From Thermococcus sp. M39 (GTDB lineage: Archaea > Methanobacteriota_B > Thermococci > Thermococcales > Thermococcaceae): a DNA stretch of 53,158 bases. The position numbers were made by a program, and so were the translations under genes. The notes below the pieces were generated by a model, which saw only the letters and a list, made by a program, of their open reading frames with translations, made no database searches and was not told the DNA's origin. The stretch covers positions 1-53,158 of the forward strand of contig NZ_SNUG01000009.1 in NCBI RefSeq assembly GCF_012027325.1, read 5' to 3'. Below, in pieces: positions 1 through 53,158 of this stretch (positions are counted from its first letter, which is position 1; each line of letters opens with the position of its first letter).

Positions 1-2
1 GA

Positions 3-515
3 ACAGAGCACGTCATTGATGAAGTCGAGAGAGCCCTTGAGGATGCCATTAAAGTCGTCAAGGATGTTATGGAAGACGGTGCAATTCTCCCAGGAGGAGG
101 CGCAACTGAGATTGAACTTTCTATCAGACTTGATGAATATGGAAAGCAAGTTGGAGGCAAAGAAGCTTTAGCAATTGAAGCATTCTCAGAAGCACTTAAG
201 ATAATCCCCAAGACATTAGCAGAGAACGCTGGACTTGACACAATTGATGTACTCGTTAAGGTCATCAGCGAGCACAAGACTAAGGGCAAGGCAATAGGAA
301 TTGATGTCTTCGCAGGAGAGCCAGCTGACATGTTCGAGAGGGGTGTTATTGAGCCAATAAGAGTCAAGAAGCAAGCAATCAAGAGCGCAAGCGAAGCAGC
401 AATCATGATCCTCAGAATCGATGACGTCATAGCTGCAAAGAGAGTTAAGAGCGAAGGTTCTGGACAGGGAATGGAAGGCATGGGCGAAATGGGCGGCATG
501 AACATGATGGGTTGA
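3..515 (+). CDS. Thermosome (group II chaperonin) subunit, C-terminal part
   Basis: This is the C-terminal 170 residues of an archaeal thermosome subunit, an ATP-driven double-ring folding machine of the cytoplasm. The gene starts before the window, and the frame is open from base 3 with no start codon needed. The segments [14 protein letters not shown] and [15 protein letters not shown] match the conserved intermediate and equatorial regions of the family. The last 20 or so residues form the Gly/Met-rich tail ending GMNMMG that is usual in Thermococcales alpha and beta subunits. A T-rich stretch follows the stop (about 520-542) and may end transcription. Alpha and beta subunits cannot be told apart here. 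Confidence 0.97.
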
Positions 516-615
516 CCTCTCTTTGCTACTTTTCTACTTTATCTGTACTATACTTTATTAGCTCTGATAATGAGTCAAATTTCTTTAATGTGCACCATTT
601 TAGAAACAGTTAAAA

Positions 616-838
616 GTATGTTGCCCGCCCGTAACCCCCGCCTTCATTGAAGCCAGAAAACGGCATTCTCAAGCGGGTTAACCCAGGCGGGCAGAATTGT
701 GCTCGGTCAGGGTTACCCACGGTCATTGTGCTCCGTAACGCGGAAGGCTCTCCCGTGGGGACCTCGCTATGACCGAGCTGTTGCCCCTGCATCGCCCCCG
801 GCTTCACTTTTCAACCGGGTCCTCGCGCAGGGGCATCA
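616..838 (-). ncRNA. Three-hairpin H/ACA guide RNA
   Basis: This GC-rich island folds on the minus strand into three consecutive H/ACA hairpins, each followed by ACA. Hairpin 1 pairs 835-827 with 790-782 and is followed by ACA at 781-779. Hairpin 2 pairs 778-770 with 709-701 (9 bp), with ACA at 700-698. Hairpin 3 pairs 693-686 with 629-622, with ACA at 621-619. Each has an internal loop that could be a pseudouridylation pocket, and upper parts with GA/UGA signatures of kink-turns bound by L7Ae. A TATA-like CTTATAAG at 857-866 lies about 25 bases before the 5' end. Three-hairpin H/ACA RNAs are known in Pyrococcus (Pab35-like), but I cannot confirm the name or the rRNA targets. The reading frame crossing it is a shadow. 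Confidence 0.85.
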
Positions 839-891
839 TAATATTGGATACATCAGCTTATAAGTTCTTGGTTTAGTTAGCAGTAGTATCA

Positions 892-1986
892 TTAGCTCAG
901 TAACTTGGTTAGCAACGCCCAGTTCTTATCGCCAAGAGCTGCTTTCTCGGCAACCAAGATTAAGGTGCCTTTGTTGACTAAAACAAAGTCTCTTATCTTG
1001 GTAAGGAATTTCATAACTGTTGATAAGTCGTTGTAGACAAGCAGATACTCAAGACAGTCAATAATTATGATTCCAGTGGTATTGGTATCGGCAGCAGTTT
1101 TTAGATATCTATAGGCAAGTTCTGTTATTTTTGCTAAGTCTGTTGGGGATACTGCATTTTGTACCCCATCTTTGAGGGCAGTAGTAACGAAGAAGTACTC
1201 CCACTCTTCTGGGACATCTGAGATGTCTCTTAGAAATGCCAATGCAGGCATCTCTTTCAGTTTCTCTTTCAGTTCTGTATACTCTTTCTGGTCTATGATC
1301 AAGACTCCAGGTTTGAGGTCTATTTTCTTTTCTTTTGCGTCTTTTGCTATTGCATATAGTTTGGTAAAGCGGGGAGATGAAACTAATCGTATCATGGTGG
1401 TTGTCAGCAAAATGATTAGGACAGTCGAAGCTGTAAGTCCAATTGGTGCGTACCATTCTTTAAGTGCAAAGAATGGGAAAGGCAATAGGTGAAGTCCAAA
1501 GAGAACAAATCCATAATAGAGGTATTTGGCACTCTTTTCGTAGATACTGGCTAGGTTCCTCATGAAAATTCCCGCAAAGATCAAAAATATAGCTGCAATA
1601 AACCACGAGCCTCCAACAATGAATGTCCAATCATTAACTCCCCCATACCCCCTTAAAAGTACAATATAAACAACAAACAAAGGCGGAAGTATCGTGGCTT
1701 TCCTCATTTGTTTGAGGGTTATAGATTCTTTCTCTTCCTCAAGGAAAACTAGTATTCCATAAGTAACTAATGCTCCAAAAAGAGCAATAAAGAACGAATT
1801 CAGCTCGTACATCTTAAAACCCATAGATAGTATTGTTAGGAAATCTGAGAGCCATGCAAATGAGAAAATAAAGGCAGATTTTCTTTTAGTTCTTAGATAT
1901 GCTCGGAAAACAAGGATAGCTGCCAATAAATCCAATGAGAGAACTAAAAAAATTTCAAAAGCAATGAATATTGAATATCCCAACAT
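892..1986 (-). CDS. Membrane protein with C-terminal DUF835 domain
   Basis: This 364-residue protein has about seven hydrophobic segments in its first 220 residues, followed by a cytosolic domain of about 120 residues. The C-terminal part (GIIIIDCLEYLLVYN, then FVLVNKGTLILVAEK) looks like DUF835, an archaeal domain of unknown function that resembles KaiC/RecA-like ATPases without a Walker A motif. I chose the ATG at 1986 because GGAGGGAG lies 4 bases upstream; a longer frame begins at 2019 without a ribosome site. One base separates it from the stop of the upstream adenylate-forming gene, so the two are one operon. In Thermococcales, DUF835 proteins are thought to sense or signal, but this is inference. 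Confidence 0.8.
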   Translation of the reverse strand: MLGYSIFIAFEIFLVLSLDLLAAILVFRAYLRTKRKSAFIFSFAWLSDFLTILSMGFKMYELNSFFIALFGALVTYGILVFLEEEKESITLKQMRKATILPPLFVVYIVLLRGYGGVNDWTFIVGGSWFIAAIFLIFAGIFMRNLASIYEKSAKYLYYGFVLFGLHLLPFPFFALKEWYAPIGLTASTVLIILLTTTMIRLVSSPRFTKLYAIAKDAKEKKIDLKPGVLIIDQKEYTELKEKLKEMPALAFLRDISDVPEEWEYFFVTTALKDGVQNAVSPTDLAKITELAYRYLKTAADTNTTGIIIIDCLEYLLVYNDLSTVMKFLTKIRDFVLVNKGTLILVAEKAALGDKNWALLTKLLS

Positions 1987-1987
1987 G

Positions 1988-3040
1988 TTACTCCCTCCTC
2001 CTTGGGTTGGCAAACCCATCCCATTTAAACGGCTTTATAGGGCGGACTCGTTTTATAGTTTCATTCTCTAGTTTTACTATTAATATTTCTGGTCTAGCAA
2101 TGATAATACCAGTTAATCCTCTTTCACCATACTCTGCCATTCTATATTTGCCATTTTCGGGTACTAATGGCAGAATGAGTGTAAATGGATAGTTGGGATA
2201 ATAACGGATATCTTTACCGTTGTACACCCCTATCGCATCTCCGAATGCAGAATGTCCATAAAGCGGAATAAATGTTGAGTTCTCAAATTGTTTTTGATAC
2301 TGTTCGAGTACTTCGGGGGTAGTGCTAGTGCCGCTCAGCATTATCGTTTCCAAGTTTTCTTTAAATGGTTTAAAGAGGTCCAACAGTTGGAGAGCAGTTC
2401 TGGCAGTGTTAATTTTATCTTTTTTAAGAACCCTTTGGGTGTATTTTACTAGAGGTTCTAAAAGCTTTAACGCCCCTTGAATTCCTTCCCTTTCAAGAGC
2501 TTTTTTTATGCCTTCTGTTTCAGTTCCAATGAAATATAAAATTCCACCATATGACCATATCAGCTCACTCATTTCCTCTTGATACCAGCCGTATGGACCG
2601 TGAAGCAATGCTATCATCTGGTGGGCTTCGTTGTAAATCTCATCTAAGTGATAAAGTTTATCGAGAGCTTCTCGTAGATAAAAAACCAGCAGTTTAACGT
2701 ATTCATAATCCCAGTGGCATAAAGACCTTGGTCCAGTAGTGCCAGAAGACTGATAAAATCTAAGCCTACCTTTATAATTTTTTGGTAAAAAACTAAGCCA
2801 GTTCTCTCTGAGCTCATTATCATCAATAAAGAGGTGGAAGTTGAATATTTTTTCAATGACTTCCTCGAGACTTCCATCAAAAATCAATTCCAGATTTATT
2901 TTTTTGTCTTTTCTTACTGCATGCCAGTAAGGTGTATTTTCGAAATGAAATTCAAAAATATCCCTTAAGTAGTCTATTATGGTGTCTTCAGTGATATGAA
3001 AGGGATCATTGTAAAATTCTTTTACTTCTCCGTATTTCAT
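1988..3040 (-). CDS. Truncated adenylate-forming enzyme, LuxE/PaaK-like
   Basis: This 350-residue protein carries an AMP-binding P-loop, QSSGTTGPRS (about 97-106), and a later segment YGHSAFGDAIG (261-271) at the place of the A5 motif. It therefore belongs to the acyl-adenylate-forming superfamily. It is shorter than phenylacetate-CoA ligases (about 430) and lacks a clear YxxGD core and C-terminal lid. The size is closer to LuxE acyl-protein synthetases. The ATG at 3040 has no strong ribosome site, but a TATA-like CTTTTAAAAAC (about 3062-3073) lies about 27 bases upstream, consistent with a leaderless mRNA. It precedes the DUF835 gene in one operon and faces a full-length PaaK-like gene. The substrate is unknown, and it may be a catalytic half or a binding protein. 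Confidence 0.7.
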   Translation of the reverse strand: MKYGEVKEFYNDPFHITEDTIIDYLRDIFEFHFENTPYWHAVRKDKKINLELIFDGSLEEVIEKIFNFHLFIDDNELRENWLSFLPKNYKGRLRFYQSSGTTGPRSLCHWDYEYVKLLVFYLREALDKLYHLDEIYNEAHQMIALLHGPYGWYQEEMSELIWSYGGILYFIGTETEGIKKALEREGIQGALKLLEPLVKYTQRVLKKDKINTARTALQLLDLFKPFKENLETIMLSGTSTTPEVLEQYQKQFENSTFIPLYGHSAFGDAIGVYNGKDIRYYPNYPFTLILPLVPENGKYRMAEYGERGLTGIIIARPEILIVKLENETIKRVRPIKPFKWDGFANPRRRE

Positions 3041-3163
3041 GAAATCTCTTTTGTTTCACAAGTTTTTAAAAGTTTTGTATTATTTTATTAAAAATTGAAG
3101 TATTATCAATTTAGTTCCCAAAGACTTAAATATTTTTTAGAAAGATCTTAGACGGTGGTTTCT

Positions 3164-4453
3164 ATGTCAGAGTTAGTAGTTGGCAAAACTTCCCTAAAGG
3201 ACTTTGAAGACCTCCGATATACTGCAAAGAAAGCCGTGGAAACAACAAATTTCTGGAAAGAGAAATTTTCTAGGATTGATATTGAAAATTTAACACCAGA
3301 GACCTTGGTTTCAAAGCTAGACAGCTTGTATATAACTCCAAAAGATTTGTACAATACAGAAAAAGTATGGCCAAGCTACATAAAGAACTGCGACATATTC
3401 TACACAATTGTTAGAACAAGCGGAACGACAGGCCAGCCAAAAAGAATCCCTTATACTCTTGATGACAAAAAGAGGGTCGCGAGGCAATTTATCCCATGGG
3501 TTAATAAGTATTTGGAAAAAGGAGATAAAATAGCTTCATTCTTCCCTCCATTGCCTTCAGCTTCGGGAATTATGGGATATGGTGGGCTTGAAGAGCTGGG
3601 AGTTAAAGCGGTTTACTATCAGGTACCAATCCAGTTTATAAGGATGCCCGATATTTTAATTAGCGAGTTGAGACATATTCGACCTACTGTACTCTTTTCT
3701 CTAACGACAACTGCGTTCTTACTTGGGCTAAAACTTCCCGATGATATCAAGGAAGATTTAAGAGTAATACTAGTGGGCGGTGAGACACTAACTGAAGAGC
3801 TGGCAAAGGCGACACTCGAAAACTTCCCCAATGCAATAATAATAGATACCTTTGGAACTTCTGAAGATGGTGCTGTGGGTTATAGAGTAATAACAAAAAC
3901 CAAAACCACAAAATTCTCCTTCCCTGAGTCAATAATAACGCTAAAGAGCATAGAGGATGAGGAGTATAAAGAATATCACAAAGTGTACATAACAAAAGTA
4001 ATGAAAGAGGGTGAGCTTACTGGACTGCCACTGTTTAATTATGATATAGGGGACTTAGCAAGGGTGGAAGATGGAGAAATAAGGAGCATTATCAGAGTTA
4101 AGGATGCAATAAGCCTAGCTGGAGCTACATTATATCTGGATCAAATCATAAGCATTGTCCACAGATATCCATTCTTGGTTGACTTTGTAATCCTCTACTA
4201 CCCGCTCTCACCCAGTAATCCAAAGCCAAAGGCAATCATAAGGGTTGGATATATAGGAGAGAAGCCCGCAGGGATTGAAGACGAGATTAGGAGCTTAATC
4301 TATGAGGGCAACAATCCAGTAAGATATGAAGTTGAGGAGTCCAAGCAAGCAGAACTTATAATTGAAGCAGTGCCAGCAGAAAAAGTTAGAGAAGGGCTTC
4401 CACAAAAGCCTGGAAAAACTAAGAGAATTTTCATAGTTGGAAAGGACATTTGA
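3164..4453 (+). CDS. PaaK-like (phenylacetate-CoA ligase/F390 synthetase family) AMP-forming ligase
   Basis: This 429-residue member of the adenylate-forming superfamily is expected to activate a carboxylic acid as acyl-AMP and transfer it to CoA or another acceptor. Motifs appear in order: TSGTTGQPKR (85-94) for ATP phosphates, FGTSEDG (230-236) at the A5 position, NYDIGDLAR (292-300) at A7, and RVKDAISLAG (311-320) at A8. A Lys-rich tail (KPGKTKRI) follows, so the enzyme looks intact. The start is the ATG at 3164 with GGTGG six bases upstream; a TATA-like CTTAAATATT (about 3124-3133) gives a very short leader. It is divergent from the LuxE/PaaK-like gene across a 123-base spacer. A T-rich run (4463-4474) follows the stop. 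The substrate is not predictable. Confidence 0.85.
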   Translation: MSELVVGKTSLKDFEDLRYTAKKAVETTNFWKEKFSRIDIENLTPETLVSKLDSLYITPKDLYNTEKVWPSYIKNCDIFYTIVRTSGTTGQPKRIPYTLDDKKRVARQFIPWVNKYLEKGDKIASFFPPLPSASGIMGYGGLEELGVKAVYYQVPIQFIRMPDILISELRHIRPTVLFSLTTTAFLLGLKLPDDIKEDLRVILVGGETLTEELAKATLENFPNAIIIDTFGTSEDGAVGYRVITKTKTTKFSFPESIITLKSIEDEEYKEYHKVYITKVMKEGELTGLPLFNYDIGDLARVEDGEIRSIIRVKDAISLAGATLYLDQIISIVHRYPFLVDFVILYYPLSPSNPKPKAIIRVGYIGEKPAGIEDEIRSLIYEGNNPVRYEVEESKQAELIIEAVPAEKVREGLPQKPGKTKRIFIVGKDI

Positions 4454-4578
4454 TATTTTGACTTTTTTCTTTTCTTGGATAATTAATTTCTTATTGGGAC
4501 AATAGTCAGGCAAGACAAATTGTCAAATTGCCAAAATCTATTTAAAAGCCCTTTCTGAAATTCTTTCAGGTGAGGGAA

Positions 4579-5829
4579 GTGGATGGAAAAATTATACATG
4601 ATCCCATTCATGGGAGCATGAAGATTAGAGGAGTCATTCTGGATTTAGTGAAGACTCCGGAGTTTCAAAGACTTAGGAGCATAAGGCAGCTTGGATTGGC
4701 ATATCTTGTGTATCCGGGAGCAAATCACTCACGTTTTGAACATTCTCTTGGAGCTTACAATATAGCGAGCAGACTAGCTCAAGAGGTTGAGCTTAGCGAG
4801 GATGAGAAAACTTTACTCGAAATGGGAGCTTTGCTTCATGATATAGGACACGGACCGTTTTCCCACACATTTGAGCAGATTTACAAGCACTACGTCAAAG
4901 AATATGATCATATGCGCCTCGGTCAGAACATAATCCTCGGAAAAATAGATATCATTGATGGAGAAATAGACAGCAGGGAGTTTATTCCAGAAATAATTGA
5001 GAGTTATGGTTATTCACCAAAAGAAGTTGCTGACTTGATTTTAGGCAAATACGAGAAGCGCTATTTAGGTCAAATGCTCCATGGAGATGTTGATGTTGAC
5101 CAGATTGACTATCTCATGAGAGATGCTCACTATACTGGTGTTGCTCATGGGATAATTGACATTGAGAGGCTTTTAAAAGTTCTAAAAATCTATGATGGGC
5201 AGCTCGTGGTGGATGAAAAAGGAATTGAGGCAGTAGAGGGAATGATGGTTGCCAGGGCTTTGATGTATTCGAGAGTTTACTTCCACCATACAGTTAAAAT
5301 TGCCGAAGGAATGCTGACGAGAGCTTTAGAGTTTGCTCTCGAAGAAGGCCATCTTTGGGACTTCTGGAAAATGACTGACTGCAGAGTTTTTGTGGAGCTT
5401 GAAGACCTTGAAGGCTATCCAAGCGAGATCGTGAAGCGCATTAAGTACAGGGACATATACAAAGCAGCTGTATTAGCAAGTGCAGATGAGCTCTCTGCGG
5501 AGGAGAAGAAAGAATTGCTGAGTGCATACAGAAACGTCAAGAGGAGACAAGAAATCGAAAGAAACCTAGCTGATGCTGTTGGAGCTAAGGAAGGGGAAGT
5601 AATTCTTGAATTCTCAATTGCAGACCTAATGCTCAGCGAACCTAGATTGAAAGCCACGGAAATCAATGTATTGCTCCACACTGGAGAACTGCAACCCCTT
5701 ACAAAAGTAACTCCCCTGGCAAACGCATTGAAGAGAAGACAAACTCCAAGATGGGCTGTGCTTATTGCTTCACCGGTAAAATATGTGGATAAAGTTAAGG
5801 AAGTTTGGAAAAAAGTAATTTTCAGCTGA
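4579..5829 (+). CDS. HD-domain phosphohydrolase (dGTPase-like, COG1078 type)
   Basis: This 416-residue metal-dependent phosphohydrolase of the HD superfamily resembles deoxynucleotide triphosphohydrolases. The HD signature is complete: RFEHS (His about 55), LLHDIGHGPFSH (about 86-97) and HGDVDVDQIDYLMRD further on. The N-terminal IHDPIHG is typical of the COG1078 group. GGTGAG at 4569-4574 points to the GTG at 4579, but the in-frame GTG at 4570 lies about 27 bases after a TATA-like CTATTTAAAAG (4538-4548) and could be a leaderless start. The 3' end overlaps the convergent HTH gene by 8 bases. A role in dNTP pool control is inferred from the family; the true substrate is untested. Confidence 0.88.
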   Translation: MDGKIIHDPIHGSMKIRGVILDLVKTPEFQRLRSIRQLGLAYLVYPGANHSRFEHSLGAYNIASRLAQEVELSEDEKTLLEMGALLHDIGHGPFSHTFEQIYKHYVKEYDHMRLGQNIILGKIDIIDGEIDSREFIPEIIESYGYSPKEVADLILGKYEKRYLGQMLHGDVDVDQIDYLMRDAHYTGVAHGIIDIERLLKVLKIYDGQLVVDEKGIEAVEGMMVARALMYSRVYFHHTVKIAEGMLTRALEFALEEGHLWDFWKMTDCRVFVELEDLEGYPSEIVKRIKYRDIYKAAVLASADELSAEEKKELLSAYRNVKRRQEIERNLADAVGAKEGEVILEFSIADLMLSEPRLKATEINVLLHTGELQPLTKVTPLANALKRRQTPRWAVLIASPVKYVDKVKEVWKKVIFS

Positions 5830-6784
5830 AGACTCTCTTCTTTATCTCTTTCTTCAGTTCTTCAATCATCTCAATTAGCTCATCGGCATCTTTAATTTCT
5901 CTTAAGGTCTCTTTTGGGATTAGAGGGACTTCTCCAACAACTTCCATCTTTGTTTTCTCTAAGATGAACACTCCATCGCTCTGTATTATTTTGCTAACTT
6001 CATTTACCATCTGCGCTCTCTTTACAGTGGTCTTGGTTTTCTTTTGATCTATCCCTGTTAAAATCTTAAACTCATCCTCTTTTGAAATTGCATTGAATGG
6101 AGCCTTTTTAATTTTAACAACCCCCATTCCAAGAGCCTTCAAGCGCTCGAAAATTTCCCGTTCAAGCTCGTTCTCTGGCTTTACATCGAGATTAGCCTCA
6201 ACTTTTGCGTGCAGAATATCAATAGGCTTAGCCAGAGGCTCGTTGAATATCTCTTCTAATCTGAGAGCAACATCTAAGCTGACGGCTTGTTCTCCTCTTT
6301 CATAATTTTGCAGGCTTTTTCTTGAAACCCCTAGCAGCTCAGCAAGCTCACCAATGCTGTAGCCATACTTTTCTCTTAAATATCGAAGATATTCGCCGTT
6401 TATTTTGACATAAAAGCCCCCTCTCTCGGCGAAAATTGCTGGTAGTTCATTTTCAACTATCACATCGTAGAGGGTTTGTGGGTTTAATGCATAGATTCCA
6501 AAGCGCTCGTAAACTACTCCTTCCTCGAGCTCATCGTTTTTAGTCTTAAGCCCAACTATCAGCGGTGAAGCTTGGAAAAACTTAGCTAAACGCTTTAAAT
6601 CTTCAGCTTGTTCCTTTGTGAGCGTGTCAATGTTCTGTAAAACTTTGATGAAGAGCAATAGGAATAACCTACTCGCCACTAAGTCGAAGCATGCACCTTT
6701 AAATTCCATTCTCGCTGTCCTAAATCCCGTGCCTCGCAAGATGCTTTCAACAACTCTAATCAGTCTCTCTTTCCCCATCATCAT
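5822..6784 (-). CDS. HTH-type transcriptional regulator (COG1395 family)
   Basis: This is a 320-residue archaeal regulator. Residues 1-80 form a domain resembling a restriction-endonuclease-like fold, followed at about 133-180 by a Cro/CI-type helix-turn-helix (SIGELAELLGVSRKSLQNYERG). The C-terminal third is charged and ends in a helical segment. The length and order match the archaeal COG1395 putative regulators. Three ATG codons in a row (6784, 6781, 6778) leave the exact start open. No ribosome site is seen, and a TATA-like CTTAAATTTTTAAG at 6804-6817 suggests a leaderless mRNA. It is divergent from the GNAT gene. Its regulon is unknown. Confidence 0.85.
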   Translation of the reverse strand: MMMGKERLIRVVESILRGTGFRTARMEFKGACFDLVASRLFLLLFIKVLQNIDTLTKEQAEDLKRLAKFFQASPLIVGLKTKNDELEEGVVYERFGIYALNPQTLYDVIVENELPAIFAERGGFYVKINGEYLRYLREKYGYSIGELAELLGVSRKSLQNYERGEQAVSLDVALRLEEIFNEPLAKPIDILHAKVEANLDVKPENELEREIFERLKALGMGVVKIKKAPFNAISKEDEFKILTGIDQKKTKTTVKRAQMVNEVSKIIQSDGVFILEKTKMEVVGEVPLIPKETLREIKDADELIEMIEELKKEIKKRVFS

Positions 6785-6827
6785 TTATAAATAGGAGAAC
6801 GAAACTTAAAAATTTAAGGTGTATGCC

Positions 6828-7376
6828 ATGCAGAGACCTATAATCTTAACCGGGAAAAGGGTTTCTCTTGGTGTTCTTTTGAGGGAAGACATCCCAAAGG
6901 TTTGGCTGTGGTACAACGACAGAGAGGTTCGGAGGTATTTATCTTCACCAGACGCTGTGTTCTATTTTGAGGATGAAATGGAGTGGTACGAGAGGGTTCG
7001 GAGAGAGAAGGAGAGGCACAGGATTTTTGCTGTCATTGAAAATAAGAGCGACTCTCTCGTTGGGCTGATTGGGGTCCATAAGATTGATCACAAGAATGGG
7101 CATGCGGAGATAGGATACTTTTTGAGCAAGGAATATTGGGGAAAGGGATATGCAACGGAGGCTGTGAAATTAATCTTGGAATACTGCTTCAAATGGCTTA
7201 ATTTAAGGAAAGTTTATGCAAGAGTTTATGAATACAATGTCGCTTCACAAAAAGTTCTCGAAAAGAACGGCTTTAAGCTTGTGGGAAGGCTAAGAAAGCA
7301 CGTTCACATTCCAGAGGAAGGCTTTGCGGATGTTTTATTTTACGAGCTGTTTAAGAATGAATGGGAAAGCTTTTAA
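6828..7376 (+). CDS. GNAT family N-acetyltransferase, RimJ/RimL type
   Basis: This 182-residue acetyltransferase is expected to move an acetyl group from acetyl-CoA to an amine, possibly a protein N-terminus. The RimJ/RimL-like layout is clear: the N-terminal strand [17 protein letters not shown], the acetyl-CoA loop [19 protein letters not shown] and the late motif [19 protein letters not shown]. The ATG at 6828 is preferred because AAGGTG lies 6 bases upstream; a GTG at 6819 overlaps that site. TTTATAAATA (6784-6793) may be the TATA box. It is divergent from the HTH regulator, and TiaS follows 25 bases downstream. The substrate is not predictable. Confidence 0.88.
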
Positions 7377-7401
7377 CATCCCTTTTCTTTTCTACGCTTT
7401 G

Positions 7402-8682
7402 ATGATGCTTCACATAGGAATTGACGATACTGACTCACCAAATGGCATGTGCACAACTTATCTTGGAGCTTTGCTCTATAGAGAAATCTCAAGGTTAGCG
7501 GAGCCTTTAGATTTGCCGAAGCTGATTAGGCTGAATCCTAACGTTCCCTATAAGACGAGGGGGAATGGTGCAGTTGCAATGAGCTTTGAAGCTAATGAAG
7601 AAGATGTTCCAAAAATTAAGAGACTTGTCCTCGAGATGGTTGAAAAATTGGCTGATTTAACTCATGAGAACACGAATCCAGGTGTGGTGTTCTTAGAAGG
7701 TGAAGTTCCTGAAGAACTCACTAACTTCACGTACAAAGCTATTTGGGAACACGTAAGTATTGAAGAGGCAGAGAACGTCGCTAAAGATGTTAATGCTGAA
7801 ATTCACAAGTTCAAGTGTGGGAGGGGAATTGTTGGCGCTTTAGCTGCCATTGGGCATCCTTTAAATGTCTTCACCTATGAGCTTTTAGCTTACCGTAAAA
7901 GAGAGCTTTGGGGAACTCCGAGAAAAGTTAATGGAGAGAGCGTTTTCGAGATGGATAAAAAGTTCTACCCGTTCACCTACGACAACGTTGATTGGGAAAA
8001 GCGCTCTGTTTTGATAACACCTCACGGTAAAGATCCAGTTTTAGTTGGAATTAGGGGGATTGATGAGAATAAAGTTTTGTTGGCATTTGAGAGTCTAGTT
8101 TTTGAAGAGCCCATTGAATTCTATCAAGTCTTCAAAACAAATCAGAACACTGACGACCATTTGAGGTTTAAGCGCATTAAGGACTTGAAAAATTATGACA
8201 GCGTGATGATTAGAGCCAAGGTTGTAAGGAGCTATTGGGAAAAGGGGAGGCATGTTTTCATCAAGGTGAGCGATGGGACTGGAGAATTGAGGGTTGCAGC
8301 ATACGAGCCGACTAAGGGATTTAGGAGATACGTGAGAATGCTGATTGAAGGGGACGAGATTATAGCGGCTGGAGGAGTCAAGGAGTTTGAAGGTGAGCTA
8401 ACGCTCAACTTGGAGAAGTTTTATCCAGTAAAGTTAGCAAAGAAAATAGAGTATAGAAAGCCCAAGTGTCCAAAATGTGGCGGAACGATGAAGAGCAAGG
8501 GAGATTACTTGAAGTGCAAAAAGTGCGGTTATAAAATGCCAAAGCAATTGATTCCGGTTGAAGTGCCAAGAAAGCTAGAGAAGAAAATCTATGAGGTACC
8601 GCCAGATGCAAGGAGGCATTTATCGAGGCCTTTAGTGTTACCGCTTGGGGAGGAAAAGATTTTGGAAGGTATTAATCTGTAA
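7402..8682 (+). CDS. tiaS: tRNA(Ile2) 2-agmatinylcytidine synthetase TiaS
   Basis: TiaS attaches agmatine to the wobble cytidine C34 of tRNA(Ile2) with ATP, so that the tRNA reads AUA. The 426-residue length fits archaeal TiaS. Seen in order: the N-terminal catalytic start [20 protein letters not shown], an OB-fold region ([22 protein letters not shown]), and a C-terminal zinc ribbon with CPKCGG and CKKCG pairs. The start is one of two adjacent ATGs (7402 or 7405). There is no ribosome site, but CTTTTAAC at about 7371-7378 lies about 27 bases upstream, so the mRNA is probably leaderless. An in-frame extension back to 7324 overlaps the GNAT gene and lacks support. Confidence 0.95.
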
Positions 8683-8701
8683 AAATAAGTGAAGTAGGGA
8701 T

Positions 8702-9751
8702 TCAACAATTTTGCCAAATCTCCGATCTTTGGGATAAGAGGAAGCTCCTTATGGATAGTACTCTTGGTCTTTCCTCCTTTGACATCAGCCACCCTTCAAT
8801 CTCTTTAGCGGCTCTAATCCCTTCTCTTATTGCTGCTCCAATGTTTCTTGGTGCAAGAACATCCCCAGCCAAAAATATTCCTGCATCTCTCAAAATTTTC
8901 TCATTTGCACATATCAGCGCTTTTATTGGAGGTGTTGGGAGCTGTCCTAGAGCATATACAAAGATGTCCGCACTTAGCTTGAAGGTGTCGTCTGTTGGAA
9001 TTACTTTCCCATTCACTATCTTAGTTTTAACAAATTCCACCTCTTTAACTCCAGTTTCTCCGAGAATTCTTGCTGGAGTAGCAAACTCTATGAAACTAAC
9101 TCCCTCGTTGATTAACCTCTTTATTTCAGCTTTTGCATAGCTGTTCTCAAGTCCTCTGCGGTAGATCATTGTCACCTTTTTAGCCCCCAGACTTTTCGCC
9201 TCTAAGGCAACATCAACTGCTGTATAACCTGCTCCAACTATCACAACATCTTTACCTCTTATCTCTGGAACTTCATCCCAAGGGATGTAACCTATTCTTG
9301 CGAGTTTTATCTTGTAGAGTAGCGTTAGAGCATCCCACACCCCCTCAAGCTCAATGCCCTCAATTTTGAGTTTCCTTGGTCTCCAGGCTCCTGTTGCTAT
9401 TAAGACAGCATCAAAATCTTCCAGCAGTTCTTCCAAATAAATAACTCTCTCAACGAACTCATCACCAATATCTCTCAAATTATCATAAACAACCTTAGTT
9501 TTGAAGTTGAACTTTATCCCAAGTCTCTCCAAATCTTTAACACCCTCTCTCACAGTCTCTATTGGAATTCTTGATTCTGGAATCCCGAATGCAATCATGC
9601 CTCCTCCTTCTGGCATCTTGTCAAAGACTTCCACCTGATAGCCCCTGCAAGCTAAGTAGCCAGCAGCGGAAAGGCCAGCTGGTCCCGCCCCAATAATTGC
9701 AACCCTACCTTCTTTTGGTTCTTCCATTTCCTTGCAGATGTAAAATCTCAT
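8702..9751 (-). CDS. GltD-like NAD(P)/FAD oxidoreductase (glutamate synthase small-chain family), copy 1
   Basis: This 349-residue flavoprotein has two dinucleotide-binding motifs: VAIIGAGPAGLSAAGYL near residue 18 for FAD and VVIVGAGYTAVDVALEA near 170 for NAD(P)H. YALGQLPTPP and FLAGDVLAPRNIGAAIREG complete the FAD-binding pattern of the GltD/disulfide-oxidoreductase-like superfamily. The ATG at 9751 follows GGAGGTGAT. It stands alone, with no glutamate synthase large subunit beside it, and its stop is 20 bases from the convergent tiaS stop. A paralogue of nearly the same length sits at 35890-36945 with ferredoxin genes. The electron partner is unknown; a ferredoxin:NAD(P) role is inference. 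Confidence 0.88.
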   Translation of the reverse strand: MRFYICKEMEEPKEGRVAIIGAGPAGLSAAGYLACRGYQVEVFDKMPEGGGMIAFGIPESRIPIETVREGVKDLERLGIKFNFKTKVVYDNLRDIGDEFVERVIYLEELLEDFDAVLIATGAWRPRKLKIEGIELEGVWDALTLLYKIKLARIGYIPWDEVPEIRGKDVVIVGAGYTAVDVALEAKSLGAKKVTMIYRRGLENSYAKAEIKRLINEGVSFIEFATPARILGETGVKEVEFVKTKIVNGKVIPTDDTFKLSADIFVYALGQLPTPPIKALICANEKILRDAGIFLAGDVLAPRNIGAAIREGIRAAKEIEGWLMSKEERPRVLSIRSFLLSQRSEIWQNC

Positions 9752-9997
9752 GGTATCACCTCCAGAAAGCAGTACCTTAATACCCTAAAATGTCCCATAA
9801 TGCCCAGCTATGTGGGAAAATTTAGCATTTTTCGAAAGGAATTTGGATTTTATCCAAAAATTACCCAAAATTGAACCATTATTTTTGACAAAATGTAATA
9901 TATTCTCGATTTTAACGTAAAAATGACGAAATACATCGGGTTAGATTGATACATTAGTGAACAGAAAATAGAAGGCGTCAAAATATGCTCCCATGTT

Positions 9998-10858
9998 TTA
10001 AGATGTCCTTTTATAATCAAAATTGTCCATCATATCTTTCTTTTGAGGTTTCCTTAGCATTGTATCCTCGATCAGCGGGAAAAAGTAGAGGGTGCTTACT
10101 AGCCCTAAATAGTGAATAAATATGTCCACTATTCCTGAGCTACCTACCAATTCTTTTGGGAATGCCATCCAGATTCCCGCAACCACAACAACGAACACAG
10201 TTATGATCACGGCTAAGGCCTTTAGCTTTTGGGATTTTTCCTTTTTCGATTCTCTGAATGCTATTAAGATGAAATAGGTAATCGCTAGGATACCCATAAA
10301 AAGTAGAGGAGCACCAATTATGGAAAATCCATAAGTTAACGCTATCAAACCCCCAGCAATGAGTGTAAAGAATTTTGAGAAGTTTGTAGGGGATATGTTG
10401 AACTCAAGTTTCCTCTTTAAGATGTTTGCCGAAAAGTAGGGGACTGCACCTATTAAAGCTGAGTCTATTCCAGAAAAGCCCATGTTATAGCTTAAGTTAA
10501 GTCGTCTCATCATAAATAGATCTAAAAGAGCTATGACTGGAGGAAGAAGTATAAAGACAAAGACGAGTAATCTCCTATAAGAATCAAGACTGTTGCCGAA
10601 TTCCGCCAAGAAGTAGAGTAGCGGAAAGATTACAGCAAATGTTATGAGATTGCTGAGGAGATGAGGAAAGTTCTCGTGGACAAAGTGCATCGTGTATAAG
10701 CGAAGCCAATCAGCAGGATTTGAGAAGGAGAAGCCCTGATAGTTGAGAGCGAGCTTTTCTTGGAGTGATGGTGGAGCTAGGTAGAGAACCACCATTATGA
10801 TAGTTATTAATGTAAAAAGCATTACAAAGTAGAGCCTTTCTTTAGTCAGCTTAGGCAT
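9998..10858 (-). CDS. Rhomboid-family intramembrane serine protease
   Basis: This 286-residue polytopic membrane protein has the core features of rhomboids. HLLSN (66-70) in the second segment gives the conserved His and Asn. GFSGIDSAL (127-135) contains the expected catalytic Ser129, and DIFIHYLGLVS (245-255) contains the expected catalytic His249 in the last core helix. It therefore probably cleaves membrane proteins within the bilayer. About seven hydrophobic segments are visible, and the charged tail is cytosolic. The ATG at 10858 has no strong ribosome site, and a TATA-like CTTATAAATC at about 10879-10888 suggests leaderless expression. The substrate is unknown. Confidence 0.85.
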   Translation of the reverse strand: MPKLTKERLYFVMLFTLITIIMVVLYLAPPSLQEKLALNYQGFSFSNPADWLRLYTMHFVHENFPHLLSNLITFAVIFPLLYFLAEFGNSLDSYRRLLVFVFILLPPVIALLDLFMMRRLNLSYNMGFSGIDSALIGAVPYFSANILKRKLEFNISPTNFSKFFTLIAGGLIALTYGFSIIGAPLLFMGILAITYFILIAFRESKKEKSQKLKALAVIITVFVVVVAGIWMAFPKELVGSSGIVDIFIHYLGLVSTLYFFPLIEDTMLRKPQKKDMMDNFDYKRTS

Positions 10859-10974
10859 AGATTAACTTTTGGCATAAATGATTTATAAGAGTTTGGAGAA
10901 GACTGCCAAAATATTTCCCAAGTTTACAACCTTTAAACAAACTGTTCACAAAATGTAAAACAAAAGAGAAAATC

Positions 10975-12117
10975 TCAAACCTCCCATTCGTGAATCAGCT
11001 CTCCCTCTGCAAATACATGCGTTGGATAGTTCTCCATGTGGAACGGATCACCGCTCCAAACGACGAGCGAAGCCCATTTGCCCTTCTCAATGCTTCCTAA
11101 AATGTCATTTACTCCAAGAATCTTGGCGTTGTTGTATGTTATGATCTTTATTGCCTCTTCCTTGCTCATTCCTAAGCGTATGAAGTGCCTAAGCTGGAGA
11201 TAGAGGTTTGCTTGGAGCGTTATCGGGTGGTCGCTCATAAGTCCAAAGAGGGGCTTCACTTCAATGAGGTATTTAGCGTTCTTCCAGTCTTCATGCTTCA
11301 GCTCAACCTTGTATGGCAAAGCATCAAATGGACCATAAACTACTGGAACTCCCTCTTTCTTAATCTTCTCAAATGTCTCTTTGCTGTGAACGTCTGCAGC
11401 ATGCTCGATGGTTATTTTAAGCCCGAACTTGCGCTTTATCATGAGCAACGCTGCGATATCATCCTCTTTATGCACGTGGACTCTCAGCGCCTCTTCCCCT
11501 TTTAAAACTGGAATTAATGCTTCGACAGTTGGCTCAATTTCCTCTGGCTCTTTCTTACCTTTTTCAAGCAAGGTAATTGTCTTCTGTGTCTTTATAAGCC
11601 AATTCAAGAGAATTCCAATTGCTCCCATCCTTGTGCTTGGCCTTGTTCCTTTCCACTCTTTAGTTGACCTTGGATTGTATCCAAAAGCTGCTTTAACGCC
11701 GACATACTTCATGAAGGCATCTTCAATGTCCCTTCCATAGTTTTTAATTAGAACAGCCCTTCCTCCGATAATATTTCCGCTTCCTGGTAGAACTGAAGAA
11801 TACAGAACCCCAAACTCAATTGAGTGTTTGAAAGCTTTGTCATCCATGTAGATTGAATACAAAGCGTCAACTAAAGGCAGAACTGAATCCATTTGTTCAT
11901 TTGCTTCTCCCTCTTGATATGGTTCACCATAGCGCTCCATTCCAATGTGTGAGTGCCCGTCAATGAATGCCGGCGTCACAACTCCTTCCGCTATTATTTC
12001 AGCATCTTTGGGCTTCTCTTTTGTGATTTTCTTAATTTCTTTGTCAAAAACAATGTAGACGTTCTTTTTGACATTGCCTAATCCATCGTACAAAAGAGTT
12101 GCCTTCACTGCTTTCAT
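10975..12117 (-). CDS. Amidohydrolase, imidazolonepropionase-like
   Basis: This 380-residue metal-dependent hydrolase has FIDGHSHIGMERYG, giving the HxH metal site after the N-terminal beta domain. LRVHVHKEDD, TIEHAADVH and LMSDHP then supply the remaining barrel ligands. GSIEKGKWASLVVWSGDP is the typical C-terminal strand region. It probably cleaves a C-N bond in a cyclic amide or amide substrate in the cytoplasm, and the substrate is unknown. The ATG at 12117 is chosen because GGTGGT lies 5 bases upstream. A TATA-like CATTTAAGCG (about 12147-12156) precedes it. Just upstream of that TATA is the AATT array at 12169-12206, a possible control site. Confidence 0.88.
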   Translation of the reverse strand: MKAVKATLLYDGLGNVKKNVYIVFDKEIKKITKEKPKDAEIIAEGVVTPAFIDGHSHIGMERYGEPYQEGEANEQMDSVLPLVDALYSIYMDDKAFKHSIEFGVLYSSVLPGSGNIIGGRAVLIKNYGRDIEDAFMKYVGVKAAFGYNPRSTKEWKGTRPSTRMGAIGILLNWLIKTQKTITLLEKGKKEPEEIEPTVEALIPVLKGEEALRVHVHKEDDIAALLMIKRKFGLKITIEHAADVHSKETFEKIKKEGVPVVYGPFDALPYKVELKHEDWKNAKYLIEVKPLFGLMSDHPITLQANLYLQLRHFIRLGMSKEEAIKIITYNNAKILGVNDILGSIEKGKWASLVVWSGDPFHMENYPTHVFAEGELIHEWEV

Positions 12118-12168
12118 AGCGACCACCAAATAAATTCCATAAGAGCGCTTAAATGCTTGTCGATGACT

Positions 12169-12206
12169 TAATTACAGAATTAAACAATTGTCGAATTCTG
12201 CAATTA
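12169..12206. promoter_or_regulatory. 38-bp array with AATT at 8-bp spacing (site 1)
   Basis: Five AATT tetranucleotides start at 12170, 12178, 12186, 12194 and 12202, exactly 8 bp apart. The outer parts also form an imperfect inverted repeat (ATTACAGAATT at 12171-12181 against AATTCTGCAAT at 12194-12204). The array lies about 13 bp upstream of the predicted TATA box of the amidohydrolase gene, a position used by archaeal activators. A second 38-bp array with the same phasing is at 31541-31578. Binding by a protein is inference. Confidence 0.5.
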
Positions 12207-12343
12207 ATGTAAAGCAAGGAAAAATTAGTTTTGCTGTTAAAGATGGGGTGAAGCTCTATCACTAAGACTCTGGAAGAAAGCACTGCAGAAGTCCAAAAAA
12301 AGATGCACAAAAAATGAAGTTAAAAGCAGCAAATATTTTTGAT

Positions 12344-12366
12344 CAAACTTTGCACAGCAAAGTTTG
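12344..12366 (-). terminator. Perfect inverted repeat directly after the htpX stop
   Basis: CAAACTTTGC (344-353 of the 12-kb block) and GCAAAGTTTG (357-366) form a perfect 10-bp stem with a 3-base loop, beginning at the base next to the htpX stop codon. On the minus strand it is followed by GATCAAAAATATTTG. It may act in termination or mRNA 3'-end protection. Archaeal terminators are usually oligo-T rather than stems, so the role is uncertain. Confidence 0.5.
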
Positions 12367-13245
12367 TTAGAAGTACATGCCCATCTCCTCTGCAATTTTC
12401 CTAAGTCTCTCAATCCTCTTCTGTGTCGGTGGGTGTGTTGAGAATAACTCTGCAAAGTCCACTCCTCTGAACGGGTTTACGATGAACATGTGGGCTGTTG
12501 CTGGATTGCCCTCTTTTAAAGGTCTTCTCGAGACGTAATACTCAATCTTCTCTAGTGCTCTCGCTAATGCCCATGGTTTACCGCTTATCTTTGCTCCAGT
12601 TTCATCTGCTAGATATTCCCTTGCTCTGCTTATTGCCATCTGAATCATCATTGCGGCTATTGGGGCAAGAATTATGAGGAGTACAGCACCTAAAACGCTT
12701 CCAGCATCTCTGTCTCTGTCCCTTCCTCCAAATCCTCCAAGCCAGAACATCCAGCTAGCCCATCTAGCAACCATGATGATTGCCCCAGCCAAAACTGCCG
12801 CCAGAGTTTGAATAAGAATGTCTCTGTTCTTTATGTGGCTTATTTCGTGGGCTAATACCCCTTCAAGCTCATCTCTGTCCAAGATTCTAAGCAAGCCTTG
12901 GGTTACTGCAACAACTGCGTGCTTTGGATCTCTTCCCGTTGCAAACGCATTTGGCACATCGGTCGGGACTATGGCTATCTTTGGAGTTGGAATCCCAGCT
13001 TCCCTTGCAAGTCCCTCAACTATGCGGTAAAGCTCTGGGGCTTCCATTTCATCCACTATTCTAGCTCTGTACCAAGTAAGGACAATTTTATCACTGTACC
13101 AGTAGCTGAAGAAGTTCATGACCATTGCGAAAATGAATGCAAAGATGAGCCCTGTTTCATTGCCAAGCACATAACCGAGGGCCATAAGCAGTCCAGTGAG
13201 GAACGCCATCAACATGCCGGTTCTCAACCATAAGCCAAGCCCCAT
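12367..13245 (-). CDS. htpX: HtpX-type membrane zinc metalloprotease
   Basis: This 292-residue M48-family protease homologue is expected to cut damaged or misfolded membrane proteins. Two hydrophobic segments at about 10-48 are followed by the zinc site HEISH (133-137), two more membrane segments (about 145-195) and [12 protein letters not shown], which gives the third metal ligand. The start is the ATG at 13245; the site GGAGGTGAG overlaps the end of the upstream kinase gene, and only one base lies between that stop and this ATG. The two genes are therefore translationally linked. A perfect inverted repeat follows the stop. Confidence 0.92.
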
Positions 13246-13246
13246 T

Positions 13247-13789
13247 TTACTCACCTCCTAAATTTAAGTAAGGCACTATTTCATCATAAACTTGAGTCCA
13301 ATCTACAATTCCAATCCTCTTTTTAATGCCCTTATTCAAAAGCTCTAGAATTTCTCCAACAACCTGCTCTGGCGTTTTTCCTGTGGTGTCAACTTCAATG
13401 ATATTTTCATGCTCGTCAATAGCTTCAACTAGGCAGACATCAACTAATTCAGCCTCAACGTTCTCGCTTATCTTTTCTCTGCTGTAGCCCCTTTTCTTCA
13501 ATCTTTCACCAATGATTTTTGGGTGTAGGCGGAGGATAATGACTTGGTCAGCTGGCATGAGATGACTTAGGTGTCCATCAAGAACAACGTTCTTTCCTTT
13601 GAGTTCTTTTTCAATGAAATATGCCAGCTCGTCAATTTCAACTTCAAGTTCGTCTCCTTTAATCTCGCCAATTCCATGCTCAATTGCGAACTTCTTGATA
13701 TCAACGTACTTGTATCCTAGCTTTTCAGCCAAAAGCTTCGCAACTGTCGTTTTTCCAACTCCTGGAGTTCCGCTCACTGCAATTATCAT
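13247..13789 (-). CDS. Putative adenylate kinase, Fap7/AK6 (hCINAP) family
   Basis: This 180-residue P-loop NMP kinase-like protein has GTPGVGKTT (7-15), [12 protein letters not shown] for the Walker B region and [16 protein letters not shown] in the lid. This is the archaeal/eukaryotic AK6 (Fap7) family. In eukaryotes and archaea these proteins are linked to small ribosomal subunit maturation through Rps14/uS11, and they also have adenylate kinase or ATPase activity. The ATG at 13789 follows GGTGAGAAA. It forms an operon with htpX. TCTTTAAAAAGCC (about 13818-13830) may be the TATA box. A ribosome-assembly role is inferred from the family. Confidence 0.85.
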
Positions 13790-13924
13790 TTTCTCACCTG
13801 AAATTAGTTTAACTCCTGGCTTTTTAAAGATATGGTTTGTTTAAGTTGATTGCCGAAATAAACTTAGGTATTAAACGAAAATTTTTTAAGGAGGAGTGGG
13901 CTAATAGGTCTCCAGGTGGCTGAC

Positions 13925-14146
13925 ATGGAGAACCTGAAGTTAATTCAGAAAAAATTGGAAGTTGTCAGGAAGCAGAAGGAGTTGCTCATGCTCGAAGAGG
14001 CTAAGCTCGTTAGGATGCTGTACCAGAGAAAAGCTGGTGTTTCAAAAAAGCTGGCTGTTGTTAAGAGGGAAAAATTTATGGCTTTAGCCCAAGAGGCAAA
14101 GCTCTTGAGAATTCTCAAGCAGAATGGCAAAACTCTAGCTATCTAA
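13925..14146 (+). CDS. Small coiled-coil protein, conserved-hypothetical type
   Basis: This 73-residue basic protein is almost entirely helical with heptad-like Leu/Ile spacing (LKLIQKKLEVVRKQKELL) and many Lys/Arg residues. I do not recognise a named family. It is supported as a real gene by GGTGGC 5 bases before the ATG at 13925 and by a TATA-like AAATTTTTTAAGG (about 13880-13892). The predicted protein also looks compositionally normal. It sits alone between divergent and convergent neighbours. A DNA- or RNA-binding or scaffold role is possible but unsupported. Confidence 0.65.
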   Translation: MENLKLIQKKLEVVRKQKELLMLEEAKLVRMLYQRKAGVSKKLAVVKREKFMALAQEAKLLRILKQNGKTLAI

Positions 14147-14188
14147 AGACTTTTTGTTCTTTCAAAATTTAAAGAAAAGTTAAAAGGC

Positions 14189-15406
14189 TCAGAAGACATT
14201 CAGCTTGTCCTCAAGGATCATCTTTTGTATCTTTGTTATGTTAGCTAGCCATTCATCTGCAATCTCATAAGCATCCTTCTCAAAGCTCTCAACCTTGTAG
14301 CCCTGCTTTGGAATTATCTGTATGCTCGCAACTAAAGGCTCGTCAATTGGCTTTCCAATCTGGCTGAGAATTCTGACATAAACCTCTTGAACTCCTTCAA
14401 TCTGCTCGGCGATGTCATTTGCAATCAGCATTGCAAGGAGGTTGTAAATCTTACCAACGTGGCTAACTGGGTTCTTACCGGCAGCGGCTTCCATACTCAT
14501 GTGTCTGTTCGGTGTAATTAATCCGTTAACTCTGTTACCTCTACCGACTGAACCATCGTCACCAGCTTCAGCTGAGGTTCCAGTAACTGTTATGTAGTAG
14601 ATGTCCTTTTCTGGGTCGTCAGCGGTGTTTACGTAAATGTTAACTTTTCTGTTTGTGTACTGCTCAACCAGCTCTTTAACAGCATCATAAATTCCCTGCT
14701 TAACTTCCATATACTCCTTTGGATTGGCAACTTCGCTATCAACGATAGCAGCAGCAATGGTGAGGTCTATCTCATCTCCCTTCCTGAGACCCATAACCTT
14801 GATGTCTTCACCGACAGCTGGCCACTTCTTTTTGAATTCTGGGCTGTTTAAGAGCTTCTCAGTCTCGAGGACGATCCTCTCAGTCTCGCTAAGGGGAGCA
14901 TATCCAACTCCGAATGAGGTATCGTTAGATAAGGGGATTGGAGTTTCCTTAGCTTTGTTAAAAACGCTCACTAAGTCAACACTTCCCTGTCCAATCCTTG
15001 AGTCAATAACAACATGCTCCTCAACATTCAAGTGTCTAACCGCCTTTCTTAGATACTCTTTTGCAGCCTTTATGGCGATCTCGTGAACTGGGAACATCTC
15101 TCTATCAATGAACTCGACAGCTCTACCTGAAAGCAGAATATAAATGGGTTTTATGACTTCACCGCCACCAAACCTTGGATAAGCCCTACCGCCTACAACT
15201 TCAACTTGGTCAGTGTTATGGTGAAGTATAATACCATACCTTTTGATGTACTCTCTTGAAAGGGCCCTGCTGACTGCCTCTGCTATTCCATCAGCTATGC
15301 TGTCTGGGTGTCCAATTCCCTTTCTTTCAACTAATTCAACCTTCTGCATCTCTATTGGGGTCCTAATAAGCTCTTCCACAACTATATTTCTCTTTTTCTC
15401 CGCCAT
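14189..15406 (-). CDS. mat: S-adenosylmethionine synthetase, archaeal type
   Basis: This 405-residue archaeal methionine adenosyltransferase makes AdoMet from methionine and ATP, with release of phosphate and pyrophosphate. The sequence follows the archaeal family, which differs strongly from bacterial Met[21 protein letters not shown] near the N-terminus, [42 protein letters not shown] and a C-terminal [14 protein letters not shown]. The ATG at 15406 is chosen because GGGTGATG lies just upstream; the next in-frame ATGs upstream overlap that site. AATATATAAGC (about 15450-15460) is a good TATA box. A divergent H/ACA RNA gene follows on the other side. Confidence 0.97.
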
Positions 15407-15549
15407 GAGCATCACCCGTGAAGTTTTTCATGCATAGCTCTGAAGGTCTGCTTATATATTTTTCGGCATATCTTCGTGCTAAGAATATAACCAGAAGTTA
15501 TTAAACAGAGAAATCCTTAAAATTCTCGGCAGAGATAAAACTAATGGGC

Positions 15550-15703
15550 ATCCGACCTGCCCGGTGGCCCGACCGCGGGAGCGTCCGGGCAGCGATGAGC
15601 GCGAGGGACGATGCCGGGCGGACAGGGCTTGGCCTCCGGGGCCGCTCGAGGAAAGCCGACAACGGCTGACGATGAAGGCGGTGGGATATGCCAAGCCCAT
15701 ACT
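15550..15703 (+). ncRNA. Two-hairpin H/ACA guide RNA
   Basis: This GC-rich island folds on the plus strand as two H/ACA hairpins. Hairpin 1 closes with CTGCCCGG (15557-15564) pairing CCGGGCGG (15614-15621), then ACA at 15622-15624. Hairpin 2 closes with GGGCTTGGC (15625-15633) pairing GCCAAGCCC (15690-15698), then ATA at 15699-15701, a permitted ANA box. GATGAGCGCGAG in hairpin 1 and CTGACGATGAAGG in hairpin 2 look like kink-turn or kink-loop strands for L7Ae. CCTTAAAATT (15516-15525) is a plausible TATA box, and a T-run follows at 15703-15707. It guides pseudouridylation by family logic; the targets are not derived. Confidence 0.82.
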
Positions 15704-15741
15704 TTTTAAGCTTTTCCTTCTAACAAGTTTTGGTGGAGACG

Positions 15742-16359
15742 ATGAAAATTGCGGAGATAATAACCAAAATCAGAGAGGTTCTTGATGAGAAAGATGCACT
15801 GAGGGAAGAAGCTCTGAAAATAACGAGAGACATTGTCCGTTTGAGTGGGGATGCAATAAAAGCATTGCATAGAGGAGATTTTGCTCTAGCTGAGGAGAGG
15901 CTCAATAAAGCCCAAGAATTGGTTAAACATCTTAGAGAGATGCTCAAAAATCACCAAGATTTATATTTTACAGGCTATGTTCAAAATGCTCATCAGGAGT
16001 TTGTGGAAGCGACACTTTTTTACCGCTATCTTAAAGGGCAGGAATTTCCTTCCCCGGCAGAGCTTGGAATTCCAGAGGCGGATTATGCCTTGGGCATTGG
16101 AGATTTCATTGGTGAGCTGAGGAGATATTTCCTAATTTTGCTCATGAATGGAAACATTGCAAAAGCAGAGGAAGTTTATCACTTCATGGAGACCATCTAT
16201 GAAGAGCTTATGACCCTCGAGTATCCAAAGGGATTGGTGAACATAAGACAGAAGCAGGATCAGGCTCGCTACATCCTCGAGCGCACACTTGAGGATTTAA
16301 CAAGAGCAAAGATAAGTAAAGCTTTGGAGAAAAAACTCGAAGAGGCTCTAAAGAGATGA
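15742..16359 (+). CDS. Translin-family RNA-binding protein
   Basis: This 205-residue, nearly all-helical protein of the translin/TRAX family (archaeal COG2178) matches in its central segment [34 protein letters not shown] and in [16 protein letters not shown] near the end. Family members form octameric RNA- or DNA-binding shells, and in eukaryotes TRAX supplies endoribonuclease activity. The ATG at 15742 has GGTGGAG 5 bases upstream. A TATA-like CTTTTTAAGC (15702-15711) overlaps the T-run that ends the upstream guide RNA. It is the first gene of an operon; its stop overlaps the EndoV start in ATGA. The function in archaea is uncertain. Confidence 0.87.
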
Positions 16360-16937
16360 GTAAGCTAGATGTAAACTTCAAAAAGATTGCTGAAGTTCAG
16401 AGAAAGCTCAGTCTGAGGATAATTGAAAAACCGTTGGATATTTCAAAAATTAAAACAATCGGTGCCGTTGACGTTTCATATAAAAAAGGCAAAGCAAGGG
16501 CAGCTTTTATTTTATGCTCTTTCCCTTCATGTGGGGTTTTAAGAACCAAAGTCGTTGATACTAGCGTTGATTTTCCATACGTTCCAACATTTTTCTTTTT
16601 GAGGGAAACAAAGCCAATTCTGCTAGCAGCTAAGGGAGAAAGCTTTGATGTCCTTCTGGTTGAGGGACATGGCAAGGCTCATCCAAGAGGCTATGGTTTA
16701 GCATCTCACATTGGTTTGTTACTTAAAAAACCAACGATTGGAGTTGCTAAGAAACCTTTGAGGGGCTATGTAGAGGGCTCTCTTGTAAAAGTGGGAAAAG
16801 CTTATGTAAGCGTTGGAAATTTAATTGATTTGAGCTCTGCAGCAAAAATTGTGGAAATGGTAAATGAGAACGGCTACCCGAAGCCGCTTAAAATTGCAGA
16901 TAAACTTTCAAAAGGTGCTGAAAATGAAAAAGCTTAA
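16356..16937 (+). CDS. nfi: Endonuclease V
   Basis: This 193-residue endonuclease V cuts near deoxyinosine in DNA, and in some organisms inosine in RNA, at the second bond 3' of the lesion. Visible family motifs are [11 protein letters not shown] with the first catalytic Asp, [12 protein letters not shown] with the PYIP-like wedge, [21 protein letters not shown] with the active-site His/Asp region, and [12 protein letters not shown]. The ATG overlaps the translin stop by 4 bases. Its own stop lies 14 bases inside the ribK gene. Its placement after an RNA-binding protein is notable because archaeal EndoV may act on RNA as well. Confidence 0.95.
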
Positions 16938-17559
16938 ATTAATCCTCCAGATTGCAAAAAACGGTGCAATTGGTGAGAAGGCTAGAATTACTCTTAGAGA
17001 GCTAGCAAAAGAGCTCGAAGTGTCTCCTCAAACTGTTTTAAGGTGGCTTGATGAGCTTGAAAAAGAAGGGTATATAACGCGCACAGTTGAAGGAAAGAAA
17101 ACCTGCATCGAGCTGACTGACAAAGCTCTGATGTATCTGGAAGAGCTTTATGAAGAACTCTCAAATGTTCTATATCAAGGAGTGATAATTGGTGAAGTTA
17201 TTTCGGGGCTTGGAGAGGGGGCATATTATGTAAAACAATATACCCCTTTAATTAAGGAGTATCTTGGATTTGAACCATATCCTGGCACGCTCAATATAAA
17301 GATAATCTTCCCGAAGACTATTTTTGATGCATTATGCAATGTTAAGCCAATACTGATTCCAGGCTTTGTTAAGAATGGAAGGACTTTTGGAGATGTTAGG
17401 GCTTATAAAGTTAAAATAAACGGAATCGAGGGTGCCATAGTGATACCTTCCAGAACAATACATCCCCCAAAGATTGCTGAAATTATAGCCCCCGTTTACT
17501 TAAGGAAGGAGCTTAACTTGAAAGATGGCTCAAGGATAAAGCTGAAGGTGATAAGATGA
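16924..17559 (+). CDS. ribK: CTP-dependent riboflavin kinase with N-terminal winged helix
   Basis: This 211-residue archaeal riboflavin kinase makes FMN from riboflavin with CTP as donor. Residues 1-75 form a winged helix-turn-helix ([31 protein letters not shown]). From about 85 on is the RibK domain, with [36 protein letters not shown] and ERRT-like [15 protein letters not shown]. The ATG at 16924 follows AAGGTG by 6 bases and overlaps the nfi end by 14 bases. The fused DNA-binding domain suggests that it may also regulate flavin genes; this is inference. Confidence 0.93.
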
Positions 17560-18080
17560 AGGAAAAGATCATGAGCATATTGGGCTTCGGAGGATTGGGG
17601 ATGACTTTAAGCTTTTTCTTAATTGTTTTGCTTTACCCATCATACACTGCAATGGAAAAATTGATGCCTATTTACCTTGCTGGAATGCTTCTCGGTTGCA
17701 TGTTAGGGATTTTCAAAGCTAAACTTAATGCTAGCGGTTATGCATTTATCTTAGGATTTTCAATAACGGCAATGCTTTATTTAATATGGCTTCACTTCCC
17801 ATTCACAATGGCTTATTCATTTGCATTTTTGGCTTTAGTAGTCTTCGTTATGTGGATTGTTGAGTCAACTAGTACACTGGATATAGCCATTGTCCCATTT
17901 GCATACTTTGGAGGGTTTATTCTTGCAAGTCTAGTCTTCAGAAATGTCGAAATGCATAAGATTGAAGGTTCAATAATGAGTATTGTTTTAGTTGGGGTTG
18001 CGGGAGCTGGTGTTAGCTTGATCATGAGCCTCTTTAAAGCCTTTATGGAGACTGCCCAAGCATTTAGGAAGAAGATTTAA
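17556..18080 (+). CDS. Membrane protein of unknown function
   Basis: This 174-residue protein has about five hydrophobic segments (for example [63 protein letters not shown] and [18 protein letters not shown]) and a short basic C-terminus. I do not recognise a family. Its ATG overlaps the ribK stop by 4 bases (ATGA), so it is translationally coupled in the translin-nfi-ribK operon. That coupling is the only clue to function. A link to flavin metabolism is possible, but nothing in the sequence shows it. Confidence 0.75.
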
Positions 18081-18113
18081 AAACAAAGAGGGAAACTTAA
18101 TTTGGTGGTTGAG

Positions 18114-18323
18114 ATGGTAATGAGATTGTCAAAACTTTATGGAAAGCAAATATACAACACCAAAGGATATTACGTTGGCTACGTTGATGAAGTTCTAATT
18201 GATATAGACAGAGGCTACGGAAAGGTTTTGGCCCTTGGGCTGCCAGGAGAAAAGGTTGGAATCCCCTATGATAGGGTTACAGCGATTGGCGACATAATAC
18301 TGGTAAAGGCAAAAGAGGAGTGA
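18114..18323 (+). CDS. PRC-barrel domain protein
   Basis: This 69-residue protein is a single PRC-barrel: RLSKLYGKQIYNTKGYYVGY, then VDEVLIDIDRGYGKVLALGL and VGIPYDRVTAIGDIILVKA. Small stand-alone PRC-barrel proteins are common in euryarchaea, and some (CdpB type) act with SepF/FtsZ in cell division. Others have roles in RNA metabolism or photosynthesis. GGTGGT at 18104-18109 supports the ATG at 18114; a second ATG at 18120 is possible. It follows the ribK operon by 33 bases and converges with the DHH gene 2 bases away. A division role is inference. Confidence 0.82.
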   Translation: MVMRLSKLYGKQIYNTKGYYVGYVDEVLIDIDRGYGKVLALGLPGEKVGIPYDRVTAIGDIILVKAKEE

Positions 18324-18325
18324 TT

Positions 18326-19789
18326 TCAGCTTTCTTTTACTCCTAATGCCTCTAAGAACTTTTCTGTTATTGCTTCTTCTGCCAGTTTAAGCAAGGAGCT
18401 TTTGTCCTTTGCCAGCTTAAATATTCCTAAACTAATTCTAGCTCCTCCTGATTGGGCATGACCTCCCCCGCTCCCAATCTCGCCAAAAGCTTCTTTGAGG
18501 ACCTTTCCAATGTTAATTCTAACGTCTCTAGTCCTTGCGGAAATTTCTATTCTGTCATCAACTATTCCAAACACAAGGACGGTAGTTATACCCTCAAGCC
18601 TGAGAAGGAAATCAGCAGATTCTGCTATGGCATCTCTATTTGTTATAAACCCAACGTTTGAAATAACGACGTTTTTGTATATTTTTCTGTTAAGAATAGC
18701 CCTAGCGAGGATTTCAGCAGTTTCTGTTGAGATATCTGGATGCTCGATTTTGTCAAGCAACTCGTAGTTCACTTTTTGTGCCAGGAATTCAATAGCTTTT
18801 AGGTCAACATGGCTGAGCTTTGAGAACTTCTTGGTGTCAGTATATATGCCATAAAACAGACCAGTGAAGAGTGTTTCATCAAGTGGCAAATTGAGGGCTT
18901 TAAAGTATTCCGCTAATATTGATGATGTCGCATTGACCTCTGGCCTTATATCAACGAATGCATCCGGGGGCAGTTTTTCTTTAAGGCTTTGAAGGAGTTG
19001 ATGATGATCGATAATTATTTGAATCTTTTTGAGATCATCCTCCTCAAGAATCGTGAGGTTTCCATTTGGCTGACAATCAATGAGTGCTATTGCGGAGTGC
19101 CTCTTAATCTCATATGAGCCCTTTGAAACCCTTTTCATATCAAAGCCAAGAATGTTCACCAGCGCTCGATTTTCGTGATGAGATATGACTCCTCCATAAA
19201 CTATCTCAGCTTTAAGTCCAAAGGTTTGGGCTATTGCTTTTAAGGCACTTGCACTTGCCATAGAGTCTGGGTCTGGGTTATCATGCATAACAATCAGTAG
19301 AGACTCTTCTTTTTCCTTAAGCTCTTGAAGCTTTTTGGCAAGAAGATTTGCATTCTTCTTTTCTCCGAACATCTCGACCATACTAACAATAACTTCAGAG
19401 ATTGCTTTCCTTGGAGAGATTGCATAGTCGATTTTAACATCAGTTTCAAACTCTTCTTTAATCTGATTTTCAATATCTTCCTGGGTAATATCATCTGGAA
19501 GAAGAGTTAGGATTGGGATCGATTTATTGTTTGAACGAATTACACGGATTGTTTTCTTTATTGTAGGAACGTCCATTGTTGTTATGATCACCAAGTCGGC
19601 TTTTTCTATGTGCGCCTTGAGAAGAGTTGCAGTATATGAAAAATCACCGTGAACAACTTGAAAACCGCTTTCGGTCAATGCTCTAGCTCGCAGCTCATCT
19701 TTTTCAATGATTGTAACATCAAATTCGCCCTTTAATGCTTCTGCAATAGTTCTTCCAATTGCACCCCCACCAAGGATGATGACTTTCAT
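18326..19789 (-). CDS. TrkA-N (Rossmann) - DHH/DHHA1 phosphoesterase fusion
   Basis: This 487-residue fusion starts with a RCK/TrkA-N Rossmann domain (VIILGGGAIGRTIAEAL; GGGAIG at 7-12, acidic IIEKDE after the second strand). Then come a DHH phosphoesterase domain with HDNPDPDSMASA (169-180), ALIDCQPNG and IIDHHQ (DHH at 261-263), and a DHHA1 domain ending with GSGGGHAQSGGARI. The metal-binding residues are intact. Bacterial GdpP-type DHH enzymes degrade c-di-AMP and RCK domains sense nucleotides, so a nucleotide-controlled phosphodiesterase is plausible; this is inference. The ATG at 19789 has AGGTGGGG 4 bases upstream. It is divergent from the 708-residue repeat protein. Confidence 0.85.
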   Translation of the reverse strand: MKVIILGGGAIGRTIAEALKGEFDVTIIEKDELRARALTESGFQVVHGDFSYTATLLKAHIEKADLVIITTMDVPTIKKTIRVIRSNNKSIPILTLLPDDITQEDIENQIKEEFETDVKIDYAISPRKAISEVIVSMVEMFGEKKNANLLAKKLQELKEKEESLLIVMHDNPDPDSMASASALKAIAQTFGLKAEIVYGGVISHHENRALVNILGFDMKRVSKGSYEIKRHSAIALIDCQPNGNLTILEEDDLKKIQIIIDHHQLLQSLKEKLPPDAFVDIRPEVNATSSILAEYFKALNLPLDETLFTGLFYGIYTDTKKFSKLSHVDLKAIEFLAQKVNYELLDKIEHPDISTETAEILARAILNRKIYKNVVISNVGFITNRDAIAESADFLLRLEGITTVLVFGIVDDRIEISARTRDVRINIGKVLKEAFGEIGSGGGHAQSGGARISLGIFKLAKDKSSLLKLAEEAITEKFLEALGVKES

Positions 19790-19905
19790 TTTCCCCACCT
19801 TAATACAATAATGTTTAAATATCAACGTAGATGTATTTTAGTAAGAATACCCTTTCACCGATTTTTGTGGAGAGTAGGGATATATATACCTAATGGTGAT
19901 GGCAT

Positions 19906-22032
19906 ATGCAATTACCAAAGATGCAGCCATTTAAAGAAAATGTGGTATCCACAAGCAAGGAGGACTTTATATCCCTCGTTCGTGAAGCACTCTCTAATGG
20001 CAGTGGGACGTTCATAAAGATATTCACCAAGGATTCCAGCGAAAAATACTACTTCACAATGCTGACTGACAACTCAAAAATACTCGCTACTTATGGGAAA
20101 CTTTTAACTGCAAATAGGGATGTAGTTGGAAAGGAAGCTCTCGATGTTCTTCAAAAGCTTCTCTCAAATCCGATGGTTATTGATGTGTATATCCTTGATG
20201 AAATAACACTTAAGTTATCTATTGCTGATAACATTGAGATTTATAGCAACACTCCTAAAATTGACATTGATGAGTTCCTTGGAATTCCAAGGAGAGAAGA
20301 GCTTTCTGAAGTCCTCGAAAAGGAGAAGCTTCTAGAGCAAGTTCTGGAGAAAGTTAAGAGGGAAGAAATAAAACCTGTGCCTCAAATTGAAAAAATAAAA
20401 GATGTAAAAACTCCAACGGAGAAGGAAGAAAAACTAGAGGAGAAAAGACTCATTGAAGCTCCTAAACAAATACCCAAGCCAGCACCTAAAAAAGAAGGGC
20501 CCAAAGTAAAGATTGAGATAATTGGAAGCAATGTATTTAAGTCAGCTCTTGAAGAGGCATTCAAAGAATACTCAGAGACCCTTTTCAACGACATCAGAAA
20601 AATGGGCGATGTGACACTTGGTAATATAGAAATTCACGGCGAAATTGGAACTGGGGTTGTCTATTTAACAATTCAGCTTAATGCAAATATTGATAATGAG
20701 AAAAAAGCTGAGATTGCAAAAAGAAAGATATTATTCTTTGCCAACAGGCATGTGCCAATTATAGGCAGAGTTTCTGGACTAAAGCCGATTATTAGAAGTG
20801 TAAAAGTGAACGTAATAGCAGGTGAAAAAGTAGAATCTATGGAAGAAAGAGAGCGTGAAGAGGTAGAGCTATGGAGACTCAAAAAGCCCCCAACTGTTCA
20901 AATAAGTCCAAAGCTCTTCTTAACAGTTGACCCAGAATTCAGATCATACTTCAGCGCATATGCAAGAACGCTCCTCAAAGACATTGAAGAGGCTGGCATC
21001 AGAGTTGATAAGATGGAAGTTGAAGTCGAAGGAAGAAAGGAGCATGAGATTAACATAACACTACAAACTCAATCTTCAAATCTAAGCAAGGCTCAAATTG
21101 AAGCTGTTGTAACTTCACTAGCCAAGGAGCATGCGAGAGAAATGGGCAGAGCATTGAGGAAATATGTGTGGGTTCACAAGGTGGAAGTTGAGCTTAGTGA
21201 AGCTCCAGCAGTTAAACCCAAACAAAGAAAGTTAGAAACAGTTATCAACGCTCCTAAAAACGTTGATCCATACTTGAGGAAGTTCGTTAGAGACTTTGTA
21301 AGCGAAATAAAGAAGATGGGGATTGAGCCTTCAAGAGTTCAAATTGACGCAAAAGAAGTGTTATTTGCTCTAGGTGGGGGGAGGGCATACCACATAACGG
21401 TTACAGTTGAGGGAGCATCTACCTCAGGTCTCCCGCTGTCAAAGCTCAAGGACATGATTGAAATTGAAGCAAACAAGCGTGCTCGTGAGTTAGTGGAAGC
21501 TTTAGGAGAGCAGGTTATTGTCAGGGAGGTTAAACTTAATCTCGAGGAAAGTGCAAGTGAAGCTCCAGCTACGCCAGCTCAAGTTAGTGATAAAGCAGCA
21601 GAAATTCTCAAAAAGAAAGCATTGCTAGAAAAAGAAGTTGAAAAGTTGCTTAGGGAAGCAGGAATTGAGGAGCTGTCATTCCTAACTGAGGACAAGAAGA
21701 AAGAAGCAGAGAAAACTCTGCTTAAGAGCCGCGTTGAGCCAGCAATGGAGGCGCTTAAGTCAAAGGTTCAAAGTGAGCTTAAACTGTTACCAAGGGTCAC
21801 ATTCAAGTGGCTCAAGATGAATTGGAACTTCACTGGTTCAAATGTGGAAGTTTCATTCGAGGCCAGCCTTTCGAAAGAGGAGGTCGGAGGACTCTTTGGA
21901 GCATTCTCGGGTATTTCTGACGATAAAATAAAAGAAGACGCTATCGAAATAATACAAAAAGCAATGAGGGATGTCTCTAGAGAATACGGCATAAGCATTG
22001 TTCCAAAGAAAATTAATATTCTTGTCCGCTGA
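19906..22032 (+). CDS. Large charged protein with four internal alpha/beta repeats (possible DUF2226 N-terminus)
   Basis: This 708-residue soluble protein has no signal peptide or membrane segment. Residues 1-125 are a compact domain resembling DUF2226, and 130-200 form a charged, Pro/Lys/Glu-rich linker. Four modules of about 100 residues follow (about 201-305, 330-431, 444-547, 610-707). Each has an amphipathic helix, a phrase like DIRKMGDV / DIEEAGIR / EIKKMGIE, a paired strand region (YLTIQL / EINITL / YHITVT), a second helix and a final VKVNV/VEVEL-type strand. The ATG at 19906 has GGTGATGG upstream, but TATATATA (19880-19887) is so close that the ATG at 19921 is an alternative. The function is not recognised. 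Confidence 0.8.
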   Translation: MQLPKMQPFKENVVSTSKEDFISLVREALSNGSGTFIKIFTKDSSEKYYFTMLTDNSKILATYGKLLTANRDVVGKEALDVLQKLLSNPMVIDVYILDEITLKLSIADNIEIYSNTPKIDIDEFLGIPRREELSEVLEKEKLLEQVLEKVKREEIKPVPQIEKIKDVKTPTEKEEKLEEKRLIEAPKQIPKPAPKKEGPKVKIEIIGSNVFKSALEEAFKEYSETLFNDIRKMGDVTLGNIEIHGEIGTGVVYLTIQLNANIDNEKKAEIAKRKILFFANRHVPIIGRVSGLKPIIRSVKVNVIAGEKVESMEEREREEVELWRLKKPPTVQISPKLFLTVDPEFRSYFSAYARTLLKDIEEAGIRVDKMEVEVEGRKEHEINITLQTQSSNLSKAQIEAVVTSLAKEHAREMGRALRKYVWVHKVEVELSEAPAVKPKQRKLETVINAPKNVDPYLRKFVRDFVSEIKKMGIEPSRVQIDAKEVLFALGGGRAYHITVTVEGASTSGLPLSKLKDMIEIEANKRARELVEALGEQVIVREVKLNLEESASEAPATPAQVSDKAAEILKKKALLEKEVEKLLREAGIEELSFLTEDKKKEAEKTLLKSRVEPAMEALKSKVQSELKLLPRVTFKWLKMNWNFTGSNVEVSFEASLSKEEVGGLFGAFSGISDDKIKEDAIEIIQKAMRDVSREYGISIVPKKINILVR

Positions 22033-22201
22033 TCTTTTTGATTTTAGTTTCTTCTTGTCAGCACTCAAGATCGTCATCATTGCAAAGCTCAGTTCTGCCG
22101 AGGTCATCATTCAAAAGGCTGTCAGAGGGGAGGTTTATAAATTCATTTATGATATCTGTCGAAACGTTAAGTTTTTAAGCTAATTGAAGAAGCTAGACCA
22201 C

Positions 22202-23071
22202 ATGAACACATTGATGCTTGGAGTGGTATTATCACTGCTGTCGGCATTTGGCTGGGCATTTTCCTCAATACTGCTAAAGCTCAGCATGAAGAACAAAAGC
22301 GCCGTAACCGTGAATATAGTGAGGCTTTATATTATTGCAGTAGTTTACGCAATTTTCTTCACAATTAATGGAAACTGGAAAGAAGTCTTAAACATGACAC
22401 CTCTTCAGCTTTTGGTTGCCTTTATCTCTGCGCAATTTGGATTTGTTATTGGTGATTACTTTTTCTTTAATGCTATGAAGATTATGGGAGTCTCAAGAAC
22501 AGTTCCCATAACTTCTTCTTATCCACTTTGGGCAATTTTATGGGCTTATTTGTTTCTTGGGAAGAGCATTAATATTCAAATTGTACTCGGTGCATTTCTG
22601 ATAGTTCTTGCCATTATAATTGTAAGACAGGGTGAAATTGAGGAGCATGTAAACATGAAGGGATTTGTGTTTGCTCTCTTAGCACCTTTATCATGGAGCT
22701 TTGCCATAATAACAATGGAGTGGCTCTCCTCTCAAATTTCCGCTTTTACTCTGGCTGGACTCAGAATGATGCTTGCTGCTTTGGGAATAAGTGTGTTCTT
22801 AGGGAAGTATGAAAGTGAAATAAAGGCAATTACAAAAAGAGAATTTGCAGCATTAACTGGGGCGGCGTTTTTAGGCTTGTTTGTTGGCCAATACTCTTTT
22901 GTGAAGGCAGTCAGCTTAGTTGGTTCTCCGATTGCAGCGCCGATTACAGCTGTAAATCCAATTATATCTGCTACATTAGCTATTCTTATTCTAAAGGAGC
23001 CCCCAAACAGCAAGATTTTGACGGGTTTAGTGATGGCAGTAATTGGTGTAATATTGATAAGCACAGCATAA
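22202..23071 (+). CDS. DMT-superfamily transporter (EamA family)
   Basis: This 289-residue membrane protein has ten hydrophobic helices in two similar five-helix halves, the usual EamA/DMT layout. Half one contains LLSAFGWAFSSILLKLSMK and YPLWAILWAYLFLGKSINIQ. Half two contains LLAPLSWSFAIITMEWL and NPIISATLAILILKEPPNSKIL. It probably exports or exchanges a small metabolite, and the substrate is unknown. The ATG at 22202 has no ribosome site but lies about 27 bases after AGTTTTTAAGC (22170-22180), so it is probably leaderless. A longer frame from a TTG at 22184 is not supported. The 169 bases before it hold no other gene. Confidence 0.88.
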   Translation: MNTLMLGVVLSLLSAFGWAFSSILLKLSMKNKSAVTVNIVRLYIIAVVYAIFFTINGNWKEVLNMTPLQLLVAFISAQFGFVIGDYFFFNAMKIMGVSRTVPITSSYPLWAILWAYLFLGKSINIQIVLGAFLIVLAIIIVRQGEIEEHVNMKGFVFALLAPLSWSFAIITMEWLSSQISAFTLAGLRMMLAALGISVFLGKYESEIKAITKREFAALTGAAFLGLFVGQYSFVKAVSLVGSPIAAPITAVNPIISATLAILILKEPPNSKILTGLVMAVIGVILISTA

Positions 23072-23104
23072 AGGTTAAATTTTCATCATCCTAATTACTA
23101 CTGC

Positions 23105-23265
23105 CGACAGCGAGGGTACAATTCGTACCCTCGTGGGCTCGGTCGAACCCGCCTCCGCAAGGTATCGGGCTCGATGAGCGGAGTGTGCTCACGCCGAGCC
23201 CATAGGGCCGGTGCATCCGCCCCCGTGAGCCATGAGCGGGGTGTCTCTGTTGCCGGCCCACAACT
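23105..23265 (+). ncRNA. H/ACA guide RNA, two ANA hairpins plus a 5' hairpin
   Basis: This is a GC-rich island on the plus strand. H/ACA hairpin 1 closes with GGGCTCGG (23135-23142) pairing CCGAGCCC (23194-23201), followed by ATA (23202-23204). It includes GATGAGCGGAG, a kink-turn-like strand. Hairpin 2 closes with GGGCCGG (23205-23211) pairing CCGGCCC (23253-23259), followed by ACA (23260-23262). Its upper loop CCCCGTGAGCCATGAGCGGGG is a good kink-loop. A separate perfect 9-bp hairpin (23111-23119 with 23125-23133) precedes them. A weak TATA-like GGTTAAATTTT is at about 23073-23083. Guide function follows from the family; the targets are not derived. Confidence 0.82.
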
Positions 23266-23315
23266 TCAAAAACTTTTATAATTCTCAAAGTCGATTTTAA
23301 TAACTGGTGGTTATT

Positions 23316-23876
23316 GTGGTAATTCTTCCCCGCCCAATTGATCCGCGAGAGATAAAGAGGATTAGAAAAGAGTTGGGGATTACCCAAGAAGAACTTGCAA
23401 GAAAAGCGGGTGTAACTCAGGCTTACATAGCCAAGCTTGAGGCTGGAAAAGTTGATCCTCGACTTTCAACTTTCAACCGAATTCTTGAGGCTCTTCTTCA
23501 GTGTAAGAAAGCCCAGCTGAGAGCTAAAGATGTTATGTCATCTCCAATCATTGCTGTTAAACCTTATGATAATGTCGAGAAAGTAATCAAGCTGATGAAC
23601 GAGCACAACATATCCCAAGTTCCCGTAATAGCTGGAAATAAAGTTGTAGGTTCAATAACTGATAAGATCCTCGTGAGAAAAAGCTTGGAATACGAGGATA
23701 TCTATGAGAGGAAAGCTATGGAAGTCATGGAAGAGCCATTTCCCATAGTCAATGAGGAAGAGGATATTGAAGTCGTTAAGTATCTCCTCGAAGAGCATCC
23801 AGCTGTTATTGTGCAGAACAAAGAAGGTAAACCCATAGGGATAATAACTCGATCGGACTTGTTCAGGCTCAAGTAG
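23316..23876 (+). CDS. HTH (Xre) - CBS pair regulator
   Basis: This 186-residue protein has an N-terminal Cro/CI-type helix-turn-helix (ITQEELARKAGVTQAYIAKLEAGKVDPRLSTF, about residues 20-51) and two CBS motifs (about 68-125 and 130-186) ending GKPIGIITRSDLFRLK. CBS pairs bind adenosine nucleotides or AdoMet, so it is probably a ligand-responsive DNA-binding regulator. The GTG at 23316 is chosen because GGTGG lies 5 bases upstream; an in-frame GTG at 23307 overlaps that site. CTTTTATAA (23273-23281) is the TATA box, placed right after the H/ACA RNA. A C/D sRNA on the opposite strand overlaps its stop codon. Targets are unknown. Confidence 0.9.
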   Translation: MVILPRPIDPREIKRIRKELGITQEELARKAGVTQAYIAKLEAGKVDPRLSTFNRILEALLQCKKAQLRAKDVMSSPIIAVKPYDNVEKVIKLMNEHNISQVPVIAGNKVVGSITDKILVRKSLEYEDIYERKAMEVMEEPFPIVNEEEDIEVVKYLLEEHPAVIVQNKEGKPIGIITRSDLFRLK

Positions 23877-23930
23877 TCAGCCAACCGTCCACTCATCACC
23901 GTTCAGCGTCGGAAGGCCTCATCCCTCATT
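23873..23930 (-). ncRNA. C/D box sRNA (2'-O-methylation guide)
   Basis: On the minus strand the canonical order is present: box C-like GGGATGA (23925-23919), a 12-base guide, box D' CTGA (23906-23903), a 3-base spacer, box C' GTGATGA (23899-23893), a 12-base guide (23892-23881) and box D CTGA (23880-23877). The 12-base spacing is standard for archaeal sRNAs. A TATA-like GAATTTAAAAATTG (about 23960-23947) lies about 25 bases before the 5' end. By the D+5 rule, rRNA or tRNA stretches reading CGTCGGAAGGCC and CCAACCGTCCAC would be methylated at their fifth base. I have not matched them to a target. It overlaps the HTH-CBS stop. Confidence 0.8.
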
Positions 23931-23959
23931 AGAATATCTCTGCTTACAATTTTTAAATT

Positions 23960-24547
23960 CTAATCTTTGATTTTCTCCCATTTAACCAAACTCTCCTCCA
24001 ATGCTTTTCTCACAGCTCTTCCAATTGAGATGCCAAGCTTTGTTGCAGTTCCAGCCCACTCTTCACTTCCCTCGTAAGCAAACACCCCAATCCCATCGCT
24101 CGTCGTTCCCGTTGCATTGTAGCCAAGCTTTAGCAGAGTATAAGTTTTTGCCTCCGTTGCAGTCATTATAGCATTTGCCAATGCTCCAACGGTTAAGCCC
24201 TCATGTATTATGAGGGCAATGTTTATCGTTCCAGGCTTCCATGGCGGAGGCTCATCACCCGCTATGGCGGGATTAGTTATTCCAGCAGTTACAAATGCCT
24301 CAGCTCTTCCGCTTTTTGCATGAGCGAGAACTTTTGGAATATCTACTGCTGTCATGAAGCCCACAAAATTCCTTAATCCATTCTGCTTTTCGAAATTAAG
24401 GCAGTCTTCTTTATAATTCCCATTATAATTCTTATGAACATGCATAAAGAAGAAGCCATTGGCCTTGAATAACCCGCCATTATGGGGAGCATTGCTCAGG
24501 CTGAGCATCGGCTCTTTGAAATGATGGATGTAGTGTTTGCTGAGCAT
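23960..24547 (-). CDS. cbiZ: Adenosylcobinamide amidohydrolase CbiZ
   Basis: CbiZ removes the nucleotide loop or side chain from (pseudo)cobalamins and cobinamides, giving adenosylcobyric acid that re-enters synthesis. The 195-residue sequence shows SLSNAPHNGG near the N-terminus, AFVTAGITNPAIAGD, PGTINIALIIHEGLTVGALANAIMTATEAKT and ATGTTSDGIGVFAYEG, all typical. No ribosome site is seen. I place the start at the ATG 24547, which lies about 25 bases after a TATA-like CTCTTAAACG; a longer in-frame TTG at 24589 is possible. It opens the cobalamin island, in which CobT, CobS, CobY and CbiB rebuild the coenzyme. Confidence 0.92.
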   Translation of the reverse strand: MLSKHYIHHFKEPMLSLSNAPHNGGLFKANGFFFMHVHKNYNGNYKEDCLNFEKQNGLRNFVGFMTAVDIPKVLAHAKSGRAEAFVTAGITNPAIAGDEPPPWKPGTINIALIIHEGLTVGALANAIMTATEAKTYTLLKLGYNATGTTSDGIGVFAYEGSEEWAGTATKLGISIGRAVRKALEESLVKWEKIKD

Positions 24548-24661
24548 GGATTTGAATACTCTTTTTCGTTTAAGAGCTTGACGATGCAAAAAGTTTCCAT
24601 TTTCGGAATACTTTTAAGTGTCAGTGAGGAAAGTAGATGATTACATATGGAGGTGCCAGGA

Positions 24662-24955
24662 ATGGACCCAATGGAAAAGATGCTTGATGAAGCTGCGAAG
24701 AATCCCAAGATGAGGAAAAAGCTTAAAGTCAAGGCACTGCTTTCACTTGTGCTTTTCTTTGTGTTTCTCTTAGCATTGTTCACTGCAATAGGCATGCTAT
24801 GGGCCACAAAAAACGGAGCATTCCTTGGAATGACCAAGGCTCAAATCTTTGCACTTAGAACAAAAGTCGCTCTCGTTATGAACATTCTTATCATTGCCCA
24901 CCTCATAGTTAATAGGAAAGTTTTCATTAAGGAGCTTAAGATTCTTTTTGGATGA
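24662..24955 (+). CDS. Small membrane protein of unknown function in the B12 island
   Basis: This 97-residue protein has a Met- and Lys-rich N-terminus (about 30 residues) and two hydrophobic helices (LLSLVLFFVFLLALFTAIGML and VALVMNILIIAHLIV) separated by a short loop. I do not recognise a family. The ATG at 24662 has GGAGGTG 6 bases upstream; an earlier ATG at 24647 overlaps that site. CTTTTAAG (24610-24617) serves as TATA box. It lies between cbiZ and cobT, so a role with cobamide uptake is possible by position only. Confidence 0.7.
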   Translation: MDPMEKMLDEAAKNPKMRKKLKVKALLSLVLFFVFLLALFTAIGMLWATKNGAFLGMTKAQIFALRTKVALVMNILIIAHLIVNRKVFIKELKILFG

Positions 24956-25042
24956 TTTTTGTCCCATTTTTATTTTGTAGTTCTGAAAATGCGCTGTTAA
25001 TTATGCTGAATAAAACATAAAACTGAGAGAAAGAGCAACGGA

Positions 25043-26044
25043 TTAAGCCTTCCCACCAATCTTTATAAGTCTCTCATAAAGCTCATCAACCTTCTTTGCA
25101 ACATCATCAACGGTAAAGCCCTTCTTAACGGCCAGCCAAACTGCTCCTCCAGCTCCAACACCTTCCTTCACGTAGCCTCTCTCATAATCTTGCAGACCCT
25201 TAAACTTGCTCTTTGAGAAGTCAAGCTCAGCGTAGTAGTAGATTATGCCAATCTCTTTTGCAGTCTCTTTGAACGTTGAACTCTCATCATTCACAACCCA
25301 CTTCGTTGTAGCAATCATGAATCTGTTCAAATCTTCTCCTATTGCTTTGAGGAGAGCAGCTATTGCCAGCATCTGAGTTCCGCCAGCTAAGACAACATCA
25401 CCTTTGAATCCCTGGGAAAGTCCAATGACGGTTGCCATCATTGGGTCGCCAAACTCCTCCAATGCTTTTAAAGGCTCATCTACAAATCCACCTTTTTCAA
25501 TGCCAGCTCTTTTGAAGCCTTCCATGATTACTTGCTCCTTTAAGCTTTGTGGGTTGTTTGGAGCTGCTGAGCTTGTTCTTGCCTCATACCCCAAAGCCCA
25601 GAGAACAGCTTGGGCTGTTGTCGTCCCTCCCGGCGTTGATTCACCAATTACGATTTCTCTCAGATTAAGTTTGCTCAGCTGCTCTCCAAAGAGCTTTGCC
25701 TTCTCTATTATTTCCTTGGCCTCTGGAAGAGCTTTCTCTCTGCGGAAGTCCCTTCCGACTACGTCGCTTATGTGAACATGAGGAACTAAAGGAGCTAGAT
25801 AAGTCCCTCCCCTAACAATTACAATTGGAAAATCGGCCAGTTCTTTAGCGGCTTTAGTGATTATAGCCGGTGTTGGGTGCCCTTCTGGGGTTACAGGGAT
25901 GACATCAATGATTTTAGGCTTTTCATAAAATAGATATTCGGCATCAGCAGGCGGCGTCAATTTGGTTAATTCTGGAGTTGCTCCCGCAACACTTATTCCT
26001 GGAATTGTGCTTATCTCAGTGTTTCCTAAGACTACCAGCATCAT
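25043..26044 (-). CDS. cobT: Archaeal CobT-like nicotinate-nucleotide phosphoribosyltransferase (UPF0284)
   Basis: This 333-residue member of the UPF0284 family carries out the CobT reaction in archaea: it transfers phosphoribose from nicotinate mononucleotide to the lower-ligand base to give alpha-ribazole phosphate. Typical segments are [43 protein letters not shown], and [33 protein letters not shown] stands near the C-terminus. The first of two adjacent ATGs (26044) follows GGTGAT. It is divergent from btuF, and one TATA-like element (26077-26087) may serve both. It works with CobS and CobZ in nucleotide-loop assembly. Confidence 0.9.
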
Positions 26045-26076
26045 GGTGATCACCTTTGGCAATTTTATCCAACAAG

Positions 26077-26087
26077 CTTATATACCC
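26077..26087. promoter_or_regulatory. TATA element shared by divergent cobT and btuF
   Basis: The 11-base GCTTATATACC reads as a TATA box in both directions (GGTATATAAGC on the minus strand). It is the only good TATA-like sequence in the 94-base spacer between the two start codons. It lies about 38 bases before the cobT ATG and about 57 before the btuF ATG, which would give short leaders that include both ribosome sites. Transcription from both sides of one TATA box is inference. Confidence 0.5.
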
Positions 26088-26138
26088 TTCGCTCATATTT
26101 TTGCTAGAGATTGGACAAATAATCCAAGGGTGAAAATC

Positions 26139-27188
26139 ATGAGGAGAAAAGTCACTCTGCTTTTGGTAGTTTTAATGTTTGGAGTAATAATAGCGGGCTG
26201 CATTGGACAGCAACAGACAGCAACTATCTCAACGGTAACAAAAGAGGTTACAAAAACCGAAACCCATACGAAAACTGAAACTACCACAAAAACCGTAACT
26301 GAAACTGTAACTCCAAAGAAGTATCCCCTCACTATAACTGATGACAACGGACGGAAAGTCACAATCGAAAAAGAACCACAAAGGATTGTATCATTGGCAC
26401 CAAGCATTACTGAAACGCTGTTTTTCATAGGTGCTGGAGACAAATTAGTTGGAGTAACTCAGTGGGCAGACTATCCGCCACAGGTTGAGAAAATTACAAA
26501 AGTTGGTGGCTATGGAGAGTATGCTAACATAGAGGTAATAGCATCTCTCAAGCCCGATTTAATCTTGGCAGACAGCATGAGTTTGTCAATCCTCGATAAA
26601 CTTGAAGAGATTGCTCCAGTCGTCATAATAAACCCAACGAGCATTGATGACATATATAGGAAAATTGAGCTTATTGGAAAAATCGTGAACAGAGAAGGCG
26701 AGGCAAAAGCAGTGGTTGAATTCATGAAAGCAAAGATAGCAGAGGTTCAAAACAGAGTAAAAGACAAGCCCAAAGTTAAGGTGTTCATATACTTAAGCCC
26801 CGGTCAATCCGGTATCTGGACTGCTGGAAGCGGAACTTTCATGGATGAAGCAATAAGCCTAGCTGGGGGAGAGAATATATTCCATGATGTGCAAGGTTGG
26901 AAAGAAGTCAGCATAGAGGACATACTCGCAAGAAATCCAGATGTCATAATAATGTCCTCAATGGGTGGTTATGCTGATCCAAATGCAATCTGTGGAACAC
27001 CGCTAGAGAAAACAAATGCCGTGAAAAACGGAAGGGTTTATGTTTTAACCCTAGAAGAGGACAACATGCTCTCACGTCCTGGCCCAAGGATTGTCTATGG
27101 TATTGAAGCGTTGGCTAAGTATCTCCACCCAGAATCCTTCGATATTCAATTCATGCCATTTGCTTGTAAAGCTGAAGCTACTGGGTGA
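26139..27188 (+). CDS. btuF: Cobalamin/corrinoid-binding lipoprotein, BtuF-like
   Basis: This 349-residue class III solute-binding protein has a signal sequence, lipobox IIAGC (Cys21) and a Thr/Lys/Glu-rich linker (about 27-60) that holds it off the membrane. The periplasmic-binding fold follows, with PQRIVSLAPSITETLFFIGAGDKLVGVT and ADYPPQVEKITKVGGYGEYANIEVIASLKPDLIL, the usual BtuF signature. GAGC-type contacts are not visible. The ATG at 26139 has AGGGTGA 5 bases upstream; the frame extends earlier without support. No BtuC or BtuD gene is in this window, so its permease must be elsewhere. CobQ follows 90 bases downstream. Confidence 0.9.
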   Translation: MRRKVTLLLVVLMFGVIIAGCIGQQQTATISTVTKEVTKTETHTKTETTTKTVTETVTPKKYPLTITDDNGRKVTIEKEPQRIVSLAPSITETLFFIGAGDKLVGVTQWADYPPQVEKITKVGGYGEYANIEVIASLKPDLILADSMSLSILDKLEEIAPVVIINPTSIDDIYRKIELIGKIVNREGEAKAVVEFMKAKIAEVQNRVKDKPKVKVFIYLSPGQSGIWTAGSGTFMDEAISLAGGENIFHDVQGWKEVSIEDILARNPDVIIMSSMGGYADPNAICGTPLEKTNAVKNGRVYVLTLEEDNMLSRPGPRIVYGIEALAKYLHPESFDIQFMPFACKAEATG

Positions 27189-27278
27189 TTCTTCCATTTT
27201 TAATTAATTTTTAGTCATTGCTCTAAGCTTCGAGAAGGCTGTTATGAAGCTGCAAGTCTCCATTTTGAGGTGAGTAAT

Positions 27279-28730
27279 ATGGGAAAAGCTCTCATGATCC
27301 AGGGAACATCTTCAGGAGCTGGAAAATCGCTCCTAGCATTAGCTCTGTGCAGAATCTTCTCAAACCTTGGCTATGACGTAGTCCCATTTAAAAGCCAAAA
27401 CATGAGCCTAAATTCGGCTCCAAGTATAGAAGGAGGAGAGATCAGCAGGGCGCAGTATTTACAAGCTTTAGCGTGCAGAAAGAAGCCCTCAATAATGTTC
27501 AACCCAATTCTGCTCAAGCCAGAAGGGAACATGAGGAGTCAAATAGTTTTCATAGGAAAGCCAATTGGAAGTGTCTCCGCTCGTGAATATATGCTCTCAA
27601 AGAAAGAGGAGCTTTTTAAAAAAGCCATGCAGGTTTTGGATGAGCTTTTGGAAAACCATGACATCGTTGTAATTGAAGGTGCTGGGAGTCCAGTCGAGAT
27701 AAACCTCAAGGATTATGATATTGCAAATATGCGTGTTGCAAAACATGCAAATGCCAAAGTCATTCTCGTTACGGACATAGATCGAGGCGGTAGTTTTGCC
27801 TCAATAGTCGGCACAATGGAATTATTAAGCAAAGAAGAGCGGGAACTCGTAATCGGCTTTGTCTTCAACAAGTTTAGGGGAGATGCGTCGCTTTTAAAAC
27901 CGGGTTTTGACTATCTCGAGAAAAGATACGGGAAGAAAGTTTTGGGTGTGATACCTTATACAGAGCACAAAATTCCAGAGGAAGACTCTCTCGTTGAATT
28001 TCCGAAGATTAAAGGTGACTTGCATATTCAGATTGTTAAGCTTCCGCACATAAGCAACTTCACGGATTTTGAACCTCTCCACTGGGCAAACGGAGTTAAC
28101 TACGTTACAAAAGCTGAGGAAATCAAAGGGGATTTAATCATAATTCCCGGAAGCAAGAATACCGTTGAAGACTTGCTCTGGATGAGGGAGAACGGCATTG
28201 AAGATGCAATAATCCAGGCGCATAGAGATGGGGCATTCGTTGTAGGAATCTGCGGCGGTTTTCAGATGCTGGGGGAAAAGATCATTGACAACATAGAATC
28301 AAAGCGTGGTGAGGTTAAGGGCATTGGTCTGCTGAAAGCTAAAACGGTGTTTGCTGAGACCAAGAGAACAAACCATTTGAAGGCTGAAATCCTATGGGAG
28401 CCGGTGAGGGGCTTAAACGTTGAAGGTTATGAGATTAGGATGGGGCGATCTGTATCAAAAAAGCCATTCTCAATAATACGTGAAATAAACGGAGTCAAGG
28501 CTTTTGAGCCCGAAGGAGCTGTTGGTAGAAGAGTTTTTGGCACTTACCTTCACGGAATCTTTCATAACTTTGAATTTACGGACCAGTTTTTGAACATGCT
28601 TCGCTTAGAGAAGGATCTTGAACCGATAACAGTGCAGAAGTGGAGTATTGAAGAGGAAATCGAGAGGTTTGCAAAGATTGTTGAGAGAAATCTCGACATT
28701 AGTTACATTTTGGACAGCTTGGGGCTGTAA
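27279..28730 (+). CDS. cobQ: Cobyric acid synthase CobQ/CbiP
   Basis: This 483-residue glutamine-dependent enzyme amidates side chains b, d, e and g of adenosylcobyrinate diamide. The N-terminal dethiobiotin-synthetase-like domain shows [20 protein letters not shown] and [17 protein letters not shown]. The C-terminal class I amidotransferase domain has the Cys nucleophile in [13 protein letters not shown] and the His in [11 protein letters not shown]. The ATG at 27279 has GAGGTGAG 4 bases upstream. Its 3' end overlaps the convergent cobY by 28 bases. If no other corrin-ring genes exist in the genome, it would act on partly amidated salvaged corrinoids. Confidence 0.96.
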
Positions 28731-29260
28731 ATCAGCTTTGCAATTTTTTCTGCAAGCTCCAGCTCTTCTGGAGTGTTCACATTCAAAGCCAGTAGCGGGT
28801 TTGTAAGCTTGAAGAACTCTTCCCCTTCTTCAGCCACGGCATTTAACCCAACGATTGCATAGCCCCTGTAAATGATAGGACTAAGGTCTCTCGGAACAAG
28901 ACTTGAGGGAAGAACACCTGTTAAGCTCGTCTTTCCATCAAAGGCTTTCTTGATGAGCCAGAAATCTAGAGCCTTCACAAAAGGAACGTCTGCAGAGACA
29001 CTTATAAACGGTCCAAATTCTCGTAAAAGCTCTTGAATGTCATGCACATAACCTTTTCCAGAAGTTTCAATAAAAGGGATTCCCTCTCGAAGGCAGAGCT
29101 CTCTCGTTTTTGGAGTGTTTCTGCTCACTGCGATTAAAACGTCATCTACCTTTGAGGCCTGCTCGTAAACCCAGAGGAGCATCGGTTTATTGGCTATCCT
29201 GAGGACGGGCTTTTCCTTTCCCATTCTGGTAGATTTTCCGCCTGCTAAGATGATTATCAT
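28703..29260 (-). CDS. cobY: GTP:adenosylcobinamide-phosphate guanylyltransferase CobY
   Basis: CobY is the archaeal non-orthologous replacement of the CobU guanylyltransferase. It forms AdoCbi-GDP from AdoCbi-phosphate and GTP. The 185-residue protein has the nucleotidyltransferase start [20 protein letters not shown], then [14 protein letters not shown] with the metal Asp, and [14 protein letters not shown] near the end. The ATG at 29260 has GGTGGT upstream and overlaps the cobS stop in ATGA, so the two are coupled. It converges with cobQ. Confidence 0.94.
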
Positions 29261-29952
29261 AAATACCACCAAATGAAAGCCAAGATCAAAAGCGTTCCGG
29301 CCCTCGTTATCTCAGCCACTGCTCCAATACAGTCACCGTTTAAGCCGTCGAAATTGTCCAAGCTGAGTTTTATGATGTAAGCTCCAATTAGAAATCCAAG
29401 AACACTAATAACCGCTCTCCACTCGTAGAGAAAGAAAGGCATCAGTAGGAGAGTGTAAATTATGGTCGCCAAAAGCAGTTGCTTTCTGTTCATAGCCTCC
29501 ATAAAGTAAGCTCCCAATCCCTGTCCTAAAGGCTTCTTCGTGCTTAAAGCTAGAACCATCGCATACTTCGAGTTCAGCTCTGCCAGAAAAAGGGCATAGA
29601 ACGGGGCGTAGCTCAAAGAGTAGACTTGGATGAGCAGAACCATTACAACAGCAAAAATTCCTGCTATTCCCGTGTTCAAGTCCTTCATAGCTTTAATCTT
29701 CCTTTCCCTGTCTCCTTTGGTCATAATCCCATCGGCAAAATCCGCTAATCCGTCAAGGTGGAGCAGACCTATGGTGAAATATAAGAACAAAACTGCTAAG
29801 ATATTTTTCAGAGGAACGTTAAAATAAAGGACAACTGTGGATAAAGCAGAAGTAATGACTGCCAGCATAGGGAATGCCCAAATCTCCTGCCTTGCTTTTT
29901 CAAAGTCTCCATGTATTGGGATTCTTGTCATGAAGGGTATGAGGTTTCTCAT
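29257..29952 (-). CDS. cobS: Adenosylcobinamide-GDP ribazoletransferase CobS
   Basis: CobS joins AdoCbi-GDP and alpha-ribazole (phosphate) in the membrane to form cobalamin (phosphate). The 231-residue protein has about six hydrophobic segments and family motifs: FMTRIPI near the N-terminus, [33 protein letters not shown] with the metal-binding Asp cluster, and [18 protein letters not shown] near the end. The ATG at 29952 follows GGGTGGTTC. It is the first gene of the cobS-cobY pair. The TATA box lies in the 67-base spacer before the divergent small membrane gene. Confidence 0.95.
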
Positions 29953-30019
29953 TGAACCACCCGGCTAATTAATCCAATGTTGAAAAGCCTTAAAAATTCT
30001 TCCTCCAACTATTTGTGCA

Positions 30020-30193
30020 ATGAAGAAGGAGCACTATCGAATCTTGCTTGTCATTGTGTTGGTTCTTGCCTTCGTATACACACTCGGCTTAGCTGGAATT
30101 TTGCCTTTTACGGTCAGTTATTATATCACAATATTCATGATTTTCCTGTTTCTCTTTCTTCGCTGGGAATCTCGGTTAAATCGAAATTCGTAG
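30020..30193 (+). CDS. 57-residue leaderless small membrane protein
   Basis: A short gene lies between cobS and cobZ. The protein starts MKKEHYRILLVIVLVLAF, has two hydrophobic helices split by LGLAGILPFTVSYY, and ends FLRWESRLNRNS. Basic residues flank the hydrophobic part, the positive-inside pattern of a true membrane protein. The ATG at 30020 has no ribosome site but is about 27 bases from CCTTAAAAATTC (29988-29999), as for a leaderless mRNA. Its 3' end overlaps the opposite-strand cobZ by 59 bases. No family is recognised. Location suggests, but does not prove, a B12-related role. Confidence 0.6.
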   Translation: MKKEHYRILLVIVLVLAFVYTLGLAGILPFTVSYYITIFMIFLFLFLRWESRLNRNS

Positions 30194-30596
30194 GCTCGAA
30201 GAGTTTTGTCATACAACCAGCTATAAACCCGCCAATTGCGTCATCCAAAAATGGTGGTAGCTCTTTTAAAATTCCTGGCTTTTTAGTGTCATAGTAGAAG
30301 AAGTTGAAAAGAGCTATCTTTCCGCCGATGTACTCTGCAATGTTGATGCCAATCAACTCATCTGCAATCAAATTAACCGGGTCCCCCTCGACTTTAAAGT
30401 TCTCCTCAAGCAGAATGGCGGCCATTAATAGTGATTGCACATTGATGTCACTGAGATAATAGAGCATCAGAGACTTAAGCTTCTCTCTAATTTTCTCAGT
30501 ATCTTCTCCAATGTAAAGCTCCATCGCGGTATCAAGCATCTTTTCGAGGGTTATACATTTTGGTTCAAGTCTTCGGAGAATTTCTTCAGCTTTCAT
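30135..30596 (-). CDS. cobZ: Alpha-ribazole phosphatase CobZ
   Basis: CobZ is the archaeal phosphatase that removes the phosphate from alpha-ribazole phosphate or adenosylcobalamin 5'-phosphate, replacing bacterial CobC. The 153-residue protein has a C-terminal PgpA-like helical domain with ADELIGINIAEYIGG, FYYDTKKPGILKELPPFLDDAIGGFIAGCMTKL. The Asp/Glu residues there bind metal in the family. The ATG at 30596 has GGTGAAAG upstream and overlaps the stop of the DUF71 gene in ATGA. It is the last gene of a three-gene operon. Confidence 0.85.
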   Translation of the reverse strand: MKAEEILRRLEPKCITLEKMLDTAMELYIGEDTEKIREKLKSLMLYYLSDINVQSLLMAAILLEENFKVEGDPVNLIADELIGINIAEYIGGKIALFNFFYYDTKKPGILKELPPFLDDAIGGFIAGCMTKLFEPTNFDLTEIPSEERETGKS

Positions 30597-31234
30597 ACTT
30601 TCACCAGCCTGAACCTCAGCCACCAATATCTTTCACTCTCCTCAACTTCCGCTGGCTTTAGCTCAAAGCTTTTCTCAAATAGCGGACATTTCAAAACCAC
30701 CGTGTGGAACTCTGCAAACTCTCCAACCGAATCAACATTGGGATTTGCCTTCAAAAACTGCTCCAAATCTCTAATTGAGCGAAAGGTGTAGCCGAGCCAC
30801 TCTTTGGAAAGCTTTTCCTTGTTCACGGCAATTATTGAATACTCGAAGCCAGCGTTTATTATCTCCTTCGCAAGCTCAAGCGTATCTCTGCCCCATAGCG
30901 GCTCTAAAGCTTTTGTTCCGCTCTTTTCAGCGAGCCACTCAACCCACTTTAGGTGGTCTTCAAGTAGGACATCTCCAGCGATTATGTAATCAACATCAAG
31001 GGATGCTATGAACTCAGCTAGGGCTTCACTTCCTTTAGTCATATCAAAGATCAAGAGCTCCTTATTCATTGCATCTGCAAGCTTTTTCAGCTCGCTTAGA
31101 TTTTCATAGTGAGGTGAAGCTCCAATGGTGGTTTTTAAGACCAAGAGATATGGGACTTTGATCCCTTGTTTTTCAGCTAAGTATGTTGCATAAAGCCCAT
31201 CTTTGCCTCCTGAAAAGAATGCCACACCCCTCAA
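30593..31234 (-). CDS. DUF71/COG2102 PP-loop ATPase (Dph6-like), B12-linked
   Basis: This 213-residue PP-loop enzyme has VAFFSGGKDGLYATYLA (ATP pyrophosphatase loop) at the N-terminus and VGEFAEFHTVVLKCPLF near the end, matching the GE-GEFHT region of the family. Dph6 members amidate diphthine on elongation factor 2. Comparative genomics has linked another subgroup to B12 salvage. The coupling here (TTGA overlap with the zinc ribbon gene, ATGA overlap with cobZ) places this copy with B12. A TTG start with GGAGGGA 6 bases upstream gives the N-terminus. The reaction may be an ATP-driven amidation of a corrinoid side chain; this is inference. Confidence 0.82.
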   Translation of the reverse strand: MRGVAFFSGGKDGLYATYLAEKQGIKVPYLLVLKTTIGASPHYENLSELKKLADAMNKELLIFDMTKGSEALAEFIASLDVDYIIAGDVLLEDHLKWVEWLAEKSGTKALEPLWGRDTLELAKEIINAGFEYSIIAVNKEKLSKEWLGYTFRSIRDLEQFLKANPNVDSVGEFAEFHTVVLKCPLFEKSFELKPAEVEESERYWWLRFRLVKV

Positions 31235-31479
31235 ATTTGTCCCTCCATTTTAGCTTGCTCATATTCCTCCCTTATCTTTTGAAGCTCTGCCTCATCAACG
31301 TATGGTATTATTGCTCCACAATCAATGCAAAGCCATGGATAGGCTCTGATGGCTCCACTAAAAGCTGCTTTCAAGCCTTTTTTCCAGGGAGCTCTCCAGA
31401 AATAGACTGCATGACCTTCCAGATTGCTTTTTGCTCTTATCATAGTTCCTCCACAGAAGGGACATTTTCTCGTTTCCAC
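31231..31479 (-). CDS. Small zinc-ribbon protein, first gene of the DUF71-cobZ operon
   Basis: This 82-residue protein has two Cys pairs, CPFCGG near residue 6 and CIDCG near 51, forming a probable zinc ribbon, then a charged helix (EAELQKIREEYEQAKME). Between the pairs is FWRAPWKKGLKAAFSGAIRAYPWL, an aromatic, basic stretch. The GTG at 31479 is preferred because GGGTGG lies 5 bases upstream. The stop overlaps the TTG start of the DUF71 gene. The function is unknown; similar small ribbons act as subunits or nucleic-acid-binding modules. ATAAAACATCC (about 31510-31520) may be the TATA box, with the AATT array 21 bases farther upstream. Confidence 0.78.
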   Translation of the reverse strand: METRKCPFCGGTMIRAKSNLEGHAVYFWRAPWKKGLKAAFSGAIRAYPWLCIDCGAIIPYVDEAELQKIREEYEQAKMEGQI

Positions 31480-31540
31480 TAAAACCACCCAAAAATTACA
31501 GCAGCTTTGGATGTTTTATCCTTTGCTGTCCTTGATTATG

Positions 31541-31578
31541 TAATTACTGAATTATTTAATTAAGTAATTCGTTAATTA
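31541..31578. promoter_or_regulatory. 38-bp array with AATT at 8-bp spacing (site 2)
   Basis: Five AATT units start at 31542, 31550, 31558, 31566 and 31574, exactly 8 bp apart. A degenerate sixth (AATA) is at 31582. The ends also form an inverted repeat: ATTATGTAATTA at 31535-31546 pairs with TAATTACATAAT at 31573-31584. The array covers the last codons of the radical SAM gene and lies about 21 bp upstream of the predicted TATA box of the zinc-ribbon/DUF71/cobZ operon. Site 1 at 12169-12206 has the same length and phasing, with 27 of 38 positions identical. It may bind an activator; the hairpin reading (3' end of the radical SAM mRNA) is the alternative. Confidence 0.5.
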
Positions 31579-32728
31579 CATAATACCCCTCTCTATATTT
31601 CAAGGCTGGAACAAGCTTTTCAATCAATTCAGGCTTCTTTAAAATACTCTTAAGTCTCTTTTCATGAGCTTTAAAGCTCCTTGAAAGCCAGGAAGGATAT
31701 AACTTCAATCGCTCACCACACAAAAGTCCTTCTCTCTCGCATCTTTCCCATAACTCCTCAGCTCTTGCCTTTCCTTTCTCATAAGCTTCCAGATATAAAT
31801 CCCATAGCGTCGGCCTCCTTGTCCACTCAACTTCTAAAAAGCCCATCCCACAGCAGTCAATGGTTTTAGGCTCGTGAATATTGAAGAGACCTTCTTTGCA
31901 CGTTGCAAATGCTAAACCCCTCCTTTTGGATTCCTTTGCAAATAATTCTGCAGTTTTAAGTTTGTACTCAAGAGGAACTTGAATAAGGGGTGCTTCCTCG
32001 CTTGACGTCCTTGGCAGATACGACTCCCATTCTTTGCTGTAAACTTCGCTATAGCTGGAAAAGAGTCTTTTATAGAACTCAAAATTTTCTCTTTCAACTC
32101 TGAGAAACTCGATTATGACCATTCTAGCACCAGCCCAAGCAATTTCATCCAGGAAGTTTTCTACATCCCTATCGCTCAATCCGGGAATTAATGGCTGAAT
32201 CCTCACTACTGTTGGAATTCCAACTTCACTCGCTTTTTCCACCAGCTTTAATCTTTCTTCAATTGGACTCGCCAAAGGTTCAAGGATTTTGACTTCCTTA
32301 GAATCTTTCTCTGCATTTATGCTGACTTGAAGAACCAACAAACCTTCAGATGCCAGGTCTTCAAGGACTTTGAAGTGCTTTTCTGATGGGTAGAGCTTTG
32401 TATTCACAATCACTGGTACTTTGAGCTTGTACGCCAGCTTAAGTGCTTTGAGTGTTATTTTAGCTGGAGGCTGGAATGGATCGCTTAAAGCCGAGAATCT
32501 AACCGGAGTTACTGGAATGTTCTTTTCCACGAGCTTTCCTAAGGCTTTGATTAATCTAAAAACATCAAAAATAGGCTTAAGACTTCCATGGGGACCTCGA
32601 TACCATCTTGCATAGCAGTAAGCACATCCAAGTGAGCAAGTTGTGAAGACTTCTCCTCTAATTATGCTGTGACATAGACCACTCATGTGACTGCTTGTGC
32701 CGATTGTAAAGTATTCCAGCTTGACCAT
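31556..32728 (-). CDS. Radical SAM protein, SplB-like (COG1533 type)
   Basis: This 390-residue radical SAM enzyme has CSLGCAYCYA near residue 31, a CX3CX2C motif for the [4Fe-4S]-AdoMet centre. The layout GEVFTTCSLGCAYCYARWYRG followed by RFSALSDPFQPP and VIVNTKLYPSE fits the spore-photoproduct-lyase-like (COG1533) family. More Cys residues near the C-terminus (FATCKEG, TIDCCGMGF) may bind a second cluster. The ATG at 32728 has no ribosome site and lies about 27 bases from a minus-strand TATA (GAATATAAATC, 32751-32761). It is divergent from a uracil-DNA glycosylase. The substrate is unknown; a DNA-repair role is inferred from family and neighbour only. Confidence 0.82.
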   Translation of the reverse strand: MVKLEYFTIGTSSHMSGLCHSIIRGEVFTTCSLGCAYCYARWYRGPHGSLKPIFDVFRLIKALGKLVEKNIPVTPVRFSALSDPFQPPAKITLKALKLAYKLKVPVIVNTKLYPSEKHFKVLEDLASEGLLVLQVSINAEKDSKEVKILEPLASPIEERLKLVEKASEVGIPTVVRIQPLIPGLSDRDVENFLDEIAWAGARMVIIEFLRVERENFEFYKRLFSSYSEVYSKEWESYLPRTSSEEAPLIQVPLEYKLKTAELFAKESKRRGLAFATCKEGLFNIHEPKTIDCCGMGFLEVEWTRRPTLWDLYLEAYEKGKARAEELWERCEREGLLCGERLKLYPSWLSRSFKAHEKRLKSILKKPELIEKLVPALKYREGYYVINELLN

Positions 32729-32761
32729 CACTGATATAAATGCAAGTTTTGATTTATATTC
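32729..32761. promoter_or_regulatory. Face-to-face leaderless promoters of radical SAM and UDG genes
   Basis: Only 33 bases separate the two divergent start codons. GATATAAAT (32733-32741) lies 25 bases from the UDG ATG, and GAATATAAATC on the minus strand (32751-32761) lies about 27 bases from the radical SAM ATG. Neither gene has a ribosome site. Each TATA box thus lies at the other gene's transcription start, so the two promoters should exclude each other. Confidence 0.6.
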
Positions 32762-33493
32762 ATGCTGCTGAGATTTGAAAGGCTGAAAAAGATCGGTGAC
32801 ATTTACATCAACCCGAGGAACTATAAAATCATGCCGCTATTTTTGAGAGACTGGAGGGATTTGCTCTCATTAGATGAGAAAACTTGTGGAATTTATGCTA
32901 AGACTATTTACAATCCAAAAGAGCGCTTTTTGATTAAAAGCGAGAAAGATGAGCAAAAGGCATTCAAACTTGTGGAGCTGTACAATGAGCTGCTTAAAAA
33001 CCCCACCAAGTTCTGTCACAGGGAATACTACGAATATCAGCTTAAGGTTAAGCGATTTGAGGGCTTGCCTTTTGCCAATGGCTGGGTTGGTTCAAAGGTT
33101 GTTTTAGTTGGAGAAGCTCCGGGAAGGAAAGGCTGTGGATACACGGGAATATGCTTTTATAGAGATGCTTCCGGAATGTTGCTCAGAAAAGCTCTCTTTT
33201 CTCTCGACATTAACCCGGATTTTGTGTATATCACGAATGTTGTAAAATGCAATCCCCCAGAGAATAAGCTCAAAGGATTCGATGAGCGGGAGCTTTCCCT
33301 TATTAGGAGGGAGCTCGAAATATTAAGACCAAAAACAATTTTCGCCCTAGGAAGGACAGCAGAAAAAGCGTTGAAAAGAATTGGCTTTGATGCTGTCTAT
33401 TTGAGACATCCGGCCTGGTATGTGCGCAGAGGCTTGAGAGAGCCAAATGACGAGATGCTTGAGGAGTATGGGGTTATAATGGAAGCTTTATGA
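32762..33493 (+). CDS. Uracil-DNA glycosylase, family 4/5-like
   Basis: This 243-residue member of the UDG superfamily is expected to remove uracil formed by cytosine deamination, frequent at high temperature. Motif A is [13 protein letters not shown], motif 2 [11 protein letters not shown], and motif B RHPAWYV near the C-terminus. Cys residues at about 42, 80, 121 and 160 may or may not bind an iron-sulfur cluster; the classical family 4 Cys pattern is not obvious, so the subfamily is open. The ATG at 32762 is leaderless. It is divergent from a radical SAM gene. Confidence 0.82.
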
Positions 33494-33557
33494 GAACTAT
33501 TTATCAGCTCTTGCTGAAACTCAAAAGTTAAAAGGACAAAATATCCAGCTATTCAGG

Positions 33558-34439
33558 ATGAACATGGAATACCTCTGGATATTCATACTCGCGATCATCT
33601 GGGACTTAACTCTGGGTGAGCCTCCCGTTTTGCTTCACCCTACAGTGTGGTTTGGTAAGCTAATCGGTTTTTTTGATAGGCGTTGCAAAAGAAGGAGTCC
33701 AGCTTTAGATTTTGCTGCAGGAGCTTTTGCTTCCCTATTTGTGATTGCGTTTGCTTTTGCTCTTTCAAGGCTTCCAGAGTTTTTACCTAAATGGCTTTGC
33801 TTCGCTTTGAGCGTTTACCTCCTAAAGAGCTCATTCGCCATCAAAAGCCTTGCTCAGCACGTGAAAAACACAATAAAGGAGGATATTGAGGAGCAGCGAA
33901 AGTATGTCAGCTGGATTGTGAGCAGGGATGTATCAAAGCTGGATAGGGCTCATTTAAATTCAGCAGCAATTGAAAGCTTAGCTGAGAACATAACTGACAG
34001 CGTAGTTGCCCCTCTATTCTATTATCTCATCTTTGGGCTAAGTGGTGCTCTAACTTATAGAGCCGTAAACACCCTTGATGCCATGATTGGATACAAAAAT
34101 GAACGCTATCTTTATTTTGGCAGGTTTGCAGCTCGTTTGGACGATTTGCTTAACTTCATTCCAGCCCGCATTACTGTTTTGCTATTCTTACCCTTTAATC
34201 CAGGAAAAGTCACAGAATACTGGAGAAAAGCTAAGTTCAAGCTTAACTCTGATAAGCCAATAGCCGCAATGAGTGCCGTTTTAGGGGTTTGGCTTGAGAA
34301 AAAAGGCGTTTACAGATTTGAGGGGAAAGAACCAGTGTTGGGGGATATTAAGAGAGCTTTGAGAATTTATTGGGTTGTCGTTGGAGAATGGATTTTAATA
34401 TGCTCAGCGATACTCCTTTGGAGGTGTCTAAATGCTTAA
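33558..34439 (+). CDS. cbiB: Adenosylcobinamide-phosphate synthase CbiB
   Basis: CbiB couples adenosylcobyric acid to (R)-1-amino-2-propanol phosphate in the membrane. The 293-residue protein has about five hydrophobic segments and family motifs: [22 protein letters not shown] at the N-terminus, [37 protein letters not shown], then [34 protein letters not shown]. The first ATG (33558) and a second at 33564 are both possible; AGGATGA overlaps them. The 3' end overlaps cobD by 8 bases. The two make the adenosylcobinamide phosphate that CobY and CobS use. Confidence 0.95.
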
Positions 34440-35406
34440 ACCAGTTAAATTTAAAGCTCACCACGGCGGTGCAAGAGAAGAGGGGCTGCTAGATTTTTCT
34501 GCTTCTCTAAATCCCTACCTTCCAGAATGGATAGATGATATGTTTGAACGTGCTAAGGCCTTAAGCGATCGCTACATTTATTGGGAAAAGCTTGAGGAAG
34601 AACTCTCGAATTTGATTGGCGAAAACGTAACAGTCACAGCGGGAATAACTGAGGCTTTGTATTTACTTGGCATCCTTGCGATGAAAGAGAGAAGAAGGGT
34701 AATTATCCCAAAGCACACTTATGAAGAATATGAAAGAATTGCAAGGATTTTTAATGCTGAGGTTATCAAAGCTCCAAATAACCCAGAAGCGTTGGCTGAA
34801 TTTGTTGCAAAGAGGAGCATTGTCTTCTTCTGCAATCCAAACAACCCAGATGGCAAATTTTATCCGCCAAAAAAACTCAAGCCTTTAATACAAGCGGTGG
34901 AAGATACAAATTCACTGCTCGTCTTGGATGAAGCATTTATAGATTTCGTTAAAGATGCCGAAAGCCCGGAAGGAGAAAACATTGTAAAGCTGAGAACATT
35001 TACAAAAAGTTACGGTCTTCCTGGAATACGGGTCGGCTATGTCATTGGCTTTGATAGTGCATTCAAAAGCGTCAGAATGCCCTGGAGCATTGGATCTTTG
35101 GGCTATGCCTTTTTGGAGTTCGTTATCAAAGACGAATTTCAGCACTTAAAGAAGACAATGCCACTAATATGGAAAGAAAAAGGAAGAATAGAAAAAGCCC
35201 TCAATGTCAAAAGCGATGCAAACTTCTTCATAAAAAATGTTGGAGATGCAAAAAGAGCAGTTGAATTCTTCAAAAAGAAAGGAATAGCAGTTAGAGACTG
35301 CACCTCTTTTGGTCTGCCAGAATATGTTCGCTTCAGTGTGAGAAAAAGAGAAGAAAACGAAAAGCTGATAAATGCCTTCAGAGAATTCTTCCAATGCTCT
35401 CCATGA
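34432..35406 (+). CDS. cobD: L-threonine-O-3-phosphate decarboxylase CobD (aminotransferase fold)
   Basis: This 324-residue fold-type I PLP enzyme resembles histidinol-phosphate aminotransferase. The PLP lysine lies in [16 protein letters not shown], and [13 protein letters not shown] and VLDEAFIDF hold other cofactor contacts. In cobalamin pathways such enzymes (CobD) make (R)-1-amino-2-propanol O-2-phosphate from L-threonine phosphate for CbiB. The overlap with cbiB by 8 bases supports CobD over a histidine-pathway aminotransferase. Its 3' end overlaps the convergent ferredoxin gene by 29 bases. Confidence 0.85.
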
Positions 35407-35884
35407 CAGTGGAGGAAATCCTCTCTCTTGCAATCTTTTCTGCTGTTCTCCTTCTTATCTCGTCTTCGACTTCTTCTGGTCTTCCGAAGAATATTGCTTC
35501 TGCTGGGCACATTTCACTGCATGCTGGCTCTAGGCCGACCCTTCTTCTATCAGCACACATGTCACACTTTGTAACTACCTTAAGCCTCGCTTCATAGCTT
35601 GGAGCACCAAAGGGACAAACGGCAAGACACATCAAACAGCCAATACACTTTTTGGGGTCTATGATTACTGCACCATCAGTGTCCTTGTAGATAGCATTTG
35701 ATGGACATACGTTCATACATGGAGCTTTCTCACAGTGTCTACAGTTTATTGGGATTGGCAAACCTGATTCCGTGTAGTAAATCTTTATATTGGGCTTCCC
35801 GTGGTGAATAAACTCACAAACGCTTTGACATGTTTCACAGCCAATACATAAGCTGTAATCAACGTGAAGAATTCTCCTCGCCAT
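35378..35884 (-). CDS. Polyferredoxin, HycB/DmsB-like electron-transfer subunit
   Basis: This 168-residue iron-sulfur protein has four Cys clusters for probably four [4Fe-4S] centres: CIGCETCQSVC, CRHCEKAPCMNVCP, CIGCLMCLAVCP and CDMCADRRRVGLEPACSEMCP. This pattern is that of HycB/DmsB-type subunits that carry electrons from an oxidoreductase. The ATG at 35884 follows GGAGGTGAT, which overlaps the end of the upstream GltD-like gene. It probably works with that flavoprotein. The catalytic partner (formate dehydrogenase, hydrogenase or other) is not in the window. Confidence 0.88.
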   Translation of the reverse strand: MARRILHVDYSLCIGCETCQSVCEFIHHGKPNIKIYYTESGLPIPINCRHCEKAPCMNVCPSNAIYKDTDGAVIIDPKKCIGCLMCLAVCPFGAPSYEARLKVVTKCDMCADRRRVGLEPACSEMCPAEAIFFGRPEEVEDEIRRRTAEKIARERISSTVMESIGRIL

Positions 35885-35889
35885 TTTAA

Positions 35890-36945
35890 TCACCTCCCAA
35901 GAAGCCACATGTGCATGCTTTCAGCAGCTAGCAGTCCATCCAACACAGCTCTACCGACTTTTGAAGGTCCAATAACAACGTCACCAGCAGCAAATACTCC
36001 CTCTCTGCTTGTCATGTGCCTTGAATCAACAACAATTCTGCCCTTCTTGTCAACAGCGATTCCAACATCTTCAGCAAAAGGTGGTGTAGGTCTTTGTCCA
36101 ACTGCAAAGACCACATAATCTATATCGATTTGGAAGTTTGAGCCTTCGATTGGAATTGGTCTCCTTCTTCCGCTTTCGTCTGGCTCTCCAAGCTTACATT
36201 TTTGCAACTCGACAGCGACAACTTTTCCGTGTTCACCAATTATTCTCACGGGAACTGTAAGCTCGAGCCACCTAACACCTCTCTGCTTAAGGAGGTTTAT
36301 TTCATAAGCACCGGCGGGAGCTTCTCTTATGGTTCTTCTGTAGCTCATGTAAACCTTCTCTGCTCCAAGAAGTAAGCTTTCCATAGCAGCATCTACAGCT
36401 GTGTGTCCAGCTCCAACTACCATGACCCTCTTTCCTTCAATCGGCGGAACCTCGTCCCAGCTCATGTGACCGAGCTTTGCCGATTTGATTTTGAAGAGGT
36501 AGTCCAAAGCCGGATAAACTCCCTCTAATTCAACGCCCTCAATGTTTGGCATCCATGACTCCCAAGTTCCTGTGGCAATTAGAACTGCATCGTATTTTTC
36601 AACCAGCTCATTGAAGTTTACAACATTCTCGACGAATTCGTCTCCTTCCTCTTCACCGTTTCCAAAGGCAACTTTAGTCCTTGGGAAAAACTTGACTTCA
36701 AAAACATTTTCAAGCTCTTCATAACCTTTTCTGACTCTGTATATCGGTATTCTGAACTCTGGAATCCCAAAGAGCATTAATCCACCAGGCTCCGGTAGCT
36801 TATCATACACATGAACTTCATGACCATGGCAGACTAAGTATCCAGCGGCACTTAGCCCAGCGGGCCCTGCACCGATTATTGCGATTTTTTTCCCTGTTGG
36901 TTCGGGTTTTTCCCTACATAGGAAAGCAAATCTCATACCTTTCAT
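35890..36945 (-). CDS. GltD-like NAD(P)/FAD oxidoreductase (glutamate synthase small-chain family), copy 2
   Basis: This 351-residue paralogue of the gene at 8702-9751 has the same two dinucleotide folds (IAIIGAGPAGLSAAGYLVCHG and VMVVGAGHTAVDAAMES). FGIPEFRIPIYRVRKG and VFAAGDVVIGPSKVGRAVLDG are conserved. The ATG at 36945 has GGAGGTG upstream. It lies between two ferredoxin-type genes with short spacing, so the three form an operon for transfer between NAD(P)H and iron-sulfur carriers. The direction of electron flow and the final acceptor are unknown. No glutamate synthase alpha subunit is seen. Confidence 0.9.
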   Translation of the reverse strand: MKGMRFAFLCREKPEPTGKKIAIIGAGPAGLSAAGYLVCHGHEVHVYDKLPEPGGLMLFGIPEFRIPIYRVRKGYEELENVFEVKFFPRTKVAFGNGEEEGDEFVENVVNFNELVEKYDAVLIATGTWESWMPNIEGVELEGVYPALDYLFKIKSAKLGHMSWDEVPPIEGKRVMVVGAGHTAVDAAMESLLLGAEKVYMSYRRTIREAPAGAYEINLLKQRGVRWLELTVPVRIIGEHGKVVAVELQKCKLGEPDESGRRRPIPIEGSNFQIDIDYVVFAVGQRPTPPFAEDVGIAVDKKGRIVVDSRHMTSREGVFAAGDVVIGPSKVGRAVLDGLLAAESMHMWLLGR

Positions 36946-36958
36946 TAAAATTCACCTC

Positions 36959-37414
36959 CTAAATTAAATACCCCTCATATTTGTCAGAGACAAAGGAAAT
37001 CTTCTTCATTTTGCATTCATCACAGATAAACGCAAACTCAATCTTTTCACCCATTTTGAGCAACTGTTGAGCATAATATTCGGCTTCTTTTTTAGTGCGC
37101 ATCATCTTTCTGCCGCATTCGAGGCAGTGAGCATATTCAAATTCTAGGGTTATTTTGTCTGGCTTTCTCTCTATTGCCCTAGTTGGGCATACCTCATTGC
37201 ACTCAAAGCTGCAGTTGCCGCAGTTTTCGGGAGAAAAGTGTATTGTTCTTTTGCTGTTATCAAATACCCTAATAGCGTCAAAAGGACATACATTTGCACA
37301 TGCCGTACATCCGATGCATAGCTCAACTTTTAACATTTTCGCATCACTTTGGGCAGTTGAGTATTGATTTGAGCTGTAGAGCTCTTTTACATCCAAATGA
37401 ATACTTCTTGTCAT
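36959..37414 (-). CDS. Ferredoxin-like iron-sulfur protein with extra Cys pairs
   Basis: This 151-residue protein has CIGCTACANVCP (cluster 1) and CGNCSFECNEVCP (a variant cluster 2). Two further Cys pairs, CLECG and CDEC, near 100-130 may form a zinc or rubredoxin-like site. The N-terminal 25 residues are Ser/Thr/Gln-rich. The ATG at 37414 has no ribosome site but lies about 24 bases from a minus-strand CTTTTATAAC (37432-37441), so it is probably leaderless. It is the first gene of the ferredoxin-GltD-ferredoxin operon. The family name is not certain. Confidence 0.82.
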   Translation of the reverse strand: MTRSIHLDVKELYSSNQYSTAQSDAKMLKVELCIGCTACANVCPFDAIRVFDNSKRTIHFSPENCGNCSFECNEVCPTRAIERKPDKITLEFEYAHCLECGRKMMRTKKEAEYYAQQLLKMGEKIEFAFICDECKMKKISFVSDKYEGYLI

Positions 37415-37802
37415 TTACATTTTTCAAAAGAGGTTATAAAAGCGTTTTTTAAACAAAGCTTTCTCAACCAAAGGTTAATTGTTTTGTTTATTCCAAAAAT
37501 AAAAATAGAGAAAGTAATTGCTGTAGTTTATGTTTACATAGTTCTACATTAGATTTTATGTTAACTAGGGTATCGGACTAGCATAAAGAATAACAGATAA
37601 CTAGACAATTTTTGTTTTCATTTTTATGAGCATGATAACAAAAATGATTAAGAAAGGATTTTTAATCTATTAAACTTTTTTGTTTACTGTTTTGCTTTAA
37701 ATCTCCAAAATTCTGAACTTTTAGTTGGAAATCTCTTGTTTTAGAAAAGTTTTTATAGGGCTAAAAATAATGTACTATTGAATACATTTGGAGGGATGTA
37801 CA
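37415..37802. other. AT-rich intergenic region with promoters of the ferredoxin operon and ADH
   Basis: These 388 bases hold no gene that I can support. The left edge carries the minus-strand TATA (37432-37441) of the ferredoxin operon. The right edge has a strong plus TATA AGTTTTTATAG (37749-37759) and GGAGGG for the ADH gene. In between is AT-rich DNA with a short inverted repeat (TTTTTGTT at 37609-37616, AACAAAAA at 37637-37644), which may be a regulatory site. Confidence 0.5.
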
Positions 37803-39023
37803 ATGTTGTGGGAATCCCAAATCCCCATAAACCAGATTTTTGAGCTCCGTTGCAGGACTATTGACTATTTTGGTGTCGGCGCAATTAACAAGTTCTATGA
37901 CATAGCCAAAGACCTTAAGGAAAACCGTGGCATAAGTAGAGTTATCCTCGTTACTGGAAAAAGCTCATACAAGAAGTGTGGCGCTTGGGATGTTGTTAAG
38001 CCAGCCCTCGAGGAAAACGGCATTGAGTACGTTCACTACGACAAAGTTGGTCCAAACCCAACAGTTGACATGGTCGATGAAGCCGCACAAATGGGAAGAG
38101 AGTTTGGAGCACAGGCTGTTATAGGAATCGGTGGAGGAAGCCCAATAGACACTGCCAAGAGCGTTGCTATTTTGCTTGAGTATACTGACAAAACCGCAAG
38201 AGAGCTCTACAAGCTCCAGTTCTCTCCAAGAAAAGCAAAGCCAATTATTGCCATAAACACTACCCATGGTACTGGAACTGAGGTTAACAGATTTGCGGTT
38301 GCTTCAATCCTTGAGGAAGAGTACAAACCAGCCATAGCTTACGACTGTATCTACCCGCTCTACTCCATCGATGATCCCACACTCATGACAAAGCTTCCAG
38401 CAGATCAGACCCGCTACGTAACAATTGATGCCCTCAACCATGTCAACGAGGCCGCTACAACAAAGGTTGCCACACCATATTCAATACTTCTTGCAAAGGA
38501 AACTGCCAGGCTCATCTTTGACTACCTCCCAGAGGCCCTGATTCACCCAGACAACCTTCAAGCAAGGTACTATCTCCTCTACGCTTCAGCAATAGCTGGA
38601 ATTAGCTTCGATAATGGTCTACTCCACTTCACCCACGCTCTCGAGCACCCGCTCAGCGCTGTAAAGTCAGACCTTCCACATGGTCTTGGTCTTGCAATTC
38701 TCTTACCAGCAGTTATCAAGCACATTTACCCAGCCACTGCAAGGATACTTGCTGAGATATACAGACCACTCGTTCCAGAAGTTAAAGGAGTTCCTGGAGA
38801 GGCAGAGCTCGTAGCCAAGAAGGTTGAAGAATGGTTGTTTGCTATTGGCATTACCCAGAAACTCACTGATGTTGGATTCTCGGAGGATGACGTGAAGAGG
38901 CTTACAGAACTTGCAATGACAACACCAAGCCTTGACCTGCTCCTGTCCCTTGCACCAGTTGAGGCTACAAAAGAGACCATTGAAGCAATTTATCGCGACT
39001 CACTTTATCCACTTAGCAAGTGA
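37803..39023 (+). CDS. Iron-containing alcohol dehydrogenase
   Basis: This 406-residue group III (Fe-dependent) alcohol dehydrogenase resembles the NADP-dependent ADHs of Thermococcales that reduce aldehydes from fermentation. GIGGGSPIDTAKS (108-120) binds NADP, and IDALNHVNEAATT, THALEHPLSAV and LPHGLGLAIL carry the expected metal ligands Asp and His. The ATG at 37803 follows GGAGGG by 7 bases; the TATA box is at 37749-37759. C-rich wobble positions (ATC, TAC, CTC), unlike the neighbours, suggest high expression. A T-run follows at 39034-39054. The substrate range is inferred. Confidence 0.95.
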   Translation: MLWESQIPINQIFELRCRTIDYFGVGAINKFYDIAKDLKENRGISRVILVTGKSSYKKCGAWDVVKPALEENGIEYVHYDKVGPNPTVDMVDEAAQMGREFGAQAVIGIGGGSPIDTAKSVAILLEYTDKTARELYKLQFSPRKAKPIIAINTTHGTGTEVNRFAVASILEEEYKPAIAYDCIYPLYSIDDPTLMTKLPADQTRYVTIDALNHVNEAATTKVATPYSILLAKETARLIFDYLPEALIHPDNLQARYYLLYASAIAGISFDNGLLHFTHALEHPLSAVKSDLPHGLGLAILLPAVIKHIYPATARILAEIYRPLVPEVKGVPGEAELVAKKVEEWLFAIGITQKLTDVGFSEDDVKRLTELAMTTPSLDLLLSLAPVEATKETIEAIYRDSLYPLSK

Positions 39024-39033
39024 CGTAAGGGGT

Positions 39034-39054
39034 ATTTTTCTCTTTTTTTCTTTT
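39034..39054 (+). terminator. Oligo-T terminator after ADH
   Basis: A pyrimidine-rich run with T5, T7 and T4 tracts starts 11 bases after the ADH stop. Oligo-T tracts of this kind end transcription by archaeal RNA polymerase without a stem. The assignment rests on position and composition only. Confidence 0.55.
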
Positions 39055-39130
39055 GACTTCTTGCTTACCTCGCTCTCGACAATGAGCTCACGAGAAAAAG
39101 TTGAAAATACTGCTCCTAAGGTTGTTGAGC

Positions 39131-39412
39131 TTATTGAGAAGATTGTTCACCCTTGAGCTTATACTTCACCAAATATCTCCCCCTCTCAAACTCTTCCTCG
39201 CTTTCTAGGACTTCGACAGGCTCAATATTTAATCCAAAGTTCATTGCCTCCCACTTTATATCGTCAAAGTAATCGTAAAGTCCACAGGTTTTACAGAATG
39301 AGCCGTCAAACTCAATTATAACTTCATCACCTTCGACTTTGATAATTTTAGCTTGAGCTTCACTCCCATGATATTTATTAAACTCCTCGATAACTTTCTT
39401 TAGAGCTTCCAT
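39131..39412 (-). CDS. Small CxxC protein, NifU C-terminal-like
   Basis: This 93-residue protein has AKIIKVEGDEVIIEFDGSFCKTCGLYDYFDDI, which resembles the NifU C-terminal domain in its strand-turn-strand followed by CxxC. That domain carries Fe-S clusters. The second half (FGLNIEPVEVLESEEEFERGRYLVKYKLK) is unlike NifU. The ATG at 39412 follows GGTGGGGG. It stands alone between ADH and the Lhr helicase. An Fe-S or redox role is an inference from one motif. Confidence 0.7.
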   Translation of the reverse strand: MEALKKVIEEFNKYHGSEAQAKIIKVEGDEVIIEFDGSFCKTCGLYDYFDDIKWEAMNFGLNIEPVEVLESEEEFERGRYLVKYKLKGEQSSQ

Positions 39413-39504
39413 ACCCCCACCTTAGTTTAGGTTAGTTTTTTGATTTAAAAAGTTTATTGAGCCAACCGAAGAGTTTAAAAATCAAACCCAAAAAGGTTAG
39501 TGCG

Positions 39505-42102
39505 ATGATAAGGTTTGCCCAAAGGGAATACACTGACGAGGAGATTTACGAGATATTAGTTGATCCGGTTAGAGAGTGGTTTAGACGAAAGTTTGGAACA
39601 TTTACACCCCCTCAGAGATATGCAGTCATTGAGATTCACAAGGGAGAAAATGTTCTGATTTCTTCACCAACGGGCAGCGGAAAAACTTTATCCGCTTTTC
39701 TTGCTGCCATAAATGAACTGATTTTGTTGGGGAAAGAGGGGAAGCTTGAGGATAAAATTTACGTCCTCTATGTTTCACCACTTAGAGCTTTGAACAACGA
39801 TATTAGAAGGAACTTAGATGAGCCCCTTAGAGAAATTAGGGAAGTTGCTCAAGAAATGGGCTATGACCTGCCGGAGATAAGGGTTGCTGTAAGGACGAGC
39901 GACACTTCAAGTTATGAAAAGCAGAAGATGGTGAAGAAGCCCCCTCACATCTTAATTACAACCCCAGAAAGCTTAGCTATAGCTTTAAACGCTCCAAAGT
40001 TCCGCGAGAGGCTGAAGACTGTCAAATACGTCATAGTCGATGAAGTTCATGCTTTAGCTGAGAATAAGAGGGGAACCCATTTGATGCTCAGCCTTGAGAG
40101 ATTACAAAATTTGGCCGGTGAGTTTGTGAGGATTGGTCTCAGTGCTACAATTCATCCGCTTGAAGAGATTGCAAAATTCGTTTTTGGCTTCAATGATGAT
40201 GGAACTTCCCGTTCTGGTTTAATTGTTGATGTCAGCTTTGCAAAGAAAACTGAGATCAAAGTGGAGAGCGTAGTCGAGGATTTAGTTTATGCTCCAGCGA
40301 GCGAGCTGAGCGAAGCTTTGTATAAACGCCTAGATGAGCTCATCGAGCAGCATAGGACAGTTCTAATATTTACAAATACAAGGAGTGGTGCCGAGAGAGT
40401 GGCGTATCACCTCAAGAAAAAGTTCCCAAAATATGCAGAATTAATCGAAGCCCACCACTCAAGCCTCTCAAGGGATGTTAGGCTTGAAGTAGAGGAGAAA
40501 TTGAAGAGAGGAGAGCTCAGAGCGGTAATTAGTAGTACATCGCTTGAGTTAGGGATAGACGTTGGAAGCATTGATTTAGTTGTTCTAATAGGCTCACCTA
40601 AGAGTGTTAACAGGGCTTTGCAGAGGATTGGGAGAGCTGGCCACAGACTGCACGAGGTCAGCAAGGGGGTAATTCTCGTTTTGGATAGAGATGACTTGGT
40701 CGAATGCACAGTCTTGGCCCATAATGCGAGGAATAGAAGATTGGACAGAGTTAAAATTCCGCAGAATCCCCTTGATGTTCTTGTCCAGCATGTTCTTGGC
40801 ATGGCTTTGGAAAGGGTTTGGGATATTGGCGAGGCATATAAACTTGTGAGAAGAGCTTATCCCTACCGCAATTTGAGCTTTGAAGACTTCATGAGCGTTT
40901 TGAGATACTTAGCAGGGGAGTACGCTGGCTTGGAGGAGAAGAAGGTTTATGCAAAGATTTGGCTCGATGAAAAGGAGGGCAAATTTGGAAGAAGAGGAAA
41001 AATGACGAGAGCAATCTACTACATGAACACAGGAACAATTCCAGATGAGGCCAAGATTGAGGTTTATACGCTCGATAAGAGGTTCATTGGGACAGTTGAG
41101 GAAGAATTCGCTGAACGCTTGATGCCTGGAGACATTTTTGTTTTAGCTGGAAGAACGTATGAATTTAAGAAATCAAGAGGAAACAGGATCTACGTTGAGC
41201 CTAAAGAGGGTGCAAAGCCGACAATTCCAGCATGGTTTTCTGAGATGCTTCCCTTGAGCTTTGACTTAGCTTTAGATGTTCAGAGGTTTAGAAGAGAGGT
41301 TAAAAGTTTGCTGAACAACAGAAGAGCCGAAAGCTTTCTCATGAAGAAGTACCAGATTGATGAAAAAGCGGCAAAAGCAATTTTGGGTTACTTCAGGGAG
41401 CAAGACAGATACTCAACAATTCCAGATGATGAAACACTATTAGTTGAGGAGGTTTTGGAGGAGAGAAGGACAAAGTATTTCTTCCATACTCTCATCGGCA
41501 GGAGAGCAAATGAAGCACTGAGCAGGGCTTTTGCATATCTCGTGAGCAAAAAGAAGAGGTGCAACGTGGGAATAGCGATAAGTGACAACGGCTTTATGCT
41601 AATATTGCCGAGAGAAAAAAGGCTGAGTGAGGAGGAAGTTAAAGCCCTGTTCCAGCTTGATGATTTAAGAGGAACTCTTAAGAAAGCCTTGGACAACACG
41701 GAACTTTTGAAGAGGAGATTTAGGCACGTAGCTAATAGGGGACTACTCATCTTGAGGAGGTACATGGGAAGGAAGAAGAGCTTAAGCAGGCAGCAGCTGA
41801 ACGCTCAAACCTTGCTGAGGCTTCTCAAGAAGAACTATCCAGACTTTCCACTTCTCAAGGAAGTTTATCGTGAGATCATGGAGGACAAGATGGATATTGA
41901 GAATGCCGAGCTATTTTTGAGCTGGGTTAGAGAAGGGAAGATAAAAATTGTTTTTGAACAAAATGAGCTGCCGAGTCCGTTTGCGTTCAACCTTGAAGTT
42001 ATAGGTTCAAGCGATGTAGTGCTTATGGAGGATAGAAGAGAACTGATTAAACAATTGCATAAGAAGATAATGGTGATGATAGAAAAAGGTACTTCAACCT
42101 AA
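39505..42102 (+). CDS. Lhr-family superfamily 2 helicase
   Basis: This 865-residue ATP-dependent helicase of the Lhr group is probably involved in DNA repair or RNA metabolism. Motif Q/I is at TPPQRYAV then ISSPTGSGKT, motif II DEVH, motif III LSAT. SSTSLELGIDVG and RIGRAGHR are motifs V and VI. A winged helix and the Lhr-type C-terminal part follow from about residue 430. There is no ribosome site. The ATG at 39505 lies about 28 bases after GAGTTTAAAAATC (39471-39483), so it is probably leaderless. The 48 bases of open frame before it are not supported as coding. A membrane protein gene follows 23 bases downstream. Confidence 0.93.
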   Translation: MIRFAQREYTDEEIYEILVDPVREWFRRKFGTFTPPQRYAVIEIHKGENVLISSPTGSGKTLSAFLAAINELILLGKEGKLEDKIYVLYVSPLRALNNDIRRNLDEPLREIREVAQEMGYDLPEIRVAVRTSDTSSYEKQKMVKKPPHILITTPESLAIALNAPKFRERLKTVKYVIVDEVHALAENKRGTHLMLSLERLQNLAGEFVRIGLSATIHPLEEIAKFVFGFNDDGTSRSGLIVDVSFAKKTEIKVESVVEDLVYAPASELSEALYKRLDELIEQHRTVLIFTNTRSGAERVAYHLKKKFPKYAELIEAHHSSLSRDVRLEVEEKLKRGELRAVISSTSLELGIDVGSIDLVVLIGSPKSVNRALQRIGRAGHRLHEVSKGVILVLDRDDLVECTVLAHNARNRRLDRVKIPQNPLDVLVQHVLGMALERVWDIGEAYKLVRRAYPYRNLSFEDFMSVLRYLAGEYAGLEEKKVYAKIWLDEKEGKFGRRGKMTRAIYYMNTGTIPDEAKIEVYTLDKRFIGTVEEEFAERLMPGDIFVLAGRTYEFKKSRGNRIYVEPKEGAKPTIPAWFSEMLPLSFDLALDVQRFRREVKSLLNNRRAESFLMKKYQIDEKAAKAILGYFREQDRYSTIPDDETLLVEEVLEERRTKYFFHTLIGRRANEALSRAFAYLVSKKKRCNVGIAISDNGFMLILPREKRLSEEEVKALFQLDDLRGTLKKALDNTELLKRRFRHVANRGLLILRRYMGRKKSLSRQQLNAQTLLRLLKKNYPDFPLLKEVYREIMEDKMDIENAELFLSWVREGKIKIVFEQNELPSPFAFNLEVIGSSDVVLMEDRRELIKQLHKKIMVMIEKGTST

Positions 42103-42125
42103 AAGTGTCAATAGGTGTTTCAACA

Positions 42126-42821
42126 ATGATAGAGAGAAAGAAAATCCTCTTTGCTCTATGGATAGTGTTCAACTTCCTCCTGATATTCAGCATAATCCTT
42201 TACGAGACGGGCTACACCTTAGAAGGTTATCTGCCCGCTCACGGTGAGAAAGCTCTGAAATATGCTCCTATCTTATACTCCCAACCCAATGACAAGCCAC
42301 AGTTGATTCTGTACTCTTTTGACCGTTCCGGCGGTGTTTGGTACTACGTGATCTGGGAAAGGGAAAAGGCTGGAATTCCAATTATAGACCAGTTCTATGA
42401 CTACATCAGGCGCCTGTTCTATGGCTCAGCGATCGATGTTGAGGGGATAGTTGTTTATCCAAAAAACAGGACGATAACTTTTGAAACATATGGACATGAA
42501 AGGATACGGGCAAAGTTTGATTCATCGAATTGCTACTATGACAGAGTAACGATTATCAACTGCGTGGAAAATGAAACCCATGTTAAGGTTTACGTTGCAA
42601 CTTGGAACCATCTCTTCACTCTAATTCCGCAGAACGGCACCGTGAAGGCAAACGTCAAGATGAAGCCTATGAGCCCAACTGACTACATTCGTTACAGCAT
42701 TTTCCGGAGGATGAATGAAGGAATAAAAGAAGCAGTGATTAAAGATCTTGCGATAGCGAGCATTGTTACTGTTTTGCTGAATACCTTGATTTACCGCTTC
42801 GTGGTTCGTAGGAAGTACTAA
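42126..42821 (+). CDS. Membrane-anchored protein of unknown function
   Basis: This 231-residue protein has a hydrophobic helix at the N-terminus (ILFALWIVFNFLLIFSIIL), an extracellular-looking region of about 160 residues with sequons NRT, NET and NGT, and a C-terminal membrane helix before basic FVVRRKY. Both ends are therefore inside and the middle is outside. I do not recognise a family. AGGTGTTT at 42112-42119 supports the ATG at 42126. It follows the helicase closely and may be co-transcribed, although a shared role is not obvious. Confidence 0.72.
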   Translation: MIERKKILFALWIVFNFLLIFSIILYETGYTLEGYLPAHGEKALKYAPILYSQPNDKPQLILYSFDRSGGVWYYVIWEREKAGIPIIDQFYDYIRRLFYGSAIDVEGIVVYPKNRTITFETYGHERIRAKFDSSNCYYDRVTIINCVENETHVKVYVATWNHLFTLIPQNGTVKANVKMKPMSPTDYIRYSIFRRMNEGIKEAVIKDLAIASIVTVLLNTLIYRFVVRRKY

Positions 42822-42875
42822 AATCTTTTCTATTTTCGAGAACATCAAAAACACTAAAGAAAAACAAACAAAAAA

Positions 42876-44738
42876 CTAGCTCTCGACGTCCAACACCTTA
42901 ACCACAAAGGCCAGCAAATCTGTCAGCTCCTTCACTCTTGTTTCTGGTGAAGCTCCCATGTGGCCGCTCTTCGTCTCGACTCTCAAATAGACTGGAGCAT
43001 TCACCTCTTTTAGACGCATGAGGAACTTTAATGCGTGAGCTGGATGAACTCTATCATCATGCAGACCTGTATAGATGAGCGTTGGCGGGTATTTTTGAGG
43101 CTTCACATTGTGATAAGGTGAATACTTCAGCAGAAATTCCCTATCCTTTGGATCATCAGGGTTTCCATATTCCGGAATCCAGACGCTGCCGATGTAGAGC
43201 TTGTGGAAGCGGAGCATATCAATGACTGGATATCCAATTAAAGCGGCGTCCATAACATCTGGTCTCTGTGTTAGCACGGCAGAAACTAAAAGTCCGCCGT
43301 TGCTCCTTCCCCAAGCAACAACTTTATAGCCCTCGCTCTTCAACTTCTCCAAAACAGCTATGAAGTCATCAAAGACGTTCTGCTTGTTCTCTCTCATTCC
43401 AGCTCTGTGCCACTCCTCACCGTACTCGCTACCACCCCTTAGATTTGCCATAACAAAGGTTCCACCGCGCTCGATGAAGGGAATCACCTGAGGAATGAAC
43501 CTTGGGAGCAAGGCAATGTTGAAGCCGCCGTATCCAAAGACCCAAGCTTTTTTGTCTTCTGCTCCTTTTTTCTTAACCACAAAGTAGTGAATCCTGGTGC
43601 CGTCTTTTGATACTGCAAAGTCTTCACTTACTTCAAATTCTCCTTCAACTTTAACTTCATCAACCAGCTCAAGCTTTTCCCTAAAGCGGTAGAGCCTGTA
43701 GGGGACTGTAAAGCTTTCGTATCTGAGTAAAATCTGTTTTCCATCGCTGTCAAGCGGGTAAACCTGTCCTGGTATCTCAAAGCTTATCTCTTCCCTAAGC
43801 CTTCCATCAAGAGTGAACACCTTGAGCTTTGAAGAAGCGTGAACTAAGTATCCAGCGAGTATTTTATTATTGACGATAACAGCCCACTCAAGCGGAAACT
43901 CATCTTCTGGAATTATTTCCTCAGCTTTGTTATTTTCGATTGCAATGATCTTTCCAAGGCCTTTTCCTTCGCGCGTGTAGATGTAGAGCTTTCCGTTGAT
44001 GACATCTATCGGATAAGCTGGAGCATCGCTTGAATATACTTTCTCCCACTTTTCTGGCTCGTCAATTGGGCCGAGGTAGATATCCGCTTTGTTCCAGCCG
44101 AATGTAACCGTCAGCATTGCCCACTTTCCATCTGTGCTTTTGCGCAGATTCATAAAGTAGCCTGAGCCAAGTCCCTTACCGAATACCATTATCTCCTCTT
44201 TTTCTTTCTTCAGAAAAATTCTCTCTGCTGGTGATTCCATACCATCAGGAGTTTTCTCCTTCCTGTAAAAGCGGGCGAAATAATAACCGTCATCAAGGAA
44301 AACAATGTTCCACAAGGAAGGCTTGATCTCCTCAATGATTTCTCCAGTTTTAAGGTCAATTATTCTCGTTATCCCTTCATCAGCCCCTCCAATTGAAAAG
44401 TTGTAGGCTAATCTTCTCCCTTCCTTGTCAACGGTGAAACTCTGAAGAAGAACCTCATCGCAAAGTTCCTCTTCAAGCTTTTTAGAATCAACTATAATCT
44501 CTCCAGTTTCAAAGAGCTTTATGAGCTGTCTCCCTGCTTCATTTATCTTTACAAAGGTTCCTCTCTTTGTAATCTGAGCTTCCCAGATGTTGGGCAGGTA
44601 ATAATACTTCCTAACTTCATCAATCAGCTTTTCTGGTAAATCTCCAATGAATTCCCTAAAGCGCTTGTTCTCTTCCTCAACTAGCTTGAGAACGCGCTCA
44701 TCATTTAGATTCTCCGTCCAGATGTATGGATCTTCCAT
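42876..44738 (-). CDS. Prolyl oligopeptidase
   Basis: This 620-residue S9-family serine peptidase cuts short peptides after proline in the cytoplasm, as in the well-studied P. furiosus enzyme of about 616 residues. A beta-propeller (about 60-370) precedes the alpha/beta hydrolase domain. The catalytic Ser is in VAWGRSNGGLLV, the Asp in TGLHDDRVHPAHALKF, and the His in TKSGHMGASPE near the end. FGYGGFNIALLP and RGGSEYGEEWHRAG are conserved. The ATG at 44738 follows GGTGGTT. It is divergent from the ABC fusion gene, with the TATA boxes in the 104-base spacer. Confidence 0.95.
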   Translation of the reverse strand: MEDPYIWTENLNDERVLKLVEEENKRFREFIGDLPEKLIDEVRKYYYLPNIWEAQITKRGTFVKINEAGRQLIKLFETGEIIVDSKKLEEELCDEVLLQSFTVDKEGRRLAYNFSIGGADEGITRIIDLKTGEIIEEIKPSLWNIVFLDDGYYFARFYRKEKTPDGMESPAERIFLKKEKEEIMVFGKGLGSGYFMNLRKSTDGKWAMLTVTFGWNKADIYLGPIDEPEKWEKVYSSDAPAYPIDVINGKLYIYTREGKGLGKIIAIENNKAEEIIPEDEFPLEWAVIVNNKILAGYLVHASSKLKVFTLDGRLREEISFEIPGQVYPLDSDGKQILLRYESFTVPYRLYRFREKLELVDEVKVEGEFEVSEDFAVSKDGTRIHYFVVKKKGAEDKKAWVFGYGGFNIALLPRFIPQVIPFIERGGTFVMANLRGGSEYGEEWHRAGMRENKQNVFDDFIAVLEKLKSEGYKVVAWGRSNGGLLVSAVLTQRPDVMDAALIGYPVIDMLRFHKLYIGSVWIPEYGNPDDPKDREFLLKYSPYHNVKPQKYPPTLIYTGLHDDRVHPAHALKFLMRLKEVNAPVYLRVETKSGHMGASPETRVKELTDLLAFVVKVLDVES

Positions 44739-44842
44739 TTAAACCACCATTAAGATGTTGGGCTTAGCGTTATTAAATGCATTATGGTGAGGCATAGACT
44801 AACCTTAAATACACAAAAAGCGAATTTTCGATGGTGATAACA

Positions 44843-46747
44843 ATGATTCTTAGGGGTAAAGTCGTTGGTAGTGAAATTCCGCGCTTCAAGCACCGATGGT
44901 TTGGAATTCTTGAAGTTGAAGCTGAGGGGGAGAAGTACAAGCTCTATATGAGCGGTGTTGCCCAGTGGTTTGTAACTGGGGATGAAGTTGAAATTCATAT
45001 AAAGAAAAAGCCGAAAGTCAAAAACGGCGAAAAAATTCTTAATTTTGACGATTATGAGCTTTATAAGTTCTACCAAGGGGATAAAATTAAAGTGTGGCCA
45101 CTGTGGGAGAGGGAGTATGAAGCAAAGCGCTATTCTCCGCTAACCGGTGAGCTACTCTATACCTATAAAATTAAGGCGAGGGAAGCAACTTATGAGAGTG
45201 ACTTTGAGGCGATAGCGGAGCTTGAGCAGTATCACTATGCATCTCAGAAGGAGAAAGTAGCACTGTGGAGGTGTGAAAACGGACATATATTTGAAGCGAA
45301 TACCAAGCAGAAGTGTCCGGTCTGCGGGAGCGAAGATGTCCACATCTTAGAGATTAAAGGTTCAACTCCAGCCTCACGCTTCCTAATCCTTGAGCTTGAG
45401 AACAGAGAGGAGTATGAGCCAAGGATTTTAGCTTATGTAAGGGTTGACCCCCCAATTCCCCTGATGCACAGACGATTGCCTAACGGTGAAATAGAGAAGA
45501 ACATCCGTGAAAGGGTCTTTCCAGAGGACTGGTTCCATCCAGCATTCTGGCCAGAGAAAATTTTGAAGGATCTTTATGAAGAGCTTAAAAAGAAATACTC
45601 CAAGAAAGTTGCTCGTTCAATGCTCTGGGAGAAAGCAAAATGGCAAGCCTTAAGAGAGAGCAACACTGCTGGAGCGAGAATTGCAAGAGTTGTTGTTCAT
45701 CCAGACTACCGCTCCGATGGACTTGGTCAATTGAGCGTTAAAGCTGCTCTGGAGTGGATAGCTGAGAGAAGAATCCCGGAAATGAGAAAGAGGAAGCACA
45801 TCGTTGAAACCATTGCCCAGATGGCTAGATATAATCCCTTCTTTGAAAAAGTTGGCTTTAAGTTCCTATGGGAAACAGCAAGCGGGAGACCTGTTCTATT
45901 TTACCCGCTGACTGATGAAGCTAAAGAATACATCGAGAGATTTTTGAAAGAAGACCCATATGCCCCCAAAGATGGAAGACTGTGGAGGCCGAGCTACGGA
46001 AAGGTTGAGCCGTTAAAGAGTTCGATAGTATTCAAAAATGTAAGCAAGGTTTTCGAGAGCGAGCTTGACATAAAAGGTCTTCCTGAGGAAATTCAAGAGC
46101 TTTTGAGGGCATTTGGGGTTAGACACAGGGTTATACAGAGACCCGTTTTGAGAAATCTCAATTTTGAAATCAAACCAAAAGAATTAATTGTTATCGTTGG
46201 GGCAAGCGGAGCTGGAAAGACGACACTTTTACGCTTAATCCTTGGAGCAGCTAAAGGCTACTGGGAGGAGAAGTACAGACCAACAAGCGGAAAAATTGAA
46301 GTTCCGGATAATGTTAAGGTTTCAGTTATGATTCCTGGAGAGTTTGAACCTTCTTTTGGTTCAGAGAGCATATTAGAACACGTTTACAGAAAAATCAAGG
46401 ATTTAAATGCGGCAGTTGAAGTTTTAAACCGCTCTGGCTTGAGTGATGCTGTGCTTTACAGGGCAAAGTTTGGTGAGCTCTCCACAGGGCAGAAGGAGAG
46501 GGCTAAGATCGCATCTCTGCTTGCAGAGAAGCCGAATCTATTACTTATGGACGAGTTTGCTGCTCATCTTGATACTCTAACTGCTATGAGGGTTGCAAAG
46601 AAGGTCAGCGAGATAATTCGTGAAGCTGGAATTACGGCAGTGATAATCACCCACAGACCGGAGGTCGTTAAAGCCCTCGACCCTGATAAGGTGCTCTTTG
46701 TTGGCTACGGCACAGTTAGAGTTAGTGATGGAAGTGCTCACTCTTGA
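44843..46747 (+). CDS. ABC ATPase fused to zinc ribbon and GNAT-like domain (COG2401 type)
   Basis: This 634-residue soluble fusion has an N-terminal beta domain (1-110), a zinc ribbon (Cys144 and CPVC near 158-161), a GNAT-like region (about 175-390; IARVVVHPDYRSDGLGQLSVKAALEWI) and an ABC ATPase (about 405-634). The ATPase has Walker A GASGAGKTT, signature LSTGQKERA, Walker B LLLMDEFAAHLD and ITHRP. There is no transmembrane part, so it is not a transporter. COG2401 is this fusion and has no known function; a translation or RNA-modification role is guessed. The ATG at 44843 has GGTGAT upstream. Confidence 0.85.
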   Translation: MILRGKVVGSEIPRFKHRWFGILEVEAEGEKYKLYMSGVAQWFVTGDEVEIHIKKKPKVKNGEKILNFDDYELYKFYQGDKIKVWPLWEREYEAKRYSPLTGELLYTYKIKAREATYESDFEAIAELEQYHYASQKEKVALWRCENGHIFEANTKQKCPVCGSEDVHILEIKGSTPASRFLILELENREEYEPRILAYVRVDPPIPLMHRRLPNGEIEKNIRERVFPEDWFHPAFWPEKILKDLYEELKKKYSKKVARSMLWEKAKWQALRESNTAGARIARVVVHPDYRSDGLGQLSVKAALEWIAERRIPEMRKRKHIVETIAQMARYNPFFEKVGFKFLWETASGRPVLFYPLTDEAKEYIERFLKEDPYAPKDGRLWRPSYGKVEPLKSSIVFKNVSKVFESELDIKGLPEEIQELLRAFGVRHRVIQRPVLRNLNFEIKPKELIVIVGASGAGKTTLLRLILGAAKGYWEEKYRPTSGKIEVPDNVKVSVMIPGEFEPSFGSESILEHVYRKIKDLNAAVEVLNRSGLSDAVLYRAKFGELSTGQKERAKIASLLAEKPNLLLMDEFAAHLDTLTAMRVAKKVSEIIREAGITAVIITHRPEVVKALDPDKVLFVGYGTVRVSDGSAHS

Positions 46748-46796
46748 CCATATTTTACTTTTCCTTTGAGCATGCAATATGGTAATGGTGATGTAA

Positions 46797-47474
46797 ATGA
46801 TTGAGATAGTGGAGAGAGAGTACGAGATAACTGATGGATTGAAGCTTATTATCAGCAATGTCAACGGATTAATCAAAATAAATGGTTATGAGGGAGATAC
46901 AATAAAAATGAAAGCAGAGAAGAAGTGGGGTCTTCTTGCGCCAGAGCCAAAAATCAAGGTAAAGAAGGAAGGAAATATTCTGAAAATCGAGGCTAAGTAC
47001 AAGAAAACTTTTGGGATTAGCTTAGGTGGAAGCTCAGTAAACTTTGATATTCTTGTTCCGAAAACCGTCGAAGTAGAGAAAGTCGGCAGTGTAAACGGCA
47101 AAATCTCAATTTCAGATGTCAGTGGAGTTATTAAAATTGGAAACGTAAATGGGTCAATTGAGCTTGAAAATGTAGAAGTTAGCAAAGTTGGGAATGTGAA
47201 TGGCTCAATAAAAGCTTTGTTAAGAGCAGTAAGAAACGACGTAAAGATTTCAACTGTAAACGGTTCAATAAAAGTTTTGCTCCCAAGAACTACTGATGCA
47301 ACAATTTTGGCAAGCACGACAAATGGGAGAATTTTAGCGGAGGGTTTTGAGAACGTTACAACTTCTTCGGCAGGGACATTTGGACCCAAGAGTTTCAGTG
47401 CACAGCTTGGCTCCGGAAACTATTCAGTTAAGCTCTCCACAGTAAACGGAAGCATAGAGATTAGGCTCATATGA
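46797..47474 (+). CDS. DUF4097-like beta-repeat protein
   Basis: This 225-residue protein of repeated beta strands has a short motif recurring as VNGKI, VNGSI and TNGRI (at least six times from about 98 on), as in the right-handed beta-helix of DUF4097 adhesin-like proteins. There is no signal peptide or membrane helix, so it is probably cytosolic or loosely attached. GGTGATG at 46787-46793 supports the ATG at 46797. It follows the ABC fusion gene by 49 bases. Its end overlaps the convergent CPBP-like gene by 8 bases. The function is unknown. Confidence 0.78.
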   Translation: MIEIVEREYEITDGLKLIISNVNGLIKINGYEGDTIKMKAEKKWGLLAPEPKIKVKKEGNILKIEAKYKKTFGISLGGSSVNFDILVPKTVEVEKVGSVNGKISISDVSGVIKIGNVNGSIELENVEVSKVGNVNGSIKALLRAVRNDVKISTVNGSIKVLLPRTTDATILASTTNGRILAEGFENVTTSSAGTFGPKSFSAQLGSGNYSVKLSTVNGSIEIRLI

Positions 47475-48066
47475 CACAGAGCACGTCAAAGACGGCTGAA
47501 CCAATCCAATGCAAAAGAAAGCTCGGCAGAAAGCTTTCGCTCTTTAAGTCCATTTTTGCGAAGATTATTCCGGCTATGAATGAGTATGGGATTTCCAATG
47601 GCGGCTTTCCTATGTGGATTAGAGTGTAGGGAATGTTCTGGGCTAAAATCCCAAGCCACTCGTTCTTTTTTACCAGCGGAAACAGCAGAATTCCTCTGTA
47701 GAATGCTTCGTGCGCAAACATTATGACTCCAACTAATAGCTCCTTAAAGATAAAATCACACCAAGAAGAGTAAATGAAAATCGGGTAAAAGCTCCGGAAG
47801 CTCTCCATTTTGGATGCATAAATGCTTAGCGGTAATGTTGCTAGGAAAAGAGCAAAAGCCCAGAGATAGCCTTCCTTTTTACCAACCTTAAACCCCAGCT
47901 CCTTTAGTTTGAATCCCAAGAGGTAAGCTACAATTAGGGGCAAAATAACGTAAAAGAGAGCGTCATAAAAAGCCCATTCGTAAATGTTGTTACCCCGATG
48001 CCAGTTGAGGACTATAAAGAGAAGAGAGATTAGATACAACCACTTCGAGTTCAGTGTTTTCTCCAT
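47467..48066 (-). CDS. CPBP-like intramembrane protease homologue (divergent)
   Basis: This 199-residue polytopic protein has about six hydrophobic segments. Three CPBP/Abi-type positions are present in weak form: AHEAFYRGIL (usually EExxxR, here HE), NIPYTLIHIG with a His, and LLHWIGSAVFD with a second His. The first Glu of the EE pair is His, so activity is uncertain. GGTGTGAT precedes the ATG at 48066, which is 3 bases after the stop of the orphan gene, so they form an operon. The family is linked to prenyl-protein cleavage or bacteriocin immunity, but the role here is unknown. Confidence 0.7.
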   Translation of the reverse strand: MEKTLNSKWLYLISLLFIVLNWHRGNNIYEWAFYDALFYVILPLIVAYLLGFKLKELGFKVGKKEGYLWAFALFLATLPLSIYASKMESFRSFYPIFIYSSWCDFIFKELLVGVIMFAHEAFYRGILLFPLVKKNEWLGILAQNIPYTLIHIGKPPLEIPYSFIAGIIFAKMDLKSESFLPSFLLHWIGSAVFDVLCVI

Positions 48067-48069
48067 TGA

Positions 48070-48984
48070 TCACACCAACAAACTGACAGTCAAAGTGTGG
48101 ATGTATCTTCTAACTTCTATCCCATGGTCTGTGAATACAATCCCAATTTCAAGGGGTCTTTTCGGATTTGCTCTTCTGTTGATTCTTATTCCTACCTCGT
48201 CACTAATTCTGTCCTTATTTATTCTTGAAAGCTCACTATACAGTAATGTGATGAAATTTCTGTAATCGTGCATCTCTTCCAAGAATTCTCTCTGTTCAGG
48301 ATTAAGTCTTGGGAATATGTACCTCATGAAAAATGTTTCAAAACTTCCTCTTGTTTCTAGAGAATACACAAATAGAAGCCTATAGAATTCTCTATTTTTA
48401 TTTCCAAACGAAGAATCTATGTGAAGTATTGATCTTCCTAGTAATTTACTGGCAATACTTAGATTCATGTTGATGGTCTGTATCCTCATGTCTCCTCCTC
48501 TAATTTGCATGTAGATGTACCTGTTATTTCCAAAATCCATGTATATGTCATCATAAAGGAGTATAAGCCGTCTGGGTTTTTGGAAAGTATATTCCAATAT
48601 ACGAAGGAGAATATTTTTTAATCGGCTCAATCTTCTTGGATTTCCGATTAATATTGTTTCTATGTTCATGATCTTTGAATACTCAACAGTATCATCATCA
48701 ACATGGAAAACAATAGCCCTCCTCCATGCGGGCAAGTTGTATTTTGTCAGAATGTTAAGATCTAAAAGTGATACTGGTGCTTCTTTTTCGTAACGACCAA
48801 ATCTCTTTCTGAAAATTACAATGGGATGATAACCAGAGGAGGGATTTAGAGGAGATACAGGAATTTCAGTAGCCTTTTTTAACGCTTCAATAGCTTTTCT
48901 AATTTTTGGAATATCATCCTTACTAAATCTATATGATAAATCTTCAAGCAGAATTTGCAGTTTTCTGTCATTTATACTCTGCAT
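48070..48984 (-). CDS. Orphan protein of unknown function
   Basis: This 304-residue soluble protein is not recognised. It is rich in Ile, Arg, Asn and Tyr, with a basic central region (NPRRLSRLKNILLRILEYTFQKPRRLILLYDD) and RYIYMQIRGGDMR later on. It has no signal peptide or membrane helix. The gene is more AT-rich than its neighbours, a sign of possible transfer. GGTGGTTT lies 3 bases before the ATG at 48984. It is the first gene of an operon with the CPBP-like gene. A defence or mobile-element link would be a guess. Confidence 0.6.
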   Translation of the reverse strand: MQSINDRKLQILLEDLSYRFSKDDIPKIRKAIEALKKATEIPVSPLNPSSGYHPIVIFRKRFGRYEKEAPVSLLDLNILTKYNLPAWRRAIVFHVDDDTVEYSKIMNIETILIGNPRRLSRLKNILLRILEYTFQKPRRLILLYDDIYMDFGNNRYIYMQIRGGDMRIQTINMNLSIASKLLGRSILHIDSSFGNKNREFYRLLFVYSLETRGSFETFFMRYIFPRLNPEQREFLEEMHDYRNFITLLYSELSRINKDRISDEVGIRINRRANPKRPLEIGIVFTDHGIEVRRYIHTLTVSLLV

Positions 48985-49063
48985 CTTAAACCACCAATAT
49001 TATAGGATGCCCAAAGAAGAAATAAAAATTTCTAAAACTCTAAAAAGAAGGAGACATTATTTA

Positions 49064-49954
49064 TCATTGGTTTTTATTGGTTTCTTTTTCAGTTTCTGCT
49101 TTCCCCTCTTCAGGATTTCTGCCTTCTTCAGTTTTCTTTTCTTCAGACTCTTCAACTTCACCTTCTTTAGATTCCTCGGTAATCTCTTCTTTGGTCTCGG
49201 CTTTAGCCTCTTCCTCAGCTTTCTTTACCTCTTCTTCAACTTTAAGTTCCGGAGGCTTCAAAAGCTCATCAATCGTAGGCTTAAACTCAACCTGCTCATA
49301 GCCAATGAATCTGAGGTCGCTCTCCAAGATGATTTCTCCGAGAATGAGTGTATTTCTGTCAATGTCAACGTCGCTAAAGTCGACTTTAACATCCTTCTCT
49401 CCGACCTCAATTTTAACTTTGCTCAAGTCCACCATTGGGAGTCTGAGCTCAATTAGGGCCTTGACCTTTTCAATTGGATCTTCAATCTTCTCTACAATTT
49501 CCACCTCATACACTATGGTCTTTCCAGCCAGCGGGTGGTTGAAATCAACCCTAACCCTTCCGCTTGAAACACTCAGAACTCTACCCTTAAGCTTCTTTCC
49601 ACTTTCAGTCTCTATCTCGACTTCTAACCCTGGGAATGGCATGATTCCTTGTCTTCTAAACTGACCAAGGGTAAATGTCTTGATGAGCTTAGGATCTCTC
49701 CTTCCAAATGCCTTCTCTGGAGGAACTTCAATTATGTATTTCTTCCCAACCTCAAGCCCTTCAAGCTGTTCATCAAGCCCTCTGAGAACATGACCAGCAC
49801 CGATTGCAATTGGCACCGGGCCGTAAATTCCTTTCTCACTGTAAATTCCAGCTTCCTTTGCAACTTCCTCATAGGTTGTGTCAAAGATTTCTCCAGTTTC
49901 TTTGACCTTTCCAATGTAATGAAGTCTTACAACATCTCCCTTTGCCACTTTCAT
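49064..49954 (-). CDS. Long FKBP-type peptidyl-prolyl isomerase with acidic tail
   Basis: This 296-residue archaeal FKBP speeds proline isomerisation and acts as a chaperone. The FKBP domain (about 1-150) contains GDVVRLHYIGKVKETGEIFDTTYE, IGAGHVLRGLDEQLEGLEVGKKY and VPPEKAFGRRDP, with an inserted flap (about 85-130) as in SlyD-like proteins. A second alpha/beta domain (about 155-230) is followed by a long Glu/Lys-rich tail (from about 235), probably disordered. The ATG at 49954 follows GGAGGTTA. The long archaeal FKBPs bind unfolded proteins. The acidic tail is longer than in many relatives. Confidence 0.93.
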   Translation of the reverse strand: MKVAKGDVVRLHYIGKVKETGEIFDTTYEEVAKEAGIYSEKGIYGPVPIAIGAGHVLRGLDEQLEGLEVGKKYIIEVPPEKAFGRRDPKLIKTFTLGQFRRQGIMPFPGLEVEIETESGKKLKGRVLSVSSGRVRVDFNHPLAGKTIVYEVEIVEKIEDPIEKVKALIELRLPMVDLSKVKIEVGEKDVKVDFSDVDIDRNTLILGEIILESDLRFIGYEQVEFKPTIDELLKPPELKVEEEVKKAEEEAKAETKEEITEESKEGEVEESEEKKTEEGRNPEEGKAETEKETNKNQ

Positions 49955-50072
49955 GAGCATAACCTCCTGTTTTTTAAGCTGGTTTAAATTGGGGAATTGG
50001 GTTTTTAAGCTTTTGCTGGTCTTGTGAACAATGCTTTAAAAGGGTGGGACTAATTTCTATTAGGTGATAGTA

Positions 50073-50912
50073 ATGCGGAAGATTTTTCTGCCACTGCTAC
50101 TTTTGATTCTTCTTCCGTTAGTGGCTTCTGCTCCAACAATTTCGGTAGCCTTCTGTTCCTCCGGTTTCCGGATAATAGTTGCTCCTACGACTTCTGGGGT
50201 AATATATGTGGGCGCTGGACTCTATGATCTGAAACCTCAGAATTTTGGCGAGTGCATAGCGATGTTTGACCCTCCAACTCAATATGCCCGCTTTTATTTG
50301 GTGAACTCAAGCGATGCCTACTATCTCGGCGGCTACTACGAGTATGGCACTGAGAACAGAACCCTCAATAAGGTACTATCTACGGTGGGGAGAAACGTTG
50401 TTCCAGTAATTGGAAATCACAGTGGTGATTATGTCATCTTTTCCTTCAAAAACGGAACATATAAAATTCCCGTCAAGGAACTGATGTTTTACTTGTGGAG
50501 TGACAGCCTATTAGATCATTTAGTGGCCTTTCCTTCTGGAATGGGAATTGTAATTGTTCCAGCAGTTGAAATTGATGCCATTGAAGGCAACTTCACAATC
50601 ATGAGAAAGCCCGGAAAGCAAGTTGATAAAACTCTAATTGTGTTCAATGTTACGTACCATGTGTTTATTGGGTATCCCATTATGATCAACGGCACAGCAA
50701 TTCGATGGGAAACTCAAAGGGTAGATAGGATGAATCTAACTTGGGATGAGCTTTCAGAGATGTTCAATAAGCCCATCTATGCTTTTTACTTTGATGGGAA
50801 AACGCTAAAGTCCTATCCTTTGATAAAGGTCAAGCTTTCATGGATTGGTAATGCATTTCATCTCTCCCCAAAGTACGAATTTATTAATCTCCCCCTTCAT
50901 ACGAACATATGA
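50073..50912 (+). CDS. Secreted or surface glycoprotein, unknown function (may continue into next frame)
   Basis: This 279-residue protein has a signal peptide (LPLLLLILLPLVASA) and an extracellular part with eight N-X-S/T sequons (NSS, NRT, NHS, NGT, NFT, NVT, NGT, NLT), so it is probably N-glycosylated outside the cell. AGGTGAT upstream supports the ATG at 50073. The protein stops without a membrane anchor. The next frame, overlapping by 4 bases, codes for a Ser/Thr-rich stalk and a C-terminal helix, so the two could be one original protein split at a run of five C (50891-50895). No family is recognised. Confidence 0.7.
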   Translation: MRKIFLPLLLLILLPLVASAPTISVAFCSSGFRIIVAPTTSGVIYVGAGLYDLKPQNFGECIAMFDPPTQYARFYLVNSSDAYYLGGYYEYGTENRTLNKVLSTVGRNVVPVIGNHSGDYVIFSFKNGTYKIPVKELMFYLWSDSLLDHLVAFPSGMGIVIVPAVEIDAIEGNFTIMRKPGKQVDKTLIVFNVTYHVFIGYPIMINGTAIRWETQRVDRMNLTWDELSEMFNKPIYAFYFDGKTLKSYPLIKVKLSWIGNAFHLSPKYEFINLPLHTNI

Positions 50913-51121
50913 CTACACAGAAAGAGATAAAAACAAAAACATTGAGCCCAAATCTCATTTCTGAAACATTTTCAACCTCCATACCCAGTACAAATCTTAG
51001 CAGTTCCTCTCTCATAAATCACACCGTTCAGAACAGCAAATCGGAGATTCCAAGACTTACCTCACTTCTCCTGATATTGCTGGTGGTTACCTCTGTCTCT
51101 CTATTCCTAAAACGCAGATGA
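50909..51121 (+). CDS. Ser/Thr-rich stalk plus C-terminal membrane anchor
   Basis: This 70-residue frame starts with an ATG that overlaps the stop of the previous gene (ATGA). It codes for a Ser/Thr-rich, low-complexity stretch with two sequons, then one hydrophobic helix and KRR, which is a typical archaeal surface-protein anchor. No signal peptide or ribosome site of its own is visible. It is thus more likely the 3' part of the preceding surface protein (minus-one shift) or a coupled partner than a free-standing protein. Confidence 0.5.
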   Translation: MTTQKEIKTKTLSPNLISETFSTSIPSTNLSSSSLINHTVQNSKSEIPRLTSLLLILLVVTSVSLFLKRR

Positions 51122-51178
51122 TTGCCATCAACGATAGTCTAATAAAACCTAAACAAAAATTTTCTTCAGGTGATAAAA

Positions 51179-52603
51179 GTGAAAGTGTACAACACGCTTA
51201 CAAAACAGAAGGAAGAATTTAAACCTTTAAGAGAAGGAGAAGTTAGGATGTATGTTTGTGGCCCAACTGTTTATGATTACACTCATTTAGGACATGCGAG
51301 GACGTACATCGCTTTTGATGTAATCAGAAGGTATCTTGAGCACAAGGGCTATACTGTTTTGATGGTCATGAACTTTACAGACATAGATGACAAAATCATC
51401 AGAAGAGCTCAAGAGACAGGTGAGGATCCAAAGGAATTGGCTGAAAAGTTCTTGAGGTATTTCCTTGAGGATATGAAAGCCTTGAAAGTTAAGCCAGCTG
51501 ACATCTATCCAAGAGTTACAGAGCACATTCAAGACATCATTGAATTTGTGAAGAAGCTTGAAGAGAAAGGGTATGCATACGAAGGGAGCGATGGAGTTTA
51601 CTTTGAGGTTCAAAAGTTCAAAGACTATGGGAAGCTCAGCGGAATAAAGCTTGAAGAGCTCAGAAAAGGAGCAAGAGTTGAGCCTGGTGAAGGGAAGAAG
51701 AATCCAGAGGACTTTGCCCTCTGGAAGAAAGCTAAGCCCGGAGAGCCAAAATGGGATTCACCGTGGGGTGAAGGAAGGCCAGGCTGGCACATTGAGTGTT
51801 CAACAATGAGCACCAAGTATTTGGGAGAGCAGTTCGACATTCACGGCGGCGGAAATGACTTAATATTTCCGCACCATGAAAACGAGATAGCTCAAACAGA
51901 GGCATGCACGGGTAAGGAGTGGGTTAGGTACTGGCTCCATACGGGTTTCGTCATGGTAAAAGGAGAAAAGATGAGCAAAAGCCTAGGAAACTTTGTAACG
52001 ATAAGGGAGCTTTTGCAGAGATATTCCCCAGAAGTTATAAGGTTCTTTGTCCTACAGAAGCACTACCGCTCCCCTCTAGACTACACGGAAGAGGGAATAC
52101 AGCACGCAAAGAACAACCTCGAAAAGCTTTACAACACAATTGAAAACATTAGAATTGCTCTTGAAAAAGCGGAGATACCATTCAAATGGGGCAAAGAAGA
52201 GTTTGAGCTTTATGAAGTGATTAGAGAAGCAAAGAGAAAATTCTATGAAGCGATGGATGATGACTTCAACACTGCTGAGGCCATGAGGCCAATATTTGAG
52301 GTCGCAAACGCTGTGAACAAATACCTAGCAAAGGTAGAAAAGCCAAAGGAAAGCGTTCTGAGAAAAGCCCTTGAGTTCTTCAAGATGGTTGGCGAAATTT
52401 TTGGAATCTTTGAGGAATACTTCAAAGAAACAAAGGAGACAAAAGAAGAAGAACTTATTGAGCTGTTAATCCAAGTCAGAGCTGAACTGAGAAAACAGAA
52501 GAACTATGCTTTAGCGGATAAAATTAGAGCAGAGCTTAGAGAGCTTGGCATCCAGCTTGAAGATACTCCACAAGGAACAATTTGGAAGAGGATAAATGTT
52601 TAG
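51179..52603 (+). CDS. cysS: Cysteinyl-tRNA synthetase
   Basis: This 474-residue class I aminoacyl-tRNA synthetase charges tRNA(Cys). CGPTVYDYTHLGHARTY has the zinc Cys and HIGH-like motif. HIECSTMSTKYLG and HGGGNDLIFPHHENEIAQ carry further zinc and cysteine-binding residues, and EKMSKSLGNF is the KMSKS loop. The C-terminal helical anticodon-binding part is of usual length. GGTGAT (51169-51174) supports the GTG at 51179; the GTG at 51170 overlaps that site and the GTG at 51185 is also possible. Its stop overlaps the convergent small gene by 4 bases. Confidence 0.96.
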   Translation: MKVYNTLTKQKEEFKPLREGEVRMYVCGPTVYDYTHLGHARTYIAFDVIRRYLEHKGYTVLMVMNFTDIDDKIIRRAQETGEDPKELAEKFLRYFLEDMKALKVKPADIYPRVTEHIQDIIEFVKKLEEKGYAYEGSDGVYFEVQKFKDYGKLSGIKLEELRKGARVEPGEGKKNPEDFALWKKAKPGEPKWDSPWGEGRPGWHIECSTMSTKYLGEQFDIHGGGNDLIFPHHENEIAQTEACTGKEWVRYWLHTGFVMVKGEKMSKSLGNFVTIRELLQRYSPEVIRFFVLQKHYRSPLDYTEEGIQHAKNNLEKLYNTIENIRIALEKAEIPFKWGKEEFELYEVIREAKRKFYEAMDDDFNTAEAMRPIFEVANAVNKYLAKVEKPKESVLRKALEFFKMVGEIFGIFEEYFKETKETKEEELIELLIQVRAELRKQKNYALADKIRAELRELGIQLEDTPQGTIWKRINV

Positions 52604-52848
52604 TCTTTTTTCTTCCTAAACTCATTTATCAGCTCTTTTGCTGCTTTTACCATCTCTTCAAGAGTTGCGTTGTCGTGGCTGATTCCGATGGTTATCTTCG
52701 CATGGGTTGTTGCGTATGAGAAATACAGTGTATTTCCTTGGCTCTTTGCAAAGAACTGCTCGACTGTCTCTGTTTCTTCTCCCACATCGTCTTCTCCGCC
52801 GGGCATGATTTCTGGATTGTCATCAAGTATCATGGGTCTTGGCTCCAT
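52600..52848 (-). CDS. Small acidic protein of unknown function
   Basis: This 82-residue protein has an acidic N-terminus (PGGEDDVGEETETVEQF), a central strand region (NTLYFSYATTHAKITIGIS) and a C-terminal helix rich in Lys (AAKELINEFRKKKD). I do not recognise the family. GGAGGTGG at 52851-52860 places the ATG at 52848. It converges with cysS with a 4-base overlap. The end of the TnpB gene is only 18 bases upstream of its start, so the transposon may have displaced its original promoter. Confidence 0.7.
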   Translation of the reverse strand: MEPRPMILDDNPEIMPGGEDDVGEETETVEQFFAKSQGNTLYFSYATTHAKITIGISHDNATLEEMVKAAKELINEFRKKKD

Positions 52849-52866
52849 ATTTCCACCTCCCCAGCG

Positions 52867-53158
52867 TTAATTTGCAGATGCCCCTTTTAAAATTTGGGGG
52901 TCTGTCCGTCGTGAGTTTTTAGGAGGTTTGTGAGTGAAAACCTTCCCGTTTAAATTTACTCTCACGACGGACTTGGGTTTCACCAGCCTCAACTCCCCTC
53001 TGGGTTCATTGGGGAGTAAATCATTGGCCTTAACCCCGCTCAGGGCGACCCCAAGTCCCCGCATCCAAATGTTGAACGCCCCAACAAACTGTCTATCACC
53101 AACAAAACTACAATTAGGACACTCCACCAGCCCGTTTCGGGACTCTAACCTACTCCCA
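52867..53158 (-). CDS. tnpB: TnpB (IS605 OrfB-type) C-terminal part, runs off the window
   Basis: The frame is open through the right edge and ends at 52867, leaving 96 residues. LVECPNCSFVGDRQFVGAFNIWMRGLG matches the second zinc-finger CxxC pair and the third RuvC motif (GDRQFVGAFNI, with the catalytic Asp) of TnpB/IS605 OrfB proteins. TnpB is an RNA-guided DNA nuclease encoded by IS200/IS605/IS607 elements. The last 30 or so residues (about 52867-52960) are unusual and coincide with a strong inverted repeat, so the RNA end (omega RNA) or right element end probably lies here. A shorter start (GTG at 53127) is only an artefact of the edge. Confidence 0.85.
   Translation of the reverse strand, partial: GSRLESRNGLVECPNCSFVGDRQFVGAFNIWMRGLGVALSGVKANDLLPNEPRGELRLVKPKSVVRVNLNGKVFTHKPPKNSRRTDPQILKGASAN
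52904..52972. repeat. 12-bp inverted repeat in the 3' end of tnpB
   Basis: GTCCGTCGTGAG (52904-52915) and CTCACGACGGAC (52961-52972) form a perfect 12-bp inverted repeat around 45 bases. That interval includes an imperfect inner stem (GGAGGTTT with AAACCTTCC). It lies in the last codons of tnpB, where omega RNA scaffolds and right-end hairpins of IS200/IS605-type elements occur. The role as scaffold or element end is inference. Confidence 0.7.

Follow-up and report, generated by a model that had tools for sequence, protein, structure and literature searches.

Tandem self-complementary units at a period of exactly 8 bp are known from the met boxes of MetJ, which are bound cooperatively by ribbon-helix-helix dimers; MetJ is a transcription repressor, and its AGACGTCT boxes lie at promoters. 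ParB/parS partition combines a few dispersed specific sites near the origin with a ParA-type ATPase. In E. coli, the terminus region carries multiple specific matS sites, single short palindromes in 23 copies that are restricted to this region and bound by a small dimeric protein tied to division (MatP-ZapB; PMC5441646). Saccharolobus and Sulfolobus encode the overlapping pair segA-segB, whose sites are scattered on the chromosome, many of them intragenic (PMC12284271, PMC5120986); Saccharolobus sites also lie upstream of segA, and Sulfolobales SegB recognizes a 13 bp motif (TCTAGA-S-TCTAGA) whose sites are concentrated in the vicinity of segAB and within the A compartment (PMC12284271). A 2025 paper treats the SegB of Thermococcus as orthologous to the ribbon-helix-helix protein SegB of Saccharolobus, but could detect no clear motif for it in Thermococcus sibiricus (PMC12284271). 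GC skew has been stated not to allow a precise prediction of the Thermococcales terminus (PMC2958812).

Here we analyze arrays of AATT units at an 8-bp period that resemble each of these systems in part. They share with met boxes the tandem arrangement of self-complementary units at the same period, but they are positional and often intragenic rather than tied to promoters. Like matS, they are multiple sites restricted to the terminus region, and the presumed binder is encoded beside a division gene, segAB adjoining ftsZ; unlike matS, they are tandem arrays present in roughly one to nine copies per genome, and the two have no sequence relation, any resemblance being presumably functional only. 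As in Saccharolobus and Sulfolobus, Thermococcus genomes carry an overlapping segA-segB pair and scattered, often intragenic sites, and in the clade designated g5 sites lie upstream of segA, but the AATT unit differs from the published motif, which is that of Sulfolobales, and the Thermococcus arrays lie opposite the origin. A few dispersed sites and a ParA-type ATPase are likewise found in ParB/parS, whereas parS lies near the origin and SegB is not a ParB.

Two AATT arrays in the window

The window is the whole 53,158-nucleotide stretch of DNA analyzed here, from Thermococcus sp. M39. The features relevant to its two arrays are as follows.

31534..31585, no strand: array 2, GATT-N4-AATT-N4-AATT-N4-AATT-N4-AATT-N4-AATT-N4-AATA, 8-bp period, five exact and two one-mismatch units; ortholog at G088:C1:919864
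31542..31577, no strand: core of array 2, five exact AATT units
12170..12205, no strand: array 1, twin of array 2, five exact AATT units; orthologs at G088:C1:900018 and in L041, L048, L053 and L059
31556..32731, minus strand: radical-SAM protein gene, its stop and 3' end within array 2
31231..31488, minus strand: small zinc-ribbon-like protein gene, downstream of array 2 on the minus strand, weak matches only
10975..12129, minus strand: amidohydrolase-family gene, one flank of array 1
12367..13254, minus strand: HtpX-type M48 peptidase gene, other flank of array 1

A sequence-only reading of the window had described array 2 as five AATT units exactly 8 bp apart with flanks forming an inverted repeat and a second such site elsewhere, and the letters bear this out. 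The units start at 31542, 31550, 31558, 31566 and 31574, the 12-bp inverted repeat (31535-31546 with 31573-31584) is exact, and site 1 has the same phasing, with AATT at 12170, 12178, 12186, 12194 and 12202; the 38-bp strings of both sites agree at 27 positions, 20 of which are AATT letters (counted by eye). Outer one-mismatch units, GATT at 31534 and AATA at 31582, extend array 2 to a total span of about 31534-31585, which covers the last codons and the stop of the radical-SAM gene. The window contains six matches to the four-unit pattern with at most one mismatch, whereas dinucleotide shuffles predict 0.01.

The inverted repeat of array 2 follows largely automatically from self-complementary AATT units at constant spacing. 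Over 63 arrays, complementarity of the spacers about the dyad averaged 1.11 of 4 positions, compared with 1.34 after permutation, and this lack of excess indicates that the array is made of tandem units rather than being a designed palindrome. The same result bears on the possibility that the arrays act in RNA, as hairpins or 3' terminators, for which one could cite the strong predicted RNA folding of the window arrays (z of -7.9 for the plus strand of array 2) and the position of many arrays about 7 bp after a stop codon. Any array of self-complementary AATT units is expected to fold, however, and the spacers add no dyad complementarity beyond the permuted value; since arrays also occur in mid-gene, lack a terminal U-run and cluster at the terminus, we reject this explanation as extremely improbable. 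The earlier remark that an 8-bp period departs from the helical turn is correct, and an intrinsic bend was also discarded, as AATT units repeated every 8 bp are out of phase with the helix and no summed curvature is expected.

A family of arrays opposite the replication origin

The two sites of the window are members of a genome-wide family. In the M39 genome, six loci hold an exact four-unit array, and two others hold an array with one mismatch. Scanning other genomes, which the sequence-only reading had proposed as a check, recovered an exact four-unit array in 46 of 94 Thermococcaceae genomes (about 85 matches), far above chance; the reversed-word control returned no match in the same 94 genomes, and the same words at period 10 gave two sites in Thermococcaceae. 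On the chromosome of G088, a complete relative of the same genus that was assembled from stretches, a score of 18/20 or more is reached by nine arrays at period 8 and by none at periods 5-7 or 9-14. The unit of the family is [CGT]AATT[ACG], with TAATTA preferred, and T follows AATT at 1% of array positions compared with 31% genome-wide. An origin by chance or AT composition might be suspected in an AT-rich genome (60% AT in G088), but controls with reversed words or other periods give no or almost no matches in these genomes, arrays are present also at a GC3 of 0.71, and the window itself exceeds its shuffles; we regard this explanation as refuted. Some 750 bp from one array (C2:38507 in G000), an open frame at L002 2250-2483 (G000:C2, about 39.3 kb) translates to FNSLRVLLK repeats and looks like a read-through CRISPR array.

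What the arrays have in common is their position opposite the replication origin. The M39 genome is a 54-contig draft, and the near-terminus placement of its arrays rests on orthology with G088, array 2 corresponding to 919864 and array 1 to 900018. With cdc6 as a proxy for the origin, and the terminus placed from cdc6 and GC skew, all nine G088 arrays fall between -234 and +180 kb of the cdc6 antipode, where cumulative GC skew peaks. A set of 28 complete genomes holds 85 arrays, of which 72 lie within a quarter arc from the antipode, as do 32 of the 34 exact ones; the per-genome median distance is below 0.25 in 25 of the 28. The associated P of about 1e-30 is nominal, preceding any correction for shared ancestry among sites that are not phylogenetically independent, yet most of the arrays examined in genera g2, g3 and g4 adjoin genes other than the array neighbors of M39 and still sit in the same part of the chromosome. 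By genus, the near-terminus counts in the 28-genome tally are 20 of 20 (g1), 19 of 22 (g3), 33 of 38 (g4) and 0 of 5 (g2). Single AATT words are evenly spread along the chromosome, and AATT pairs at period 10 show no enrichment near the terminus.

Off-terminus exceptions comprise G002, G015 and two arrays of G007 (1.82 and 1.97 Mb). The latter (G007:C1:1823036 and 1969595), one of them exact, lie near the origin; a rearrangement of the G007 chromosome is possible. The terminus half of G088 (C1:649856-650137) and a small second contig of G087 (C2:6835-7116) each encode a second, divergent Cdc6 (about 60 bits), probably as part of a mobile element. A polar fork trap of the Tus/Ter type was set aside as unlikely, self-complementary arrays having no polarity, and the best match in G088 to a dif query sequence has 7 mismatches.

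Selection on the arrays and their relation to promoters

The arrays are under selection at the DNA level inside genes. In genomes with a GC3 of 0.71, leucine is encoded by TTA in 3% of cases and asparagine by AAT in 13%, yet the array in mid-gatE is written GAA TTA CCT AAT TAT GGA ATT ACA. The probability of four AATT units given the protein is below 5e-5 in each gatE case, a figure that is biased when taken alone, the sites having been ascertained by their arrays; this bias is countered by the reversed control, which gave zero matches, and by the presence of such sites in several species. The flanks of M39 and G088 are too similar for a footprint to be read by eye, so substitutions were counted instead: at seven orthologous sites, changes affect 2 of 120 unit positions, 11 of 92 spacer positions and 71 of 811 flank positions (P=0.003). 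Conservation at orthologous loci, whose absence the sequence-only reading had listed among its refuting conditions, extends further for array 1, which is kept in the gap between the amidohydrolase and HtpX genes in G088 and also in L041, L048, L053 and L059, four genomes that belong to another genus.

The sequence-only reading had taken the two sites for a shared protein-binding element next to promoters. Its first half stands, the arrays greatly exceeding chance and persisting at orthologous loci, while the promoter or operator role is left unsupported, many arrays being intragenic. If the arrays were transcriptional operators, a regulator would bind upstream of promoters and control a regulon including the two operons of the window. 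TATA-like boxes about 20 bp downstream of both window arrays (by eye), the location of all identifiable intergenic sites in tandem gaps, and the retention of site 1 upstream of the amidohydrolase gene agree with this. Against it, 16 of the 38 arrays examined lie inside genes, and intergenic arrays keep no fixed distance to the downstream start, which ranges from -9 to 290 bp, so that the placement at promoters of a functional regulon seen with MetJ is not reproduced. Neighboring genes also have no evident common function, and terminus clustering would be left unexplained. Given the intragenic sites and variable geometry, we reject the operator explanation as very unlikely.

The segAB locus and a proposed terminus domain

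Searching for ParA-type ATPases led to a cluster, in M39 and its relatives, of a CdrS-like gene, ftsZ, segA and segB, the last two overlapping. The order of the genes for the CdrS-like ribbon-helix-helix protein, FtsZ, SegA and SegB is conserved (L075 942-3531, L076 2-2587, L077 2-2581) and links a gene for division with the two for segregation. Of the 81 genomes outside g5, 79 encode Thermococcus-type SegB; the two that miss it, G089 (75% complete) and G035, have no exact arrays. G035 (1.52 Mb, 99% complete) is a reduced genome of the family with neither SegB nor arrays, a natural case of loss. In g5, SegB is absent or divergent. None of the ten near-complete genomes without Thermococcus-type SegB has an array (Fisher P=0.001), a presence/absence argument that rests largely on g5 together with G035, and a set of 21 genomes from the other families of the class likewise showed no array. 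Two loci from g5 genomes without SegB (L073 and L074) encode a ParA-type ATPase whose AAA_31 score is higher still and which has no adjoining SegB-like gene, possibly an alternative partition ATPase of genomes that lack SegB.

Arrays of 8-bp period lie upstream of segA in the five g5 genomes with divergent segAB, one ending shortly before the segA start codon. In the four g5 genomes with the whole segA upstream region available, this region contains two or three arrays, against 0.04 in shuffles (P<0.001), and other periods give at most one match there. Thermococcus segAB loci, unlike those of g5 and Saccharolobus, have no array.

A KTLYIS stretch is nearly invariant across all SegBs and is presumed to form the DNA-contacting strand of a putative ribbon-helix-helix fold. 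SegB has no Pfam match and matches the ribbon-helix-helix protein 2kel weakly (E 0.77); phmmer and profile searches of the PDB found no SegB structure, and the SegB profile did not match CdrS/NikR-like ribbon-helix-helix sequences, the alignments being too shallow. Structure models, full-length and trimmed, are of low to moderate confidence; the trimmed model has an extended strand followed by two helices, without a fold match in the PDB, and the sequence pattern fits ribbon-helix-helix.

On this evidence, drawn from sequence comparison, we consider it probable that the arrays are sequence-specific, cooperative binding sites of a small dimeric protein, most likely SegB, that mark the terminus region. 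We infer that SegB is the binder, with one dimer per unit and an organizing or segregating function. Each 8-bp unit would accept one dimer, neighboring dimers would touch as in MetJ arrays, and three to seven of them would coat 25-55 bp, forming short protein-coated stretches at a few places opposite the origin. Together with the ParA-like ATPase SegA, these coated sites would serve to organize the terminus domain or to anchor it, and to keep its segregation in step with division, a link suggested by SegA and the neighboring ftsZ. The arrays would then work like matS/MatP of E. coli or like a dispersed parS-type centromere.

A different protein, another ribbon-helix-helix or nucleoid protein, might instead bind the terminus-marking arrays, with SegB merely co-distributed. 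Our attribution to SegB is inferential, Thermococcus segAB loci have no arrays, and further ribbon-helix-helix-like proteins exist, such as the CdrS-like protein encoded beside ftsZ. Nonetheless, every g5 genome with SegB has arrays directly upstream of segA, and arrays are missing where Thermococcus-type SegB is missing, neither of which is expected of an unrelated binder, and we deem this alternative rather unlikely. Retaining SegB as the binder, we marginally favor a scenario in which Thermococcus has a dedicated terminus domain of SegB-coated 8-bp AATT arrays, while in a Pyrococcus-like sister genus the same type of site stayed by segAB as a classical centromere.

The open-access literature searched yielded no archaeal terminus-domain element and no known SegB site for Thermococcus, PMC12284271 having found none. 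The arrays mark the Thermococcales terminus directly from sequence. If the scenario favored above is true, the domain that they mark would correspond in archaea to the Ter macrodomain, having arisen out of a partition system and being tied to division through the ftsZ-segA-segB cluster. With the arrays, the question of how euryarchaeal chromosomes are organized and segregated comes down to a few short sites that can be deleted, and the group concerned includes the genetically tractable Thermococcus kodakarensis.
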